From Natrarchaeobaculum aegyptiacum (GTDB lineage Archaea; Halobacteriota; Halobacteria; Halobacteriales; Natrialbaceae): DNA of 64,000 nt. Positions 1-64,000 of the stretch are shown in pieces. Position numbers and translations under genes: made by a program. The stretch spans positions 1,736,001-1,800,000 of the forward strand of contig NZ_CP019893.1 in the NCBI RefSeq assembly GCF_002156705.1, written 5' to 3'. The notes beneath the pieces are model-generated. The model was not told the DNA's origin. It searched no databases and worked only from the letters and a program-made list of their open reading frames with translations. Every line of letters begins with the position of its first letter. The first letter of the stretch is position 1.

Positions 1-1088
1 GCGTCGCGTTCTGCGCGTTCGATCAGTTCTGCAGCACCACGGTCGGCGAGGTCGCTGGCGAACTCGCGGGCGGCCGCGGCGTGAGTTTCGACGGGGAGGT
101 CGCGGCTCGCGATCACCGACTCCTCGCCGTCACGGTCGAAGACGGTCACGCTGGCGTGGACGTACTCTCCCTGGAGCACGGCGAAGATGCCGATCGGAGC
201 GATACAGCCGCCGCCGAGTTCGGCGAGAAGCGTCCGTTCGACGGTCGTCTCGACCCGGGTTCGTGGGAAATCGATCGCCGACTGGAGCTCCTGGGCGGAC
301 TCTCCGTCCACGGCGGTCACTGCCAGCGCTCCTTGCCCGGGCGCGGGAACGAACGTGTCGGTCGGGAGCCGCTGGTAGTCGACGTACTGGCCCAGCCCGC
401 TGCGCTCGAGGCCCGCCTCGGCGAGAACGATCGCGTCGTATTCGGTCTCCACCTCGCGACCGAGGGCCTGCTTCTCGAGTTCCGAGCGGTCGTCGAACCA
501 CTCCTCGACGGTCTGGTCGTACTCGGGTTCAAAGTCCTCGTTTCCAGTGTTCCCCTTCCGTTCTTTATCTGCCTCGCTGCGTTCCTGATGTTCTGCCTGC
601 AGGCTGGGCGCGAGCAGTTTCTCGAGTCGCGTGTCGACGTTCCCGCGCAGGGGTTCGACCTCGAGGTCGGGGCGCTCGGCGAGCAACTGTGCGCGTCGTC
701 GCAGGCTCGAGGTGCCGACGGTCGCTCCCTCGGGGAGGTCCTCGAGGTTCGAGCCGTCGGGCGTCACGAGGGCGTCCCCCGGCGCGCCGCGTTCGGGGAC
801 GGCGGCGGTCACGAGGTCGTCGGGCTGTTCGGTCGGCATGTCCTTCATCGAGTGGATCGCGCCGTCGAGGTCGCCCGACAGGACGCGCTCGTCGAGTTCG
901 CGGACGAACGCCCCCGTCTTCCCGAGGCGGTGGATGAGTTCGTCCTGAATCTGGTCCCCAGTCGTCTCGACCGTGACGAGTTCGACCTCGTAATGGCGGT
1001 CCTCGAGGGCCTCTTTGACTGTCGTCGCCTGCCGCCGGGCGAGCGTCGACCCCCGCGTCGCCAGCCGAAACGTCCCACGCGTTCTCAT
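1..1088 (-). CDS. hemC: Hydroxymethylbilane synthase (porphobilinogen deaminase), 3' end outside window
   Basis: Cytoplasmic enzyme that condenses four porphobilinogens into hydroxymethylbilane for haem, sirohaem and cobamide synthesis. The N-terminus has the RLATRGSTLARRQ substrate loop. IHSMKDMPT follows, then GTSSLRRRAQL, and near the left edge GGGCIAPIG, whose Cys anchors the dipyrromethane cofactor. About 50 acidic, charged residues are inserted between RGNVDTRLEK and EYDAIVLAEAG; bacterial enzymes lack them, and I recall them from haloarchaeal HemC. The ATG is followed directly by the conserved N-terminus. About 362 codons are visible and the gene runs off the left edge. hemL lies upstream on the same strand. 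Confidence 0.95.
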   Translation of the reverse strand, partial: MRTRGTFRLATRGSTLARRQATTVKEALEDRHYEVELVTVETTGDQIQDELIHRLGKTGAFVRELDERVLSGDLDGAIHSMKDMPTEQPDDLVTAAVPERGAPGDALVTPDGSNLEDLPEGATVGTSSLRRRAQLLAERPDLEVEPLRGNVDTRLEKLLAPSLQAEHQERSEADKERKGNTGNEDFEPEYDQTVEEWFDDRSELEKQALGREVETEYDAIVLAEAGLERSGLGQYVDYQRLPTDTFVPAPGQGALAVTAVDGESAQELQSAIDFPRTRVETTVERTLLAELGGGCIAPIGIFAVLQGEYVHASVTVFDRDGEESVIASRDLPVETHAAAAREFASDLADRGAAELIERAERD

Positions 1089-1267
1089 GGGCGGTACTCG
1101 ACGCCTCGAGTATGAAAAGCGCACGCTTGTGGGTCGGCCAGACCCAGCGGCTACGTGAGAGACTCTCAGAATGCTACTCGAGGTCGTGGGTGGTACTCCC
1201 AACTAGATTTGTTTCGAACATCTTCGGCGGGAGAGCTACGGGGCACGACGCCGGTGGGTAATACAGA

Positions 1268-1351
1268 ATGAGCGAAACACTCTACGAGCGACTCGGCGAA
1301 CGGGATGCGATCGCGAGGTACGAGGACGCGATCGTTACGGCGGTGGACTGA
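1268..1351 (+). pseudogene. Remnant of a group I truncated haemoglobin gene
   Basis: A 27-codon frame opens with MSETLYERLGERDAIA, which is how group I truncated globins begin. It then passes directly into YEDAIVTAVD, which resembles the last helix of the same family. The roughly 90 residues between, including the haem-ligating His, are absent. I read this as an in-frame internal deletion that fused the two ends. It sits alone between hemC and a membrane-protein gene, both on the other strand. The N-terminal match is convincing; the C-terminal match is inference. It could also be a chance short frame. Confidence 0.45.
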
Positions 1352-1393
1352 TCGGAATCGGCCGGTTGACCGCACGAACAGTGCGCTGGGACC

Positions 1394-2113
1394 TCAGGTC
1401 ACCGATCGCCATCGACGGGTGAGGTAGTAGCCTGCGAGCAGCGGCTGTACCGGCGGAACGAATACACTCACGAACGCGAGTCCGAGGTACGTCCCGGGGT
1501 TCGGCCGCCACGACTCGTTCGTGGTGGCGACGTAGGCGGCGTCCTGATGGATCGCGACCGGGAACGCGCCGAAGGCGATCGCCCCTGCGAGGCCGATGGC
1601 CGCCGTGAACAGGCCGGGGATCGCGAGGACGACGGCGACCAGCCCAACGGCGACACCGACGACGGTCGTCGCAAGCGAGAGGGCGACGACGAGCCACCAG
1701 CCGGACCAGCCCGCCTGCGTTCCCCGGTAACGGTGACGTCGCGCGAGGTAGACGACGCCCACGGCCGGCGCCCAGACGAGTGCGGTCAGCGCGTTGAGCC
1801 ACGGATTCGGCTCCCACTCGTCGGCGGTCGCCACTTCGCTCCCGTCGTCGGTTTCTTCCTCGGCCCCAGAGCGTGCTCTCACCTGCTGGGCGTCGAACCC
1901 GATCACGACTGCGACGCCGAGGGTGACCGCCGCGTAGCCGAACGTCCCGATCAGGACGAACGCGAGGCCGAGTCCGGGAACGCCGGGATCGGCCTCCTGC
2001 AGGACGCCGACGAGGCCGACGCCGACGACCGGTGGGAAGAGGTACAGCAGCCGCTCGAGTACTCGCGCCCAGTCGAACTGGTCGACGCTTGCGGCGACGC
2101 GTTCGCGTACCAT
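1394..2113 (-). CDS. Multi-pass membrane protein of unknown function
   Basis: 239 residues. I see about five or six hydrophobic segments: two near residues 22-75, one after an acidic linker (residues 82-100), and two or three between 145 and 235. No catalytic motif is visible. It lies between hemL (about 100 nt upstream) and hemC on the same strand, so it may be co-transcribed with the haem genes. A role in tetrapyrrole metabolism is only a positional guess. Confidence 0.75.
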   Translation of the reverse strand: MVRERVAASVDQFDWARVLERLLYLFPPVVGVGLVGVLQEADPGVPGLGLAFVLIGTFGYAAVTLGVAVVIGFDAQQVRARSGAEEETDDGSEVATADEWEPNPWLNALTALVWAPAVGVVYLARRHRYRGTQAGWSGWWLVVALSLATTVVGVAVGLVAVVLAIPGLFTAAIGLAGAIAFGAFPVAIHQDAAYVATTNESWRPNPGTYLGLAFVSVFVPPVQPLLAGYYLTRRWRSVT

Positions 2114-2212
2114 TATCCGCGATCGTCCGAGGGCCAGAATCGGTCGCTGCTTCTCGTCGCAGGTGTGGGGACGACGGGGCGGGTCACCTCGAGTGTGGTC
2201 ACGGCGATTCGG

Positions 2213-3487
2213 TCAGAGTGCTTCTTTGTACGCCTCGAGCGTTCGCTCGACGTCTTCGTCGGTGTGGCCGTAGCTGACGAACTGGCACTCGAACTGGTTC
2301 TGAGAGAGGAGGATGCCCTCGTCTTTCATCTGTCCCCAGAAGACCCGTCGCCAGCGGTCGGTCTCGGCGTTTTTCACGTCGGCGCCGTTCGTGGGTGCCT
2401 CGCCGTCGCGGGTGAAGATGACCTTGAACATGCTGTCGGTGCCGGCGACGGTGTACTCCGGGGCCTGATCGGCGACGATGTCCGCGAGGCCGTCCCGGAG
2501 GCGGTCGCCGAGGTCGCCGACGTGGCCGTAGACGTCGTTTTCGGCGGCGAACTGCAGGGTCTCGAGGCCGGCGGCCATCGTGACGGGGTGGCCGGAGAAG
2601 GTGCCGGCCTGGAAGACGGGGCCGGAGGGGGCGAACTGTTCGACGAGTTCGGCGCGGCCGCCGATGGCGCCGACGGGGAAGCCGCCGCCGACGATCTTGC
2701 CGAAGGTGGTGAGGTCGGGCGTAACGCCGACCTCGCTCTGGGCGCAGCCGAGGCCGCCGACGCGGAAGCCCGTGATGACCTCGTCGAAGATCAGCAGCGA
2801 GCCGTGTTCCTCGGTGATTTCCCGCAAAAAGTCGTGGTAGCCGTCTTCGGGGTGGACGATGCCGTAGTTGCCGAGGATGGGTTCGGTGAGGACGGCAGCG
2901 ATGTCGTCACCGTGTTCCTCGAACACCTCTGTCACCGCCTCCTGGTCGTTGAACGGGACCGGGAGGGTGTGCTCGGCGAAAGCCTGCGGGACGCCCGCGG
3001 AGGACGGTGCCGGATTGTCGGCGTCGCCCTCGACGAGTGTCGACTCCTGGGCACCGTGGTAGCCGCCCTGGTTGATGACGATCTTGTTCCTGCCGGTGTA
3101 GCCCCGGGCGAGTCGGACCGCCGAGGTGGTCGCCTCGGTGCCGGAGTTGACGAACCGGATCTTCTCGACGCTCGGGACGTGCCGGACGACGAACTCCGCG
3201 AGGTCGACCTCGACCTCCGTCGGCATGCCGTACATCGGCCCCTCACTGGCTTTCTGCTGGATGCTCGACTGGACGGGCTGTGGCAGGTCGTGCCCGAGCA
3301 ACAGGGGACCGAGCCCCATCACCCAGTCGACGTAGCGGTTCCCGTCGGCGTCGACGACGTGGCCGCCGTCTCCTTTCTGGACGAAGAACGGGTATGGCTC
3401 GATCGCCGCGCGAACGGCCGAGTTGACGCCACCGGGGAGCACCGACAGCGCCCTGTCGTACAGCTCGCGTGAGTTCTCGTGGTTCAT
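2213..3487 (-). CDS. hemL: Glutamate-1-semialdehyde 2,1-aminomutase
   Basis: PLP enzyme that converts glutamate-1-semialdehyde to 5-aminolaevulinate, the committed C5-pathway precursor of haem. At 424 residues it has the usual family length. It shows [12 protein letters not shown] near the N-terminus, FVNSGTEAT (cofactor phosphate contact), [12 protein letters not shown], and [15 protein letters not shown] with the Schiff-base lysine at about K264. The ATG at 3487 precedes the conserved N-terminus; the longer open frame upstream is low-complexity and unlike the family. It is the first of three same-strand genes running toward hemC. Confidence 0.96.
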
Positions 3488-3718
3488 GCCCGGCGGTTCG
3501 GGTGCGGGTGGCAAAGTTGTGTCGCCACGTGGTGATCTCCACACGAGGCTGCTGGAGCGATCGCTCGAGGACGGTTCCGGTCGACACGCTCTGAACGAAC
3601 GCAGGTCCGACGCAGTATCGACATCGACGACGGGCTGGCACCTGCGATCACGAGACCGCACTCGAGTCGCCACCCCCAGTTCGAAGCTCCGGTAGCTGCC
3701 CCAGCGAGGGTGAGTCGA

Positions 3719-4006
3719 TCAGTCGGCCGCAGGTGGGCCCGCGTCGTCGGCAGTGGGCCGTGGTGCCGTGTGATGGCTCGCCGACTCGAGGAGGCGACGG
3801 CCAAGCGCGAGCAGTGCGACGTAGGTGGAGCCGGCGACGAGTCCGCCGACGAGCGCTCCGACGAGTCCTTGCAGGTGGATCGGGCCATCGATCGTGAGGC
3901 CGGTAGTAGCGCCGAGTAAACAGCCGATGATCGCCGCCTTGAGGGCGAATTGTCGGCTGTGAACGACGATCACTCCCGGACTGGTCGTCGGTGGCACGGT
4001 GGACAC
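3719..4006 (-). CDS. Small two-segment membrane protein, unknown
   Basis: 95 residues. A hydrophilic N-terminus precedes two hydrophobic segments (about residues 25-45 and 48-70) rich in Gly and Ala; the C-terminus is polar and Pro/Ala-rich. No family recognised. It lies just downstream of the amt-glnK fusion on the same strand, with an 84-nt gap containing an AT-rich run (about 4020-4050) suited to its own promoter. Confidence 0.6.
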   Translation of the reverse strand: MSTVPPTTSPGVIVVHSRQFALKAAIIGCLLGATTGLTIDGPIHLQGLVGALVGGLVAGSTYVALLALGRRLLESASHHTAPRPTADDAGPPAAD

Positions 4007-4090
4007 GGCAATAGCAACTATGCGGTAGTAATTAATAAAAACTGCTAATCCGTCGCGCCGGTACGCTAGACTCCGGGAAGGGGTGGCAGT

Positions 4091-5818
4091 TCAGACGGCG
4101 TCCTGCCCGGTCTTTCCGGTGCGGACCTGGTAGGCGCCCTCGACGGGGACCACGAAGATCTTGCCGTCGCCGGGTTCGCCGGTGTTGGCGGCCTCGCCGA
4201 TGGCGTCGACGACCTCCTCGGCTGGAATGTCGGCGACGACGCACTCGATCTTGACCTTCTGGTGGAGGTCGACCGTGTACTCCTCGCCGCGCCACTGGCC
4301 TTTCTTCGCGGGCTGAGAGCCGCGACCGGAGACGTTGGTGACCGTCAGCGAGGGCGCGCCGGTCTCTGCGAGGGCCTTCTTCACCGCACCGAGGCGATCT
4401 GGACGGATGATCGCGGTAACCATCTTGAGCTCGCCGTCGTTCGGCGGGGTCCCGCCGTCAGTGCGGATGACGGGCTCGCTGCCGCCGTCGGTCGCGACGT
4501 CCGGCCCACCGAACTCGGGGTAGGTGTCGACGCCGTGTTCGGCGATGTCGAGGCCGTCACGCTCGTGATCTTCCGTGACTCGAGCCTGGCCGGCCAGTTT
4601 GAGCGCGCCCCAGACGGCGGCGGTCGCGAGTACGGTCCAGACCGTGATGACGGCGACGCCGACGATCTGTGGGCCGAAGGCGGCGGCTTCGATCGAGAGG
4701 ATGCCGCCGGCGATCAGGCCGTCACCGATCGGGGCGCCGTTGATCGACCAGAGCGGGTAGAGGATCAGGCCGAGCATCCCGGCGGAGCCGTGGACCGGGA
4801 AGACGGCACAGACGTCGTCGATCTTGAGCGTCTGTTCGACGAACCGGAACACGAGCGGGAGCTGTGCGCCGGCGATGAACCCGATGGCGATCGCACCCAT
4901 CGGCGTGATGAGGTCAGTCGGACCGGTGACGCCGACGAGGCCGGCGAGCATGCCGTTTGCGACGTAGAGGGTGTCGACCTTGCCGTTGACGAGGATGGAG
5001 ACAACCGAGGCACCGAGTGCGCCAAGGCCCATCCCGAGGGCGGTGACCATCGCGACGCTGCCGACGTAGTCGAAGTCGGCGAGTTCGAACGTTCCGGGAT
5101 CGATCACCGTGGCGGCCGTGCCGACGTTGAAGCCGAACCAGCCGAAACAGAGGATCAGCGTCCCGAGCACGGCGAACGTCAGCGAGTGACCGGGGATGAT
5201 GTTCGTACTGCCGTCGTCGTTGTACTTGTCCATGCGGGCACCGAGGATCCAGGCCGCGGTGAGACCGGCGACGCCGCCGACGCCGTGGACGACCATCCCG
5301 CCCGCGAAGTCGGCGAAGCCGAGACTGGCGAGGATCGGTTCGCCGCCTGGAGCGTACCAGACCATCGCCGCGACGACCGGGTAGATGACCGCTGCGAGCA
5401 GGAACGTGTAGGTCACGTACGCGCGCAGTCTCGCACGGCCGGCGACGGCACCGGAGACGATCGTGGCGGCGGTCATCGCGAACACCGCGCTAAAGAGCCA
5501 CATCGCCCAGTCGAACGAGCCCTCGCCGAACATCGTCAGCGGACTCGACTCGCCCCCACCGAGCGCCGCGCCGACGTTGTTCGAAATTCCCATCCCGATG
5601 ACGAAGAAGACGAAGATGCCGACCGCCCAGGTCAGCATGTTCTTCGTCAGCTGGTTCGCGACGTTCTTCGAGCGGACCTGCCCGGCCTCGAGCATCGCGA
5701 AGCCCGCGTGCATGAAGAAGATGAGGAACGTCACCGTGAGCGCCCACATCAGGTTCATGCCGGTGGCGAGTGACTCGAGGTCCGACGCGGTGGCCTCGAG
5801 TACGATCGGATCGATCAT
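4091..5818 (-). CDS. Ammonium transporter fused to a PII signalling domain (Amt-GlnK)
   Basis: One uninterrupted 575-residue frame joins two proteins normally encoded separately. Residues 1-435 are an Amt/Mep ammonium channel: [13 protein letters not shown] near residue 35, and the pore twin histidines at about H178 (VVHGVGG) and H343 (FPVHGSAGM). After an acidic, Gly-rich linker (435-465), residues 466-575 are a complete PII protein: [11 protein letters not shown] start, T-loop around 500-520 with the modifiable tyrosine at about Y514 (GEEYTV), nucleotide loop [11 protein letters not shown] and a closing [10 protein letters not shown]. Free PII plugs Amt according to 2-oxoglutarate and ATP/ADP; here the regulator is tethered. 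No stop or start signal separates the halves. Confidence 0.93.
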
Positions 5819-6230
5819 CTCGATCCCTCCAGTTCCGCGTCACGTTGGCGACTACTCCGGACTTCCGAACGAACGTCCACACTTTCCCCGAAATGGGGTG
5901 GGTTTGTGTTCTGAATCACGTTTGTCTGGGAGGGTACTGTCCAATATAAGGATTAGTGTTGATGAACGTCTAAAAACAGCCTGTAATAGGTCGGATCGTC
6001 AGATATGCAATCTGGTATAATGTGTATTATTATCTCGAGTTCGAGGATCGTTCCTCACCGTGGTAATATTGTGGCCGTTCGTCCACCGGGGGTCGACCGC
6101 CGAGCGGCGAGTGTTGCCCGAAGTTCCAGCGAGAACCCTCCACGAGGATGGCGCGCGCTCGAGTGAACCGGTGGTCGCGATCGCTCGGGGCGGAAACTCG
6201 ACGGTCGATCGATTTTCGATGGATTCGGTG
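5819..6230. other. AT-rich intergenic region upstream of amt-glnK
   Basis: About 410 bases without a gene I can support. The right part (about 5930-6060) is clearly AT-richer than its surroundings, with runs such as TATAATGTGTATTATTATC, and probably carries the nitrogen-responsive promoter region of the transporter. No operator pattern is recognisable. Confidence 0.5.
5941..5951 (-). promoter_or_regulatory. Candidate TATA box for the amt-glnK fusion
   Basis: On the minus strand this reads CCTTATATTGG. A box here would start transcription near 5917 and leave a leader of about 100 nt before the ATG, unlike the mostly leaderless genes around it. Inferred from sequence only. Confidence 0.4.
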
Positions 6231-6683
6231 CTACCCGAGGGTCGGTCCGCCGTTCGAACCGCTGTCGTCGTAGCCGGCGACGACTGTCGACCCCGGGGGT
6301 CGGTCGCTCAGCACCGCCTCGACGGTCGTCTTTTCGAGGTCGACGGTCGACTCGAGGGGGACCCAGCCGGTCTCCTCGTCTGCACCATCCGGGTCGGAAT
6401 CGTCGTCGACCCTGACGGCGACCGCCACGTCGGTCGGACTCGCACCCGGTGGCAGTTTCGACGGGTCGTACGCCAGCGAGAGCCGGACCGCCTCGACCGC
6501 TTTCAGGTCCTCGACGCCGTGGAGGTCGACCGTCCGCGAGAGGGCGTCGATCGGCGGGTCGCGATCGCTGCGCTCGAGGCCGAACGAGTCGGGGACGACC
6601 GCGGCGACGACGCTCACCGCCGCGCCCACGGACTCGAGGGAGGCCGTCGCGACGTTGCTCGAATCGTAACCGGGGATTGCCAT
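6231..6683 (-). CDS. Hypothetical protein with a beta-sandwich-like C-terminal domain
   Basis: 150 residues from the ATG at 6683; the frame stays open further upstream, but that part is the shadow of copA. The second half (LSLAYDPSKLPPGASP, then GWVPLESTVD, then STVVAGYDD) resembles the beta-rich domain found near the end of haloarchaeal PGF-CTERM surface proteins. No signal peptide and no PGF tail are present, so this is either a cytoplasmic stand-alone copy or a truncated remnant. It is divergent from copA with about 190 nt between the starts. Confidence 0.5.
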   Translation of the reverse strand: MAIPGYDSSNVATASLESVGAAVSVVAAVVPDSFGLERSDRDPPIDALSRTVDLHGVEDLKAVEAVRLSLAYDPSKLPPGASPTDVAVAVRVDDDSDPDGADEETGWVPLESTVDLEKTTVEAVLSDRPPGSTVVAGYDDSGSNGGPTLG

Positions 6684-6873
6684 ACTCGTCGGTTGGAGTG
6701 AGCGAGTATGGTGGTAGGGCACGCGTACGCCGGGTGGGGTGTCGAGCCTCTCCGTCGTCGGTCCGCCATCGGGTGTCCGTCGACAGGTCGCACGCGGTCC
6801 TCGAACCGGCCGCGCGTCGACGGGCGTGTCGTCGGAAAGCAATGGTCTTGTGTTTCGAGCCCAATATTCGGCT

Positions 6874-9561
6874 ATGGAACGGCGACGAGCGCACCTCGAG
6901 ATCACGGGGATGTCGTGTGCGACGTGTTCGGGGACCGTCGAGGACGCCGTAGCGGACCTCGAGGGCGTCGAGGAGGCGAGTGCCAACTTCGCGACGGACG
7001 AGGGGACCGTCGCCTACGACCCGGAGCGGGTCTCGCTTTCTGAGATATACGCGGCCATCGACGACGCGGGCTTCGAGGCGGCCGCGGAGACGCGCACGAT
7101 CACCGTGATGGGCATGTCGTGTGCGACGTGTTCGGGGGCCGTCGCCGACGCCGTCGAGGAACTTCCGGGCGTGCTCCGGGCGGACGTCAACTTCGCGTCG
7201 GACGAGGCACGGATCGCGTACAACCCGGTCGACGCCAGCCTCGGTGACGTGTACGCGGCGATCGAGGGCGCCGGCTACGAACCGGTTCGCGAGGACGGCG
7301 ACGACGGGGCCGACGACCAGCGCGAGCGCGCCGTCCAACGGGAACTGCGCCGGCAGCGCCGCCTCGTGGTCGGCGGCGGGCTGCTCACGCTCCCGTTCGT
7401 CCCGATGATGATCGAGATGCTGTACGCGCTCGCCGGGGCCTCCTCGCCGATCCCGATGGCGATCGCCCACCCGCCGGGCTGGCTCGAGTTCGTCCTCGCA
7501 ACGCTGCTCATGGCCACCCTCGGCAAGGAGTTCGTCGTCGGGGCCTACCGGGCGTTCGCCCACGACCGCCGGGCGAACATGGACACGCTCGTCGCGATGG
7601 GGACCAGCGCCGGTTACGTCTACAGCACGGCCGTCCTCGCCGGCCTCGTCGCGAGCGAGGGGCTGTACTTCGAGGCCGTCGCCTTCATCCTCTGGTTTAT
7701 CACGCTCGGCAACTGGCTCGAGGTTCGCTCGAAGGCCCGTGCGGGCAACGCCCTCCGGGAGTTGCTCGAGATGGAAGCCGACGAGGCAACCGTCGTACGG
7801 GACGGTGAGGAACGGCAGGTCCCACTCGAGGAGGTCCGGCCCGGTGACGTGCTGAAGGTCCGGCCGGGCGAGAAGATTCCCACGGATGGCGTCGTCGTCG
7901 ACGGCCAGAGCGCGGTCGACGAGTCGATGTTGACCGGCGAGTCCGTCCCCGTCGAGAAGGGTGCGGACGACGAGGTCGTCGGCGCGACGATCAACGAGAA
8001 CGGCGTCTTGCTGGTCGAGGCGACCAACGTCGGGTCGGAGACGGCGATCCAGCAGATCGTCGACCGGGTCAAGGAGGCCCAGTCGCGCCAGCCCGAGATC
8101 CAGCGGCTGGTCGACCGCGTCAGCGCCTACTTCGTCCCCGCGGTGATCGTCAACGCGGTCGTCTGGGCGCTGCTCTGGCTGGCCGCACCCGAGACGCTGT
8201 TTGCGGTCTCCTCGTGGCTCGGCTCGTGGATTCCGATCCTCGAGCCCGTCGGCGGCGGACCCGCAGTCGCCGTCCCCGGCACCGACGTCGGCGTCCCACT
8301 CGTCGAGTTCAGCGTCGTCGTGCTCGCCTCGGCGCTGCTGATCGCCTGTCCCTGCGCGCTCGGGCTGGCGACTCCCGCAGCGACGATGGTCGGCTCGACG
8401 CTCGCGGCGACCAACGGCGTCCTGTTCAAGGGCGGCGACGTTTTAGAGCAGGTCCGGGGGATCGACACCGTCGTCTTCGACAAGACGGGGACGCTCACCC
8501 ACGGCGAGATGGTCCTCACGGACGTCGAACCGGTCGGTGAGCCGATCGCAGACGGGGGTGCGGTCGCTGGCGACGGCGACGCGGCGACTGGCCCGGAACC
8601 TGACCGACAGGAACCGCTCGAGTCGTTCGTCCTCGGGGCGGCCGCAACCGCGGAATCCGGCTCCGAGCACCCGATCGCTCGCGCCATCGTCGAGGCGGCT
8701 GACGAGCGCGACGTCGCCGTCGACACGCCCACCGATTTCGAGAACGTCCCCGGCAAAGGCGTTCGCGCCGAGACCGACCGCGGGACGGTCCTGATCGGCC
8801 GACGGACGCTCCTCGAGGACAACGGCGTCGACACGGCTCCCGCCGAGGAGACCCTGAGCCAGCTCGAGAGCGAGGGGAAGACGGCGATGCCGGTTGCCGT
8901 GGACGGGCAGTTACGCGGCGTCCTCGCGGTCGCCGACGAGGTTCGCGAGAGCGCCCGCGAGACGGTCGCCGAACTCCGGGATCGCGGTATCGACGTCGTG
9001 ATGCTCACCGGTGACAACGAGCGGACGGCTCGTGCGGTCGCCGAAGACGTCGGGATCGACCCAGAGAACGTGCGCGCGGAGGTGCTTCCGGAGGACAAGG
9101 CCGACCACGTCGATGTCCTGCAGGCTGGGGACGGTCCCACGGCAGGTGGCGAGCGCGAGACAGGGGGCCGCCGAGTGATGATGGTCGGCGACGGCGTCAA
9201 CGACGCGCCGGCGCTCACCACCGCACAGGTCGGGGTCGCCATCGGCTCCGGGACCGACGTCGCCATCGAGAGCGCCGACGTCACCCTGATGCGAGACGAC
9301 CCCGCAGACGTCCTCAAGGCCGTCAACATCTCGGAGGCCACCATCTCGAAGGTTCGCCAGAACCTCTTCTGGGCGTTCGTCTACAACACGACGCTGCTCC
9401 CCATCGCCTCGCTCGGCCTGCTGAATCCCGCACTGGCTGCACTCGCGATGGCCACCTCGAGCGTGAGCGTGATGACCAACAGCCTCGCGTTCGCGGCCTA
9501 CGACCCACACGAGGAGTACCGGCCGGCCATCACCCGGCCGCTCGCGTGGCTCCGTCGCTGA
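6874..9561 (+). CDS. copA: Copper(I)-exporting P-type ATPase
   Basis: 895-residue P1B-1 ATPase that pumps Cu(I) out of the cell. Two N-terminal heavy-metal domains each carry GMSCATCSG (about residues 12 and 80). The core has the membrane metal site CPC at 492-494, the phosphorylated aspartate D536 in DKTGT, GSEHPIA of the nucleotide domain, and GDGVND near residue 772. In the last helices MATSSVSV gives the MxxSS signature of Cu(I) specificity. Start chosen at 6874 because conserved HMA sequence begins 11 codons later; the longer frame upstream is Arg-rich and unlike the family. No copper regulator or chaperone gene adjoins it. Confidence 0.95.
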
Positions 9562-9624
9562 GGTGTCTCGAAAATCGTCACGTCGGGCGTCACCGATCAA
9601 GTCGGCTTCGACGTTTCATACGGT

Positions 9625-9692
9625 TTACTGTAAGTCATTTCCGGCGCACCCACGACCCGGTCGGCGGGTGCGCCGGTAAATCGTTACAGTAA
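9625..9692. terminator. 68-nt two-tier palindrome between convergent genes
   Basis: Outer arms TTACTGTAA (9625-9633) and TTACAGTAA (9684-9692) are perfect reverse complements. Inside, CCGGCGCACCC (9641-9651) pairs perfectly with GGGTGCGCCGG (9666-9676) around a 14-nt loop, leaving symmetric 7-nt internal loops. It begins 63 nt after the copA stop and ends 6 nt from the uspA stop on the other strand. Its placement suits a shared bidirectional terminator, though classical archaeal terminators are U-tracts rather than hairpins. Confidence 0.55.
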
Positions 9693-9698
9693 TCCGTC

Positions 9699-10163
9699 TC
9701 AGGCCCTGACTCGCGCGACCCGTGCCGGCGTCGCGTGGCGCACGATGAGGACGTCGTAGCGGTCGTCGGCCGCGACGTTCGTCCCGACGGTCGACATCGC
9801 GGTAACGATCCGGCCGGCGTTCTCGCTGCCGAGAACGACCATCGAGGCGTTTTCTTCGATTGCGACCCGGCGGATCGTCCGTGCGATCGAGCCGGTCGGT
9901 GCGTACCGACCGACGGCCTCGTGTCTGAAGTTCGCACTGGGTGCGAGACTGGTGACCTGCCGGTGGAGCGAGCCGACGATGGCATCCCCGTCGAACGCTT
10001 CACCCGGCTCGAGCCAGCCTCGCTCTCTCGCGTACTTGGCGTTACCCCGCGGAATCACGCTCACCGCCAGTACCGGCTGCTCGAGGGCGTCACACAGGTC
10101 GGTCGCACGGACCAGCGCCGCTTCGGCGAGCGGCGAGCCGTCGAAGGGGACGACGATCGTCAC
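9699..10163 (-). CDS. Universal stress protein (UspA family)
   Basis: 154 residues with the Usp alpha/beta fold pattern: MTIVVPFDGSPLAEAAL at the N-terminus, where the Asp normally contacts ATP, and ASMVVLGSENAGR near the C-terminus in place of the usual nucleotide-binding GSRG-type segment, which is only loosely kept. Start is GTG at 10163, 26 nt from a TATA-like box (10186-10193), so the transcript is probably leaderless. Function is a general stress or nucleotide-binding role; the target is unknown. Confidence 0.85.
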   Translation of the reverse strand: MTIVVPFDGSPLAEAALVRATDLCDALEQPVLAVSVIPRGNAKYARERGWLEPGEAFDGDAIVGSLHRQVTSLAPSANFRHEAVGRYAPTGSIARTIRRVAIEENASMVVLGSENAGRIVTAMSTVGTNVAADDRYDVLIVRHATPARVARVRA

Positions 10164-10185
10164 GTCTCTTGATCGGTCACTCGGG

Positions 10186-10193
10186 GATAAATA
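10186..10193 (-). promoter_or_regulatory. TATA-like box of the uspA gene
   Basis: TATTTATC on the minus strand, centred about 26 nt upstream of the GTG start. Confidence 0.55.
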
Positions 10194-10231
10194 CGATCCT
10201 GTTCTTCCTGTCAGCTGGCACTACTGGTCGG

Positions 10232-11320
10232 TCAGGGCAGTCCCGGTTCCTCGCTTTCACCCTCGAGTTGCTCGGCGAAGAAGAACTCGAGCAGTTCGGG
10301 GGTGACGTAGGCTTCGACGAACGCGGCCAGTACGAGCAAGAGCCACGCGAAGACGACGAGCGCGGCGGTCTGGGAGAGGTATGCGCGCGTGAAGAACGCG
10401 TCACGACGGCCGGCGATCCGCTCGGCGAACCGGGAGACGATCCGAAAGCCCACCGCGGCACCGAGGAAGATGGCTGCCAGCTCGAAGATTCCGTGGGGGG
10501 CGAGTCCGAGGACGACGTAGTCGATCCCGATGAGGCCGGCCATCGCCGCGCCGAGGTTGCCGACGATCACGCCGTTGAACACCAGAATGGCGAGCGTTAG
10601 CATACCGACCGAGAGCGCGCCGACGATCGTCATCAGGAACGGAATCGAGTTATTCGCGATGAAGAACGTCGCGGTGAACTCGATCTGGGCCGCCTCGTCG
10701 GCCTCCGGATCCTCGGGTACCAGCTCCTCGAATTCCTCCTCGAGCATCTCGAAGACGAACTCGAAGAGGTCGACACCGAGGGCCAGCAAGAGCCCGCCGA
10801 TGACGATTCCGAACGCGAACAGCCCGATCGAAAACCAGGTCGTGCGACGGTGTTCGATCCAGCCCGCAGAGAGGACGTCGGCGACTGCGGGGAACCGACG
10901 GGCGGCGAGTGCGGCGACGAGAAAGACCACGCCGAGCAGCGAGGCCCCGGTTGCGGCAATCGAGGCGTCCCTGGCCTCGAGGGCGACGATGGCCGTCACG
11001 AACGACGTCAACCCGAGGAGCGCGAGCAGGACCGTCCAGTTACGCAGCGCGTTCGGGCCGGCACCGGCACCCGGGGCAGGGCCGCGGCCGGGACCGCGTC
11101 CGCCTCGTCCGACGGCGTCCGTCGCGTCCGGTGACCGCTCTCGCTGCGTCGATCCGTCCCGCAGGTCGACTTTGATGCGTCGCTCGCTGTTTTCGGTACG
11201 TCGTCTGTCCGGCGATTCTTCGACGGTCGACTCCTCCGAAACGGGTCGCGGCTCGGAACCGAACTCGAATCCGCCGTCGTCGTCCCCGCTCGAGCGGTCG
11301 TCGCGCTCGGTGCCGTCCAT
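10232..11320 (-). CDS. SpoIIM/DUF95-family membrane protein
   Basis: 362 residues. The first 120 or so are hydrophilic, acidic and then Gly/Pro-rich (GRGGRGPGRGPAPG). The rest holds about six membrane segments with SpoIIM-family hallmarks: FIANNS followed by a long hydrophobic stretch, FNGVIVGN, and PHGIFELAAI. In Bacillus SpoIIM belongs to an engulfment complex; archaeal homologues have no established role. The ATG at 11320 has a TATA-like box 27 nt upstream. The final 25 residues are strongly acidic. Confidence 0.85.
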   Translation of the reverse strand: MDGTERDDRSSGDDDGGFEFGSEPRPVSEESTVEESPDRRRTENSERRIKVDLRDGSTQRERSPDATDAVGRGGRGPGRGPAPGAGAGPNALRNWTVLLALLGLTSFVTAIVALEARDASIAATGASLLGVVFLVAALAARRFPAVADVLSAGWIEHRRTTWFSIGLFAFGIVIGGLLLALGVDLFEFVFEMLEEEFEELVPEDPEADEAAQIEFTATFFIANNSIPFLMTIVGALSVGMLTLAILVFNGVIVGNLGAAMAGLIGIDYVVLGLAPHGIFELAAIFLGAAVGFRIVSRFAERIAGRRDAFFTRAYLSQTAALVVFAWLLLVLAAFVEAYVTPELLEFFFAEQLEGESEEPGLP

Positions 11321-11343
11321 GCACCGCATATCTTCCCGCCGGC

Positions 11344-11351
11344 GAATAAAT
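11344..11351 (-). promoter_or_regulatory. TATA-like box of the SpoIIM-like gene
   Basis: ATTTATTC on the minus strand, about 27 nt upstream of the ATG at 11320; implies a leaderless transcript. It ends 14 nt before the stop codon of the upstream DJ-1 gene. Confidence 0.55.
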
Positions 11352-11364
11352 CCGCCGACTGGGT

Positions 11365-11961
11365 CTAGCCGAAGACCTCCCCTCGGCGCTCGTGAGCCAT
11401 CTCGTCGGCGACCGACTCGGCGATCGCCTCGCCGAACTCCCGCTCGACCAGCCACAGCGCGAGGTCGATCCCGGAGGTGACGCCGCCAGCCGTCAGCACG
11501 TCCCCGTCGTCGACGATGCGCTCCTCGACCACGTTCGCGGCGTGGGCCTCGAGGTCGTCGACGGCGACGGGGTGGGTCGCGGCCGGCCGCCCCTCGAGCA
11601 GGCCGGCTGCCGCCAGCGCCATCGCGCCGGTACAGACCGAGCCGACCGTCGACCCGGCGGTGTAGCAGGCGTCGACGGCGTCGGGGAGCCCGTCGTCTTC
11701 GACCGCTGCTCGCACCCCTTCGTTCGCGGTCGTCCAGCCGCCACCGGGGACGATCAACAGGTCTGGTTCGCCGAGGGTTCCCTGTGGTTCGAACCGGAGG
11801 TCGTGACTTGCGGTTACGTAGTCCGTCTCCTCGAGGGTCACGAGACTCGTCTCTACGCTGGCACCGGCCTGGGCGGCGTTCTCGAGGACCTCGTAGGGCC
11901 CGATCGCGTCGAGTTCGTCGACGCCGTCGAAGACGACGATTTCGGCAGTCGTGTCGACCAT
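11365..11961 (-). CDS. DJ-1/PfpI family protein
   Basis: 198 residues. GVDELDAIGPYEVL near the N-terminus supplies the family glutamate (about E16). LLIVPGGGW precedes the nucleophile elbow GSVCTGAMAL, with the reactive cysteine at about C110. THPVAVDDLEAH and TAGGVTSGIDLAL match the AraC-type glutamine-amidotransferase-like branch (isonitrile hydratase or DJ-1-like). The substrate cannot be named from sequence. It is divergent from the zinc-finger gene at 12061. Confidence 0.85.
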   Translation of the reverse strand: MVDTTAEIVVFDGVDELDAIGPYEVLENAAQAGASVETSLVTLEETDYVTASHDLRFEPQGTLGEPDLLIVPGGGWTTANEGVRAAVEDDGLPDAVDACYTAGSTVGSVCTGAMALAAAGLLEGRPAATHPVAVDDLEAHAANVVEERIVDDGDVLTAGGVTSGIDLALWLVEREFGEAIAESVADEMAHERRGEVFG

Positions 11962-12030
11962 ACCGTTTCCTCGCCAGTCGAAGGGAAACGTGTTTCCCCG
12001 GCCCGTTCAGCCCGTCCGGGCACCCGCGGG

Positions 12031-12036
12031 TTTAAG
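12031..12036 (+). promoter_or_regulatory. TATA box of the DUF91-like gene
   Basis: TTTAAG centred about 27 nt before the ATG at 12061, the spacing expected for a leaderless haloarchaeal transcript. Confidence 0.65.
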
Positions 12037-12060
12037 TACGAACCCGGGCCCAACCGGGGC

Positions 12061-12879
12061 ATGATCGACGAGTCGATTCGCGTCCTCGCGGGTGACTGCA
12101 CCGTCATCGCCGAAGGGGCCGACCGCGAGGAGTATCGCGGTCGGGTGACCACGATCGTCAAACCCGACAATACCGTCCTCGTCCACGACGTCGACGGCTA
12201 CCAGCCGGTCGCCTGGCTCACCAGAGCCGACACCGTCTCGAGCGACCGCGCCAACGACTTCGCGCTGGTCGCGAAGAAAGCCGACCAGACCCTCCGGATC
12301 GCCGCCCACGAACAGGACGGCTTCGCCCACTATCCGGGCTCGGTTGCGGGAACGCCGGTCGGCACCTGCCCGGACTGCGACGGCGCGCTCGTGCGCTCGA
12401 AGGGCGTCCACTGCGTCGGCTGTGGCACCCGCTACGGCGTCCCAACGGACGCGACGATCCACGCCGACGGCAACCGCTGTGACTGTGGCCTCCCACGGAT
12501 GCGTGTCGAACGCGGCCTCGCGTTCAACGTCTGTCTCGACCGCGACTGTGAGTCACTCGACGAGGCGGTTCAGACGGCCTTCGATCGCGCGTGGGACTGT
12601 CCAGCGTCCGACTGCGACGGCGACCTCCGGATTCTCCGACGCGGCGGCCTCATCGCCGGCTGTGAGCACTACCCCGACTGCGATTCAGGGTTCGTGGTCC
12701 CCACTGGCGTCGTCGACGGCGAGTGCGCCTGTGGGCTTCCGACGTTCGACACCACCACCGGCCGGCGCTGTCTGGACGCCACCTGCGAGGAATACGCTGG
12801 TGCCAAACCGGTGAGCGACGCCGACACCACGCTCGAGGACGGCGAGCCGTCACCCGAACTCGAGGCGTCCACCGAGTGA
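12061..12879 (+). CDS. DUF91/NucS-like protein with topoisomerase-type zinc fingers
   Basis: 272 residues. The first 100 (IRVLAGDCTVIAEG, then GRVTTIVKPDNTVLVHD) match the N-terminal DNA-binding half of NucS/DUF91 proteins. The nuclease half is replaced by a series of Cys pairs: CPDCDG, CVGCG, CDCGLP, CPASDCDG, CEHYPDCDSG and CACGLP. Several resemble the C4 fingers at the end of topoisomerase I. It is probably a DNA-binding protein; no catalytic residues were identified. The endA gene follows on the same strand after 118 nt. Leaderless start at 12061. Confidence 0.8.
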   Translation: MIDESIRVLAGDCTVIAEGADREEYRGRVTTIVKPDNTVLVHDVDGYQPVAWLTRADTVSSDRANDFALVAKKADQTLRIAAHEQDGFAHYPGSVAGTPVGTCPDCDGALVRSKGVHCVGCGTRYGVPTDATIHADGNRCDCGLPRMRVERGLAFNVCLDRDCESLDEAVQTAFDRAWDCPASDCDGDLRILRRGGLIAGCEHYPDCDSGFVVPTGVVDGECACGLPTFDTTTGRRCLDATCEEYAGAKPVSDADTTLEDGEPSPELEASTE

Positions 12880-12997
12880 CCACGCTCTATCGACGCCCAT
12901 CGTCGGATCGCCGCTGGCGAGGAGTGCACCTCGCTGGAGGCGAACCGGATGCCCGCCGAACCGTACGCACTTTAGGCCCGCCGCCGAACGCCTCCCT

Positions 12998-14107
12998 ATG
13001 GGTACGGGACTCGAGGGGCAATTCGACGAGGAGAGGGGCGTCGTCCGCGTGGGTGGCGACGCACGCCAGCGCTACTACGACTCGCGGGGCTACGGCTATC
13101 CCAGGTCGGGCAACGAGATCGCACTGGCACCGGTCGAGGCGGCTCACCTGCTCTTCAGGGGTGACCTCGAGGCCGTCGTCGACGAGTCGGGAGCACGACT
13201 GGACTTCCGGGCGTTCGTCGCGCGCGAACCCGGCGCGGATTTCGGCGTCCGTTTTCTGGTCTACGCGGACCTGCGCTCGCGCGGATTCTACCTCTCGCCT
13301 GCCGCCGAGCCGTGGGTCACGGACCCGCCTGCCGCCGACTTCGCGGTCTTCCCGCGGGGAAAAGGCCCTCAGGACGGCGAGGTCGAGTACGCCCTGCGGG
13401 TTGTCGGCGAACGGACCGACATTCCGGCAACCGAACTCCGGGCGGGCGTCCTCGCGGTCGTCGACGAGGAGAGTGAGATCACCTACTTCGACGTCAGTCA
13501 GGCCGATCCCCGCGGCTCGTCGGCCGACTCGCTCCCCGCGAACTGTGATGCCGACCTGCTGGCCGACCGCGTCGTCGTCTGGGACCCACCCGTGTCCCTC
13601 TACGAATCGACGTTCTACGGACAACCGCTGGAGGGCCGGGAGTACGACCGACCCACGCTCCAGTGTTCGCTGCTCGAGGCGACTTACCTGGCCGAGCGGG
13701 GCGCGATCGACCTCGAGCCGACGACGGTGTACGAGCGCGGGCGGACTGTCGAGGGTGAGCGATTCGATCGCCGGCTGGCGGTGTACACGGCGCTCCGTGA
13801 CCGCGGCGTCGTCCCGAAGACGGGTTACAAGTTCGGCGCGGACTTCCGGACCTACGCCGACGTCGAGTCGGTCGACGACCTCGGTCACTCCGAGTTGCTG
13901 GTCCGGGTCCACCCCGACGAGCACGTCTTCGAACCGCGGGACCTCGCACTCGACGTTCGACTGGCCCACGGCGTCCGCAAGACCATGGTGTTCGCGCTGG
14001 TCGGAGACGTGTCGGTGGCGCTTGGCGACGATCCCGGGGCTCTGACGGGCGAGTGGCCCGACGACGGCGACCTCGAGTGGTGGTCGATCGAACGGGTGAC
14101 ACCCTGA
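12998..14107 (+). CDS. endA: tRNA-splicing endonuclease, two-repeat type
   Basis: 369-residue enzyme that cuts the bulge-helix-bulge at intron borders in pre-tRNA. It is the fused form with two endonuclease-like repeats, one inactive (residues 1-165) and one active (175-360). The catalytic triad is visible in the second repeat: Y286 in GADFRTYAD, H297 in LGHSELLV and K328 in RLAHGVRKTM. The length suits the haloarchaeal dimeric enzyme. ATG at 12998, with a weak ACTTTAG box about 27 nt upstream. Confidence 0.95.
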   Translation: MGTGLEGQFDEERGVVRVGGDARQRYYDSRGYGYPRSGNEIALAPVEAAHLLFRGDLEAVVDESGARLDFRAFVAREPGADFGVRFLVYADLRSRGFYLSPAAEPWVTDPPAADFAVFPRGKGPQDGEVEYALRVVGERTDIPATELRAGVLAVVDEESEITYFDVSQADPRGSSADSLPANCDADLLADRVVVWDPPVSLYESTFYGQPLEGREYDRPTLQCSLLEATYLAERGAIDLEPTTVYERGRTVEGERFDRRLAVYTALRDRGVVPKTGYKFGADFRTYADVESVDDLGHSELLVRVHPDEHVFEPRDLALDVRLAHGVRKTMVFALVGDVSVALGDDPGALTGEWPDDGDLEWWSIERVTP

Positions 14108-14194
14108 CCCAATCCGAGCAGGGAACGACGCGCGACAGACGCACGTCTGACGCGAGGGGAAACGTCAAATCCCCGGACTGCGGAGCTACCGAAC

Positions 14195-15406
14195 ATGCAA
14201 CTCGAGGTGATCGGCGTCGGCGGGGCCGGCGGTCGGATCGCCGACGCGATCGCGGCTGCCGACGCTCGCGGGGCCGAAGACGGTGCGACCCCTTCGTTCG
14301 TGGGCACCGCGTACGCGTTCGACACCGACGGCGAGGCCGTGACGGCGCTCGAATCGATCCCCGTCGCGAGACGACACCGGTACGGAGAGACGATCGAGAA
14401 CGGACTCGAGGGAAACCTCCAGGAGGGGTTTGCGACGGGCGAGGAGTACGCCGACGAACTGAGTCGCCAGCTCGACGCCGGCCAGCCCTCGATCGCCGAC
14501 GCGTTTCTCGTCTGCGTCGGACTCGGCGGGGCGACCGGCGGCGGGACGGTCCCGGCGCTGGTCTCGAACTTCCAGCGGCTCTACGACGCCCCGGTCTACG
14601 TCCTCGCGACGCTCCCGGCACGGAGCGAACTCGAGGAGTCGGCGGACGACCGCCTCGAGCCGCGGGCGGGCGGTGGCAACGCGACCCCCGATCGGGAAGA
14701 CGTCCGGCAGGTCCGCCCGTTCGCCGAGGAGAACGCCGTGCGGACGCTCGATCGGCTCGACGGACTGGCCGACGCCGTCCTCTGTTTCGACAACGACGCG
14801 TGGGTGCGAGATAGCGAGCGACTCCACGACGTTCGCGACCGGCTCAACGCCGACCTCGCGACGCGCGTGCAGGCGTTCTTCGCAGCGGTCGCCGACGATG
14901 CCGGCGGGACCCCGCAGGCAGAGAGCGTCGTCGACGCGAGCGACGTCAGACGGATTCTCGGTTCCGAGACCGCCGTCGCCACGATCGGCTACGGTTCCCA
15001 GCAGGTCGAAACCGGCGGTGGCTCCCGCTTTGGCCTCGGGATCTTCGCTTCGAGAGAGCACGTCGATACGGGCGAGGCTGTCCGCGCGGTCGAGACTGTA
15101 ATCGGCAAAGCCCTTCGAGGGCGGCTCACCCTCGACTGTGAACCGCAGGCAGCCGAGCGAGCGCTCTTGCTGGTCGGTGGCCCGCCGGCCTGGCTCAACC
15201 GCCAGGCGATTGCCGACGGCCGGTCGCGCCTCGAGTCCGAGACGGGATCGGCGGCGATCCTGACCGGTGACGCGCCACGGCCCGAGGGTGAGTCGGTGTT
15301 CGCCGTCGTCGTCCTCGCCGGCGTCGGTTCGACGCCGCGTCTCGAGGCGCTTCGGGAGGGAACCCGGCCGCTCGAGAACCGTCGTGGCCGCGAGCGCGAC
15401 TCGTAG
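14195..15406 (+). CDS. Divergent FtsZ/CetZ-like (tubulin superfamily) protein
   Basis: 403 residues. The N-terminus MQLEVIGVGGAGGRIADAI is the tubulin/FtsZ phosphate-binding start. The T4 loop reads GLGGATGGGTVPALV (109-123), where FtsZ has GGGTGTG-type and CetZ GGGTGSG-type sequence. LCFDND (about 196-201) fits the T6 region. The T7 loop reads VVDASDV (245-251): both acidic residues are kept, but the usual Asn two positions earlier is Val. The acidic insert at 143-175 is unusual. It may therefore bind nucleotide atypically or not hydrolyse it. It lies 191 nt upstream of the DUF4129-DUF58 operon on the same strand, with no terminator recognised between. Confidence 0.8.
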   Translation: MQLEVIGVGGAGGRIADAIAAADARGAEDGATPSFVGTAYAFDTDGEAVTALESIPVARRHRYGETIENGLEGNLQEGFATGEEYADELSRQLDAGQPSIADAFLVCVGLGGATGGGTVPALVSNFQRLYDAPVYVLATLPARSELEESADDRLEPRAGGGNATPDREDVRQVRPFAEENAVRTLDRLDGLADAVLCFDNDAWVRDSERLHDVRDRLNADLATRVQAFFAAVADDAGGTPQAESVVDASDVRRILGSETAVATIGYGSQQVETGGGSRFGLGIFASREHVDTGEAVRAVETVIGKALRGRLTLDCEPQAAERALLLVGGPPAWLNRQAIADGRSRLESETGSAAILTGDAPRPEGESVFAVVVLAGVGSTPRLEALREGTRPLENRRGRERDS

Positions 15407-15597
15407 CCGGTGGTTCCTGTTCGCTGGCCGGAAATACGCGGCTGTCCGTGACGTATGGTCTGCCTACCGGGAGTCACGTCTGCCTACCGGTCGATACGAC
15501 GATACGTCGGCCGAGACCGTCCGCCGCTCGGCGGCTGGACGGCCGAGTGCTTTTATATGTTTCAGTCTCGAGATACGTAAGAGAACGAGGGGCAGGG

Positions 15598-18219
15598 ATG
15601 AGAATGGATAGTTCAGGAGACGTGGGCGAGGAACCCTCGGGGATCGGTCCGGACTGGGGACAGGTCGCGCTGGTCGGCCTCGCGGTCGCGATCCTCGCGC
15701 TCACGGCTGTCGCTGCCCCCGCACTCGGCGGCGCTGGGCTCGGCGACGCCTTCGACGGCGTGGGGGACGGTGCCGGCGACTCGAGCGAGCTTCCATCGCT
15801 GGGTGAGGAGGGCCCACCGGGTGGTGGCGATGGAGGCGACGAGGTCGGTGAAGGCGGTGGCGAAACGGACGCGGACGGTACTGACGGGGGTGGCGCAGAG
15901 ACGAGTGATGCCGACGATGGCGAGACTGGGGCTCTCCCGGACGACCGTCGAGCGGGTGCAGATTCAGACGAAGTTGGCCCCGAAGCCGGTCTCGAGGCCC
16001 AGGACGCCGACCCCGAGTCGGGTGAACCGGGAGCCGAGGAGTCTGAGGCGGCTGCTGACGGCGAGAGCGTATCCGACGGTGCGGACGGGGACGCGGACGC
16101 TGTCGACGGCGAATTCGATGGTGGGGATGGCGACGACCTCGAGGGCGCCGGCGACGAGTCGGACGGATCGTTCGACGACGGCGATACGAGCGGGACGGCA
16201 GACGGTGGCGAGGCGGACGACCCAGCGTTCGGAGACGACGGATCTGGTGAGGGTGTCGACGGCGACGAGTCGATGAACGCAGACGGCGACAGCGGCGAAT
16301 CGGACGGCGACGCTGGCGACGCCGAGGCAGACGACGGCGACGGCGCTGCGGACGACAGTGCCGCTGACGACAGTGACGAAGCGACGTTCGACGTCGGAGA
16401 CGACGATTCGGACACGACCACGTCGGACGACGGAACCGACGATGCCGGTGACGGTGTCGACGGCGACGGGGGCGACGACGCCGCCGCAGGCGGTGAGGAC
16501 GAGTCCGAAGCCCCGGCGGATGACGAGCGCGACCTGCTCGAGGACGGCGCAGACGGAGAGGCAGGCGCGAGCTACGGCATCTCCGTCGAGGACGAGTTGA
16601 CGCCCGGCGGCGAGGCGACGGTCACCGTCACCGAGGACGGCGAGCCCCTCGAGGGTGCAACGGTCTTTTTCGACGGTGACTCCGTGGGAACGACGGACGT
16701 CGACGGCCGGGTGACGGGGACGGTCCCGTACACGACCGAACTCGAGGTGACGATCGATCCCGACGGTGCGAGCCAGCCGTCGATCGTTCGCGGGGCCGGT
16801 GCGCCCGGGTCGGGCGGTCCACAGCTCTCTGCCACGACGTTCGATCCGGGCGTCACGCCGCAGGCGGCCAACGACACCTTCGAGGTGACCGCCGAGACCG
16901 CTCTCGAGGTCGACGACCCACTCGTCGCGGGTGCGGAGACGACGGTGACGGCGACGGTAAACGACGTGCCGATTCCGGAGGGGACGGTCCTGATCGCTGG
17001 CGAGGAAGTCGGGACGACCGACGACGACGGCACGGCGACGGTTACCGTTCCCGAATCGGTCGCCGACGACGGCGACGCGGACGGCGACGACGAGGCCCAG
17101 ACGACGACCGTCGCAGTCGAGCGCGACGAGATCCGTGCCGAACGGGTGGTCCCGGTCCGACTGCTCGAGGTCGACGTTGACTCGCTCCTCGCGCTCCCCG
17201 GACGGACGGTCGACGTCTCGGTCACGGATGGCGACGAGCCGGTCGACGGTGCCACGATCGCCCTCGCAGCGGGTGGCGACGCCGACATCGACGAGACCGG
17301 ATCGGCGGTCACAACGACCGAGAACGGGACCGCCAGCGTCGACCTCCCGGTCGCGGGCGCGGCGACGATCGGAGCGAGCCACGACGGGGCGACCGCCGAG
17401 ACGACCGTCGACGGCCTCTACCGGAACGCGGCGATCCTCGGACTGGTCGTCGTTGGAGCCGTCGCACTCGTGGCCCGGACGGTCGCCGGACGGGTCGAGG
17501 TCTCACGGGACGCGGTCCGCTCGCTTCCCGCGCGCATCGTCGCGTTCGTCGCCTCGCTCGGGAACCGGGCCGTCGACGCCGTCGTCCGACTCGCCGACGG
17601 CATCGCGCGTCTCGGCCACTGGGTCGCCACCCAGTCCCGGAGCGTCCTTCGCGCACTCGAGCGGGCCGCCCGGTGGCTGATCGGCCTGCCACGGGCGCTG
17701 GCCGACCGGGGACTGGTCGCGCTGGCCGCGCTCGATCCGCGACGACTCTGGCGCTGGCTGCGTGCGACCGTCGCCGCGCTGCTCGCGTCCTCGCAGGACC
17801 GCCTCGAGCGCGTCCAGTCTTCGCGATCTGGAGATGGGGCGGGCTCGACCGAGGGCTCCACGGGAGGCGTCGACGAGACGGTCGCCGCGAGGGTGCGCGA
17901 TCTCTGGGCGGAGTTCGTTCGGCTGGTCCGGCCCCCGAGCCTGCGCACGAAGACGCCAGGCGAGGTCGGCCGCTACGCGGTCGGAAAGGGACTGCCGGAG
18001 CGCCCCGTTCGAACCGTCGTCGACGCCTTCCGCGACGTGGAGTACGGCCGGCGGGCGCCGGACGACGAGCGCCTCGAGCGGGTTCGGTCGGCCGTCGACG
18101 CGGTCGATAGCGATGGATCTGAGGACCTCGAGTCGGACACCGGGGCGGACTCGAGCATTCCCCCGGAGGCAGGTGAGAGCCCCTTCGACCGCGACGCCAC
18201 CGGAGGTGACGAGTCGTGA
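15598..18219 (+). CDS. DUF4129-domain membrane protein with long acidic linker
   Basis: 873 residues. One membrane segment (about residues 20-45) is followed by some 280 residues made almost only of D, E, G, S, A and T. Two or three Ig-like repeats come next, each with a pattern like EDGEPLEGATVFFDG and GTTDVDGRVTGTV. A second membrane helix (about 610-628) leads to a basic amphipathic region and a DUF4129 domain near the end (RTKTPGEVGRYAVGKGLP, then VVDAFRDVEYG). In other organisms DUF4129 partners DUF58 and MoxR proteins and transglutaminases. ATG at 15598, or 15604 two codons on; a GAGGGG run 7 nt upstream may act as ribosome site. It overlaps the next gene by 4 nt. Confidence 0.85.
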   Translation: MRMDSSGDVGEEPSGIGPDWGQVALVGLAVAILALTAVAAPALGGAGLGDAFDGVGDGAGDSSELPSLGEEGPPGGGDGGDEVGEGGGETDADGTDGGGAETSDADDGETGALPDDRRAGADSDEVGPEAGLEAQDADPESGEPGAEESEAAADGESVSDGADGDADAVDGEFDGGDGDDLEGAGDESDGSFDDGDTSGTADGGEADDPAFGDDGSGEGVDGDESMNADGDSGESDGDAGDAEADDGDGAADDSAADDSDEATFDVGDDDSDTTTSDDGTDDAGDGVDGDGGDDAAAGGEDESEAPADDERDLLEDGADGEAGASYGISVEDELTPGGEATVTVTEDGEPLEGATVFFDGDSVGTTDVDGRVTGTVPYTTELEVTIDPDGASQPSIVRGAGAPGSGGPQLSATTFDPGVTPQAANDTFEVTAETALEVDDPLVAGAETTVTATVNDVPIPEGTVLIAGEEVGTTDDDGTATVTVPESVADDGDADGDDEAQTTTVAVERDEIRAERVVPVRLLEVDVDSLLALPGRTVDVSVTDGDEPVDGATIALAAGGDADIDETGSAVTTTENGTASVDLPVAGAATIGASHDGATAETTVDGLYRNAAILGLVVVGAVALVARTVAGRVEVSRDAVRSLPARIVAFVASLGNRAVDAVVRLADGIARLGHWVATQSRSVLRALERAARWLIGLPRALADRGLVALAALDPRRLWRWLRATVAALLASSQDRLERVQSSRSGDGAGSTEGSTGGVDETVAARVRDLWAEFVRLVRPPSLRTKTPGEVGRYAVGKGLPERPVRTVVDAFRDVEYGRRAPDDERLERVRSAVDAVDSDGSEDLESDTGADSSIPPEAGESPFDRDATGGDES

Positions 18220-18920
18220 GTCGATCGCTCCTCGACGCCCTCCTCGTCTGCGTCGCGCTGGTAGCGCTCGTTTTCGGTGCGCTACTCGCGGTCGTCCCCG
18301 GTCTCGTCCCGCCTGCAATCGAAGACCAGATTCTGACGCTCGAGCGCTCGCTCGACCCCGACCTCGCATTGCTCGCCATCGGCGTGCTCGTCGGTCTGTT
18401 CGCCATCTGGCGGTCGTACTTTTCCGGGGCGAGCGACGTCGGCGACAGTGCTCCGACTCGAGACAACCGTGCAACTGCGGCGAGTGACGCCCGCGGGACT
18501 GCAGCGACAGACGTCGCGGTCGTCGGCCAGCGCACGAGCGAGGACGTCGACCGGATTATCGAGGCCCTCCAGCGCGGCCGCTCGGTCGACACGGACCCGA
18601 TCCGCGCGGACGTTCGGGACGCGCTGACGACCGTCGAGACTGCACGCGGGCACTCACCCGAGGCGGCAGCCGAGCGAATCGCTACCGGTGCCTGGACCGA
18701 CGACCGGATCGCCGCGACCTTTCTCGGCGACGAGCGGGCTGGCCGGCTCACGCTCTGGCACCGCCTCCGGGCGTGGCTCTTCCCCGGTCGGACCGTCGAG
18801 CGCCGACTCGAGCGAACGCTCGCCGAACTCGAGCGCTACGCCGATGCCCGGGCGGCGGTCGACGACGCCAGAACGGGTGCGGGCTCGAGTGGAAACGAAG
18901 GGGGTAGCGAGGATGCGTAG
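18216..18920 (+). CDS. DUF7269-like membrane protein of the MoxR-DUF58 cluster
   Basis: 234 residues starting with GTG inside the stop of the previous gene (GTGA overlap), a strong sign of translational coupling. Two hydrophobic helices (about 5-28 and 46-66) are followed by a soluble region with VAVVGQRTSEDVDRIIEAL and an Arg-rich amphipathic part (LWHRLRAWLFPGRTVERRL). I know this family only as a companion of DUF58 genes in haloarchaea; no catalytic motif is visible. Confidence 0.8.
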   Translation: MSRSLLDALLVCVALVALVFGALLAVVPGLVPPAIEDQILTLERSLDPDLALLAIGVLVGLFAIWRSYFSGASDVGDSAPTRDNRATAASDARGTAATDVAVVGQRTSEDVDRIIEALQRGRSVDTDPIRADVRDALTTVETARGHSPEAAAERIATGAWTDDRIAATFLGDERAGRLTLWHRLRAWLFPGRTVERRLERTLAELERYADARAAVDDARTGAGSSGNEGGSEDA

Positions 18921-20271
18921 AGTCCCGCGCTGGCACTCGGCGGTGATCGCCTCGATCGTCCTCGTGGCGGCCGGCTTCCTCGTCGGCTCGGCCGGTCTCG
19001 TTCTCGCCGCGATCGTGCCGATTACGGTCCTGGCCTACGCCGCGCTCTCGTCGGTTTCCGACCCGGAAGCGGTACTCGGCCTCGAGCGCGAGTGTACGCC
19101 CGCAACGCCGCTGCCGGGTGAACGCGTCGAGGTGACGCTCACGGTTCGAAACGAGAGCGACCGGACGCTGCCCGACGTGCGGGTGATCGACGGCGTTCCC
19201 GACGAACTCGAGGTGCTCGAGGGAACAGCGAGGAAGGCGGTGACCCTCCGGGCCGGCGAGGAGGCCACTCTCTCGTACGTGCTGCGCCCCCGTCGGGGCT
19301 CGTACGCCTTCGAGGAGACGTGGGTGCGCGTCCGGAGCCTGAGCGCGACCGCCGTCGCCACCGCCTCGGTTGCTGCCGCCGGGGACGACGCCCTCGAGTG
19401 TACGGTCCCGGTCGACGGGCTGCCGTTGCACCGCCGGACGATCCCGTTCGTCGGCGCAGTCGCGACCGACAGTGGCGGGCCGGGCTACGAGTTCCACTCG
19501 ACGCGGGACTACCAGCAGGGCGATCCGCTGAACCGGATCGACTGGCGGCGGTACGCCCGCACGGGCGAACTCGGGACCGTCCGATACCGAGAACAGGAGG
19601 CCGCGAACGTCATCGTCGTCGTCGACGGGCGCGAGCAGGCCCGCGTGGCGGCGGCTCACGGACATCCAGACGGCGTCACCCTCTCGGCGTACGCCGGCGT
19701 CGTCACCGCGAGCGCGCTCGCGTCGATGGGCCACAGTGTCGGCGTCGCCGCCCTCGGAATCGCCGGTGACATCCCCGGCGTCTACACCGGCCCGCCGGCG
19801 TACGTCGAACCCGGGATGGGTGCCGACGTCGGTGGTCGGGTCGCGCGCGTCTGTGACGCCGTCGCGGCCCGTGGAACCAGCCCAGCCGACGACGCGACCC
19901 GCGCTGGGAACGGACCGAGAGGCGAACCCAGAACCTCTCCGCAGGTCCACGCCCGCGCAGATGGCGGCGCTCGAGCCGCCGACCACCTCGACGCGCTCTT
20001 CCCGCCGAACGCCCAGCTCGTCGTCTGCACGCCGGTCGTCGACGACCACGTGGTCGACCTCGCACTCGCGTTGCGCCGCCGGGGCTACCCCCTCTCGGTC
20101 GTCTCGCCGGACGTGACCGCCCGAGACGACGTCGGCGCTCGACTCGCCAGCGTCCGTCGCAACGCTCGCCTCGAGCGACTCCGCCGGGTGGACGCCCCCG
20201 TCGTCGACTGGGACCCGTCGGTGACCCTCGCGTCCGCGCTCGAGCACGGGTTCGGGGAGGTGATCCGCTGA
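18913..20271 (+). CDS. DUF58-domain membrane protein
   Basis: 452 residues, ATG at 18913, overlapping the upstream stop by 8 nt. Two N-terminal membrane helices (10-52) precede an Ig-like region (ECTPATPLPGERVEVTLTV). The family signature STRDYQQGDPLNRIDWRR (about residues 195-212) comes next, followed by a von Willebrand A-like part (NVIVVVDGREQARV). A family-atypical polar insert with Arg, Pro and Gly lies around 325-360. DUF58 proteins act with MoxR ATPases in envelope assembly or complex maturation; the substrate here is unknown. Confidence 0.9.
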   Translation: MRRVPRWHSAVIASIVLVAAGFLVGSAGLVLAAIVPITVLAYAALSSVSDPEAVLGLERECTPATPLPGERVEVTLTVRNESDRTLPDVRVIDGVPDELEVLEGTARKAVTLRAGEEATLSYVLRPRRGSYAFEETWVRVRSLSATAVATASVAAAGDDALECTVPVDGLPLHRRTIPFVGAVATDSGGPGYEFHSTRDYQQGDPLNRIDWRRYARTGELGTVRYREQEAANVIVVVDGREQARVAAAHGHPDGVTLSAYAGVVTASALASMGHSVGVAALGIAGDIPGVYTGPPAYVEPGMGADVGGRVARVCDAVAARGTSPADDATRAGNGPRGEPRTSPQVHARADGGARAADHLDALFPPNAQLVVCTPVVDDHVVDLALALRRRGYPLSVVSPDVTARDDVGARLASVRRNARLERLRRVDAPVVDWDPSVTLASALEHGFGEVIR

Positions 20272-22214
20272 TGGCGACCCGTCGCGGAGCCAGACCGAAC
20301 TCGAGTGTGACTCGCGAACGTAACGGGGACGAGACAGTCAGCGCGCCTGTGGCCGCGATCGCGACGATTTTCGCGACCGTCGTTGGCGTGACCGTCCTCG
20401 CGATCGGTGCCGACGCGCTCCTGCCGGGAATCGTCGCCGCCGTCGCCGGCTGCCTGCTCACCGGGCTGGTGACGGCGGCCAATCGCCGAACACCGGGCGG
20501 ACGAGCCGTCGGGGGCGTCCTGACCGTCCTCGCCGCCGTCTCGCTCACCGGCGCGATCGGTCTCGCGGCACTCGAGGGCGGGGAGCCGTTCGCGCTGATC
20601 GCCCGCAGCGCCGTCGTGGTGACCATCGCCCTCGCGGCGTTCGGTGCGACTGCGACCGTCACCGGCGCGATCGGCGACGGGGCCGTCCGGGCTGCCATCC
20701 CGATTGCCGTCGCGACCTCGATCCCGATCGCCGTGGTCTCGGCGCTCTACACGGAGGCGCTCCGATCGATCTGGCTCGAGCGCGACGTCGGGGGCGTCGA
20801 CGCGAACACGGTCACCGGCCCCCTGCTCACACCCGAGCCCGGAACCGGAGCTCTCGTCACGTTCGTCCTCGTCCTCACGGGAACGCTCTGGCTCGTCTCG
20901 GTCGTCGTCTCCCGACTTCCCATCCCGGACCTAGTTCCGCGAGACCGGCGGGAGGACGCCCGCGAGCGTATCGCCGCGATCCGGTCTGCGACACGCTGGT
21001 CCGGTCTCGCCGCGCTGTCGTTCGGTCTCGCCATCGCCGCGACGATCGCCGTCGCCGACTCGATCGTGGAGACCGTCGAGGACCACGCCGACTCGTACGC
21101 GTCTCAGGTCGAACTCGCCCTCGAGGGCCTCGAGTCGCTCTCGATCGCGCTCGCGGCGACACCGGCGCTCCGCCTCCCGCTGGTGGCGATCGTGGCCACA
21201 TTCGTCGTGCTGTACGCCGTCTCGCGGCTCCCGATCCTGCACCGGGTGCGCCACAGCCGACTCCTCCCGTGGCTTCCGGTCTTCACGGGCGGCGCGATCG
21301 TCGCCCTGGTGCTGATCGCCGCCTACCCGCCAGTGTTCGAATCGATGCTCCGACCGGCGCTGGCCGACCTCGGATTCGCGTCGAGAGAGGACGGACTCGA
21401 GGAGCCGGCGTCGCTGCTCGCCCCGCCGAACGGCGTCGCAGTCGCGGCCGTGGCGACGACGGCGGTCGTCGGCCTCGTCACCGGAGTGCTCGGATCGATC
21501 TGGCTCACCGGTGCGGTCGCGCTCCTCCCCGACCGGGCGGCACCGGGCGCGCTCGGCGCGGGCGCGCTGGTTCTCGGAAGTGTCTTCGTCGCGCTCGGAG
21601 GGGCGACGACGCTCGTGATCGTCCTTCCCGTCGCCTGTGCGATCGTCGCCTGGGACGCCGCGAGCTACGGCGTCGCGATCACCGACGAACTCGCTCGAGA
21701 CGCGCCGGTTCGCCGTCCGGCGCTCGTCCACGTCACCGGAACGGCCGTGGTTGCGGCGGTGAGCGTTGCGTTCGTGCTGGGGCTCCGGGTTGCCGCCCAA
21801 GCGGTCACCGTCCAGACGGGGATCACGATCGTCCTCAGCCTCACCGTCGCTTTGCTCGCGGTCTGGATCGTCCTGAAGCGACGAGCGGTGCGGACCGGCC
21901 GCGTCGCCGAGCCCGATGCGGGCGGGCGGTCGGCGGGCGATCCCCGCCCTGTGACGTCGACGACGATTCCAGTCCTCGACGACGTGGAGGCCCGGAACCT
22001 CCGGGCGACCGGCTTCGAGACCGTCGGCGACCTCGAGGCGGCGACCCCGGAGGAGATCTCCCGCATCGGCCAGATCGAGCCGCGAAAGGCCGAGGCGATC
22101 GATCGGGCGCTGCGGGACCTTCGGCGGGACCGAGAGCTTCTGGGAGACTCTCCTGACCCGGCGGACTCGACGGGTCCAACAGACCCGGAGAACGAAACGA
22201 ACTGGCAGAACTGA
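20271..22214 (+). CDS. DUF7519-like polytopic membrane protein with C-terminal helix-hairpin-helix
   Basis: 647 residues, starting inside the DUF58 stop (TGATG, 1-nt overlap). About 14 hydrophobic segments fill residues 20-550. The cytoplasmic tail (about 575-625) contains LRATGFETVGDLEAATPEEI and RIGQIEPRKAEAIDRAL, a helix-hairpin-helix pattern usually found in DNA-binding or protein-interaction tails. A transporter-like shell with such a tail is unusual. It ends the operon, 14 nt from the stop of the convergent moxR gene. Confidence 0.8.
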   Translation: MATRRGARPNSSVTRERNGDETVSAPVAAIATIFATVVGVTVLAIGADALLPGIVAAVAGCLLTGLVTAANRRTPGGRAVGGVLTVLAAVSLTGAIGLAALEGGEPFALIARSAVVVTIALAAFGATATVTGAIGDGAVRAAIPIAVATSIPIAVVSALYTEALRSIWLERDVGGVDANTVTGPLLTPEPGTGALVTFVLVLTGTLWLVSVVVSRLPIPDLVPRDRREDARERIAAIRSATRWSGLAALSFGLAIAATIAVADSIVETVEDHADSYASQVELALEGLESLSIALAATPALRLPLVAIVATFVVLYAVSRLPILHRVRHSRLLPWLPVFTGGAIVALVLIAAYPPVFESMLRPALADLGFASREDGLEEPASLLAPPNGVAVAAVATTAVVGLVTGVLGSIWLTGAVALLPDRAAPGALGAGALVLGSVFVALGGATTLVIVLPVACAIVAWDAASYGVAITDELARDAPVRRPALVHVTGTAVVAAVSVAFVLGLRVAAQAVTVQTGITIVLSLTVALLAVWIVLKRRAVRTGRVAEPDAGGRSAGDPRPVTSTTIPVLDDVEARNLRATGFETVGDLEAATPEEISRIGQIEPRKAEAIDRALRDLRRDRELLGDSPDPADSTGPTDPENETNWQN

Positions 22215-22228
22215 GTGACTCGCCGGGA

Positions 22229-23194
22229 TCAGGGCTGGACCGCCGGCACCTCGACGCGCTCGAGCACGTCCCGGACCACGGTCGCCCCGTCGACGCCTTC
22301 GATACGGGCGTCGGTCGTCAACACGAGCCGATGTTGCATCACCGGCTCGGCGATCAGTTTCACGTCGTCGGGGACGACGTACTCACGGCCGGCGATCACC
22401 GCTCGCGCTCTCGCAGCCTCGAAGTACCGCTGTATGCCTCGCGGCGAGATCCCGATCTCGACTCTGGGGTCCGTCCGGGTCGCCCGCGCGAGTTCCACGA
22501 GGTACTCCCGCACTGGCCGTTCCATCGTCACCCGCTCTGGAACCCGCTGGAGCGCTCGTACGCCGTCCGTGTCGAGCACCGGTTCGACCGAGGGCATCTT
22601 CGTCTCCCGGCGGCTCCGCCGCTCGATCAACTCGAGTTCGCCCGCCGCATCGGGGTAGCCGATCGACGATTTCACCATGAACCGGTCGCGCTGGGCCTCC
22701 GGCAGTTCGAAGGTCCCCTCCTGTTCGACCGGGTTCTGCGTCGCGATCACGAGAAACGGATCCGGCAACTCACGGGTCGTCCCGTCGACGGTCACCTGCC
22801 CCTCGTCCATCGCCTCGAGCAGCGCAGCCTGCGTCTTGGGTGGCGCGCGGTTGATCTCGTCGGCCAGCACGACGTTCGCGAACACCGGCCCCGCCGTGAA
22901 CTCGAACGTGCCCGTCTGTTCGTTGAACACGTGCGAGCCGGTGATGTCACTCGGTAGCAGGTCCGGGGTGAACTGGATCCGACTGAATTCGAGGCCGAGC
23001 GCCTGAGCGAGCGTCAGCGCCGTCAGTGTCTTACCCGTCCCGGGGACGTCCTCCAGCAAGACGTGCCCACGCGCGAGCGCGGCCGTGAGAACGTGCTCGA
23101 GGAACGAACGGTCGGTGATCACCGCGTCGCTGATCCGATCGATGACGGCACCACAGCGCTCGCTCGCGGCCGCCACCGAAACGTCGTTGCTCAT
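22229..23194 (-). CDS. MoxR-family AAA+ ATPase
   Basis: 321 residues. Walker A is EDVPGTGKT, Walker B is VVLADEINRAPPKTQAALLE, sensor 1 is PFLVIATQNP, and the MoxR-type arginine region is ELPEAQRDRFM; a lid domain closes the protein (GISPRGIQRYFEAARA). MoxR proteins remodel or insert partners together with DUF58 proteins. It faces the DUF4129-DUF58 operon with a 14-nt gap, so it is on its own transcript but clearly belongs to the same module. Confidence 0.93.
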   Translation of the reverse strand: MSNDVSVAAASERCGAVIDRISDAVITDRSFLEHVLTAALARGHVLLEDVPGTGKTLTALTLAQALGLEFSRIQFTPDLLPSDITGSHVFNEQTGTFEFTAGPVFANVVLADEINRAPPKTQAALLEAMDEGQVTVDGTTRELPDPFLVIATQNPVEQEGTFELPEAQRDRFMVKSSIGYPDAAGELELIERRSRRETKMPSVEPVLDTDGVRALQRVPERVTMERPVREYLVELARATRTDPRVEIGISPRGIQRYFEAARARAVIAGREYVVPDDVKLIAEPVMQHRLVLTTDARIEGVDGATVVRDVLERVEVPAVQP

Positions 23195-23365
23195 CGAGAG
23201 ATACTGTCCGCCCGAGCCACAAGAACGTAGCGGCGGTACGTACTGAACCGCGGCTGACTCGTCTCTCGAAGACGGATCCTGGATACGGAGAACCAGATCG
23301 GCTACAGGGGCTGACAGAAGGTAGAACGAGATGGCAACAGCGGGCGTTCAGGGCAGTTGCGGGCG

Positions 23366-23659
23366 CTAGTGCTGATTGTAGCCGTGGCCGACGTACAGCG
23401 CGAGGACGTTGACGCCGAGCAGGGCCAGGAAAGTCAGGGTGACGGCCGGATCACCGAGTCCCTGCGCGAGCAGCGGGACGTGGACGAACGGCAGGGCGAT
23501 CGCGATCCAGAACGAGAGGAACTGGGCGGGTCCCTTGATCGTCTCGAGGAGGGTTCGGCCGTCGCTCTGATCCGTCTCGGGGCCCGACGGCGTGAGCGAT
23601 TCGTTCGTGAGCGGGGAGGGGTTAGTCACAGGGTGGTCACCTCGTCTCGAGAGAGACAT
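23366..23659 (-). CDS. Small membrane protein, unknown
   Basis: 97 residues: a polar N-terminus of about 45, then two hydrophobic helices (about 47-66 and 70-90) separated by a short loop, ending GHGYNQH. No family motif seen. GTTATATG on the minus strand (23673-23680) lies too close to the ATG for a standard leaderless start, so translation may begin a few codons further in, at GTG before TNPSP. Confidence 0.6.
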   Translation of the reverse strand: MSLSRRGDHPVTNPSPLTNESLTPSGPETDQSDGRTLLETIKGPAQFLSFWIAIALPFVHVPLLAQGLGDPAVTLTFLALLGVNVLALYVGHGYNQH

Positions 23660-24014
23660 TCACCTTGCACATCATATAACGGGCTGAATATTGGTTCTAT
23701 TTCGACCCGTTTCACCCTGCTAACGGACGTCCTACGACATTTCGTGACGCTTCGAGAGGTCTCGAGACGTTTTATACTCGATGGAAACGCTGTATCTCGA
23801 GATTGTGAACGATCTATACACGATCAACACTGGAACGCCACCGATCCGACGTTCTCTCACCAATCTGTTATTCCTGGGATGGGAGGGACTGGGTAGCTGT
23901 TCCCCTCGCGAGCGCGGCTGGTCGTGACTCTTACCGGTCGACCCGTCGCGACCGGATCGTGACGGCACTGCGGCGAGCGCAACCCCCTTGTATCCGTGGT
24001 GCGACCGGCAGGAC
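23660..24014. other. Intergenic region between divergent small membrane gene and hisB
   Basis: No gene supported. The middle (about 23690-23870) is AT-richer than average, with TTTTATACTCG near 23770. A CTTGTATCC box near 23987 lies about 25 nt before the hisB start. Nothing else recognisable. Confidence 0.4.
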
Positions 24015-24641
24015 ATGAACGAGAGTGCGAGCGCGAACGGTGACGAGAACGAGGCCCGTACGGCCACCGTCACCCGCGAGACCGGTGAAACCGAGATCGA
24101 GTGCACGCTCGCCGTCGACGGCACCGGCACCGCCGACGTCGAGACCGGAATCGGATTTTTCGATCACATGCTCACGGCACTGGCCAAACACGGCTTCTTC
24201 GACCTCGAGCTCACCTGCGACGGCGACCTCGAGGTCGACGACCACCACACCGTCGAGGACGTCGCGATCGTCGTCGGGACGGCACTGGACGAGGCGCTGG
24301 GTGACCGTTCCGGGATCGTCCGGTACGCAGACCGGCGGGTTCCACTGGACGAGGCCGTCGCGAGCGCCGTCGTCGACGTCAGTGGTCGCCCCCGGTTTTA
24401 CTTCGAGGGCTCGTTCTCCCAGGACACCGTCGGCGAGTTCACGAGCGATATGGCCCGCCACTTCGGTGAGTCACTCGCGATGAACGCCGGCCTGACCCTC
24501 CACGTCGCCGTCGACGGCGAGAACGCACACCACGAAGTCGAGGCGCTGTTCAAGGCCCTCGCCCGGACGCTCGACGACGCCACGCGGATCGACGAACGAC
24601 GGGAGGGAACGCCGAGCACCAAAGGGACGCTCGACGGCTGA
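24015..24641 (+). CDS. hisB: Imidazoleglycerol-phosphate dehydratase
   Basis: 208 residues; catalyses the dehydration of imidazoleglycerol phosphate in histidine synthesis. Metal-binding and catalytic motifs are [30 protein letters not shown] and [15 protein letters not shown] near the C-terminus. An acidic N-terminal extension of about 18 residues is usual in halophiles. ATG at 24015 gives normal length; the upstream Met begins a Cys/Trp-containing stretch unlike the family. No other his gene adjoins it. Confidence 0.95.
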
Positions 24642-24717
24642 TCGGTCGCTCCGGCTTCGGCTCCCCGTGTGTTCGCTCTTCTCGAGTCTGCTCGTGCGTA
24701 CTTCGGCCCGAGACGCC

Positions 24718-25746
24718 TCAGGCGCGATGAAGTTCGCCTCCCTGCTCGAGGAACGTCCCGCGCTCGAGCGTCCGGTCGACGATCGCCTCCGCCTCGTGAT
24801 CCTCGAGGTCGTACGCGCTCGCGGCCAGCTCTTCGGCGGCAACGCGCTCGATCGGGAGGTCGCGGTTCTGCAGGAGGCGGATTACCTTGGCCACCGTTCG
24901 CCGGTCGACCGTCGACTGCGTCCGGCCGTCGTCCGTCGGGTCCGCGTGGCTCGCGGTGCTCGAGGTGGTGTCGTCACCCTGCTCGACGTCGTCGGTGCTC
25001 GCCTCGGATTCGTCAGCGTCTCCCTCGACCGGTTCGTCGGCTCTCACGACACCACTGCGGCCCCCCTCCGGTTCGACCGGTGTACTCCCGGCGGCGTTGC
25101 CCTGTCCCGACTCACCCGCGGCGGTTTCGTCGAACGTGATCCCCGTCCGTTCACCGGTCGCATCCGGCTCCGTGGTCCCATCGGCCCCGTCGACTCGAGC
25201 GCGTTCGGACGGATCGTCTCCCGCGTCCGTCCCGGCTGCTTCATCGGGACCTGTCCTCTCTTCGGGTGTCGTGAGAGACGCGTTCGGCCGTCTTCGCTGC
25301 CGCCGCTTCTCCGTCGATTCGTCGGCCGACGCCACGACCGATCCCGGTTGATCCGCTTCGGCGTCGGTCGCTTCTGGCTCGTCCGCTTCCGGGTCGACCG
25401 GCTCGGGATCGACCGCTTCGAGCGCTCGAGGATCGCGACCGGGCGCGTCGCTGGGGTTCGGTTCGGCTGCGGTGCCAGCACTATCGTCGTCCGTCAGGGT
25501 GCGATCCGGCTGCTGGTTCGACGTCCGACCGGCGGGGAAGCCGTCGGACCCGGGTTCGTCACCACCCTCCGCCGGACTCGCGCGGGCAAGCAACGGCTCG
25601 AGCAGGACCTCGAGGCGCTGTTTGCACGACTCACAGAGGACGGCTCGCCGGCGTTCGGCTTCGGTAGGCTCGAGTTCGGGCGGGACGACGTCGAACGTTC
25701 CGAGGGCGTCTGCGTCACAGAAGTCGCAGCTTCGAAGCGGGCGCAT
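24718..25746 (-). CDS. Zinc-finger protein with long acidic linker and winged-helix-like end
   Basis: 342 residues. The N-terminus has two Cys pairs, CDFCDA (about residues 7-10) and CESCKQ (about 38-41), likely one zinc site. Residues 60-275 are a low-complexity acidic linker rich in D, E, P, T and A. The last 60 residues (TVAKVIRLLQNRDLPIERV, then LERGTFLEQGGELHRA) look like a helical or winged-helix domain. It could be a DNA-binding or replication-associated protein; function is not known to me. Leaderless start with a TATA box 27 nt upstream. Confidence 0.7.
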   Translation of the reverse strand: MRPLRSCDFCDADALGTFDVVPPELEPTEAERRRAVLCESCKQRLEVLLEPLLARASPAEGGDEPGSDGFPAGRTSNQQPDRTLTDDDSAGTAAEPNPSDAPGRDPRALEAVDPEPVDPEADEPEATDAEADQPGSVVASADESTEKRRQRRRPNASLTTPEERTGPDEAAGTDAGDDPSERARVDGADGTTEPDATGERTGITFDETAAGESGQGNAAGSTPVEPEGGRSGVVRADEPVEGDADESEASTDDVEQGDDTTSSTASHADPTDDGRTQSTVDRRTVAKVIRLLQNRDLPIERVAAEELAASAYDLEDHEAEAIVDRTLERGTFLEQGGELHRA

Positions 25747-25769
25747 GTCGGGGGCCTACCACCGGGGAC

Positions 25770-25777
25770 GATAAAAA
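25770..25777 (-). promoter_or_regulatory. TATA-like box of the zinc-finger gene
   Basis: TTTTTATC on the minus strand, about 27 nt upstream of the ATG at 25746. Confidence 0.6.
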
Positions 25778-25857
25778 CGTCCGGTCGACCGAACTGTCAC
25801 GTCATCTGGCACAGACGTTGGTGTCGTCGGTTCGCTGCGTGCACGGGATCACCGCAC

Positions 25858-25863
25858 CTTATA
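25858..25863 (+). promoter_or_regulatory. TATA-like box of the ACT-domain gene
   Basis: CTTATA centred about 27 nt upstream of the ATG at 25888; leaderless spacing. Confidence 0.6.
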
Positions 25864-25887
25864 CCGCCCGCGTGGTACTATTCGGCC

Positions 25888-26391
25888 ATGTTCGACGAGA
25901 TCATGGAGAAATTCGAGGGGTCGCCGAGCCAGCAGGCCGTGATTCGGCTGCTGCTCGAGCGCGGCTTTTCGGTCAACGACGATGGCCGAGTCGTCTCCGG
26001 GGGGATCGAAATACCGAACACCGGCATCGCCCGCGAGATCGACGTCGATCGCCGCGTCGTCGACTCGACCACGGACGTCATCCTCGAGGACCCGGAACTG
26101 CGCCGGATCTTCCAGAACATCTCCCAGGTGCCCAGCCTGATGGACCTCGCGCCCGTCCTCGACCTGACGGTCCTTTCGATCACGGTCCACGATGCCGAGG
26201 CGGAGGGAATCGTCGCTGGCGTCACCGGGACGCTCGCCGACCACGGCGTCTCGATCCGCCAGACGATCAGCGAGGATCCGGAGTTCACCGACGAACCCAA
26301 ACTCTACCTGGTCACCGACCACGACCTCTCCGGCGAGGTCATCACCGACATTCGCGACCTCGAGTTCGTGCGCAAGATCGAACTACAGTAG
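25888..26391 (+). CDS. ACT-domain regulator of amino acid metabolism
   Basis: 167 residues. The N-terminal part (QQAVIRLLLERGFSV, then NTGIAREIDVDRRVVDSTTD) reads as a winged-helix DNA-binding domain. The C-terminal part (VLSITVHDAEAEGIVAGVTG and GVSIRQTISEDPEF) is an ACT ligand-binding domain. The architecture fits the archaeal COG2150-type regulators that sense an amino acid. The ligand and targets are unknown; hisB lies 1.2 kb upstream, which is only suggestive. Confidence 0.85.
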   Translation: MFDEIMEKFEGSPSQQAVIRLLLERGFSVNDDGRVVSGGIEIPNTGIAREIDVDRRVVDSTTDVILEDPELRRIFQNISQVPSLMDLAPVLDLTVLSITVHDAEAEGIVAGVTGTLADHGVSIRQTISEDPEFTDEPKLYLVTDHDLSGEVITDIRDLEFVRKIELQ

Positions 26392-26419
26392 CAGGTGGTG
26401 GGCTGGCGAACGCGTCCGG

Positions 26420-26821
26420 TCACTCACCTTCGACGTCCATTACGTCGTGACTTTCGAGCACCGACTCGAGGGCGCTCGTCAGCTCTTCGAATCGCTCCAT
26501 CGACATGTCGTCGACGGTCACCCAGACGCCGTGATCGCCGCGGATCACTCGCGACAGGTAGCCGTTCTCGAACAGTCGAATCGTCGCCTCGTACTCCCCG
26601 AGCTGTGAGTTTCGGTACGCCGACTGCGAGCGAAAGCCAAGCCGCTCGTGTTCGGCAAACCCGACGAGATCCGCCGTTCGATCGAGGTCAGATCGCAGGT
26701 ACAGCTGTTCGAGGTCGTCTTCGGTAAAGTACGAGATGCTCCGAAGCTCGTCGCCAACCGTCGTCCGACAGACCGACAGCAGTTCGTCCGCGAGCGTCTG
26801 GTCGATAGCGTCGCCCTCCAT
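26420..26821 (-). CDS. DUF7522-like haloarchaeal protein
   Basis: 133 residues from ATG 26821 (MEGDAIDQTLADELL). Well-conserved-looking segments include RSISYFTEDDLEQLYLRSD, GFRSQSAYRNSQLGEYEATI and VIRGDHGVWVTVDDMSMERF. I recognise it as a family restricted to haloarchaea; its composition suggests a small cytoplasmic sensor-like fold, but no function is known. It is convergent with the ACT-domain gene. Confidence 0.8.
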   Translation of the reverse strand: MEGDAIDQTLADELLSVCRTTVGDELRSISYFTEDDLEQLYLRSDLDRTADLVGFAEHERLGFRSQSAYRNSQLGEYEATIRLFENGYLSRVIRGDHGVWVTVDDMSMERFEELTSALESVLESHDVMDVEGE

Positions 26822-27105
26822 GCGTTGGCATAGCACACCATTCCCTATGAGACTGTCGGACGGCGACGATTTCGCACCTCGACTCGGTCTGTGGGTCGTT
26901 TGACGGGTGTATTTCCGCCGTCGGGTGATCACGATCTTCTGGCCCTGTCTCCGACGTGGCTGGTGGGCGTTCTCACGGCCGGCGACGGCTGCTCGAGGCC
27001 TGCCTGCCCCGGGGACCGATGGGCTCTTTTCGCGGGTCCCGTACTGTTGGGTATGATCGTGACGGCGAGCGCGGCACCATCGAGTACCGCCAGGGGTGGG
27101 CGACG

Positions 27106-27714
27106 GTGAGCGGAACCTACCAGACCCTCGAGGGACCGGCCACGGCCTCGTTCGCCGTCCAGGGCTCGGAATTCATCGGCCACGCTCGCCCCGCCGACAG
27201 CGTCGCGGCAGCCGAATCCTTCGTCGACGCCGTCAGCGAGGAGTACGCCGACGCGACCCACAACGTCCCCGCCTACCGCGTCCGGGCCGACGCCGACGGC
27301 GACCTGCTACGCGAATACTCGAGCGACGCGGGCGAACCCTCCGGTTCGGCTGGCAAACCCGCGTTGAACGTCCTCGCCCAGCAGGACATAGAGAACTGCG
27401 CCGTGGTCGTCACCCGCTACTACGGCGGGACGAACCTCGGGGTGGGTGGACTCGTCCGGGCCTATTCCCGTGCAGTGAAGGAGGCCGTCGAGGAAGCCGG
27501 AATCGTCGAGGAACGCCCCCACGAACGCGTGGCGATTACGGTCGCCTACGACGACTCCGGGACCGTCCGCGGGATTCTGGAAAGTGAGGGCCTCGAGTTC
27601 GACGCCGACTACGAGGCCGAGGTCAGCTTCGAGGTACGGGTCCCACTCGCAGAGAGCGACGCCCTTCGGGACCGACTCCGGAGCGCGACGAGCGGACGCG
27701 TGGACCTATCCTGA
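27106..27714 (+). CDS. IMPACT/YigZ family protein
   Basis: 202 residues from a GTG at 27106. Family motifs: GSEFIGHARPADS, THNVPAYRV, EPSGSAGKPALNVL and TRYYGGTNLGVGGLVRAYS. A ferredoxin-like C-terminal domain follows. YigZ/IMPACT proteins are linked to translation control under stress, with no defined reaction. The frame is open further upstream, but the sequence before GTG is Arg-rich and does not match the family start. Confidence 0.85.
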   Translation: MSGTYQTLEGPATASFAVQGSEFIGHARPADSVAAAESFVDAVSEEYADATHNVPAYRVRADADGDLLREYSSDAGEPSGSAGKPALNVLAQQDIENCAVVVTRYYGGTNLGVGGLVRAYSRAVKEAVEEAGIVEERPHERVAITVAYDDSGTVRGILESEGLEFDADYEAEVSFEVRVPLAESDALRDRLRSATSGRVDLS

Positions 27715-27985
27715 GACTCGAGGGTGTGGGTAGGTTCCACACGAAACGAGGGGGTCTGGGTGGGCGATTCTGGTGGGTTGTGAATAGATACTGTAGGCGG
27801 ATTTTGTTGGATGATGAACGTGTTTTCGGGTGGAGGGGTCGGGGCTCGAGATGATAGGGCTGCAAATGGGTGCCTGTTCACTGATTCCTGGGTAAACCAT
27901 CCGCCAGCACATCAGTTTCACTCCACTAGACTCTCCTGTTCAGGGACTGTGAGCTATTTGAGGGCCTGTCGTGGCAATTTTTCAC
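27715..27985. other. Left edge of the accessory island
   Basis: Gene-free 270 bases where composition shifts from GC-rich to clearly AT-richer sequence. Repetitive G-rich text such as GGGTGTGGGTAGG and GGGTCTGGGTGGG lies just after the upstream stop. No repeat border or attachment site found. Confidence 0.35.
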
Positions 27986-28471
27986 ATGGGAAGAAAACCA
28001 CGATCACGACGAGTGATTCTGGCAGCCCTCGGCAGTGTTGCCGCTGGGAGCACAGCAGCAAAGGCAACCGATCATCACGAGGATCTGGATCGACCACGGA
28101 CGATCGAAGAGAACGGTATCGAATTCACGAAATGGGACTGTTCACGCGTCATCATCGAGGATCATACCGGACGAGCAGATCACATCAATATTCTCGTGCG
28201 GTACCTCGGACTCGAGATGCTAGACGATCCAGACGACGAGCCTCAACGTCTGGTGCAGGATCTGTCGACCGCGACCAGTTTGCCGGAACTCGACGGGAGA
28301 GTGGATATCAACGTCAACGAATACGCGCACGAAGTGCGACCAGAGCGTGGCTCGATCGTAATCAGCGAAATACGGGTGAGTAACTCTGATGGTGAGGGAC
28401 AGTTGGCTCACGTCGTCTGGCCATCAGATGAATGGGACTGTGACTATGTGATGCACCAAGAGGTCGAATAG
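27986..28471 (+). CDS. Secreted or Tat-exported hypothetical protein
   Basis: 161 residues. The N-terminus has SRRVILAALGSVAAG followed by small residues, fitting a twin-arginine signal with a possible cut after TAAKA. The mature part is polar, with DINVNEYAHEVRPERGSIVI and two WDC motifs (about residues 50 and 152) that could form a disulphide. No family recognised. ATG at 27986; a GTG five codons upstream is an alternative. Codon use is AT-richer than in flanking core genes, consistent with the island. Confidence 0.6.
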   Translation: MGRKPRSRRVILAALGSVAAGSTAAKATDHHEDLDRPRTIEENGIEFTKWDCSRVIIEDHTGRADHINILVRYLGLEMLDDPDDEPQRLVQDLSTATSLPELDGRVDINVNEYAHEVRPERGSIVISEIRVSNSDGEGQLAHVVWPSDEWDCDYVMHQEVE

Positions 28472-28930
28472 TGGTCTAGTTCTGTGATTCTTCTGTTGAC
28501 AGGTCGTATTCTTTCATGCTCACGCTCGAGCAGTGTAGCTGGCACGATGCCCGCTTTCTGAACGGGACTCCCGTCGGGATCAAGGGCACCATGCTCGAGA
28601 ACCGCGACGGCCAGCCGGGGGAAACTCCAAGGTCTACCGGGCGTATCCCGACCGACCCCGGCGGGCTGACGGCGGTACTGTTTCGTCGTCTATCGGACAC
28701 ACGGCCGGTCTGGCTGCACGATCGTCAAGGACAAGATGGTGAAGGTGTCGAACCTCCCACTACTCCGGTGGCACGACGGTGGCGATCACCGCGGGACTGA
28801 GCAGGCGAAGATATCGATTACAGACGTCTTTTGATGTCGTGTGGTGCTTACGTTTGATAACGTGACAGGAAACCGCTGCTGACTCGATGGAAATTCTGCT
28901 ATATCCCATGAGAGCGTGAAACAAGTATGG
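28472..28930. other. Gene-poor stretch upstream of the IS110 element
   Basis: About 28500-28800 is GC-rich and carries CTCGAG sites, but no frame has a plausible start and composition together; it may be a decayed native gene. Beyond 28800 the sequence turns AT-richer and contains one arm (28887-28901) of a 15-bp inverted repeat. Confidence 0.35.
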
Positions 28931-28949
28931 GACGCAAGAGACCGAGCTG

Positions 28950-29104
28950 TATTCCGTGCCCGAGAGCACGTGCTGCTGACTGGTCCGAGTGCGTAGGAAG
29001 CCGAGTCCTGGGCATTACAGCCCGACTGCCGCCAGGAGCGGCAGTCGGGAAAGCCCGCATAGGTGAATCTCTGTTTCACGCACCGGCGTTCCAAGGTGAG
29101 CCCA
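28950..29104 (+). ncRNA. Candidate bridge RNA of the IS110 element
   Basis: IS110-group elements encode a structured bridge (seek) RNA in the non-coding segment before the transposase that guides donor and target choice. Here that segment holds a perfect 12-bp stem, CCCGACTGCCGC (29021-29032) pairing with GCGGCAGTCGGG (29038-29049), with loop CAGGA. Guide loops were not identified; the assignment rests on family knowledge, position and this hairpin. Confidence 0.35.
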
Positions 29105-30103
29105 ATGTTCATTGGAATCGACGTACACAAGCGGTACTCACAGATCGCAGTACTGGACAAAAACGGTGAGATCGTCGAAGAGGTTCGCGTCGAAAACGCG
29201 AACCTCGACGACTTTGCCCAGCGGTACGCTGGGTCCAAAGCCGCGCTTGAAGCCACCAGCAACTACTACCACATCCACGATACGCTTTCAGCGTATCTGG
29301 ATGTGACTGTCGCTAACCCCGGCGAATTGAAGCTGATCTCTGACTCGGATAAGAAAACTGACCGCGTTGATGCGAAACAACTCGCTCGAATGCTTCGGTT
29401 AGGCTCGGTTCCAGAAAGCTACGTTCCAACCGACGAGGTTCGGCAAGCCCGCGCACTCGTGCGCGGGCGCCAGAAACTCGTTGAGAACCGGACTGAGTAC
29501 GCGAACAAGATCCATGGCTTGTTGAGTGACCACGGTATCACCCGTGAGGTAAAGCCGTTGAGTGTGGAGGGACGAGAGTTCCTGGCGGAACTCTCGCTCC
29601 CGGCACCGTGGGACGCGTTGTTGGAGTCGTACCTGGAACTGATTCAGGTGCTCACCGAGCAAATCGAATCGTTAGAAGCAGAGATCGAGGAGCGGGCTGG
29701 GTCTCTGAAGGAGACCCAGCTCCTGATGACGATTCCTGGTGTGAGTTACTTTACGGCGTTGACGATTTACGCGGAGTTGGGCGAGGTCAACCGGTTTGAC
29801 CGGGCCAAGGAAGTTGTTAGCTACTTCGGGTTGAACCCGATAATCCGCGAGTCTGGCGACTCGCGGTTTGAGGGAAGCATCTCGAAGCGAGGGTCAGGAC
29901 GGGTCCGGTGGCTGCTCGTTCAAGCGTCGTACACAGCGGTTCATACATGCGAAGACGAGTACCTTAGCCGGTTCTACAACCGGTTAGCTCGAAAGAAGAA
30001 CTCGAAAACAGCGATTGTGGCAACCGCTCGGAAGTTGCTGGTTTCAATGTATCATATGCTGGACCGTGAGGAGGTGTACGATCCACCAGGGGTGAGTGCC
30101 TGA
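29105..30103 (+). CDS. IS110-family transposase (DEDD recombinase)
   Basis: 332 residues, normal family length and apparently intact. The N-terminal RuvC-like domain begins FIGIDVHK with the first catalytic Asp at about D6; KAALEATSNYY carries the Glu and KKTDRVDAKQLARML the later Asp pair. The C-terminal Transposase_20 part has LLMTIPGVSYFTALTIYAE and SYFGLNPIIRESGDSR, with the helix-hairpin-helix feature and nucleophilic-serine region (FEGSISKRGSGRVR). ATG at 29105 follows the non-coding left part. AT-richer codon use than core genes supports recent transfer. Confidence 0.95.
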   Translation: MFIGIDVHKRYSQIAVLDKNGEIVEEVRVENANLDDFAQRYAGSKAALEATSNYYHIHDTLSAYLDVTVANPGELKLISDSDKKTDRVDAKQLARMLRLGSVPESYVPTDEVRQARALVRGRQKLVENRTEYANKIHGLLSDHGITREVKPLSVEGREFLAELSLPAPWDALLESYLELIQVLTEQIESLEAEIEERAGSLKETQLLMTIPGVSYFTALTIYAELGEVNRFDRAKEVVSYFGLNPIIRESGDSRFEGSISKRGSGRVRWLLVQASYTAVHTCEDEYLSRFYNRLARKKNSKTAIVATARKLLVSMYHMLDREEVYDPPGVSA

Positions 30104-30124
30104 GCGCCGCCGGGGCGGCGCTCA
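30101..30124. terminator. Palindrome starting on the transposase stop codon
   Basis: TGAGCGCCGCC (30101-30111) pairs perfectly with GGCGGCGCTCA (30114-30124) across two bases. The first three bases are the TGA stop. It may act as terminator or shield the transposase from read-through. Confidence 0.5.
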
Positions 30125-30468
30125 TTGGCTGGCTGGTGGCAGCGTGAGTGATTACTCTCGCAAACAGGAAGTCCCCCGCCTGATGGTTGTGACAGTAGCC
30201 ACCGGTTCGCCGGTTGTCGATTCTAGGCCAGAAAACCACAGCAAGTCCTTGTCGCCCGAAGAATTATCTTGGCAAACGTGGTTTGATCGATTAGCAGAAT
30301 TTCCATAGGTGAATATAGAGGATAGATTCAGCACGAGGGCTTCGTTTGTTTCACACCGAACGCGATGAATCGTCCGCTCACTACTCGTGCGGGCTGACCG
30401 CTTGCCTCCTAACAACCCTTCAAATCCCTCTCTATAGAATATAATTCTGAGTGTGGCGCAAGGTTCTT
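30104..30468. other. Right flank of the IS element
   Basis: Contains the palindrome at the stop codon, the second arm of the 15-bp inverted repeat (30292-30306) and one type C repeat (30321-30398). No gene supported; a 70-codon frame ending SWQTWFDRLAEFP has no convincing start. An ATATAATTC box at 30439-30447 serves the next gene. Confidence 0.45.
30321..30398 (+). repeat. Type C interspersed repeat, copy 1
   Basis: About 78 bp containing ATTCAGCACGAGGGCTTCGT, TTGTTTCAC and CCGCTCACTACTCGTGCG. It is similar over its whole length to 32630-32708, where the same sequence directly follows a type A copy. Confidence 0.7.
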
Positions 30469-30735
30469 ATGTCAATGGAGAATATAATCAGCATGGTTGC
30501 TATTGGGATTGGTACCCCTGCATTCTTGATTGGACAGTCAGCTATCTCTGGTTACGCAATAAATGAAACATATGGAAAATCGCTAGTGGGAGCTATCGCA
30601 CTTGGCGTCGGAATTTTCACACTTGGAATAGTTGGGGTGCTTATTTTTGATAGTATTGTGATTCCACTGGTGGCCCAGATGATTCTCTTGCTATTTCATC
30701 TATTATGGAAGAGAGTATCTGGTGCAGGGGCTTAG
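30469..30735 (+). CDS. Small membrane protein in the island, unknown
   Basis: 88 residues with two long hydrophobic segments (about 5-27 and 40-78) and a basic end (WKRVSG). AT-rich codon use. ATG at 30469 has an AT-rich box about 25 nt upstream; a GTG six codons earlier and an ATG two codons later are possible. It sits between a type C and a type A repeat. No family recognised. Confidence 0.5.
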   Translation: MSMENIISMVAIGIGTPAFLIGQSAISGYAINETYGKSLVGAIALGVGIFTLGIVGVLIFDSIVIPLVAQMILLLFHLLWKRVSGAGA

Positions 30736-30813
30736 AACGAAAATCATCTATAGTGAGCGATGTGTGCTTGGTCTGTACTGAGCGTTTGACCTTCTGCGTC
30801 CATCGCTACTTAG

Positions 30814-30912
30814 TCTGTGCCACATTCGCGCTGTAAGTTCAACACGCCTCGCTCAATCTATCCAGTAGCTGGTAGAAAGCGCGTGCAACATCCAGAGCGT
30901 GAGTTCAGCAGT
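30814..30912 (+). repeat. Type A interspersed repeat, diverged copy
   Basis: Within it 30828-30897 aligns base for base, without gaps, with the 70-bp unit at 32560 and 34097; I count about 11 substitutions. The shared core is CAGTAGCTGGTAGAAAGCGC. The CCACATTC left flank is shared with copies at 32552 and 33393. Confidence 0.75.
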
Positions 30913-30965
30913 GGGAGTTTGGTATTCAGGTAGAGTCGGAATGTCACTGATGGCTGCCGATGCGT

Positions 30966-31748
30966 TTACTCGTCGATCCAGTCGGGTGCGTCGACCTCGG
31001 CGTCCACAGTGTCGAACTCGTAGACGACGGAGACGGACTCGCTGTCGTCGAGGTTCCGATGGTAGTGCGCATACGACATCCCGGGCGTGAGGCGGTAGGA
31101 GACGTCGGCCCGGTGTAGCTGCTGGTCGCCGTCGACGACGACCTCCCCGTCGGTGTGTGAGAGGCGGAAGTCTCGGCCAGGGCCGTCATACAAATGCCAG
31201 GCGTCGCTGGCGGCGTACACATCGAACCCGTCCGTGGTGCTGGCTGTCTCGTAGTCCGCCCGGTAGAGCGTCGACCAGGCGATGTACCGCCAGGAATCGA
31301 CGACCTTCGCAGGCGGGGTGACTTCATCGCCCTCGAGGATGACGACGTGGCGGTTGTCCTCCTGGTAGCGGTCGACGACCTCGCCGTCGGAATCGTCGGC
31401 GAGGCGGTCGGCTTCCTCCTCGTCGACGACGCTGATGCGGGCGTGCGTAACGGAGCTGTTGCCGGGCGAGTATCGCTCCACGTAGTAGTTGCCGCCGTCC
31501 GTCTCGAGGACGAGGTGCTCGGCGCCTTCGGCGGCCGTGACGTACGAATAGTCGAAGAACATTACGCCATCGATATGGACGGCTGCCGTCTCGGTGTTGG
31601 GGACGGTGGCGTCGGTGCCGGCAGTGGTGTCGAACGGGATCGACCGGTCGGTCGACTCGAGAGGAAGGGTGAACGCGAGGCCGACGCTGGCGGCCAAGAG
31701 GACGACAACGACCGCGGCGAGAATGAGGCGTCGCGGAGCGATGTCCAT
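30966..31748 (-). CDS. Membrane-anchored extracytoplasmic protein, unknown
   Basis: 260 residues. A basic start (MDIAPRRL) and a hydrophobic helix (about 8-28) form a signal anchor. The rest is acidic and beta-like: HIDGVMFFDYSYVTAAEG, VLETDGGNYYVERYSPGN and HVVILEGDEVTPPAKVVDSW. No domain named. Unlike most of the island it is GC-rich with several CTCGAG sites, so it looks like native-type DNA. The ATG at 31748 was chosen because the anchor follows at once. Confidence 0.65.
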   Translation of the reverse strand: MDIAPRRLILAAVVVVLLAASVGLAFTLPLESTDRSIPFDTTAGTDATVPNTETAAVHIDGVMFFDYSYVTAAEGAEHLVLETDGGNYYVERYSPGNSSVTHARISVVDEEEADRLADDSDGEVVDRYQEDNRHVVILEGDEVTPPAKVVDSWRYIAWSTLYRADYETASTTDGFDVYAASDAWHLYDGPGRDFRLSHTDGEVVVDGDQQLHRADVSYRLTPGMSYAHYHRNLDDSESVSVVYEFDTVDAEVDAPDWIDE

Positions 31749-31810
31749 GACTGGCCACAGCCATCTATCTTTGAAAAATATTTCGGAGTTTTGACCCTCG
31801 AAACGCCCGA

Positions 31811-31939
31811 TCAGGAACTGTAGATGTATGGGCTGCCGGGATGCCCACGGTCGCGGCACTTCATCCGAAAGTGACCGTCGTCATCGCCTCGGTACCGCTC
31901 CGTGTCGAGCGAGTCGCATTCGACGCACCAGTTCGTCAC
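31811..31939 (-). CDS. Very small zinc-finger protein
   Basis: 42 codons from a GTG at 31939. It reads MTNWCVECDSLDTERYRG and later MKCRDRGHPGS, giving CxxC plus CxxxxH, a plausible single zinc site. Codons favour G or C at the third position and include an in-frame CTCGAC, which supports real coding. It lies 62 nt upstream of the membrane-anchored gene on the same strand, perhaps co-transcribed. Function unknown. Confidence 0.5.
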   Translation of the reverse strand: MTNWCVECDSLDTERYRGDDDGHFRMKCRDRGHPGSPYIYSS

Positions 31940-31995
31940 GGTTCGTTCCTGACCTCGTCACTCGTTCCGGTCGAGCGAACGCCTGTGCTGCATGT

Positions 31996-32055
31996 GCGCT
32001 GTGGATTCAGCACGGATTGTTCGAACTGCTCAGATTCTGTCAGGAGTGGTGTGAC
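31996..32055 (+). repeat. Type B interspersed repeat, copy 1
   Basis: 60 bp starting GCGCTGTGGATTCAGCACGG and including TGTTCGAACTGC. It aligns without gaps with 33401-33460. Read in frame, both copies give W-V/I-Q-H, then L-F-E-L, F-C-Q and C-D, so they may be fragments of one coding sequence. Confidence 0.65.
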
Positions 32056-32231
32056 CGACTTAGAGCATTAGTGCACCATGACGGTTGGCTTTATTTCGCC
32101 CATATAGGCTTGATACACCCGGAAGAGAACCTGCGTATTGAGCGAGCAGTTCGAATGAATTTCCGTAGACCAAACCAATCGGTGACGACACCAGAAACAA
32201 TTAACTTTTCACTCTATGTTAACCAGAATTG

Positions 32232-32477
32232 ATGAAGTTGGCTCGGCTCTTCACGTGGTCTCCCCACCAGGGGCAGCTCCGTGCAATCGTAAAGACACTC
32301 TGCTACCGCCTGTTTATGATCATGATTACGGTTGGTGTCGCATGGATCATTACGGGGAGCGGGACTGACGCAGTAAGTATCGGCATCGTCACGAACGTCA
32401 CCAAGACGTTCACATACTATCTCTACGAGCGAATGTGGGACCACATTACTTGGGGAATTGACCCCAACCCCAACTGA
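32232..32477 (+). CDS. DUF2061 family membrane protein
   Basis: 81 residues. AIVKTLCYRLFMIMITVGVA, TGSGTDAVSIG and VTKTFTYYLYERMWDHI follow the DUF2061 pattern of a conserved Lys/Arg-containing first helix and a Tyr-Tyr/Leu-x-Glu-Arg second helix. The family is a two-helix membrane protein of unknown role, often near transporters. ATG at 32232. Confidence 0.8.
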   Translation: MKLARLFTWSPHQGQLRAIVKTLCYRLFMIMITVGVAWIITGSGTDAVSIGIVTNVTKTFTYYLYERMWDHITWGIDPNPN

Positions 32478-32542
32478 TCCGCTATTCCTATGTTCGGTAT
32501 CGACTCTATACTGATCGATCACTCATCTTCGCAGATGGCTCT

Positions 32543-32708
32543 CAGTCCGTGCCACATTCGCGCGGTGAATTCAGCACGTCTCATTCAATCTATTCAGTAG
32601 CTGGTAGAAAGCGCGTGCTGAATCCAGAGGATGGGTGCAGCACGACAATCCCGTTTGTTTCACGTCGGGATCAGTGAACCATCCGCACACTACACGTGCG
32701 AACTGAAC
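32543..32708 (+). repeat. Composite A+C interspersed repeat (fullest copy)
   Basis: Type A (32543-32629) runs straight into type C (32630-32708), suggesting this is the complete unit and other copies are halves. The 70 bp at 32560-32629 are identical to 34097-34166. TTCAGCACG and its complement recur inside the unit. Confidence 0.75.
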
Positions 32709-32775
32709 ACTGTATTTGAACTAGTTTGCAGTAATGAAACCGCCAATAATTGTAATTAGAAGTGGGGAGATGTCA

Positions 32776-33279
32776 TCAGTCGTCAGGTCGCTCTTCGACG
32801 GTGACTATTGGGTCGTAGGTTTGGTAAACCTGTCCGATCCCGGTGCCTGCGATGAGTTCCCAGTCGCCAGCGACTGTCGCTTCAAACAACCCAGTAGTGA
32901 AAAACCTCGCTGCCCCGGACGGGATTTCGTCATCATCGTCAACAACGATGGTGGCCGTTTGAACGCCCGAATCTTCGTTCGGTGGGACGAGTTCAACATC
33001 GACTTCACCGGTAATGGATTCGCCACCAGCGTTTCCGAGAACAACTGCGATTTCAAATTCGTCACCAACGGTGACGCCGCCTGGTTCCTGTGGCTGATTC
33101 CGAAGGAGAATGAACTCACCGGGGGCGTCTTCATCGACCTCAAACTGGGGTGCATCAGAAGTAGTATCCGTTTCGGCAGTATCTTCATCACCGGTATTGT
33201 CTGTGTTAGAACTATTCAGGCATCCAGCGATAATTGATGCACTGACTGGAAGGGTGGTGAGGAGGGCACGACGGCGCAT
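32776..33279 (-). CDS. Tat-exported lipoprotein with Ig-like domain
   Basis: 167 residues. MRRRALLTTLPVSASIIAGC gives twin arginines, a hydrophobic stretch and a lipobox ending in the lipidated Cys (about C20). A Thr/Asp-rich spacer follows. Then comes a beta-sandwich-like domain: VTVGDEFEIAVVLGNAGGE, GEVDVELVPP and WELIAGTGIG. It is probably anchored on the outer face of the membrane. Partner unknown. It belongs to the AT-richer island. Confidence 0.75.
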   Translation of the reverse strand: MRRRALLTTLPVSASIIAGCLNSSNTDNTGDEDTAETDTTSDAPQFEVDEDAPGEFILLRNQPQEPGGVTVGDEFEIAVVLGNAGGESITGEVDVELVPPNEDSGVQTATIVVDDDDEIPSGAARFFTTGLFEATVAGDWELIAGTGIGQVYQTYDPIVTVEERPDD

Positions 33280-33400
33280 AGTTAATTCACATTTCGTTGG
33301 AGTATAAATATTGATGGAGTTTTCGTCCCAGTGATGTACCCTTCACCTGTACTGGGCGATCACCACCTCCGCAAATCAAGCAGAATCTCTTGCCACATTC

Positions 33401-33460
33401 GCGCTGTGGGTTCAGCACGAGCTGTTCGAACTAGCCGACTTCTGTCAGAAACGTTGTGAC
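33401..33460 (+). repeat. Type B interspersed repeat, copy 2
   Basis: 60 bp similar throughout to 31996-32055. With its left flank, the frame from 33392 to the TAG at 33527-33529 stays open for 45 codons, supporting the idea that type B is a fragment of a gene. Confidence 0.65.
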
Positions 33461-33525
33461 ACACCCAGAGTATATCTTGTCGTTCCCCGATTCGCCGTCA
33501 TTGAGGTAAATGAAGATGGACAGCA

Positions 33526-33984
33526 CTAGTCGGTCTGTGGTTCAATGAGGCCGAGCTGTTGCATCACCCCGAAATAATCAGCCTGCCCATACTCTTCGAT
33601 GATTTGACCGTCTCGCACAGTGAATACTGTCGTGCCCGTATACTGTGCCTTCTCACCGGAGGCCTCCGGGAGGCTGCCTAGTGGAAGCTCCCAAGAGCGG
33701 CCGGTGTGTGTCCCACCTCCCTCCCAGAGGGCGACCACTCGGTCGCCTTCAGCGATCAGTTCGTCGGTAAGCTCAAACCTCCCTTCTGGGAACCGCTGCT
33801 TATATCCAATAATGCGTTTCTTGACTTCTTCACGTCCTTGCACTTCACCGGCCAGTGGGTAGTACCACCGAATGTCATCTGCGGCGAGTTCGTCGACGAT
33901 GTCGGGGTTCGGTTCGCCCCAGTACTCGGACCACCAGCGTGAGACAATCTCTTTATTCGTTTCATGTGTCGAGGGTTTTGCCAT
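33526..33984 (-). CDS. SnoaL-like/ester cyclase family protein
   Basis: 152 residues with the NTF2-like pattern: NKEIVSRWWSEYWGEPNPDI, ADDIRWYYPLAGEVQGREEV, GGGTHTGRSWELPLGSL, and an end at TVRDGQIIEEYGQADYFG. Such proteins act as cyclases, isomerases or ligand binders; the substrate is not predictable. ATG at 33984; a Met six codons upstream is possible. Composition fits the island. Confidence 0.75.
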   Translation of the reverse strand: MAKPSTHETNKEIVSRWWSEYWGEPNPDIVDELAADDIRWYYPLAGEVQGREEVKKRIIGYKQRFPEGRFELTDELIAEGDRVVALWEGGGTHTGRSWELPLGSLPEASGEKAQYTGTTVFTVRDGQIIEEYGQADYFGVMQQLGLIEPQTD

Positions 33985-34096
33985 AGATTGAATCACCCAC
34001 ATTTCCTTTGGGGTCTACTATCATAGCGTCATCCGCTGAAAAATCTGCAGATGGTGAACAAGAGGGACATAATTCGAGAAAAGACGTGAGCGATAC

Positions 34097-34166
34097 GCGC
34101 GGTGAATTCAGCACGTCTCATTCAATCTATTCAGTAGCTGGTAGAAAGCGCGTGCTGAATCCAGAG
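34097..34166 (+). repeat. Type A interspersed repeat, 70-bp identical copy
   Basis: Identical over 70 bp to 32560-32629, 1.5 kb away in the same orientation. It starts GCGCGGTGAATTCAGCACG and ends CGTGCTGAATCCAGAG. Confidence 0.85.
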
Positions 34167-34179
34167 AGTGGGTTCATCA

Positions 34180-34330
34180 CCAGCATCCGGGCGAGCAAAG
34201 CGAGCCCGGTTCTCGGGCGGCGAGGCCGTGGGCCGAGCCGTCCGCCTTTTTCATCGAAGTTTTTGCGCGAGCGGTTCGCCTCCGGCGAACCCGACGCCGA
34301 AAAAGTTCGCGCCTTGTATGCAGCAATCCC
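34180..34330. other. GC-rich low-complexity intergenic sequence
   Basis: Text such as GCGAGCAAAGCGAGC and the hairpin GGTTCGCC TCC GGCGAACC (34273-34291) resembles GC-rich filler found at other gene borders in this window (35930-36050, 46840-46920). No gene supported. Confidence 0.4.
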
Positions 34331-34462
34331 GCTGAAATCTATCATCGACTGGGGTTTCAATTAGGCCGCTTATGTTGCCCACTCAAGCCGGATACAACCG
34401 ATTCACGCGGATGCGAAGGTACCACTCCGAAATGTAACAATTATAATATTATGGGGGTCGGA

Positions 34463-34969
34463 TCAGAGTGGTTTCGTATAAACGTACTCCTTGACTTCCG
34501 GTTTCAGGTCGCTATCCTGGGTTCTGATCCGTTTGAAGCTTGCCGATTCGTAGAACGAGACGCCCACCTCGTTGTCCGCAAGGACGGCAAGGTACAGCCG
34601 ATCGTATTCTCCGCGAAGGGAGTCTTGGACGTGCTCGAGCAGCGCCGTACCACTTCCTTCGCCCCACCGGTCGGGACGGACGTAGATCCGGTTCAGCGAT
34701 GCGACCGCTGGCCGATCGCGGTGCGGACCGGCATGCACGAAGCCGACGGGTTCGTCCGCTTCCTCGGCGATCAGGCAGACGGCGTCTTCACGGGCATGTG
34801 ACTCCGCAATCGACGCCTTGAGGTTCTCAAGTGCGTACCACTGGTTGATCGTCTCCGTGACGGTCTCCTCTCCGAGGATCGGGTCGTAGGCGGCGTGCCA
34901 GCTCTTACGAGCAATTTCACGGATTGCCGCCGCGTCGTCCGGGACTGCACATCGAACGTCCAGAGGCAC
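34463..34969 (-). CDS. GNAT family N-acetyltransferase
   Basis: 168 residues. AVPDDAAAIREIARKSWHAA starts the fold. Motif A is LNRIYVRPDRWGEGSGTALL with the acetyl-CoA pyrophosphate loop, and motif B is LAVLADNEVGVSFYESASF. The substrate is unknown. It is GC-rich like the core genome and marks the right end of the AT-rich island. Confidence 0.88.
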   Translation of the reverse strand: MPLDVRCAVPDDAAAIREIARKSWHAAYDPILGEETVTETINQWYALENLKASIAESHAREDAVCLIAEEADEPVGFVHAGPHRDRPAVASLNRIYVRPDRWGEGSGTALLEHVQDSLRGEYDRLYLAVLADNEVGVSFYESASFKRIRTQDSDLKPEVKEYVYTKPL

Positions 34970-35139
34970 GCCTCTTTGTTTGACACCAGGGGGATAAACT
35001 GTTACTCTCCCTCACTCATTGGTCAGTAGAATCATCAAAAGCCCCTCTCGCTGAGTAGGTGATCACTGGTAGCTCTCAGAAGAGGCGCATTCCTCAGTAG
35101 TTACCCCTCCGTTCGTACTACACTCGCGATATATATTCA

Positions 35140-35325
35140 TCAGCGTGTGACAAACCTCTCAAGTCTTGTTAGTGACTTATCTTTTACCCTTGCTCTGACA
35201 AAGACCGAGCTTTCCACGTCGAAGGTGATCGCTCGAGTCGAGAGTGTCTCGGCGATCTCCTCTCGCTGCTTCTGGGTGAGGTCGTCGCGCTCGAGGACGT
35301 CGCTGGTTCTCTCCTGATCGCCCAC
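35140..35325 (-). CDS. Small hypothetical protein next to tRNA-Arg
   Basis: 61 residues from GTG 35325: a charged start (GDQERTSDVLERDD), a helical segment (LTQKQREEIAETLSTR) and FDVESSVFVRARVKDKSL. It reads like real coding sequence but matches no family I know, and it could be the leftover of a larger gene cut at the tRNA-proximal site. Confidence 0.4.
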   Translation of the reverse strand: MGDQERTSDVLERDDLTQKQREEIAETLSTRAITFDVESSVFVRARVKDKSLTRLERFVTR

Positions 35326-35430
35326 TCAGAAGCCGCCCGACGAATCGACGAGCGTGCTCGAGGTTGCACTACTTCGAACCCCTCGAGGTGCGTGACTCGC
35401 TCGTTGCGTCCACTTTCTGCAGAATCGCTT

Positions 35431-35458
35431 GCACGATGGGATTCGAACCACGGTCGGA
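35431..35458 (-). repeat. Duplicated 3' half of tRNA-Arg (possible attachment-site relic)
   Basis: GCACGATGGGATTCGAAC at 35431-35448 is identical to 35532-35549 inside the tRNA gene, same orientation. Similarity continues with gaps through the T-arm to the 3' strand of the anticodon stem (TCCGAC). Integrases that use tRNA 3' ends leave such partial copies. Confidence 0.6.
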
Positions 35459-35529
35459 GACAAGCACCTCCCTGATTCGAATCCCACGAGATCCGTTCCG
35501 CACGGCTCACAACCGTTCGCCGGCGTCAC

Positions 35530-35603
35530 GGGCACGATGGGATTCGAACCCACGACCGTCGGATTAGAAGTCCGACGCTCTATCCAGACTGAGCTACGTG
35601 CCC
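35530..35603 (-). tRNA. tRNA-Arg(UCU)
   Basis: 74 nt. The acceptor stem GGGCACG pairs with CGTGCCC. The D-arm is GCTC with loop AGTCTGGATA and GAGC, and the anticodon stem TCGGA/TCCGA encloses loop CTTCTAA with anticodon TCT. The T-arm contains GGGTTCGAATCCC. No CCA is encoded and no intron is seen. It reads AGA codons. Confidence 0.95.
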
Positions 35604-35664
35604 TCGAGTACGTCTCACCCATCGAGTGGTATAAGCAGTACGGATTTGCCCCCTCGAGACCGGA

Positions 35665-35805
35665 TCACAGGTCCATGAACCTGAGAAATGCCCCGAGGGC
35701 CACGAGCACGAGTCCGATGGCAGCCCCCACGAACGGCGGTAACACCGGAATCGGGATCACGATCAGGAGGATGCCGACGAGGAGCACCTTCGTTGACAGT
35801 CGCAT
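35665..35805 (-). CDS. Small membrane protein, unknown
   Basis: 46 residues from ATG 35805 (MRLSTKVLLVG). The protein is nearly all hydrophobic with IPIPVLPPFVG in the middle, ending LRFMDL; it probably makes two short membrane passes. An ATG 15 codons upstream (35850, MAPLETNV) is an alternative start. Confidence 0.55.
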   Translation of the reverse strand: MRLSTKVLLVGILLIVIPIPVLPPFVGAAIGLVLVALGAFLRFMDL

Positions 35806-35900
35806 GGGATGGGCGTCCACCTCGAGGACATTAGTCTCGAGGGGTGCCATAGAGTGTGTTGTTGTGACCGTCCGTTCTCCCACCTGTATTGAATGAGAAC

Positions 35901-36174
35901 ACCTCGAAAGCCCCTGCCGGCGTCCAGTCGATGGCCTGGCGAGACGCTTCGCGTCTCGCTGGCATTCGCTCACTCCGGTCGCGAATAGCTCGCTGCGCGC
36001 TTCGGTCGCTTTGCTCCCTCCAGTGCTTGCGTCGCCCGTCTTCCCGGACGCCGGCAGCCCCTTTCATTCCCGCCCGCGGTGGCATGGTCGGCTTGGCGAC
36101 ATGGGTGGGAATGAAAGGGGGCGACTCGTGCGTGGCGGTGGAGCCGCCACGCACGAGTCGGGGGCTTTCGAGGT
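35901..36174. repeat. Nested perfect inverted repeats
   Basis: Outer arms ACCTCGAAAGCCCC (35901-35914) and GGGGCTTTCGAGGT (36161-36174). Inside are a 9-bp stem with TTC loop (35939-35959), a 14-bp stem CCCCTTTCATTCCC (36058-36071) with GGGAATGAAAGGGG (36107-36120), and a 16-bp stem (36123-36138 with 36144-36159) around loop TGGAG. All arms are exact. It fills most of the gap before the kinase gene. Confidence 0.8.
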
Positions 36175-36238
36175 ATCCACACCAGTTCTCGAGGGTCCAA
36201 CCGCTATCCCACCCACACCGACAACCTCGAGGCACAGT

Positions 36239-36245
36239 CCTTAAG
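36239..36245 (+). promoter_or_regulatory. TATA-like box of the kinase operon
   Basis: CCTTAAG about 29 nt upstream of the ATG at 36271; leaderless spacing. Confidence 0.55.
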
Positions 36246-36270
36246 CGCTCGTCGCCGTTATCCGGGGGTA

Positions 36271-36876
36271 ATGCACGTCATCGGAACGGTGGGGTTGCCC
36301 GGGAGCGGCAAGGGCGAGGCAGCCACCGTCGCGCGTGAGGAGGGAATTCCCGTGGTGACGATGGGCGACGTCGTTCGCCAGGAGACGGCCGATCGCGGCC
36401 TCGACCCGTCAAAAGATCACGGGACGGTCGCCCAGGCGTTGCGCGAAGAGAACGGGCCGACGGCGATCGCCGAGCGCTCGCTGCCGATGATCGAGGACCG
36501 CCTCGAGAATCACGATGCGGTCGTGGTCGACGGCATTCGATCGGATACCGAGGTGGACGTCTTCGAGGAGCGATTCGACGAGGCGTTCACGCTCGTGAGT
36601 ATCGAGGCCCCCTTCGACCTGCGGGCCGAGCGGATCGACGCCCGCGGGCGGGACGCGGGCGAGAACGACGGCGGCGAAGCGCTCGCAGACCGTGACGAAC
36701 GCGAGCGCGGGTTCGGGATGGACGACGCGATGGAGCGTGCGGACGTCGTCGTCGAGAACACGGACACGCTCGAGGCGTTCCACGACCGGATTCGCAAGGT
36801 AATCCGTGAGGGGCCGTCGGTGGCGTCGGAATCCGACCAGCTGGACGACGAACCGACGGAGGCGCGCCAGCCATGA
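36271..36876 (+). CDS. UPF0200 family nucleotide kinase
   Basis: 201 residues. P-loop GTVGLPGSGKGEAA at the N-terminus, then TMGDVVRQE and VVVDGIRSDTEV, as in adenylate- and dephospho-CoA-kinase-like enzymes; the lid region contains RIDARGRDAGEN and GFGMDDAMERADVVV. Archaeal UPF0200 proteins are predicted kinases with an unassigned substrate. It overlaps the following gene by 4 nt (ATGA), and this gene pair is familiar from haloarchaea. Confidence 0.85.
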   Translation: MHVIGTVGLPGSGKGEAATVAREEGIPVVTMGDVVRQETADRGLDPSKDHGTVAQALREENGPTAIAERSLPMIEDRLENHDAVVVDGIRSDTEVDVFEERFDEAFTLVSIEAPFDLRAERIDARGRDAGENDGGEALADRDERERGFGMDDAMERADVVVENTDTLEAFHDRIRKVIREGPSVASESDQLDDEPTEARQP

Positions 36877-37286
36877 CCGACGTCTACCGGGTCGACGTCG
36901 AGATCACCGCCCCCGTCTACGACACCGAGGTGACGGCCCGGGTTGCAGACGCGATCACCAACATCTTCCCGAACGCGGAACTCGAGGAATCCTACGGCGA
37001 GTTCCGCGGTGAGGCCCACTCCCTCGAGCACTTTTCCGATCTCCTGCATCGACAGGAGATCCTCGATACGGCCCGCGGGGAGTTCTTCTCGAATCGCGAG
37101 GGGGACGTCTTCTCGTTCGCACTGAAGAAGCAGGCGGCCTTCGAGGGGCGAGTCAATTTCTCGGTCGGCGAACCGGACGAACTCGGCGAAATCGCGGTCC
37201 GAGTTCGCGTCGACGAGCCGACGCTCGAGGAGTACGTCGACCAGATCGCGCCGCCGACGGAGGACGGGCGGCCGATCGAGGGCTGA
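36873..37286 (+). CDS. UPF0201 family protein, predicted RNA-binding
   Basis: 137 residues. YRVDVEITAPVYDTEVTARV, NAELEESYGEFRGEAHSL and DTARGEFFSNREGDVFSFAL follow the archaeal UPF0201 (DUF54) pattern with a ribosomal-L5-like fold. Binding to RNA is predicted from fold only. Translationally coupled to the kinase gene. Confidence 0.85.
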   Translation: MTDVYRVDVEITAPVYDTEVTARVADAITNIFPNAELEESYGEFRGEAHSLEHFSDLLHRQEILDTARGEFFSNREGDVFSFALKKQAAFEGRVNFSVGEPDELGEIAVRVRVDEPTLEEYVDQIAPPTEDGRPIEG

Positions 37287-37385
37287 CGTCCCGGCGCAAT
37301 TCTGCCGCAGACGCGATTTTCAAGCTCCGAACGTGTCTGATTCGAGGGGCAAACACCGTAGTGGCCTGGCGTGGGAGGCCGTCGT

Positions 37386-38327
37386 ATGCACGACGCGATT
37401 CCGGTTTCGGAGATTATGGTCACGGACGTGGTCACCCTGCCGACGGACGCCGCGGTGCCCGATGCCGCCCTCGAGATGCGCGATGCGGGCGTCAGTTCGG
37501 TCGTCGTTACCGACGCCGATGTCGATACGGCTGTGCCCGTGGGAATCGTCACGGAAGGCGACTTCGCCACCGAACTCTGTCGCCACCCCGATATGGGCGA
37601 CCTCGAGCTCGAGGCGGTGATGTCGACGCCACTCGAGACGATCGAACCCGGCGCGTCGATCGTCGAGGCTGTCTCGGCGTTACGGGACGCTGATCTCGAA
37701 CATTTGCCGGTGGTGGCCGACAGTGATCCCGGCGCTGTCGGCGGCTCCACCCTCGAAGGGATCGTTACGACGACAGAACTCACCTACTACGTGCCCCACC
37801 TGGTCCATCGACGGCGCACTCGAGCGCAACAGCCACCCCGGCAGCAGGTGCGGACGGACACGTTGTACGAGCGTGACGACTGGCAGTTCGAGTACCGCGG
37901 CGCAGACGAATCCACGGTTTCGGTCGGGGACGTCGCCCGGTTTTCGAAGGCGATCACCGCCGATGACGTCGAGGCGTTCGCCGAGGTGACGGGCGATACG
38001 AATCGGGTGCACCTCGACGAGGCGTACGCAGTCGAGAGCCGATTTGGCGAGCCGATCGCCCACGGTGTCCTCGCAAACGGCGTCGTCAGCGCGACGCTGG
38101 CCCGGCTACCGGGGCTGACGATCTATCTCTCACAGGAGAGTAGCTTCCTCGCACCCGTCTCGATCGGCGACCGTGTCACCGCGACCTGCGAGGTCACCGA
38201 GGAACTGGGTGGCTCGAGATACCGGGTCGACACGGTCGTTACCGACGGCGAGGGGACGGTGGCACTCGAGGGTGATGCAGTGGTACTGGTCGACGAGTTG
38301 CCCGAGAGCGCCGACCTCGAGCCGTAA
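37386..38327 (+). CDS. CBS-domain pair fused to a MaoC-like hot-dog domain
   Basis: 313 residues. Residues 1-140 hold two CBS motifs (VSEIMVTDVVTLPTDAAVPD and VMSTPLETIEPGASIVEAV), which usually bind adenosyl nucleotides. Residues 165-305 are a MaoC/enoyl-CoA-hydratase-like hot-dog: GDVARFSKAITADDVEAFAE, GDTNRVHLDEAYA and FGEPIAHGVLANG, with the family Asp and His in the catalytic loop. The combination suggests a dehydratase controlled by nucleotide level. ATG at 37386; a possible start five codons upstream. Confidence 0.85.
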   Translation: MHDAIPVSEIMVTDVVTLPTDAAVPDAALEMRDAGVSSVVVTDADVDTAVPVGIVTEGDFATELCRHPDMGDLELEAVMSTPLETIEPGASIVEAVSALRDADLEHLPVVADSDPGAVGGSTLEGIVTTTELTYYVPHLVHRRRTRAQQPPRQQVRTDTLYERDDWQFEYRGADESTVSVGDVARFSKAITADDVEAFAEVTGDTNRVHLDEAYAVESRFGEPIAHGVLANGVVSATLARLPGLTIYLSQESSFLAPVSIGDRVTATCEVTEELGGSRYRVDTVVTDGEGTVALEGDAVVLVDELPESADLEP

Positions 38328-38368
38328 GCAAGCGGGTGAGGAACGTGTGAACGCGTGTGGACGACCGA

Positions 38369-39757
38369 TCAGAACGGCCCCATGCCGCCGAGGCCGCCGC
38401 CACCGCCGCCTTGCTGTTCCATCTGTTTCATCATGCGCTGCATCTCCTGTTCGGAGCCCATGTTCTGGAACTGCTTGATGGTCCGTTCCATCATCTTGTA
38501 CTGCTGGAGGAGTTCGCGGACGTCGTCTTCGCTGGTGCCCGAGCCGCGGGCGATGCGCTCGATCTGACTCGCGCCAACGGCCTTGGGGTACTCCTTTTCG
38601 GCGTCGGTCATCGAGTCCATGATGACGGTGAACTTCTGCATCCGGTCCTGGGTGACGTCCATCGCGTCGTCGGGAAGCTGGTCTTTGATCCCGCCGCCGA
38701 AGCCGGGGATCATGTCGAGCACCTGATCGAGCGGCCCCATGTTGTTCATCGCCTCCATCTGTTTTTGCATGTCGTTCAGGGTGAAGTTGCCCTGCAACAT
38801 GTCCTCGGGGTCCCAGTCGTCTTCCTCGATGTCGGTCTCCTGCATCGCGCGCTCGACGCGTTCGGCGAGCTGGGAGAGGTCCCCCATCCCGAGCAGCCGC
38901 GAGATGAAGCCGTTTGGCTCGAAGCGTTCGACGTCCTGAACCTCCTCACCGGTGCCGAGGAAGGCGATCGACGAGTCGGTCTGGTCGACGGCAGTCAGCG
39001 CACCGCCACCTTTCGCCGTCCCGTCGAGCTTGGTGATGACGACGCCGTCGATGCCGATCGACTCGTCGAACTGGCTCGCCTGCTCTTTCGCACCTTGCCC
39101 GATCGCGGCGTCGAGCACCAGCAGGGAGGTGTCGGGCTCGACGACGCCCTCGATCTGTTCGATCTCGTCGATCAGGTCGTCCTCGAGCGCGTGGCGACCC
39201 GCGGTGTCCACGATGTGGACCTCGGCGTCGCTCGTCTCCTCGAGGCCTTTCCGGGCGATGTCGACGGGGTCGTCGTTGTCGGGGTTGCCGTAGAAGTCGA
39301 CCTCCGCGCGCTCGCACATCTCCTTTGCCTGGTCGTACGCACCGGGTCGGAAGGTGTCGGTCTGGATCACGGCGGGTCGGAGCCCCTTCGTCGAGAACCA
39401 CCAGGCCATCTTCGCGGCGGAGGTGGTCTTCCCAGACCCCTGCAGGCCGGCGAGCAGGATGGTCTGATCCTCGAGTGGCAACTCCGTCGAGTCGCCGATG
39501 AGGTCGACCAGTTCCTCGTAGACGATGCGGAGGACGAAATCCCGGGCCGGGGTGCCAGCCGGGGGTTCTTCCTCGAGCGATCGCTCCTTGATGCTGTCCG
39601 ACAGTTCCATCACGAGCGAGACGTCGACGTCGGCCGCCAGCAGCGACCGCTGGATCTCCTTGACGACCTCCTCGACGTCCTCCTCGCTGATTCGGGACTT
39701 CCCGCGGAGTTTGTCGAGGGTGCCCCGCAGCGAACTCCCGAGATCGTCGAGTACCAT
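38369..39757 (-). CDS. srp54: Signal recognition particle 54 kDa protein
   Basis: 462 residues; GTPase that binds signal peptides and SRP RNA. N domain ([17 protein letters not shown]), G1 [16 protein letters not shown]3 [13 protein letters not shown], and G4 [12 protein letters not shown] with the TKLD motif. A Met-rich M domain ends in a Gly/Met-rich tail. Leaderless start with a TATA box 28 nt upstream. Normal length and no defects. Confidence 0.97.
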
Positions 39758-39782
39758 TTACAGAGCGTAGGGGCCGACGCCG

Positions 39783-39789
39783 TTAAAGG
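39783..39789 (-). promoter_or_regulatory. TATA-like box of srp54
   Basis: CCTTTAA on the minus strand, centred about 28 nt upstream of the ATG at 39757. Confidence 0.6.
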
Positions 39790-39842
39790 CTTTTTCTACG
39801 GGCGACACGGCAGTGCTGCTCGAGTGGGGATTACGATTATTC

Positions 39843-40007
39843 TCAGGTCTGCTCGATCCGCGATTCGATCGCGGCGAGCCGCCGCTCGAGACGCTCGAGC
39901 GGCTGACGATCCCGTGGGCCAGTCGACGGCGGATCGTCGGGTCGGTCGTCCAACTTCAGGTCGAGATCGTGAGTGTTCGTCGTCGGTGGCCAGCAGTCTG
40001 GGTACAA
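39843..40007 (-). CDS. Possible small coiled-coil protein
   Basis: 54 codons if read from TTG 40007 after an in-frame stop. The last 40 (THDLDLKLDDRPDDPPSTGP, then LERLERRLAAIESRIEQT) show strong halophile codon bias and a short coiled-coil end. No ATG or GTG lies in frame, so the start is uncertain, and it would share its upstream region with the divergent gene at 40037. Confidence 0.35.
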   Translation of the reverse strand: MYPDCWPPTTNTHDLDLKLDDRPDDPPSTGPRDRQPLERLERRLAAIESRIEQT

Positions 40008-40013
40008 TTATAT
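40008..40013 (+). promoter_or_regulatory. TATA box of the small membrane gene at 40037
   Basis: TTATAT centred about 27 nt upstream of the ATG. Confidence 0.6.
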
Positions 40014-40036
40014 GTCTTCCAACCGTAACTGCGTGC

Positions 40037-40330
40037 ATGGAACGGGAACCCGACCTCGAGACCGACGGCGGTGAACCGACCGAGATGTCCCCCGAGGAAC
40101 TCTACACCGTCGTCAACGCTGCCGTCACGGACGCACTTCTCGACGTTCTCGCGACCGTCGTCCTGCTCGGGCTCGGCCTGCTGTTCGTCGCTGGCGGCCT
40201 CCAGGGAATTTTCGAGTCTTCAGACGCCATCAGCTACGTTGCCAGCGGCGCGCTCCTCGGGTTCGGGCTCGTCCTCATCGCGGTCGCACTGGATCTCGTC
40301 CCGTCGTTCCACGAGAAACTGCTCGGGTAG
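40037..40330 (+). CDS. Small membrane protein, unknown
   Basis: 97 residues: an acidic start (MEREPDLETDGG), a charged amphipathic part, then two hydrophobic helices (about 37-58 and 66-86). No family motif. Leaderless start at 40037. Confidence 0.65.
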   Translation: MEREPDLETDGGEPTEMSPEELYTVVNAAVTDALLDVLATVVLLGLGLLFVAGGLQGIFESSDAISYVASGALLGFGLVLIAVALDLVPSFHEKLLG

Positions 40331-40456
40331 GATTACAGGTTGACAGGCCAATGCCACGGTCTTTAGTCGCGGGAGGATGTCAAGAGTCATCGCAGCGTGA
40401 CCGCACCGCCGGCGAACGTCGGTGCGTATTTCCCCCGACGCCCCCAACGGCCGCCT

Positions 40457-40711
40457 ATGAGTTCCGAGGAACCCGACACCGAACCCGTCGCCCTCGAGGA
40501 CGTCGACGTCGAGCCGGCCGACTACGAGGCGCTCGCCGACGCCGACGTCCGCCTGCGCGTCAACGACCACGGCCTCTACATCGCCGACGACCTCGAGACC
40601 AGCGTCTCGAGCCAGGGGCAGTCGCCCGGCGCGGCGATCGAGAACCTTGCCGAGGCGGTCGACTCCTACCTCGAATCGAGGACGGACGAGACGGGCGACG
40701 ACTGGCTCTGA
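40457..40711 (+). CDS. HicB-like protein without a HicA partner
   Basis: 84 residues. VRLRVNDHGLYIADDLETSV, then SSQGQSPGAAIENLAEAVDS matches the HicB/UPF0150 fold, the partially degraded RNase-H-like antitoxin domain. The HicA mRNA interferase is absent on either side and no C-terminal DNA-binding segment follows. It therefore may not be an antitoxin at all; many archaeal stand-alone copies exist. ATG at 40457 with CGTATTT about 28 nt upstream. Confidence 0.75.
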   Translation: MSSEEPDTEPVALEDVDVEPADYEALADADVRLRVNDHGLYIADDLETSVSSQGQSPGAAIENLAEAVDSYLESRTDETGDDWL

Positions 40712-40761
40712 CTTCGCTCTGCCGACCGGTCGTCTCTCGAACCAGCCAGCGCACGCGACCG

Positions 40762-40767
40762 TTTTAC
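40762..40767 (+). promoter_or_regulatory. TATA-like box of the flavin oxidoreductase gene
   Basis: TTTTAC centred about 28 nt upstream of the ATG at 40793. Confidence 0.5.
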
Positions 40768-40792
40768 GGGTCCGACCGTGGTCGAGCGATGC

Positions 40793-42355
40793 ATGGCCGA
40801 TGGCGACGGCGACAGTGTGGACGGGGACGAGATCGGGGTTGCGGCCGAAGACGACTTCGATGTCGTCGTGATCGGCGGCGGCTCCGGCAGTCAGGTCGCG
40901 ACCGCGGCGGCCGGGTGCGGCCTCGAGACGGCCGTGATCGAACCCGGGCCCCTTGGCGGGGCCTGCATCACTCGCGGCTGCGTCCCTTCGAAGGCCCTCC
41001 TGCAGCGGGCCGAGGTCGCCGAGACGATCCGCCGGGCTGGTCGGTTCGGCCTCGAGGCCAGCCTCGAGTCGGTCGACTACGGGGCGATCACGGCCGCGGT
41101 CCACGACCTCGTGTACGAGAAGGCCGACCGACAGGAACGCTCGCTCGAGGACGCAGACGGTGTCACCCTGTTCCGCGGTGAGGGGCGGTTCGTCGACGAG
41201 CGGACGGTGGCGATCGATCCGGTCGAGGGTGGTGACGACGACGGTCCTCGTCGCATTCAGGGCGAACACGTCGTGATCGCCGTCGGCAGTCGACCCACGA
41301 CGCCGCCGATCGACGGCCTCGAGGACGTCGACTTCCTGACGAGCGACGACGCGCTCTTTCTCGAGGAGCAACCGGACTCGCTCGCGGTGGTCGGCGGCGG
41401 CTACGTTGGCGCCGAACTCGCGTACTTCTTCGCCGCCCTCGGCACCGAGGTGACGGTCGTCGGTCGGAGTGATCGACTCGTTCCCCGAGAGGACGAGGCC
41501 GTGAGCGTGGCTGTAACGGAGTCACTCGAGAACCGCTGTGACCTGTACACTGGCTACGAGGCCGCCGCGGTCTCACAGGCAGACGGCACGGTGACAGTCA
41601 CTGCCGAACCCGTCGAGGACACGGGCGACGGTGACGACGGGCACGACGAGGACGCCGATCCGGTCGACCTCGAGGCCGACGCGCTCCTCGTCGCCGCCGG
41701 TCGCACGCCGAACACCGACACCCTCGATCTCGAGAACGCGGGCATCGGGGCCGACGATGAGGGATACCTCGAGACAGACGACCGGCTCGAGACCGGGGCC
41801 GAGAACGTCTGGGCGCTCGGTGACGTCCTGGGCGCGGAACCGTACAAACACGCCGCCGATTACGAGGCTGAAATCGTGGCGGCGAACGTGCTCACCGAGT
41901 CCGGCGTCCTCCCCGAGACAGCCGACCTCGAGCGCGAAGTCGACTATCGCGCGATGCCACACGCGATCTTCACCAGTCCGGAAGCCGCGAGCGTCGGGCA
42001 GACCGAGGACGAACTCGAGGAGTCCGGCCGCGAGTTCGAGTCGACCCGGGTCAGCTACGACGCAGCGCCGAAAGGGCTGCTGCTCGACCTCGAGGCTGGG
42101 GAGGCGTTCGTCAAGGTACTCTCGAGCCCCGACGGCGAGATTCTGGGTTGCCACGTCGTCGGCCCGGACGCTGCGTCGCTGCTGCAGGAGGTCGTCGTCG
42201 CGATGGAACGGGGTGGGGGGACCGTCGACGACGTGGCCGGGACGGTCCACGTCCACCCGGCGCTGAACGAGGTGGTGCTGGCGGCGTTCGAGGCGGCGGC
42301 CGACCGCGACCTCTCGACGGCACCCGACTGGCGTGACGTCGCGGGCGACTCCTGA
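40793..42355 (+). CDS. Dihydrolipoamide dehydrogenase/mercuric reductase family flavoprotein
   Basis: 520 residues, FAD- and NAD(P)-dependent disulphide oxidoreductase. FAD loop VVVIGGGSGSQVA near residue 25, redox pair C58/C63 in GGACITRGCVPSK, NAD loop VVGGGYVGAELAYFF, second FAD motif VWALGDVLG, and active-site HPALNE near the C-terminus. An acidic insert (DTGDGDDGHDEDADP) is halophilic. No 2-oxoacid dehydrogenase genes are nearby, so the substrate is open. Start at 40793 fits leaderless spacing. Confidence 0.9.
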   Translation: MADGDGDSVDGDEIGVAAEDDFDVVVIGGGSGSQVATAAAGCGLETAVIEPGPLGGACITRGCVPSKALLQRAEVAETIRRAGRFGLEASLESVDYGAITAAVHDLVYEKADRQERSLEDADGVTLFRGEGRFVDERTVAIDPVEGGDDDGPRRIQGEHVVIAVGSRPTTPPIDGLEDVDFLTSDDALFLEEQPDSLAVVGGGYVGAELAYFFAALGTEVTVVGRSDRLVPREDEAVSVAVTESLENRCDLYTGYEAAAVSQADGTVTVTAEPVEDTGDGDDGHDEDADPVDLEADALLVAAGRTPNTDTLDLENAGIGADDEGYLETDDRLETGAENVWALGDVLGAEPYKHAADYEAEIVAANVLTESGVLPETADLEREVDYRAMPHAIFTSPEAASVGQTEDELEESGREFESTRVSYDAAPKGLLLDLEAGEAFVKVLSSPDGEILGCHVVGPDAASLLQEVVVAMERGGGTVDDVAGTVHVHPALNEVVLAAFEAAADRDLSTAPDWRDVAGDS

Positions 42356-42475
42356 TTGCCGGAGCCGCGACCGGAATCGACCGACGGGGATACGGTCGTC
42401 ACCTGCCCCGAACGGCCTTTCGAGCGCCGGAGCACGTCGAAACGACTTTGGAACCCGGTGCGTTATCGCTCCCGT

Positions 42476-42610
42476 ATGGTCGACCTCATCCCCGACGACC
42501 CCGTCATCGTCGCCATCGTCCTGATCCTGCTCTCCCTGATCTTCTTCACCTACTTGCTGCTCCGGCGGACCCTCCTCGAGTTCCGGGACGGCATGCGCGG
42601 CGGCCGGTGA
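42476..42610 (+). CDS. Single-helix small membrane protein
   Basis: 44 residues: DLIPDDPVIVAIVLILLSLI continues as one hydrophobic helix, then RRTLLEFRDGMRGGR as a basic cytoplasmic tail. Small proteins of this shape are conserved in haloarchaea; function unknown. ATG at 42476, with CGTTATC about 15 nt upstream. Confidence 0.65.
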   Translation: MVDLIPDDPVIVAIVLILLSLIFFTYLLLRRTLLEFRDGMRGGR

Positions 42611-42727
42611 GGACGGATCGGGAAAACTGGTCCTCGAGCCGTCGTCGCCTGACCTGACGTCGTCGACGGCGTCGCGCTCGAGTCACCGTATCGAAGCGTT
42701 CAATTCCCTGTCGTCTCATTCGTCGGT

Positions 42728-43825
42728 ATGGTCCCCTCCCCGTCAGATGACTCCGATTCTGGGCTCCCGTCTGATCACGACCCTAACGCGGGCACAGATT
42801 CCGCCCCTGGTCCTGATCCGAATCACGACTCGAGCGTCGGTTCGGACCGCCACTCGAACGGCGGATCGGACGGTCCGCCCCCGTCTTCGGGTGCGTTCGG
42901 TCGGCACGTCACCCACGCCGCCGACCGGTTCGACGCACTCCTCCCGTTCGCGCTGGTGCCGCTCGCACTCTCGTTGCTGAATCTCGAGAACGTCCGTCGA
43001 ACGCTCGACCCCGGGGGCGTCACGATCAACCTCGAGTTCGCCTTCCCCACGCCGCTTCTCGACCTCTGGTCGCTGGCCGACCCACCACCGCCAGCGCCCG
43101 ATTCGATACCGGTCGGAGACGCCGGACCGGGAACCGGCGGGGGCGATCCGTTCGACGAGGCCAGGGCGGGTGGACAGCCAGCCGGCTCGGAGCACACGCT
43201 CGAGGTGCCGCTGTACGGTAAAATCCCGCTCGAGGCCGTCGGACCCGAACTCGCGGGCTGGTTCGGACTCGTACTGGTCGGTTCGATCGTCCTCTACGCC
43301 GCCGTCGCGGCGGGCTACCTCGGTGGAATCGACCGCCGACTCCGCGACGAACGGGGGTCGACCCTCGAGTCGCTGATCCGCTACACCCCGTCGCTGCTCG
43401 GCTACTACGCGCTGGTCTTCGCAGCGTTCGCGGTTGCTCTCGTTCCCCCGCTGGTCGCCGGTATCGCCGGACTGATTGTCGTCTTCCCGCTGATCCTCCT
43501 CGTCGGCTACCTCTTCTACGCCGCGCCGTTCCTGATCGTCGTCGACGACGCGTCGCTGCCTGCGTCGCTCCGTCGCTCGTACGCGTTCGCAGTCGGCGGT
43601 GGGGCCTACCTGGCGTTCGCCGTCTGGCACCTCCTGTTCGCGGCGGTCGCCTCGCTCCCGCTGTCACTCGTCGTCAGTCTTGGGGGCGCAGTCGGACTCG
43701 CGATCGCAGCCCCCGTCGCAGCGGTGGTTGGCCTGCTTCTCACGGCCGCGACGGTCTCGCTCGTCCAGGAACTGGTCGCGTGGGAGGGTGACGGCTCGAG
43801 TCCTGCGCCAGCGGACTCGGTCTGA
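42728..43825 (+). CDS. Multi-pass membrane protein, unknown
   Basis: 365 residues. The first 60 are a polar, Asp/Ser/Pro-rich tail. One helix (about 70-85) follows, then an exposed Pro/Gly-rich segment (110-165), then about six helices (170-350) including LLGYYALVFAAFAVALVPPL. FLIVVDDASLPASLRRSYAF is a conserved-looking cytoplasmic loop resembling DUF4013-type membrane proteins. No function assigned. Confidence 0.7.
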   Translation: MVPSPSDDSDSGLPSDHDPNAGTDSAPGPDPNHDSSVGSDRHSNGGSDGPPPSSGAFGRHVTHAADRFDALLPFALVPLALSLLNLENVRRTLDPGGVTINLEFAFPTPLLDLWSLADPPPPAPDSIPVGDAGPGTGGGDPFDEARAGGQPAGSEHTLEVPLYGKIPLEAVGPELAGWFGLVLVGSIVLYAAVAAGYLGGIDRRLRDERGSTLESLIRYTPSLLGYYALVFAAFAVALVPPLVAGIAGLIVVFPLILLVGYLFYAAPFLIVVDDASLPASLRRSYAFAVGGGAYLAFAVWHLLFAAVASLPLSLVVSLGGAVGLAIAAPVAAVVGLLLTAATVSLVQELVAWEGDGSSPAPADSV

Positions 43826-43885
43826 CGTGACTGGCCGATACACTTCGCCCGAAGCTACGTTCCGGTTGCTGGCGTCTGTACGCGT

Positions 43886-44659
43886 ATGACCACAGATCAG
43901 CGGTCGACAGACCCTGCAGCGGATGCCGACTCCTCGAGCAGTCGTCGTGACGGCGCCACTCGAGCCGACGGTCGACCCCGAGATTCAGACCACGAGGCCC
44001 ACCTCGAGCGAAGCCGTCGGGTGTGGAATCGCTGGAGCGACTGGTACGGGATGAGTGAACGGGACTTCGAACCGATCCGGGAGCGGGCGATTTCCCGGCT
44101 GGACCTGCACCCGGGGGATCGCGTGCTCGAGGTGGGCTGTGGACCCGGAGTCAACTTCGCGTCCGTCCGCGACAAGATCGGGTCCGAGGGCCGGCTCGTC
44201 GGCGTCGACTACAGTCAGGACATGGTCGAAAACGCGCGCGAGCGCGTCAAGGAGCACGGCTGGGAGAACGTCGACGTCGTCCGGGCGGACGCGACGACGG
44301 TCGACCTCGACGAGCGCTTCGACGCCGCCATCGCGACGCTCTCGCTGAGCGTGATGCCCGACGTTCGCGCGGTCCTCGAGACCGTCCGCCGTCACCTCGT
44401 CCCCGGTGCACCGATCATCGTGGTGGACGTGAGGCCTGCGCCGAGTGGCCCCCTGCGACTCCTGAACCCGCTCATCTGGCGGTTCTTCCGGTGGTATGCC
44501 AACTGGAACCCCGACGAGAACGTGCTCGAGGCCCTCGACGACACACTCGAGGAGTGTCGCGTCGTCGAGACGGTCATGGCCGGAACTGCATATACGGCGC
44601 TCTGTCGGACAGGCGAGCGGCGAGCCGACGTCCAGCGAGCCGACGACTCCCACCGCTAG
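43886..44659 (+). CDS. Class I SAM-dependent methyltransferase
   Basis: 257 residues. Motif I is VLEVGCGPGVNFA, the Asp of motif II is in LVGVDYSQDMVENARERV, and motif IV is FDAAIATLSLSVMPD. The profile resembles UbiE/COQ5-like enzymes that methylate quinones or lipids, but the substrate is not defined. The N-terminal 45 residues are a polar halophilic extension. Confidence 0.88.
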   Translation: MTTDQRSTDPAADADSSSSRRDGATRADGRPRDSDHEAHLERSRRVWNRWSDWYGMSERDFEPIRERAISRLDLHPGDRVLEVGCGPGVNFASVRDKIGSEGRLVGVDYSQDMVENARERVKEHGWENVDVVRADATTVDLDERFDAAIATLSLSVMPDVRAVLETVRRHLVPGAPIIVVDVRPAPSGPLRLLNPLIWRFFRWYANWNPDENVLEALDDTLEECRVVETVMAGTAYTALCRTGERRADVQRADDSHR

Positions 44660-44680
44660 CAGGAGCGGTCGAGACCCCAC

Positions 44681-45328
44681 TCACCGGGTGTCCTCGAGCA
44701 CGCGTTCGACAGCGGCGGCCTCGCCCCGCCGGAGGAGTTCGGAGGCCGTCGAGACCGCACAGTCGAGTTCGTCGGCGACCGCTTCGATGCCGTTTCGCCG
44801 CGGAACTTCGTAGAACCCCAGCTCTCGTGCGACCTCGAGTGCGGCCAGTTGGCGATCGGAGACGGGCGCTCCCGAGACCGTCACGCTGTCGCTCGCCCAC
44901 AGGACGTCGACCGTCACGCCGTCGGCCACTCGCTCGAATACGCGCGTCAAATCCGACGGGTGCCCGACGATGGTCAGCCGGATCGTCCGGTCCGAGCGCA
45001 CCTCGATCGGTGGTACGACGACGACGGTCTCCTGGGCCAGCGCGTCGAGCAGCGACAGCCCCTCGGCCTCGAGTTCTCGTCGGAGATAACAGAAGAAGCC
45101 GTCCTCGGCCGGCGTCACGTCGTACTCGCGGACGGTCTCGAGGCGCTCGAGGATTGATTCGTAGGCTGTGGCGTCGCCGTAAACGAACGAGGTGATCGTC
45201 TCGACGCCGTCGACCGACTGTCCGCCGAGGATCACCTCCCGGTCGATCGCCGGGGCGTCACAGATCGCCGCGTGGATTGGCGCGAGCGTCTCCGCGTCGT
45301 GTGTGAGGGAGACGCAGGCAGATTTCAT
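44681..45328 (-). CDS. Bat-type helix-turn-helix regulator
   Basis: 215 residues. The C-terminal HTH_10 domain has VSDRQLAALEVARELGFYEV, RRNGIEAVADELDCAVSTAS and ELLRRGEAAAVERVL, the bacterio-opsin-activator pattern. The N-terminal 150 residues form the usual sensor-like region without PAS or GAF motifs I can name. Probably a transcription factor; targets unknown. It is convergent with the methyltransferase gene, 21 nt apart. Confidence 0.9.
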   Translation of the reverse strand: MKSACVSLTHDAETLAPIHAAICDAPAIDREVILGGQSVDGVETITSFVYGDATAYESILERLETVREYDVTPAEDGFFCYLRRELEAEGLSLLDALAQETVVVVPPIEVRSDRTIRLTIVGHPSDLTRVFERVADGVTVDVLWASDSVTVSGAPVSDRQLAALEVARELGFYEVPRRNGIEAVADELDCAVSTASELLRRGEAAAVERVLEDTR

Positions 45329-45352
45329 CGGGCCGACAGACGGCCCCACTCC

Positions 45353-45360
45353 GGATAAAT
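45353..45360 (-). promoter_or_regulatory. TATA-like box of the bat regulator gene
   Basis: ATTTATCC on the minus strand, about 28 nt upstream of the ATG at 45328. Confidence 0.6.
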
Positions 45361-45473
45361 CCCTGCCAGTCTGTTCTGCCACCTCCTCGCGCCTCAATCG
45401 TTTTGGCGGTGGCCCACCGTCACGAACCTGTGCTCCGAATCCGCCCCGTTCGGTCCCGTGACCGGGTGGTATC

Positions 45474-45701
45474 GTGACCGGCGAGGACCGCCTCGAGTCC
45501 GCCACCACCGGCGCGCGTCGGCTCGTGTCCGTTCTCCGGCTCGTCGCCGTCGCGCTGGTGGTCGTCGGCTTCGTCGGCTGGCTCGTCGACCACGACGGTG
45601 AGGTCGTCCTCGAGTCGCCGTACACGCTCGCGTTCGGGGTGGGGGTCGCGTGTGCACTGGTGGCGATCTACCTCGGCGTCTTTCTGGCGAACCGGGGGTG
45701 A
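45474..45701 (+). CDS. Small two-helix membrane protein
   Basis: 75 residues from GTG 45474: a polar start, then two hydrophobic helices (about 20-38 and 50-72) ending FLANRG. No family recognised. It runs toward the aminopeptidase gene 58 nt further on. Confidence 0.55.
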   Translation: MTGEDRLESATTGARRLVSVLRLVAVALVVVGFVGWLVDHDGEVVLESPYTLAFGVGVACALVAIYLGVFLANRG

Positions 45702-45759
45702 TGGCGCTCGGGTGTGGTGATTCGAAAACGGTATCCGCCCGCTCACACTCCTGTGGCAC

Positions 45760-46839
45760 ATGGACCCACGCATTCGCGAACACGCCGAGGTCATCGCGAA
45801 CCACTCGGTCGACCTGCAGCCGGGGGACAACGTCGTGATCGACGCCCACCCGGTCGCCGAGGACCTCGTCGTCGCACTCCACGAGGTCGCAGGCGACGTC
45901 GGTGCCAATCCAGTCACGACGAGCCAGCGCACGGGTAAGCGCCAGCAGCGGGCATATCTCCGGGCCGCAGATGGCGATTTCGACACGCCCGCCCACGAGC
46001 AGGCGCTCATCGAGGAAACCGACGTCTACATCGCCATCCGCGCCAGCGACAACGTGACCCAGACCAGCGACGTCGATCCCGAGACCAGCGCGGCCTACCA
46101 GCAGGCCCAGCGGCCAATTCTCGAGGAGCGACTCTCCAAGCGCTGGTGTCTCACGCAGTACCCCGCACCGGCGAACGCCCAGCTGGCGGAGATGAGCACC
46201 GAGGCCTACGAGAACTTCGTCTGGGACGCCGTCAACAAAGACTGGGACGCCCAGCGCGCCCACCAGGCGAACATGGTCGAGATCATGGACCCGGCCGAGG
46301 AGATCCGCATCGTCAGTGGCGACACGACGGACGTCACGATGTCGATCGACGGCAACCCGACGCGCAACGATTACGGCGAGCACAACCTCCCCGGCGGCGA
46401 GGTCTTCACCGCCCCACAGCCCGACAGCGTCGAGGGTGAGGTGCTGTTCGACCTGCCGCTGTACCATCAGGGACGAGAGATCACGGACGTCTACCTCGAG
46501 TTCGAAGGTGGCGAAGTCGTCTCCCATTCGGCGGGGAAGAACGAGGAGGTGCTCACCGAGGTCCTCGATACCGACGACGGTGCCCGCCGACTGGGCGAAC
46601 TCGGCATCGGGATGAACCGCGACATCGACCAGTTCACCTACAACATGCTGTTCGACGAGAAGATGGGCGATACGGTTCACATGGCGGTCGGCCGGGCCTA
46701 CGACGACACCGTCGGCGAGGGCAACGTCGCGAACGATTCGGCCGTCCACGTCGACATGATCGTCGACATGAGCGACGATTCGTTCATCGAGGTCGACGGC
46801 GAGGTTGTCCAGGAAGACGGGACGTTCGTCTTCGAGTAG
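45760..46839 (+). CDS. M29 family aminopeptidase
   Basis: 359 residues; metal-dependent aminopeptidase (AmpS/aminopeptidase T type) that removes N-terminal residues from peptides. HSVDLQPGDNVVIDAHPVAE opens the fold. MSIDGNPTRNDYGEHNLPGGE carries metal-ligand Glu and His residues, and GELGIGMNRDIDQFTYNMLF, EKMGDTVHMAVGRAY and VHVDMIVDM follow. Length and motif order are typical. Confidence 0.92.
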   Translation: MDPRIREHAEVIANHSVDLQPGDNVVIDAHPVAEDLVVALHEVAGDVGANPVTTSQRTGKRQQRAYLRAADGDFDTPAHEQALIEETDVYIAIRASDNVTQTSDVDPETSAAYQQAQRPILEERLSKRWCLTQYPAPANAQLAEMSTEAYENFVWDAVNKDWDAQRAHQANMVEIMDPAEEIRIVSGDTTDVTMSIDGNPTRNDYGEHNLPGGEVFTAPQPDSVEGEVLFDLPLYHQGREITDVYLEFEGGEVVSHSAGKNEEVLTEVLDTDDGARRLGELGIGMNRDIDQFTYNMLFDEKMGDTVHMAVGRAYDDTVGEGNVANDSAVHVDMIVDMSDDSFIEVDGEVVQEDGTFVFE

Positions 46840-46983
46840 CGAGCGCTGAGCAGCGCGAAGCTCTCGGAATACCGAGCGGCGAAGCCGCGAGGAGAGCGAG
46901 GACTTCGCTTCCCTCTGCTCATTCGGTCGACCACCAGCCCGGAAATCGCGACTGATACAACCCTCGAGTTCCCACGCTCGCGT

Positions 46984-47175
46984 ATGTCCTGTCAGTTTCG
47001 AGACCCGGGCAGCGGCGACCTGTGCGCGAGCGAGGCGACGCGCGTGCTGACGGTGTACTTCCCGGAGCGCCAGAAGCAGACGGTCGATCTCTACTGTGAC
47101 GAACACGCCGAGACGATGGCAGCGGAGTACGAGGGCGACCCGAACCGGCAGTTGATCGCGAATACCGAGGCCTGA
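46984..47175 (+). CDS. Small Cys/His protein, likely zinc-binding
   Basis: 63 residues starting MSCQFRDPGSGDLCASEATR and continuing LYCDEHAETMAAEYEGDPNR. C3, C14, C38 and H41 are spaced for one zinc ion. No family name known to me. ATG at 46984 lies about 145 nt after the aminopeptidase stop, beyond a GC-rich low-complexity stretch. Confidence 0.6.
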   Translation: MSCQFRDPGSGDLCASEATRVLTVYFPERQKQTVDLYCDEHAETMAAEYEGDPNRQLIANTEA

Positions 47176-47245
47176 CGGCAGTCGTCGTCACGCCGATACG
47201 ACGCGGGCCGACGAACCACGGCCTCGAGGGCCGAAACGGCCGACC

Positions 47246-47429
47246 CGAGCGACTTGCCGGTCGTGAGTGAGGTGAGTGCCACGAGCGACTTGCCGGTCGT
47301 GAGTGAGGTGAGTGCCACGAGCGACTTGCCGGTCGTGAGTGAGGTGAGTGCCACGAGAGACGGTGGCTGGCCGTGAGTCGGGTGATGGTCACAGGAGACG
47401 GTGGCTGGCCGTGAGTCGGGTGATGGTCA
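47246..47429 (+). repeat. Tandem repeats, 36-bp x3 followed by 38-bp x2
   Basis: Three exact copies of a 36-bp unit beginning CGAGCGACTTGCCGGTCGTG (47246, 47282, 47318) are followed by two 38-bp units with GAGACGGTGGCTGGCCGTGA (47354, 47392) differing at a few bases. A broken sixth unit starts at 47430. The two unit types share GTGAGT and GGTGA blocks, so one likely derives from the other. No gene overlaps convincingly. Confidence 0.85.
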
Positions 47430-47466
47430 CAGGAGACGGTGGCTGATCGTGGGAGTCACGACTGGC

Positions 47467-47472
47467 TTTAAG
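47467..47472 (+). promoter_or_regulatory. TATA box of the second uspA gene
   Basis: TTTAAG about 27 nt upstream of the ATG at 47496, directly after the tandem repeats. Confidence 0.6.
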
Positions 47473-47495
47473 CGTCCGCGACCGAAACGTTGGGT

Positions 47496-47918
47496 ATGGC
47501 AATACTCGTCGCGTACGACGGTTCTGAACCCGCACAGAAAGCGGCCACGCACGCGTTCCAGCGCTATTCCGACGAGGAGATCGTCCTCTTGCGGGTCGTC
47601 GAAGCGGCCGACGGTTCGACCGGTGCCGGCATCGAACTCGCGAAAGAGTATCTCGCCGATCGGCGGGAAGCGGCTTCCGAAGACGTCGTCGAGGAAGTCG
47701 CCGACCTCGCTGGCGCGACCGAAGCAGACTACCGGACCGAGGTCGCCGTGGGGAACCCCGCTCGAGAGATCGTTTCCTTCGCGGAAGACGACGAGGAGGA
47801 GATCGAACACATCGTGATCGGAAACCACGGTCGTTCCGGCGTCTCGAGGGTGTTGCTCGGGAGCGTCGCCGAGAAGGTGGTTCGTCGCTCCCCCGTTCCG
47901 GTCACGGTCGTTCGGTGA
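47496..47918 (+). CDS. Universal stress protein (UspA family)
   Basis: 140 residues. MAILVAYDGSEPAQKAATHA has the ATP-contacting Asp, and VIGNHGRSGVSRVLLGSVAE is the full nucleotide-binding G-x2-G-x9-G-S/T motif, ending SPVPVTVVR. It is better conserved than the Usp at 9699. ATP binding is likely; target unknown. Confidence 0.92.
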   Translation: MAILVAYDGSEPAQKAATHAFQRYSDEEIVLLRVVEAADGSTGAGIELAKEYLADRREAASEDVVEEVADLAGATEADYRTEVAVGNPAREIVSFAEDDEEEIEHIVIGNHGRSGVSRVLLGSVAEKVVRRSPVPVTVVR

Positions 47919-48192
47919 CCGCCCTCGCGAGTGCCACCGGTGCGCCGTGGACCGTACCTGACCGGCATCGTCCCACGGTTGTGTCTGCTGATCGATACCA
48001 AACGTCGACGACTTCAAACTGCCGTCTTCTTCAGAAAATACTTCCTTTTCGATAGGTCTAAATTATGTTGTGGTGTGTTGTACTTGCCGTATGTCCTGTC
48101 ATCCGGGAACCGGTTTCGATACATTTCATAGAGTGGAAATTACGATCTGTCTTATCAGTCTCTGGTGTCAGGTACGAAAGTAGACACCAACG

Positions 48193-48759
48193 ATGGCAAC
48201 GAAACCTGTGGAACGAACGCTGGATGCGGAACTGTTTGGACGATCGATTACGTTCGACTACTCGGAGACGTGGGTGGGCTACTCGCTGCTCTCGCTGCGG
48301 CTGGTGATGGCGTACGTGTTCCTCTCGGCGGGAATTTCGAAGCTCTTCGACCCCGAGTGGACGGCAGAGGGATATCTCGTGCATGCGCTGCCGGAGGGGA
48401 ATCCGTTCGCTCCCTTCTTCGCGGTGATGGCCGACGGCTGGCTGTGGCTGGTCGACCCCCTGAACGTCTGGGGACAGGTGCTCATCGGCATCGCACTGCT
48501 CGTCGGTGGCTTCGTCCGGCTGGCTGCGTTCGGTGGTGCCCTGATGATGCTCCTCTACTGGCTCACACAGTTTGAGGGGGGTCTGGCAGCCGGTCTCCCG
48601 GTCGAAAACGGCTACATCGTCACCTACCACCTCGTCTACGCGCTCATCATCTTCGGCATCGCCGCCTTCGGTGCTGGCCGAATCTTCGGCATCGACGCGA
48701 AACTCGAGCAGACCGACGTCGTCAGGCAGAACCCGGCGCTCAGGTTCCTCCTCGGGTAA
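48193..48759 (+). CDS. DoxX family membrane protein
   Basis: 188 residues, four hydrophobic helices. LLSLRLVMAYVFLSAGISKL with its conserved Arg and Lys, and LLVGGFVRLAAFGGALMMLL, fit DoxX/DoxD proteins. These are sometimes subunits of quinone-linked sulphur or redox enzymes and often of unknown role. It stands alone; the next gene is convergent after 10 nt. Confidence 0.85.
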   Translation: MATKPVERTLDAELFGRSITFDYSETWVGYSLLSLRLVMAYVFLSAGISKLFDPEWTAEGYLVHALPEGNPFAPFFAVMADGWLWLVDPLNVWGQVLIGIALLVGGFVRLAAFGGALMMLLYWLTQFEGGLAAGLPVENGYIVTYHLVYALIIFGIAAFGAGRIFGIDAKLEQTDVVRQNPALRFLLG

Positions 48760-48769
48760 GAACTGCCGG

Positions 48770-49279
48770 TCAGGGCGTGTGGACGACCACGTCCCCGACC
48801 TGTCCTTCCTGCATGTGCTCACAGCGGTAGGTTGCGATCGACGGAACGGCTTCGAACGTCAGCGTCTCGGTGGCTCCTTCGACGTCGGTCCCGTCGGTGG
48901 TGTACTCCCGGACGACGTCGCGGTCTGCGTCCCAGAGAGCGACGTTGTGGTGGATTCCGTCGCGATTTTCCCACGTGAGATCGTACTCCCGACCCTCGAG
49001 TAGCACCAGCGTCGGGTTCTCGACCCGGTCGATCGCCGGCGGCTCGACGCCGACCCAGCCGCCGACCCACCCCTCGAGTCGGATCGTCTCGACGTCGCGC
49101 CAGGCCTCGCGGTCGGTCTCACCCTCGAGGGAGTCGGCGGTGTCCACGACGGGCTCGGGTTCCGCGGGTTCGTCGTCGGCCCGGTCGAGACAGCCGGCGA
49201 GGGCCACGGCGGCCCCGCCGCTGGCCGCGAGACCCGCGAACCGTGAGAGAAATCGGCGTCGCCCGCGAGTCGTGTCCAT
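48770..49279 (-). CDS. Tat lipoprotein with cupredoxin (halocyanin-like) domain
   Basis: 169 residues. GRRRFLSRFAGLAASGGAAV and LAGC give a twin-arginine signal with lipid-attached Cys30. The domain has LEGREYDLTWENRDGIHHNV, where H110 or H111 would be the first copper ligand, and ATYRCEHMQEG with C153. In related haloarchaeal proteins CxxH and a later Met complete the type 1 site; here the third position after the Cys is Met156 and the usual Met position is Gln160. Copper binding is therefore not certain. It is probably an outer-face electron carrier. Confidence 0.8.
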   Translation of the reverse strand: MDTTRGRRRFLSRFAGLAASGGAAVALAGCLDRADDEPAEPEPVVDTADSLEGETDREAWRDVETIRLEGWVGGWVGVEPPAIDRVENPTLVLLEGREYDLTWENRDGIHHNVALWDADRDVVREYTTDGTDVEGATETLTFEAVPSIATYRCEHMQEGQVGDVVVHTP

Positions 49280-49376
49280 CGGCTCATCGTACGCGTCGTA
49301 GCGACAAAAACGACCGTTCAGCCCGATCTGACGGTTCGGCCCCGTGACCGGTCACTTCTCAGCAACGTGTCGGCTC

Positions 49377-50108
49377 TCAGCCGTCCTCGAGCAGCGCCGC
49401 GACCATTCCCGCGACGACGTCGAGTTCGTCTTCGTTGACGCCGTGGCCCATCTCCTCGTAGAGGCGGGTGGTGACGTCGGCCTCGAGCGCCTCGAGCACG
49501 TCGGCGGTCTCGTGGACGCGTTCGACCGGGATGTGCGGGTCGACGTCGCTACAGCCGAGGAACGCGGGGGTCCCCTCGAGTCGGTCGTCGGCCGCGAGGT
49601 ACTCGTCGGGGTCGACCGACTCGCCGATCAGGCCGCCGCTCAGGGCCGCGAGGCCGCCGTAGCGCCGGGGGTTGCGTGCGACGAACTCGCTCGCGAGACA
49701 GCCACCCTGCGAGAAGCCGACGAGCAGGACGCGGTCGGTCGGAATCCCGGCGTCACCAGCCCGCTCGAGGGCGTTTGCGATCGCCCGCAGGCCGGAGGTT
49801 CGTCCCGGTTCGTTCGCCTCGACGGGGGCGAGAAAGGAATTTGGGTACCAGGTATTGCGCGCTGCTTGTGGTGCGAGCAGGGCCACCCCGTCACGATGGA
49901 CTTCCTGACCGAGCTGGACGATACTCCGGGCGGTCGCACCCCGTCCGTGCGTGAGGACGATCGCTGCGTCGGCCTCCTCGAGTGGGGTTCCACCCGAAAC
50001 GAGGGGCTGGTTCTGGTGTGGACCGTCGACGTCCGGGACGGCGAACGACGGTGCACTATCGTCGGACTGCGCGCCTATGGACCCGTCCGGTTCGTCTGGA
50101 CTCGTCAC
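49377..50108 (-). CDS. Phospholipase/carboxylesterase family hydrolase
   Basis: 243 residues of alpha/beta-hydrolase fold. The nucleophile is in LLVGFSQGGCLASEFVA, the acid in GCSDVDPHIPVERV and the His in YEEMGHGVNEDEL. Starts with GTG overlapping the stop of the VOC gene (GTGA), so the two are translated together. The pair resembles the glyoxalase-hydrolase pairs thought to process aromatic or ring-cleaved compounds; the substrate is unknown. Confidence 0.9.
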   Translation of the reverse strand: MTSPDEPDGSIGAQSDDSAPSFAVPDVDGPHQNQPLVSGGTPLEEADAAIVLTHGRGATARSIVQLGQEVHRDGVALLAPQAARNTWYPNSFLAPVEANEPGRTSGLRAIANALERAGDAGIPTDRVLLVGFSQGGCLASEFVARNPRRYGGLAALSGGLIGESVDPDEYLAADDRLEGTPAFLGCSDVDPHIPVERVHETADVLEALEADVTTRLYEEMGHGVNEDELDVVAGMVAALLEDG

Positions 50109-50719
50109 TCGAGACCACCGACGCCCGTGCTGGCGTCGGGCAGGTCGTGTTCGACGAGTTCGAGACCGAGTTCCTCGATCGCACCCCGGAGGTGCTCGTC
50201 TTTGGCGTACTCGGCACCGTCTTCCTCCCGGAGTTGCTGGGCTTTGGCCAGTACGTCACCGCGGCGGTCGTCTGGAATGTCGTACTTGTCGGTCGAGAGT
50301 TCGATCACGAGGCCGTTGTTGTCCCGGGTGTAGATCGAGTGGAAGATCCCGCGGTCGAAGACGTTGTAGTGGTGGCCGGCGTCCTCGAGTGCTTGCATGG
50401 TGTCCTCGTAGTCGTCGGGGTCGACGCTGAAACAGAGGTGGTGGACGGCACCGACGCCGCCGCGCTGGCCGCGTGCGGAGGGCCGGTCGCCGACGAAGAA
50501 CGTGAGGATGCGGCCGTCGCCGGTGTCGAAGAAGAGGTGCGTTTGCGAGGGATCGTCGAGGTTTGGCTGGCGGAGTACCAGTGGCATCCCGAGCAGGTCG
50601 CGGTAGAATTCGATGGTGTCCTCGGCGTTGCTCCCCCAGATGGTGATGTGGTCGGTTCCGGTCGTGTTGACGGGGCTATCCGGCAGGTCGGGCGTGACGG
50701 GAATGGTGTCGTCGGACAT
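50105..50719 (-). CDS. VOC family (glyoxalase/ring-cleavage dioxygenase-like) protein
   Basis: 204 residues. TTGTDHITIWGSNAEDTIEF gives the first metal His, and GVGAVHHLCFSVDPDDYEDT and GHHYNVFDRGIFHSIYTRDN supply further ligands; GLVIELSTDKYD carries the metal Glu. Two VOC modules fill residues 20-150. The C-terminal 50 residues are helical and charged. Translationally coupled to the downstream hydrolase. Confidence 0.88.
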   Translation of the reverse strand: MSDDTIPVTPDLPDSPVNTTGTDHITIWGSNAEDTIEFYRDLLGMPLVLRQPNLDDPSQTHLFFDTGDGRILTFFVGDRPSARGQRGGVGAVHHLCFSVDPDDYEDTMQALEDAGHHYNVFDRGIFHSIYTRDNNGLVIELSTDKYDIPDDRRGDVLAKAQQLREEDGAEYAKDEHLRGAIEELGLELVEHDLPDASTGVGGLE

Positions 50720-50857
50720 CGTAGTGGGTCCTGAATCGTGGTGGTCGTCGAATGTGGTCGGTCGCTGTCGTGTGCTATCGCGTCTCTATGTCTCTGAGTC
50801 GGTCGCCGAGTGACCGGCCGCGGTTCGAGACACTGAAAGAGAGGAGATGGTCGCGGC

Positions 50858-51469
50858 TTACTCGGCGACGTGCTCGCCGAAGACGCGTGCTGCGTCGTCG
50901 GGGACGTCGAAGTCGTGGTAGTACTCGCCTTTCTCGGTCGAGAGGATGTTCAGCGCGGCGGCCGCGCCGTCGCCGACGGCGATGGCGGCCTGCCACTCCT
51001 CGGGACGGACCATCGCGCCGGTCGCGTAGACGCCGTCGACGCTGGTCTCCATGTCGACGTCGACGTCGACCACTTCCTCGTCGGTGAACGCACAGCCGAG
51101 TTCTTCTGCGATGTCGCGGTTGGCACCGGTCGCGAGGATCACGTAGTCGGCTTCGTAGCTGTCCTCTTCGGTCTCGACGACGAAGCCGTCGCCGGCCTCC
51201 TCGACGCTCGTCACTTCCTCACCCTGTCGGCGATCGACGCCGAAGTCGTCGACCTGCTGGCGGGCGGTCGCCATGAACTCGCTGCCGCCGACCGAGCCGA
51301 TGCCGAGATAGTTGAACAGGTGGGCCTTGTGCATCCACGTCTCGTCAGCGTCGAACACCGTCGTCTCGAGGCCGTTCTTCTGGGTGAAGAGGGCGGCACT
51401 CAGGCCGGCCGGGCCGCCGCCGACGACGATAATCGATGCGTCCAGCGCTGATTCGTCACTGTCGCTCAT
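50858..51469 (-). CDS. Short thioredoxin-reductase-like flavoprotein lacking the redox Cys pair
   Basis: 203 residues. IIVVGGGPAGLSAALFTQKN is the FAD loop, and VDGVYATGAMVRPEEWQAAI is the second FAD motif. The pyridine-nucleotide domain and the CxxC of thioredoxin reductase are absent, leaving only the FAD half. Such short forms are known from haloarchaea and may take electrons from a partner. ATG at 51469; a Met four codons upstream is possible. Confidence 0.82.
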   Translation of the reverse strand: MSDSDESALDASIIVVGGGPAGLSAALFTQKNGLETTVFDADETWMHKAHLFNYLGIGSVGGSEFMATARQQVDDFGVDRRQGEEVTSVEEAGDGFVVETEEDSYEADYVILATGANRDIAEELGCAFTDEEVVDVDVDMETSVDGVYATGAMVRPEEWQAAIAVGDGAAAALNILSTEKGEYYHDFDVPDDAARVFGEHVAE

Positions 51470-51477
51470 GTGCAGTC

Positions 51478-51672
51478 TCACGTTGGTTCCGCAGGAGTAT
51501 CAATGCGCCAGCAACCCTGGCACAACCACGTGACACCCGTGTCAGTGGTCTCGAGTGCCGGAGCAACTCTCGGCGTCTCGTGAGCGATCGTCACGTCGAC
51601 CACCGGCGTCCGACCGCGCCGCTCGAGTGGCGTCGAGACGACACTGACGGTTCGCCTGTAGTCTCGCGGCAC
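51478..51672 (-). CDS. Possible small CxxC protein upstream of the flavoprotein
   Basis: 64 codons from GTG 51672, ending 8 nt before the flavoprotein start. It has TGVTWLCQGCWRIDTPAEPT with one CxxC near the end. Early codons show halophile bias, later ones less. It could donate a thiol pair to the flavoprotein that lacks one, but it may also be a chance frame. Confidence 0.3.
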   Translation of the reverse strand: MPRDYRRTVSVVSTPLERRGRTPVVDVTIAHETPRVAPALETTDTGVTWLCQGCWRIDTPAEPT

Positions 51673-51962
51673 TCGCGTTCGGGTCGTTCACTGGCTATCC
51701 GTTCGATACCCGTGCCGGCGCACGCAGGCTCAATAGCTTCGCCGTGGACCTTCCTAACCCGTTTACTGAGTGGGGACCCGCCGTCGTGCGGTTGACGCCG
51801 TCGGCGGACGTCCCACTGCGGTGACTGACTCGCCGTTGTGCCGCCCGGTCGCCGGACCAGCGTCGGCGACCGATCGCCGTCGGAGACGCCGACGGTGGTG
51901 AATCGCGACCGGAACTGCGACCTCGGTCACAACCAGCGACGTCCAACACCACGGAGTTACCA
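51673..51962. other. Intergenic region before the GCS2-like gene
   Basis: About 290 bases with no supportable gene; GC-rich, containing CCGTTTACTGAG near 51758 and loose inverted repeats around GTCGGCGACCGATCGCCGTC. No clear promoter box at the expected distance from 51963. Confidence 0.35.
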
Positions 51963-53153
51963 ATGAACGTAAGCCTCGAGGTGGAGTACTGGGTCGTCGA
52001 CGACGACGGCGATCTGGTCCCGCCCGACACCCTGCTCGACGTCTCCGAGCAGGTCGACCAGGAGTTCGTCGAGCCGATGATCGAACTGAAAACGACGCCG
52101 TGTGCGTCGACGGCCGCGCTTCGAACGGAGTTTCGATCGCTCCTCGAGACGGTCGTCGACGCCGCCAGCGACCACGACAGGCACCTCGTTCCGCTCGCGA
52201 CGCCGTTGACTACCGATCCGCGAGCGGTCACCTGCCGCGACAAGCGTGCGACGGACCTGCAACAGCAGATCGTCGGCCCGACGTTCGACGACGCCCGGGT
52301 CTGTGCGGGGACCCATATCCACGTCGAACAGGCCGACGACGAGTCGGCCGTCGCCGACCAGCTCAACGCGCTGACGGCGATCGACCCCGCGTTCGCGCTG
52401 GTGACGAGTTCCTCTCACTACCGCGGCGAACCGCTCGTCGAGTGCGCCAGACCCTACCTCTACCGGCGGTCCTGTTACGGAGCCTGCCCCGAACAGGGTC
52501 AGCTCTGGCCGTACGTCGACAGCGTCGACGAATGGGAAGCCCGCCTCGAGTGCTCCTACGTGAACTTCCGGGAGCGTGCACTCGAGCGCGGCGTCGACCC
52601 CGACGAGTTCGACGAGACGTTCGATCCCTACGAGGCGGTCTGGACGCCCGTGCGGCTGCGCAAGGCGATGCCCACCGTCGAGTGGCGCTCGCCCGACGTG
52701 GCCTTGCCGAGTCAACTGTTCGACCTTGTGGAGGCGGTGGCGGACATCGCCGAACGCGCCGCGACGCAGGGGACCGTCGTCGACGGTGACTCGAGGGCGA
52801 CCCGCGAAACGGCGTTCGTCCACGACGAGGACGCGATCGGCGACGTCAGGCCTGCCTCGAGTGCTGCCCAGCGCGGCCGCCCGGGTCGACCCGGTGGCGA
52901 CGAGACGGAGCCAGTCGGGCTCCCGGACTTCGAGACCGTCGAGGCGACTACCGACGAGGCGATCACCGACGGGCTCGAGTCCCGACAGGTGCGACGATAC
53001 CTCGACGAGATGGGCGTGACTCCCTCCCGGTTCGAGCCGCTGGTCTCCCGACTGCCCGACACCCGGCTGACCGACCGCCGGGCGAAACGCTACCGGCTCG
53101 AGGCTGCCTCGTGGCTCGAGGCGGAGGTCAGTCGCCACCGGGCGCGTGCCTGA
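51963..53153 (+). CDS. Glutamate-cysteine ligase (GCS2/YbdK) family protein
   Basis: 396 residues. SLEVEYWVVDDDGDLVPPDT with the substrate Glu, then EFVEPMIELKTTPCAST, AGTHIHVEQADDESAV and PTVEWRSPDVALPSQLFDLV match the GCS2-type ATP-grasp-like fold. Haloarchaea make gamma-glutamylcysteine as main thiol; this protein may make it or be a paralogue. An acidic and Pro/Gly-rich insert at 300-325 and a helical C-terminus are additional to the fold. Confidence 0.85.
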   Translation: MNVSLEVEYWVVDDDGDLVPPDTLLDVSEQVDQEFVEPMIELKTTPCASTAALRTEFRSLLETVVDAASDHDRHLVPLATPLTTDPRAVTCRDKRATDLQQQIVGPTFDDARVCAGTHIHVEQADDESAVADQLNALTAIDPAFALVTSSSHYRGEPLVECARPYLYRRSCYGACPEQGQLWPYVDSVDEWEARLECSYVNFRERALERGVDPDEFDETFDPYEAVWTPVRLRKAMPTVEWRSPDVALPSQLFDLVEAVADIAERAATQGTVVDGDSRATRETAFVHDEDAIGDVRPASSAAQRGRPGRPGGDETEPVGLPDFETVEATTDEAITDGLESRQVRRYLDEMGVTPSRFEPLVSRLPDTRLTDRRAKRYRLEAASWLEAEVSRHRARA

Positions 53154-53213
53154 CGACTCCCCGTTTCGATCCAGATCGAGGCCGTTTTCACCGACCGCGT
53201 CGTCCCCTCGAGC

Positions 53214-53969
53214 GTGTCGTCCGATCCGTCCCCGGACTCCGAAGAGCCGCTATTTCCCGACTCGAGACACGTCCTCGAGCCTGACTGCGAGCGCTGTCCG
53301 GCGCTCGCCGAGTCCCGTGAGTGCATCTCGTGGGGCACTGGCTCGCTCGAGGCGTCGGTCCTGGTCGTCGGCGAGGCCCCGGGCTACGGCAATCCGGATG
53401 CCGACCGCTGGCAGGGCGGCAACTGGACCGGCAAGGCCTACACTTCGAGACACTCCGGGCGGCGCATCCGCCGGATGCTCGCCGACCTCGGGTACGACGA
53501 CGCCTACTATACGAACGCGGTGAAGTGTTTTCCGGCGGAGGAGCCACCACGTGCCTCGCGTGCGACCGGGGAAGGGAGTGACCTGCGAGCCACCGATCTG
53601 GACGAGCCGACGACCAATCGCGAGCCGACTCCCGAGGAGCGCGAGGCCTGCCGTCGACACCTGCTGACCGAACTCGAGACCGTCGACCCCGACGCCGTCG
53701 TCGCGACGGGGAAACACGCGACGGCCTCGCTCCTCGCGGCCGAGGGCCGGGAACTCGATGGCTTTCTGGAGACGGTGCTCGAACCGGTCGCGTGTGAACG
53801 CCTCGAGACGTGGCTCGTGCCTGTTTTGCACCCGTCGTATCAGGACGTCTGGATCGATCGGCTGGGGTACGATCCGGAGTCCTACCTGACGGCGATCGGT
53901 GCAGCGATCGCAGAGTGCCGTGAGGCCCCGATCGACGCGGCCATCGACCGGGAGCGCCCGCTCGAGTAA
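53214..53969 (+). CDS. Uracil-DNA glycosylase, family 4/5-like with Fe-S cluster
   Basis: 251 residues. LVVGEAPGYGNPDADRWQGG carries the catalytic loop, NAVKCFPAEEPP and VPVLHPSYQDVW the leucine-loop region. C25 and C28 (CERC), C105 (VKCFP) and a later Cys (PVACERLETW) are placed for a 4Fe-4S cluster. A polar insert around 112-140 is longer than in bacterial type 4 enzymes. Start is GTG at 53214. Function: removal of uracil from deaminated DNA. Confidence 0.88.
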   Translation: MSSDPSPDSEEPLFPDSRHVLEPDCERCPALAESRECISWGTGSLEASVLVVGEAPGYGNPDADRWQGGNWTGKAYTSRHSGRRIRRMLADLGYDDAYYTNAVKCFPAEEPPRASRATGEGSDLRATDLDEPTTNREPTPEEREACRRHLLTELETVDPDAVVATGKHATASLLAAEGRELDGFLETVLEPVACERLETWLVPVLHPSYQDVWIDRLGYDPESYLTAIGAAIAECREAPIDAAIDRERPLE

Positions 53970-54001
53970 CCTTCTTGGGGTGAGCGGACACACGTCCGCC
54001 C

Positions 54002-54421
54002 ATGAGTTCGATCTTCAGCCAGATCGTCGCGGGCGAGATTCCCGCGCGCGTCGTGTACCAAGACGAGACGACGATGGCCTTTCTCGACGCCAACCCGCTA
54101 TCGCCGGGACACACGCTGGTGATCCCGAAAGACGAGTACGAACGGCTGAACGACGTCCCCGCCGACGTCGCGACCGAGTTCTACGATACCATCCACCGGC
54201 TCGTCCCCGCCGTCGAGGAGGCTGTCGACGCCGACGCCTCGACCGTCGCGTTCAACAACGGCGAGGCCGCCGGTCAGGAGGTCCCCCACGTCCACTGCCA
54301 CATCGTCCCCCGCTTTTCCGACGACAGCGGCGGCCCCATCCACGCCGCGATGGGTGGCTTCGCCGACCTCGAGGACGACGATCTCGACGAGATCGCCGAG
54401 GAAATCGAGTCTCGAGCCTGA
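54002..54421 (+). CDS. HIT family protein
   Basis: 139 residues. SIFSQIVAGEIPARVVYQDE, LSPGHTLVIPKDEY, and the triad PHVHCHIVPRF with H96, H98 and H100. It is a Hint-like nucleoside-phosphate hydrolase acting on AMP-lysine or related compounds. Located 32 nt after the glycosylase gene, possibly co-transcribed. Confidence 0.92.
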   Translation: MSSIFSQIVAGEIPARVVYQDETTMAFLDANPLSPGHTLVIPKDEYERLNDVPADVATEFYDTIHRLVPAVEEAVDADASTVAFNNGEAAGQEVPHVHCHIVPRFSDDSGGPIHAAMGGFADLEDDDLDEIAEEIESRA

Positions 54422-54491
54422 TGGTGGGGGCAACGGGGTCGGTCGGTACCGCCACCGTGAGCGTTTAGTCACCACCGCGTGAGTACCGCGT

Positions 54492-54746
54492 ATGGCTGGT
54501 CTCCTCGCACAATTTCGCGAGTATCCCGTCGCGACCACGCTCGAGGTCGGGAGCGTGGTCGTCTGCATCGTCCTGTTCGTCGGGACGCTGGGGCTGCTCG
54601 CGCTCGGGCCGCCGGTCGTCCCCGGCACCGATACAGGGCCCGCGACCGGAACGGCGACGACCCCGTGGCTCGCCCTCGTCGGCGTCGGCGCGGCGTTCGT
54701 CCTGTTCTGGACCGCCCTCGTACCGCTGTACGAACGCCTTCGCTAG
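54492..54746 (+). CDS. Small two-helix membrane protein
   Basis: 84 residues with hydrophobic helices about 18-42 and 58-77, separated by a Gly/Thr/Pro loop (VPGTDTGPATGTATTP). No family recognised. It ends 9 nt from the remnant gene on the other strand. Confidence 0.6.
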   Translation: MAGLLAQFREYPVATTLEVGSVVVCIVLFVGTLGLLALGPPVVPGTDTGPATGTATTPWLALVGVGAAFVLFWTALVPLYERLR

Positions 54747-54755
54747 CGCTGCAGC

Positions 54756-55045
54756 TCAGCGCGACCGCCGCATGCAGGTGGCGCTCGAGGGGCACAGGTC
54801 GGCGAACTCGGTCGTGTTTCGGATCGCGTCGGGGGCGTCTGCGCGATCGATCTCGTCGTAGCCGCGGGCCGCGAAGAAGTCGACGGCAGTGGTGGTAAGC
54901 AGGTAGAGCGCGTCGACGGTCGCGACGAAGAATTGCGCCTTTTCGAGCGTACGTCCGCCGTCGGCAGGCTGTTCTCCGCGAGCAGGGTCTCGACGTACGA
55001 CAGCGCGCCGTCGGCTGGTTCGAGAGTCACAGCCGGTTCGGTCAC
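54756..55045 (-). pseudogene. Frameshifted, internally deleted GNAT (ArsN2-like) gene
   Basis: From GTG 55045 one frame reads LEPADGALSYVETLLAENSL and PTADVRS, the beginning of ArsN2-type acetyltransferases. The frame then shifts, and the other frame reads VDALYLLTTTAVDFF, AARGYDEIDRADAPDAI and FADLCPSSATCM to the TGA at 54756, which is the end of the same family. The acetyl-CoA motif in between, about 60 residues, is missing. One deletion explains both the shift and the loss. ArsN2 is linked to arsenic resistance. Confidence 0.75.
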
Positions 55046-55091
55046 GCGCTACGGTACGACGAGGAGGGACGTACATCCGGTCACTATCGGC

Positions 55092-56090
55092 TCAGAGAAG
55101 GATGCCGACCAGCAGGTCGCCGTAGGTGAAGGCGACGACCATCCCGGCAAAGACGGGCACGAGAAACGGCGTACCGGGGGAAATCCAGACCCGTTCGCTG
55201 GTGGTGAGCACCTCGAGTCCCTCGCGCAACTCCTCGGGAGTCGTCCCGTACGCGGTGTGGTCGATGTCCTCGAGGAAGGCGTCGGCTCCCCAGGGGTCGT
55301 CGTAGTCGGCGTCCTCGCTTTCGGTGTGGTTGGACTCGAGCGCTTCGCCGCCGTCGTGTCGCACGTCGGCGGTGACCGCGCCGTCGGTTGGCGGGTTGGG
55401 CTCCTCGGGCAGGGTCGCCGGATTGCGGTAGGTGTCCGGGGCCTCGCGGACGTCCTCGAGGGTCAGCCCGCGCCAGCGGAGGTACATCCGGAGAGCGTCC
55501 AGATCCAGGCCGCCGCGGCCCCGGGAGACGCCGTCGGTGCGCTCGAGTAGTCGGCCGTGGGTGGTGGGGATGCGGTCGACGTTGATCGGCCAGCCGACGA
55601 ACGAGACGAGGCCGACGCGACCGGCGAGGGCGTTTCGCAGGGCCAGTGCGACGGGGATGAGGATTCCGACGAGGACGGCGTTCGTGAGGATCGTAAAGGA
55701 GAACGCGCCGATCGGCGGGGGAGAGGCCGGCAGGGTTACCCCGCCGACGGCGTACTGCGGGATCGTCGGGAACAGGAGCGCGAGCACCATCAGGGCCTTG
55801 GCGTCGGCGCCGCCGAAGCCGCCGACCCACCAGAAGAGGTAGGCGATAGGGACGACGAAGCCCACGCTGATCGCCGCCGGGAGCAGGAACTCGTGAGTCC
55901 AGACCGTTCCGCCAGCGTTCTGCGCGAGCCAGCCGTCCCAGACGAGCAGGACGCCGCCGAGCAGGGCGAGTGGAATCCAGACGTCACTCGAGACGCGACG
56001 CGTCCGGATGTCGAGGACGGCGATCCAGGCGAACACCGGGAGCGCGATCAGTCGAAGCAGGTCCGGCGTTGACGCGAACGCGAGAGTCAC
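55092..56090 (-). CDS. Prepilin/preflagellin peptidase (A24 family)
   Basis: 332 residues, GTG start. Aspartyl membrane protease that cleaves class III signal peptides of archaeal pilins and archaellins. Catalytic Asp27 in VLDIRTRRVSSDVW and Asp97 in GGFGGADAKAL, the GxGD-type site. Six or more membrane helices are interrupted by a long acidic cytoplasmic loop (about 180-295) absent from bacterial enzymes. No pilin genes adjoin it. Confidence 0.92.
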   Translation of the reverse strand: MTLAFASTPDLLRLIALPVFAWIAVLDIRTRRVSSDVWIPLALLGGVLLVWDGWLAQNAGGTVWTHEFLLPAAISVGFVVPIAYLFWWVGGFGGADAKALMVLALLFPTIPQYAVGGVTLPASPPPIGAFSFTILTNAVLVGILIPVALALRNALAGRVGLVSFVGWPINVDRIPTTHGRLLERTDGVSRGRGGLDLDALRMYLRWRGLTLEDVREAPDTYRNPATLPEEPNPPTDGAVTADVRHDGGEALESNHTESEDADYDDPWGADAFLEDIDHTAYGTTPEELREGLEVLTTSERVWISPGTPFLVPVFAGMVVAFTYGDLLVGILL

Positions 56091-56290
56091 GTCCTCTGCT
56101 GGGAATCCGGGTACCGTTATCCTTTCGGCACCGCTCGACGCCGCTCGTCACTGCGGCGTGGTGTTGCTCCCACGGTGGGTCCACGACGTGTTCACGGTGG
56201 ATCGTCCCACCTCGAGTCCGGATACTGCGTCTGCTGGTCCCGGGGTTCCGGGTGGCCACGAAAAAGTGTGCAGTGATCGCTGCTCGCGTC

Positions 56291-56680
56291 TTAGATGACG
56301 CGGTTCTGCAGGTAGTCGAGGTGCTTTGCGTTGTACACGATCTTGACCTCGTCGGTCTCAGCGGAGCCGATGCAGGTCAGGCGGACGTTCTTCTCGTCGA
56401 CTTCCTCGTCCGAGAGGATCTGCTGCATGTCCATCTCGATCTCACCGTCGACGACGATCGCGGCGCAGTTCGCACACGCACCGGCGCGGCACGAGAAGGG
56501 CCAGTCGAAGCCCTGGGCCTCGGCGGCCTCGAGGATGTACTCCCCTTCGGCGACCTCGAGCGTCCCGTAGTCTTCCTCGTCCAGACCTTCGTCGGCGGCC
56601 GTCTCGAAGACGTCCTCGTCGTAAATGTCCCAGCCGTTGTCGTCCACTACTTCGTAGTTGAGGTATTCTACCGTGGGCAT
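56291..56680 (-). CDS. fdx: Halophilic-type 2Fe-2S ferredoxin
   Basis: 129 residues, nearly identical by memory to the classical Halobacterium ferredoxin. Acidic N-terminal helical insertion (residues 12-45), cluster loop CRAGACANC with C64, C69 and C72, and the fourth ligand C103 in RLTCIG. It carries electrons for 2-oxoacid:ferredoxin oxidoreductases. ATG at 56680, with a GTG one codon upstream. Confidence 0.97.
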
Positions 56681-56706
56681 CACCTTGGGGGTTCACGTCC
56701 CGTACT

Positions 56707-56714
56707 GGTATAGC
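56707..56714 (-). promoter_or_regulatory. TATA-like box of the ferredoxin gene
   Basis: GCTATACC on the minus strand, centred about 30 nt upstream of the ATG. Confidence 0.6.
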
Positions 56715-56924
56715 TTGCTGTTCGATCCATAATGGTTTTTGACCGAGAATCGTCCAGTTCGACGGAAAGAACGTCCACGTTCGTTATGTTCGCGCGGCAA
56801 AATGCGGATGAAAACTGACGAACGACTCGAGTTCAGCGGGCAACTCGAAGATATTGCCACGATCGGGTGCCCGCGGGGTGCTGGGACCGCAGACGGCGTC
56901 GAGTGGACGTGAGCCGACTCGCAC

Positions 56925-58151
56925 TCAGAAGCCGAACACGGGGACGAACCGGAACGTGAGGTAGGCGCCGATCGTCGCCAGTACGGGGACGAAGTTCTGG
57001 ATGAGGATGACCCGGGCAGTGGTCGACGGATCGAACAGCTGGGACGCCCGTGGAATGTCTGTGGGCTCTTCTTCACCGATCTCGGGTACTGTTTCACCCT
57101 CTTTTTCTGCGGTGAGTGCGCCGACAGAGACCGCGGCCTCCTCCCGACCGCGAACGGCGTCGGAGACGGTCGTCGTCCGGGTCGCTCGACCCCACCCGAG
57201 GCCGATGATGCTCATCGTCGCGACGATCACCAGTTGCACGGGAATGCCGATCGCCGACAGCACGGTGACGATCGTCGCAGAGACGGTCATGACGACGACG
57301 GCGGCCGTCAGCGGCAGGTTCGTGATGTCGTTGCCCATCGTCTCGAGCGTCCGGCGGGCGATGGTGAACGCGCCGATTGTGACGGCGACGCCGGCGATGA
57401 TGACGCCCCACTCCATGTTCGAGAACGTGGCGAGGACGCCCGCCTCGAACTCGAGTGCACCGCTGCCGACGAGTGGCGCGACCGCGTTGGCGACGTTGCT
57501 CGCGCCGGAGCTAAAGGCCATGTAACAGCCGATGGCGACGACGATGAGCGAGCCGGTGAGTTCGCGTCGGTCGGTTCCGTCGGCGGCGCTCACGCGTGGG
57601 AACGTTCCGGACCGGTCGACCACCCAGAGGTGGGTCTCACGGCGGGAGATAGCGACCCACTCGTTGATCGTCGGGTAGAAGTACCGGCCGATCACGCCGC
57701 TGATCCAGAAGGCGACGATCGGCGCGACGACCCACCAGGAGACGACTTCACCCATCGTCGCCCAGTTCAGGGTTCCCGTGGCCAGTCCGAGGCCAGCGAT
57801 GGCCCCGACCGCAGTCATCGAGGTCGACGCCGGCACGCCGAAGAGGTTCCCGAAGAAGAGCGCAAAGCCGATGAAAAACAGGATTGCGATCCCCGTCTCG
57901 AGCGTCATGAACCCCTCTTCGGCGATGAGGTCCTCACCGAGCGTCTCGACGACCGCGGGGCCAATCAGCCAGCCCCCGAGGAAGAAGAAAATCGACATCA
58001 ACACTGCTGCCCCAAGCGTCGAGAGGACCTGGGCACCGACGGCAGGGCCGAAGGAGACGCCCGTCGTCGCACCACCGATGTTGTAGCCGACGAAGACGGC
58101 CACGAGAATTCCCACGATGAGCAGTACTTCTGTCACACCGTCACGGTACAT
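56925..58151 (-). CDS. PiT family inorganic phosphate transporter
   Basis: 408 residues, about ten helices. The N-terminal FVGYNIGGATTGVSFGPAVG and C-terminal-half AFSSGASNVANAVAPLVGSG are the inverted family signatures, each with Asn residues lining the ion path; GVPASTSMTAVGAIAG is also conserved. A cytoplasmic hydrophilic loop (about 345-380) precedes the last helix. Likely imports phosphate with cations. No PhoU gene adjoins it. Confidence 0.92.
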   Translation of the reverse strand: MYRDGVTEVLLIVGILVAVFVGYNIGGATTGVSFGPAVGAQVLSTLGAAVLMSIFFFLGGWLIGPAVVETLGEDLIAEEGFMTLETGIAILFFIGFALFFGNLFGVPASTSMTAVGAIAGLGLATGTLNWATMGEVVSWWVVAPIVAFWISGVIGRYFYPTINEWVAISRRETHLWVVDRSGTFPRVSAADGTDRRELTGSLIVVAIGCYMAFSSGASNVANAVAPLVGSGALEFEAGVLATFSNMEWGVIIAGVAVTIGAFTIARRTLETMGNDITNLPLTAAVVVMTVSATIVTVLSAIGIPVQLVIVATMSIIGLGWGRATRTTTVSDAVRGREEAAVSVGALTAEKEGETVPEIGEEEPTDIPRASQLFDPSTTARVILIQNFVPVLATIGAYLTFRFVPVFGF

Positions 58152-58198
58152 CGGTCGATCCCATAAGACCGTCTGTTTCTCGCTCGTCTAGCCCTCGT

Positions 58199-59095
58199 CT
58201 AGAGCGTGATCAACACGGCACCGACCACGACCAGCACGGCCCCGCCGATCACCCCCCGGGTGACCCGCTCTACGTCCCGGAGGAAGACGGCGGCGAACAG
58301 CAGGGTGAAAAACGGTGCCGTCGCGACGAGCGGATCGACGATGGCGATTCGTCCCGCCTCGAGTCCCAGCGCGGCCATCAGCGAGAACATCGCGACAGTC
58401 GTGAGTACGCCGCTGACGACGAAGTAGCGGTAAGACGCCCGCGGCTTCGTGAGCGTCTCGCGACCCCCGACGGTGGCGACGTACGCCAGGAGCGCGACCA
58501 GCCCCGCGGTCTCGTTGATCGCGACGGCCTCGAGCGCCGAGAGGGGCGTCTCGAGCATACCGTACCGGCGGGCGACGTTGGCGACGGCGAAGGTGGCCGC
58601 GGCGGCGATGGGCCACAGCAGGTCGCGGGCGGTCCACCCCTCGAGGTCGCCGCCCTGTGAGAACGTCAGGATGGCGAGGCCGGCGACGAGGATCACGACG
58701 CCGAGGCCGGTCACCGGGCCGACGGGTTCGCCGAGGGCGGCGAGGGCGATCAGCGTGGCGAACAGCGGGCGGGTGCTGAGGATCGTGCTGTTGAGGCTCG
58801 CGCCGACGCGGTCGACGCCGACGAAGATGGTGATTCGACCGATCGCCGTCCCGACGACGCCCGCGAACGCGAAGACGACGAGCGCCTCGAGCGTCAGGCC
58901 CGTAAACGCCGCGGTCCCGAAGAGTGCGACGATCGCGAGCCAGTAGAGTACGGAGTCGACGCAGACGACGACCAGCGAGGCCTGGACGGCCCCGCCACCG
59001 GCAGCCATCCCGCGCTTGTCGAAGATGGGCGCGAGCCCCCAGAGGATCGCGGGGACGAGCGCGAGCGCGACGACCTCGAGGGTGGCGGTGGTCAC
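58199..59095 (-). CDS. EamA/DMT family transporter
   Basis: 298 residues, ten helices in two EamA repeats. The N-terminal LVPAILWGLAPIFDKRGMAA and FVGVDRVGASLNSTILSTRP, and the second-repeat end GRIAIVDPLVATAPFFTLLF, fit the drug/metabolite transporter group. Substrate unknown. Start is GTG at 59095; further upstream the frame is Arg-rich. Confidence 0.88.
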   Translation of the reverse strand: MTTATLEVVALALVPAILWGLAPIFDKRGMAAGGGAVQASLVVVCVDSVLYWLAIVALFGTAAFTGLTLEALVVFAFAGVVGTAIGRITIFVGVDRVGASLNSTILSTRPLFATLIALAALGEPVGPVTGLGVVILVAGLAILTFSQGGDLEGWTARDLLWPIAAAATFAVANVARRYGMLETPLSALEAVAINETAGLVALLAYVATVGGRETLTKPRASYRYFVVSGVLTTVAMFSLMAALGLEAGRIAIVDPLVATAPFFTLLFAAVFLRDVERVTRGVIGGAVLVVVGAVLITL

Positions 59096-59230
59096 GTATC
59101 GACAGTGTCTCCGGATGCCGCGTGAACGTTGCGGTGTCGGTGATCGTCCGGATTCGCGAAAGACGAACCGTGACACGCGCTCCCTCGAGACCGGAAGTAT
59201 ATAGTCCTCGGTTCGAAACGCGGTATTCAG

Positions 59231-60598
59231 ATGCTGTCTGCCGTGATCGCGTGGGTCTGGACCGTCGGTCTCTCACAGGTGTTCCTCCAGTCGACGGATT
59301 CGACGGACGTGACGGACGCGGCAGACTCGACGAACGCGACGAATACGTCGGGAACGACAGACGCGACGAATACGTCGGGAACGACAGACGCGGCCGACCC
59401 GTCGGGCTCGTTCCTCGCGGACGTGATGGTCGGCCTCGAGCAGAACTGGCTCGACGTCGCGGTCGTCGTCGGCGGTGCGATCGTGCTGGCGTGGGCGATT
59501 CGGCTCGGAAGCAGATACTACCTCGGGCAGGAACGCACCGAGACGTCGTTCGGACAGGCGGCGTTCGAGGAAGTACACACGCCGCTTTCGATCTCCATCG
59601 TCCTCGTCGGCATCGGCTCCGGCCTGCTGACGCTCGGGTTGTCCGACGCGCCGCCGGTGATCCCGGAACTCATCGCGTCGGTGCTGGTCGTCCTCTGGGC
59701 GCGCGCGGCGATCCGGATCGGGCGGCGCTGGATTGCACTCCTGCAGAACGGGGAGACCAGCTACGAGTTCGCCCCGATGTTCGAGAACCTCTGGACGCTC
59801 ACCGTCTCTCTCGGTGCCGTCCTGTTGCTGGTCTCGATCTGGGATCTCGAGCTCACGCCCTTCCTCGCGTCGGCGGGGATCGCCGGCATCGTCCTCGGGT
59901 TCGCCGCCCAGGACGCAATCGGGAACCTGATCGGTGGTGTCGCGCTCTACTTCGACAACACGTACAAGATCGGCGACGTGATCCACGTCGAAGACGACAT
60001 GCGCGGGACGGTCACCGACGTCGGCATCCGGAGCACGACTGTCCTGACCGAGGACAACGTGCTCGTGACCGTCCCGAACGCCGTCCTGAACTCCACCGAG
60101 GTGGTCAACGAGAGTGCGCCCCAGCGGCACATGCGCCTGCGAATCCCCATCTCCGCGGCCTACGGCACCGATCACGAACTGGTCGAGGAACTGGTTCTCG
60201 AGGTCTGCGAGGAGTGTTCACTCGTCCGCGAACGACCCTCGCCAAAGTTGCTGTTCCTCGAGTTCGGTGACTCGGCACTCGAGTTCGAACTCCGGGTGTA
60301 CGTCAACCACCCGCTGGTCGAGAAGCGCGCGATCGATCAGGTCAACCGCGGCGTCTACGAGGCCTTCGACGAGGCCGGGATCACGATCCCGTTCCCCCAG
60401 CGCGAACTCTCATTCCTCGAGGACGACGACCCTCGAGAGTTCCAGTTCAGCGAGCGGCCCGGAGACGAGTCCGGCGGCGCGGATGGGGCGAACGACTCGA
60501 GCGAGTCGGCCTCGAGCAGTTCGGGTGGGAGGGCGGACTCGAGCGACCGAGACGAGGACGCCGGTTCCCGTGCGACGGCGGCCGACGACGAAACATGA
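59231..60598 (+). CDS. MscS family mechanosensitive channel
   Basis: 455 residues. A Thr/Asn/Ser/Asp-rich segment (20-60), with the unit NTSGTTDA repeated exactly, lies between the first helix and the channel. The pore helix GFAAQDAIGNLIGGVALYFD (about 218-237) and the beta domain YKIGDVIHVEDDMRGTVTDV are typical; LVTVPNAVLNSTEVVN follows. The last 55 residues are an acidic, Ser-rich tail. It releases solutes upon osmotic downshock. TATA-like TATATAG lies about 30 nt upstream. Confidence 0.92.
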   Translation: MLSAVIAWVWTVGLSQVFLQSTDSTDVTDAADSTNATNTSGTTDATNTSGTTDAADPSGSFLADVMVGLEQNWLDVAVVVGGAIVLAWAIRLGSRYYLGQERTETSFGQAAFEEVHTPLSISIVLVGIGSGLLTLGLSDAPPVIPELIASVLVVLWARAAIRIGRRWIALLQNGETSYEFAPMFENLWTLTVSLGAVLLLVSIWDLELTPFLASAGIAGIVLGFAAQDAIGNLIGGVALYFDNTYKIGDVIHVEDDMRGTVTDVGIRSTTVLTEDNVLVTVPNAVLNSTEVVNESAPQRHMRLRIPISAAYGTDHELVEELVLEVCEECSLVRERPSPKLLFLEFGDSALEFELRVYVNHPLVEKRAIDQVNRGVYEAFDEAGITIPFPQRELSFLEDDDPREFQFSERPGDESGGADGANDSSESASSSSGGRADSSDRDEDAGSRATAADDET

Positions 60599-60602
60599 AC
60601 TG

Positions 60603-60610
60603 GTTTATTC
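60603..60610 (+). promoter_or_regulatory. TATA-like box of serB
   Basis: GTTTATTC about 26 nt upstream of the ATG at 60632, just after the mscS stop; independent leaderless transcription is likely. Confidence 0.55.
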
Positions 60611-60631
60611 GGGGGGCGACAACCGGAGGCC

Positions 60632-61282
60632 ATGACAGTCGTCGCGTTCGATTTCGACGGAACGCTCTCTGACTCCGAGATGACCGTGTTGCTCGGCAAG
60701 CGGTGTGGCGCGGCCGACGAGATGGCCGAGATCACCGAGCGAGCGATGAACGACGAGATCGGCTACGCCGAGAGCCTGCGCTCGCGAGCGGCCCTGCTCG
60801 AGGGCCTGTCAGCCGAGGAAGCCGACGCGGCCTTCGACGAGGTCGAACTCCGGCCCGGTGCGGCCGACCTGATCGAGGAACTCAACGTGGCTGGCGTGAC
60901 GACGGCGATCCTCACCGGCGGCTTCGAATGCGGCGTTGCGGCCGCTCTCGAGGCCGAGGGCGCGAGCGTCGATCACATCGTCTCCAACCGCCTCCCACGG
61001 AGCGAGGACGGGAGCGAACTGACCGGCGACGTCGAGGGGCCGCTCATCGAGGGCACCAAGGACGACGCACTCGAGACCCTCGCCGACGAGGTCGGCGTCA
61101 CGCTCGCAGAGTGTGTGGCTGTCGGCGACGGTGCGAACGACCTGCCGATGCTGAAGGTGGCGGGCCGAGCGATCGGCTTCGACCCGAAGCCGGCGGTCGA
61201 GCCCCACTGCGACGTGGTCGTCACCTCGATGGCGGAGGCACGCGAGGTGCTGGTCGACGACGGCGTACTCGCCGAAGCCTGA
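60632..61282 (+). CDS. serB: Phosphoserine phosphatase (HAD family)
   Basis: 216 residues. The nucleophile Asp7 and acid Asp9 are in VAFDFDGTLSDSEM. Motif II is AILTGGFECGVAAAL, with Thr where Ser/Thr is expected, and motif IV is CVAVGDGANDLPML. The SerB-type cap lies between. It dephosphorylates phosphoserine, the last step of serine synthesis. Length is typical. Confidence 0.9.
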   Translation: MTVVAFDFDGTLSDSEMTVLLGKRCGAADEMAEITERAMNDEIGYAESLRSRAALLEGLSAEEADAAFDEVELRPGAADLIEELNVAGVTTAILTGGFECGVAAALEAEGASVDHIVSNRLPRSEDGSELTGDVEGPLIEGTKDDALETLADEVGVTLAECVAVGDGANDLPMLKVAGRAIGFDPKPAVEPHCDVVVTSMAEAREVLVDDGVLAEA

Positions 61283-61294
61283 CGTCTGGATTCG

Positions 61295-62296
61295 TTAGAA
61301 CTGTTCTGCGACCTCTGGTGCGTACGTCTCGGGGGCGACGTCGACCACCCGCTCGTCGTGTAGCGTGTGCATGAAGAACGCGTCCGTGACGTAGTGATCG
61401 GAAAGCGGCGCGCGGGCGACCACGTCGACGGTTACGGGCGAGGCCTCGCCCTCGTGGAGGTGGACGGTGAAGTTGTGGGCGTTCAGCCCGAGTGAGCCGT
61501 AGTAGGTGAGGACGTTCTCGAGTCCGCGTGCGAGGTCCGCGACGACGTCGTCGTCGGGCGCGGGGAGTCCGGTGACGTCCGCGACGCCGACGACGTGCCA
61601 GTGGTGACGCGGGGCGAAGGGTGCGACCCACTCGACGTCCCCGGTCGCCCCGACGTACCGTTCCCCGCCGCGTTCGGCCTCGAGCAGGTCGTCCCAGTAC
61701 GACTGGCCGTTCGTCTCGAGATACTCACGATCGGCGGTGACCCGGCGACGCGTCTCGTTGGTCCCGTGGTCGTCGACGATCGCCTGCATGTGCGGGTGGA
61801 CGACGCTGCTCCCCGACGACGGCAGCAGGTTCATGTTGATCGACGCGAACGCCGGCGAGGCGTGCTCGGAGACGGCGTGGACGTACTCGAGGGCGTTCGC
61901 GAGACCGTCCCCGAGTACCGATGCGGAAAACTCCTCGATGGGGAGGAAGTGGTCTTCGGTCAGTACGACGACGTTCGCGTGTTCGGCGTACGGAAAGAGG
62001 TTGGGGAACGAGACGGAGTCGCCGACCTCGAGTCGGTCTGCGTCGACGAACTCGGGATACTCCGGCGTGGCGTCGTGGACCATGTCGGGACAGAAGAAAC
62101 AGCCGTCTGCGTCGGTCACCGACGCAGGAAGGTCCGGGCGCTCGTCTGCCCCGGGGAAGACCTGCTCGACGATCCGGGTCTGCTGGCCCGTCAGCGGATC
62201 CTCGCGAAATTCGATCTCGACGGTGTCCTCCTCGAAGTCGACCATCGGGCTGTCGAACCGCGCTTCGTCCGTGTGTGCCGTGAACTCGAGTCCCAT
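61295..62296 (-). CDS. GalT-like nucleotidyltransferase of the HIT superfamily
   Basis: 333 residues. CFFCPDMVHDATPEYPEF has a Cys pair likely for zinc. The active-site region reads SSVVHPHMQAIVDD, where galactose-1-phosphate uridylyltransferases have HPHGQ; PFAPRHHWHVVGVADVTGL and FTVHLHEGEA complete the second half. A uridylyl- or adenylyl-transferase is likely but the sugar is unknown, and no Leloir-pathway gene is adjacent. Confidence 0.8.
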   Translation of the reverse strand: MGLEFTAHTDEARFDSPMVDFEEDTVEIEFREDPLTGQQTRIVEQVFPGADERPDLPASVTDADGCFFCPDMVHDATPEYPEFVDADRLEVGDSVSFPNLFPYAEHANVVVLTEDHFLPIEEFSASVLGDGLANALEYVHAVSEHASPAFASINMNLLPSSGSSVVHPHMQAIVDDHGTNETRRRVTADREYLETNGQSYWDDLLEAERGGERYVGATGDVEWVAPFAPRHHWHVVGVADVTGLPAPDDDVVADLARGLENVLTYYGSLGLNAHNFTVHLHEGEASPVTVDVVARAPLSDHYVTDAFFMHTLHDERVVDVAPETYAPEVAEQF

Positions 62297-62448
62297 GCGA
62301 ATCCGATTCGTCGACCGACGCCAAAAGCGCTCGGCCCGGTTCGACGGCGAGACGCCGAGGGCGGCGTCGCTGTGTGTGGCGCGCCGTCCGGCAAACAGTC
62401 ACCAGACCCTGAAAATCACCGATTACGGGGTCTGTGATACCGAGAGAG

Positions 62449-62455
62449 TTATTTA
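62449..62455 (+). promoter_or_regulatory. TATA-like box of the membrane gene at 62480
   Basis: TTATTTA about 28 nt upstream of the ATG. Confidence 0.6.
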
Positions 62456-62479
62456 CTCAGTAGCGAGTAACTGATTACG

Positions 62480-62839
62480 ATGATGTGGCAAGACCTCGTA
62501 TTCATGGTTGGAAGTGGCCTCTCGATCGTGTTTCTGGCTCCAACGCTGCGCGATGCAAGTGCCCGGGTCCCGCTCGGAACGAGCCTCCCGTCGATGGGGA
62601 TCGGTATCGTCTACGCGGCGACGTTCTTCACGCTCGGGATGACGTTTTCGGCCGCTGGATCGTTCGCCGCCGGCACGATGTGGGCCCTGATCGCGCTAAT
62701 TCGCTCGCCCGCGACGCCTACCGTGATTCGGAACACCGACCTCTCGCTGGTGGCTCGAGACGCGCGCGTCTGGTTCTCCCGACTCGGCTCGAGTGAAGTA
62801 CCAACGGAGCAGTACGTCGTCGATGGCTCGCGACGATAA
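62480..62839 (+). CDS. Small membrane protein, unknown
   Basis: 119 residues with three hydrophobic helices (about 5-22, 38-56, 58-75) and a soluble C-terminus (DLSLVARDARVWFSRLGSSE). No family motif. ATG at 62480, or the ATG one codon on. Confidence 0.65.
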   Translation: MMWQDLVFMVGSGLSIVFLAPTLRDASARVPLGTSLPSMGIGIVYAATFFTLGMTFSAAGSFAAGTMWALIALIRSPATPTVIRNTDLSLVARDARVWFSRLGSSEVPTEQYVVDGSRR

Positions 62840-62930
62840 CCGGAGTGCCGATTTCTCTTCCTCGTGAGTGACCGTCTTCAGTGGATCCCAGACTGCCGGT
62901 TCGTCCCCGAAGATATCAGCTGGCAACAAG

Positions 62931-62938
62931 ATATATAG
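62931..62938 (+). promoter_or_regulatory. TATA box of the zinc-ribbon gene
   Basis: ATATATAG about 27 nt upstream of the ATG at 62961. Confidence 0.65.
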
Positions 62939-62960
62939 GATCGGCTGACACTGTGCCGGC

Positions 62961-63587
62961 ATGGAATCGAACGACCCGTCGGAGCCGATGCCGACGGACC
63001 GCGGGGAGGGGGGCACAGCCGAAACCGGCGACAGTAACGACGCAGCCACCGTCCCGGGCGAGTCGACCGACGGTGACGAACCAGCCGACTCGATCCCCGG
63101 AGACGTGCCCGGCAGGCCAGCGGGGACGCCGGACGAGTCGTCCGCCGGTGGAGCAGACGCCGCGAGTGACGCGGCTTCGACCGACGGACCCGCTGGCGGA
63201 ACCGAGTCCCCGGTCGAGGAACACTCCGGCGAGACGACTACCGTCGCTTCGCAGTCGGACCTCGCTCCCGACGAGCAGTACTGTTACAGCTGCGGGGCAG
63301 TGATCAAGCGCGAAGCCGTCATCTGCCCGGAGTGTGGGGTCAGTCAGGAGCAATCGTCCTCGAGCGACGGGGACCCGGGCGTGGCCGCGTTGCTCTCGGC
63401 CGTCGGATTCATCTTCCCGATCGCCGCGGGAGCCGGCCAGATCTACAACGGCCAGATTGGTAAGGGCATCCTCTTCAGTCTCGTCCAGTTCGTCAACTTC
63501 TTCCTGGTCTTCCTGTTCATCGGGTTCATCACCTACCCGCTGGTTGGCATCTGGACGATCTACGACGCCTACCAGAACGCGCAGTAG
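62961..63587 (+). CDS. Zinc-ribbon plus TM2-like membrane protein
   Basis: 208 residues. The first 100 are low-complexity (D, E, G, S, T, A, P). A zinc ribbon follows (YCYSCGAVIKREAVICPECG, four Cys). Two helices then carry the TM2-type GAGQIYNGQIGKGILFSLVQ and the ending GIWTIYDAYQNAQ. TM2 proteins are widespread and of unsettled role; the zinc ribbon may bind a partner in the cytoplasm. Confidence 0.82.
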   Translation: MESNDPSEPMPTDRGEGGTAETGDSNDAATVPGESTDGDEPADSIPGDVPGRPAGTPDESSAGGADAASDAASTDGPAGGTESPVEEHSGETTTVASQSDLAPDEQYCYSCGAVIKREAVICPECGVSQEQSSSSDGDPGVAALLSAVGFIFPIAAGAGQIYNGQIGKGILFSLVQFVNFFLVFLFIGFITYPLVGIWTIYDAYQNAQ

Positions 63588-63616
63588 CGACTCGTTTCCT
63601 GTCCCTGTCCGGACAC

Positions 63617-64000
63617 TCAGTCCGAAAAGAGGCTGGTGTGGACGGGTGCGAACGAGGAGTGTTCCTCGTCGTCGGGTGCGGTGTCGGTGATGCTCCGCCC
63701 CTCGAGGCCCTCGCCGAGTAAGGCAGACAGCGGCGGGCCGACCTTTTCCGGTTCGACGAGGAAGGCGTCGTGGCCGTGGTCGGATTCGACGACGTGGTGG
63801 GCGACGTCGACGTCGGCCTCGCGGGCGGCCTCGGCCACCGACTCTGACTGCTCGACGGTGAAGTGCCAGTCGCCGGTAAACGAGAGCAAGAGGAGTTCAC
63901 CCTCGAACGCCGCGAGCGCGTCGGCGTCTCCCTCGTAGCCCGCCGAGAGGTCGTAGTCGTCCATCGCCCGTGTCAGGTAGAGGTAGCTGTTGGCGTCGAA
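63617..64000 (-). CDS. metX: Homoserine O-acetyltransferase (C-terminal part, 5' end outside window)
   Basis: About 127 residues of the C-terminus are visible; the gene runs off the right edge. [19 protein letters not shown], the Asp in [12 protein letters not shown] and the His in [18 protein letters not shown] are the last catalytic region of MetX. The enzyme acetylates homoserine for methionine synthesis. The tail after residue 330-equivalent is acidic. Confidence 0.92.

Follow-up and report, generated by a model that had tools for sequence, protein, structure and literature searches.

Organization of the locus

The window was the whole 64,000-nt stretch of Natrarchaeobaculum aegyptiacum DNA that was analysed (NZ_CP019893.1, positions 1,736,001 to 1,800,000). 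From about 28.85 to 34.37 kb it holds one decayed array of six cassettes, with an IS110 element within the left end (Table 1). The array is about 5.5 kb long and carries five genes; a transposase for its own ends is not among them. The insertion point of the IS110 element was identical in 5 of the 5 copies compared. When inverted, cassette 6 shares 72-75% identity with the cassettes without genes in loci L155 and L172. For the DUF2061 cassette, no copy of more than 78% identity was found elsewhere and none of the 11 fetched loci contained F or C blocks. In an Rfam scan of positions 29000-36000, the gathering score was reached by tRNA only.

Table 1. Features of the cassette array, in coordinates of the window
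Feature	Position	Strand	Basis
Putative left target duplication GCTTACGT	28846-28853	.	Read from sequence; duplications in the family are 8 bp
Decayed left end (TTGATAACGTGACAGGAAACCGCTGCTGA), lacking the outer tip	28854-28882	+	Compared with intact left ends
IS110-family element in left-end arm (GCTGA / TGAATA)	28883-30309	+	PF02371, PF01548; NF033542
IS110 transposase ORF	29105-30103		Within IS110-family element
C block, opens cassette 1 (type C)	30320-30396	+	nhmmer block model
Cassette 1: small membrane-type protein, unknown family	30397-30771	+	C-F bracket; no Pfam match
Cassette 1 ORF	30469-30735	+
F block, closes cassette 1	30772-30832	+	Block model
Junction core, type A, 66 nt	30832-30897	+	Junction-core alignment
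Cassette 2: 260-aa protein, unknown family; C and F blocks degenerate	30931-31935	-
Cassette 2 ORF	30966-31748	-
Junction core, type B	32000-32065	+	Junction-core alignment
C block, diverged, opens cassette 3	32065-32141	+	Block model
Cassette 3: DUF2061 membrane protein	32142-32504	+	PF09834, E=2.1e-16
Cassette 3 ORF	32229-32477	+
F block, closes cassette 3	32505-32563	+	Block model
Junction core, type A, identical to 34101-34166	32564-32629	+	Sequence, repeat search, junction-core alignment
C block, opens cassette 4	32629-32706	+	Block model
Cassette 4: 167-aa secreted or lipoprotein-like protein, unknown family	32707-33345	-
Cassette 4 ORF	32776-33279	-
F block, closes cassette 4	33346-33405	+	Block model
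Junction core, type B	33405-33470	+	Junction-core alignment
Cassette 5: SnoaL-like protein; C and F blocks degenerate	33480-34085	-	PF07366, E=7.6e-23
Cassette 5 ORF	33526-33984	-
Junction core, type A	34101-34166	+	Sequence; junction-core alignment
Cassette 6: gene-less segment	34175-34305	+	Sequence comparison
Right end: F remnant, arm, terminal inverted repeat	34304-34367	+	Sequence and block model
Putative right target duplication GCTTATGT	34368-34375	.	Read from sequence

The original prediction described a family of repeats of three types. All copies were recovered by repeat search, on the plus strand: three of type A (30824, 32556 and 34093), two of type B (31986 and 33391) and two of type C (30310 and 32619). 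Positions 32560-32629 and 34097-34166 are indeed identical over 70 bp. When the genome was searched with the A+C unit, matches were found at 12 places (E ≤ 5.5e-4); together with the 70-bp identity, this is far beyond chance. Types A and B are two forms of a single junction core, and type C is the block with which a cassette opens. A recent duplication had been proposed for the 70-mer and is plausible as such; however, the identity ends exactly at the borders of the junction core, so module exchange fits better than duplication of a larger segment.

Cassette order and junction core

F and C blocks were searched with separate models (nhmmer). Cassettes have a median length of 554 bp and usually contain one gene, with a C block on the left and an F block on the right. 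Their content is diverse, including a toxin-antitoxin pair, and their G+C content is 0.50 (0.58 for the loci). With the block models, the C-to-F order of a cassette was encountered 71 times and an F-to-C joint 39 times. The spacing was 57-73 nt in 35 of these joints, 26 of which had 64-66 nt. Neighbouring F and C blocks were on the same strand in 129 cases versus 14. Between one cassette and the next, in a single orientation, lies a constant junction of 66 nt. Of 54 junction cores, 49 could be aligned over this length without a gap; five cores lie in the window. When consensus sequences were compared by eye, the junction resembled, to a moderate degree, a right end and a left end reduced to their inner parts, the tips being absent.

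Ends, target duplications and distribution

The repeat family was present in 30 of 61 relatives, across the Natrialbaceae haloarchaea. Terminal inverted repeats (GGCTCTGTTGAAATCCTC) are common to autonomous IS5-family elements and cassette arrays; their pattern was found in 28 of 37 relatives, and a reversed control pattern gave zero matches. The original prediction had overlooked both ends of the element, as well as the wide distribution of the repeats, both in the genome and throughout the archaeal family. A phage or virus origin was considered and rejected, with no match in annotated phages, nor for the F-block pattern in IMG/VR contigs. Concerted evolution of the end blocks was unsupported for F and C, in which similarity within genomes is not raised.

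Target duplications, a proposed check, were found around the family copies. They are 8 bp long and match at 7 or 8 of the 8 bases in 27 of 43 end pairs (0.28% in mismatched pairs); the other 16 have no target duplication, and some of these are surely mis-paired ends. Multi-cassette arrays with an outer duplication include L073 (8/8) and L057, L064, L069 and L061 (7/8), the L057 array being 5.9 kb long. Since whole arrays are bounded by a single target duplication, they moved as units. In relatives, GGCTCTGTTGAAATCC ends with 8-bp duplications flank intact IS5-family transposase ORFs (L110/L202, L119/L208, L205, L210, L213); among these IS5-bearing elements, L210 has a C-like right end and L208 an F-type end. 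The own genome contains only two IS5 transposase relatives, which are distant (best about 35% identity). IS ends also bracket cargo without transposase, in the window array and for example in L112, L138, L155 and L174.

In the window, the right terminal inverted repeat proper (34350-34367) matches at 15 of 18 positions, and the two putative target duplications are 7/8 identical, the left copy adjoining the decayed left end. Because the left tip is decayed and the duplication reaches only 7/8, the mobility of this copy was read from its relatives. The array is absent between the same flanking genes in three genomes (G022, G020 and G084), but there the interval holds other DNA, and no exact empty site was found.

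Proposed mechanism

With a probability of about 0.8, the repeats are the two ends and the inner joints of a non-autonomous transposon of the IS5 type, which carries exchangeable gene cassettes in an array. The outermost C and F blocks run on into terminal inverted repeats that resemble the ends of autonomous IS5-family elements. Acting in trans, an IS5 transposase would cut at the tips and insert the whole array, creating an 8-bp target duplication. Because the internal joints have no tips, they would be left uncut, so that an array of several cassettes would travel as one unit. Cassettes are swapped between different ends and arrays; the exchange step may be recombination, either between the F-junction-C segments that these have in common or at the edges of the cassettes. 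The window copy has decayed, having lost the left tip, and carries an IS110 element in its left arm.

The observation behind the original prediction was confirmed and its interpretation partly supported. Of the options it offered, a MITE-like mobile unit was right in that the array is probably a non-autonomous transposon, but at about 5.5 kb and with five genes it is too long and gene-bearing for a MITE. Recombination sites that shuffle cargo genes were also partly right, as cassettes are exchanged between ends and arrays.

Cassette exchange and alternative explanations

An 849-bp cassette encoding a MazE/AbrB-PIN toxin-antitoxin pair is 96.5-97.5% identical in three genomes. It forms a single-cassette transposon in L123 (own genome), the end of an array in L060 and the middle of an array in L161. 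The adjoining blocks are much less alike (C 71-76%, F 60-71% identical) and the flanking loci are unrelated, so cassettes move between ends. Cassettes of 516 and 804 bp behaved in the same way. At one orthologous site, both array end points are common to two congeneric species, which have no cassette in common there.

A tentative extension, on balance unlikely, is that the cassettes are discrete mobile units inserted at a short core by an undiscovered site-specific recombinase, which would make the system an integrase-independent, transposon-borne haloarchaeal analogue of the integron. A motif is common to both cassette edges, in direct orientation: TGC-GWAYTGA-N-CR at the C edge and CCT-GTACTGA-N-CG at the F edge. 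The unconserved position is the same in both, and conservation stops just inside the cassette. Edge heptamers of the same cassette showed no correlation (p=0.64). Among 125 genomes, a search for cassette-free C-F fusions gave 12 pattern matches, none with an F block close behind.

Identical cassettes between different ends would also arise if the cassettes were immobile and gene conversion overwrote their end blocks with those of other copies in the genome. Conversion tracts would stop where homology ends, which is where the identity stops too, and the similarity of junction cores is slightly higher within genomes (0.621 vs 0.585 between them; 1/500 permutations). Against this, neither F blocks (0.668 within and 0.665 between genomes; permutation 76/300) nor C blocks (0.627 and 0.633; 229/300) follow suit, and gene conversion works poorly on blocks of 60-80 nt that are 60-76% identical. 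Shared cassettes sit at unrelated loci, so they moved in any case. This explanation is rather improbable.

It is less probable still that many separate MITEs with cargo simply inserted in tandem or into one another and that there is no cassette system. Simple single-cargo elements with the same ends do exist (L106, L108, L109 and L117), but such insertions predict tips and a target duplication for each unit and mixed orientations. The joints instead lack tips and have a constant 66-nt core, arrays keep one orientation, and several have a single outer duplication.

An archaeal integron, in which the repeats would be attC sites and an IntI-type tyrosine integrase would insert and excise the cassettes, is very improbable. 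It would suit the cassettes, which are directional and in tandem, about 0.55 kb long, mostly of one gene, low in G+C and diverse in content with a toxin-antitoxin pair, and integrons are reported from archaeal MAGs (PMC9668308). However, 0 of 61 relatives were over the TIGR02249 integron-integrase cut-off, the control set being one without an integron-bearing genome. Single-strand folds of the junction core were no better than those of shuffles (z -1.2 to +0.4), and the hairpin is not conserved, its arms being unpaired in many junction copies. The arrays end in terminal repeats with 8-bp duplications outside them, and to our knowledge integrons make no 8-bp target duplications.

That the repeats are fragments of one decayed gene, the last of the options first offered, is scarcely credible: an open frame does run through some B copies (e.g. 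ORF 31828-32232), but this overlying ORF has no Pfam match, stop codons recur in the junction-core consensus of the longest readable frame, the copies are intergenic, matches in annotated plasmids fall outside the listed genes, the 66-nt core is constant in length, and block grammar and target duplications account for the sequence without any gene.

Implications and comparison with known systems

As a non-autonomous IS5-type transposon, the element would spread and shuffle small genes much like bacterial integrons, apparently without an integron integrase. If so, plain insertion-sequence ends gave rise in archaea to cassette arrays whose units are directional, hold single genes and are linked by a reusable joint. 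Haloarchaea would thereby have a concrete way of sharing toxin-antitoxin pairs, orphan genes and small regulators (DUF7344, BAT/HTH_10, HalOD1). The origin of the orphan genes between the repeats also becomes testable, as borders, expected target duplications and a candidate transposase are specified.

The IS5 family (NF033579 transpos_IS5_2; DDE_Tnp_1) has the same terminal inverted repeats and 8-bp duplications, with intact transposases between such ends in relatives; in contrast, the window array lacks a transposase for its ends, contains several unrelated genes and has internal joints without tips. Mobile insertion cassettes (MICs), known from IS231 derivatives in Bacillus, have IS-derived ends between which a single cargo replaces the transposase, and are moved in trans. 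The arrays are like them in that IS ends bracket transposase-free cargo, and differ in their ordered cassettes, constant joint and cassette exchange, 39 F-to-C joints lying between cassettes. MITEs of haloarchaea, described in Halobacterium and Haloquadratum (reviewed in PMC10969869), are also non-autonomous, with terminal inverted repeats and target duplications; however, MITEs are typically shorter than 500 bp and gene-free, whereas these arrays carry genes over several kb. TIMEs are Tn3-derived miniature elements that build mosaic non-autonomous transposons and likewise mobilize diverse genes as transposase-free composite units (PMC4133298). They have Tn3-family ends, 5-6 bp duplications and composites of two miniature elements, and neither a junction core nor cassette blocks are among the features described in the abstract. 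Integrons, archaeal ones included (PMC9668308), likewise consist of small exchangeable gene cassettes in directional arrays, with a site between each. Unlike them, the present arrays yielded no IntI over the cut-off, lack a conserved attC hairpin and are bounded by the ends of a transposon, with target duplications.

Organization of the repeats

By sequence inspection and repeat search, repeats A, B and C of the original prediction were all found at their positions and in the same orientation, and the identity of the two 70-bp copies was exact. F and C blocks were modelled separately. The C block (78 nt, GGATGAGTGCAGCACGACGACTTCGTTTGTTTCACGCCGAAA...GTGCGTACTGA) opens a cassette and the F block (61 nt, CCTGTACTGAGCGATCAC...GTGCCACATTCGCGCT) closes it. 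Over 99 loci the block order was regular: C-to-F with a gene in between (71 times), F-to-C (39 times), F-to-terminal repeat pointing inward (33 times) and terminal repeat-to-C (27 times). Adjacent F and C blocks were on the same strand 129 times versus 14 on opposite strands. F-to-C spacing was 57-73 nt in 35 of 39 cases and 64-66 nt in 26 of those 35.

The F-C junction aligned without gaps across 66 nt in 49 of 54 units. Repeats A and B are two types of this junction, identical at about half of positions; we therefore think that one ancestral joint spread by recombination, rather than forming anew repeatedly. Judged on consensus sequences, the junction seems to combine inner parts of both ends: its left half resembles that of the right end (CTGAAACCTATCA / CTCAATCTATC) and its right half that of the left end. 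Consensus also suggests that, relative to the ends, about 20 nt of each tip are missing. If two tips abutted, they would make a perfect, deletion-prone palindrome, from which the joint may have originated; without tips it should escape transposase cutting.

The window covers C1:1736001-1800000 in a complete single-contig genome (3.93 Mb). A genome-wide search with the A+C unit, the fullest repeat unit, found 12 places, and the family is thus not confined to this locus. Among 61 relatives the unit had matches in 30 (27 of the 48 good genomes), most of them in the same family, and among annotated plasmids 28 records matched. Where these records are annotated, no best place among the matches listed overlapped a gene. 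A degenerate F-block pattern, searched in contigs with one genome per species, gave 53 stretches, nearly all from Natrialbaceae, with one each from Halorubrum and Halovenus and a few from metagenome bins; IMG/VR contigs gave 0 matches. These haloarchaeal elements were also seen on four contigs (L153, L164, L172 and L155) binned as Bacteroidales, Elusimicrobia, Rhodobacteraceae and Thermoplasmata (hypersaline sediment). L153 and L164 carried the same elements, equally spaced. These contigs are probably misbinned.

Ends, target duplications and transposase

The cassette-array element is a transposon. Its terminal repeat GGCTCTGTTGAAATCCTC occurs in facing pairs with 0.34 to 5.9 kb between. The 8-bp flanks were identical in 19 of 43 pairs and matched at 7/8 in 8 more; random pairing of flanks gave a match of at least 7/8 in 0.28%. 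Since such duplications are common to single-cassette elements and arrays of two to four cassettes, arrays insert as units. In relatives, IS5-family transposase genes lie between the same ends, with such duplications. On sequence grounds, the ends of two IS5 transposase elements (C-like right end in L210, F-type end in L208) tie the cassette elements to an autonomous IS5-family partner, which would move them in trans.

Elements of 1.7-3.8 kb at L205 and L213 (also L116) have the family's ends, with an IS5 transposase and extra DNA inside; one element can therefore combine transposase and cargo.

The window copy holds an IS110-family element and six cassettes between its ends (table). Its 7/8 target duplication is suggestive only. 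Outside it, the matches to an upstream segment stop at ~28834, shortly before the left boundary, and a tRNA gene with a copy of its end sequence is possibly an old integration site.

Features of the window copy and its surroundings
Feature	Position	Remark
Segment matched in relatives	28537-28834	71-81% in several relatives; three copies in relative G004
Left flank	28846-28853	GCTTACGT; adjoins decayed left end; 7/8 duplication with right flank
Decayed left end	28854-28882
IS110-family element	28883-30309	In left arm
Cassette 1		Small membrane-type protein
Cassette 2		260-aa protein, unknown family
Cassette 3		DUF2061
Cassette 4		167-aa protein, unknown family
Cassette 5		SnoaL-like protein
Cassette 6		No gene; related to gene-less cassettes of L155 and L172
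Identical 70-bp copies	32560-32629 and 34097-34166
Right end	34304-34367
Right flank	34368-34375	GCTTATGT; adjoins right end
tRNA end-sequence copy and tRNA-Arg(tct) gene	35431-35449 and 35529-35603	Exact 19-bp copy, 101 bp away

Content and movement of cassettes

Cassettes (n = 73) had a median length of 554 bp and mostly one ORF, with a mean G+C of 0.50 versus 0.58 for the loci. The 75 ORFs, picked mechanically and including some that are not genes, gave 46 Pfam families, singletons for the most part. Recurrent families were haloarchaeal regulators (DUF7344, six; BAT/HTH_10, four; HalOD1, three).

Comparison between loci showed that cassettes move. A MazE/AbrB-PIN cassette of 849 bp was 96.5-97.5% identical end to end in three genomes. 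Its setting was end-C-cassette-F-end in the window's own genome (L123), junction-C-cassette-F-end in the congeneric relative G003 (L060) and junction-C-cassette-F-junction in Natronorubrum halalkaliphilum (L161). The blocks beside it were only 71-76% (C) and 60-71% (F) identical, and the surrounding loci were unrelated to one another. A DUF7344-type cassette (516 bp, 96.5%) and a DUF2270 cassette (804 bp, 95-98%) behaved alike (L066, L074, L121). At one site, with acyl-CoA synthetase and acyl-CoA dehydrogenase as neighbour genes (read from sequence), both array end points were common to the own genome and G003, with flanks ~83% identical and no cassette in common; three other genomes lacked the array at this site. 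Near-identical cassettes between unlike blocks could also result from conversion of the ends. Homogenisation of end blocks within genomes was not found, and cassettes passing between ends is therefore the better reading. The suggested shuffling of cargo genes was partly borne out by these cassettes.

Cassette edges share one motif in direct orientation (C side TGC-GWAYTGA-N-CR, F side CCT-GTACTGA-N-CG), with the unconserved base at an equal position on both sides; conservation drops to nothing inside the cassette. The direct repeat GTACTGANCG was present at both edges (57 C edges, 112 F blocks). Symmetric transposase-binding sites are expected to be inverted, not direct. The motif may mark the exchange point. 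Motif variants at the two edges of one cassette were not correlated, and a search for a cassette-free fusion found none.

Insertion of an IS110-family element

The IS110-family element was also found at L057, L058, L111 and L123 (copies 93-98% identical). All five copies compared were inserted at the same spot of a GTGCTGA / TGAATACAG arm, which in at least four of the five belongs to the terminal repeat of the cassette transposon. The element apparently targets this family of transposons and would be suitable for testing bridge-RNA target choice.

Comparison with known systems

Of the predicted MITE-like mobile unit, the mobility stood (terminal repeats, duplications); a plain MITE was rejected on size, genes and joints. 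An integron was rejected on two tests: no IntI exceeded the cut-off in 61 genomes, and junction cores had no special folding. No description of such cassette arrays in haloarchaea was found in the open-access literature, the coverage of which was incomplete, and the passages found of the Natrialba magadii genome paper do not mention the element; novelty is thus provisional. The element fits the concept of a mobile insertion cassette, from which it differs by its arrays and by exchange.
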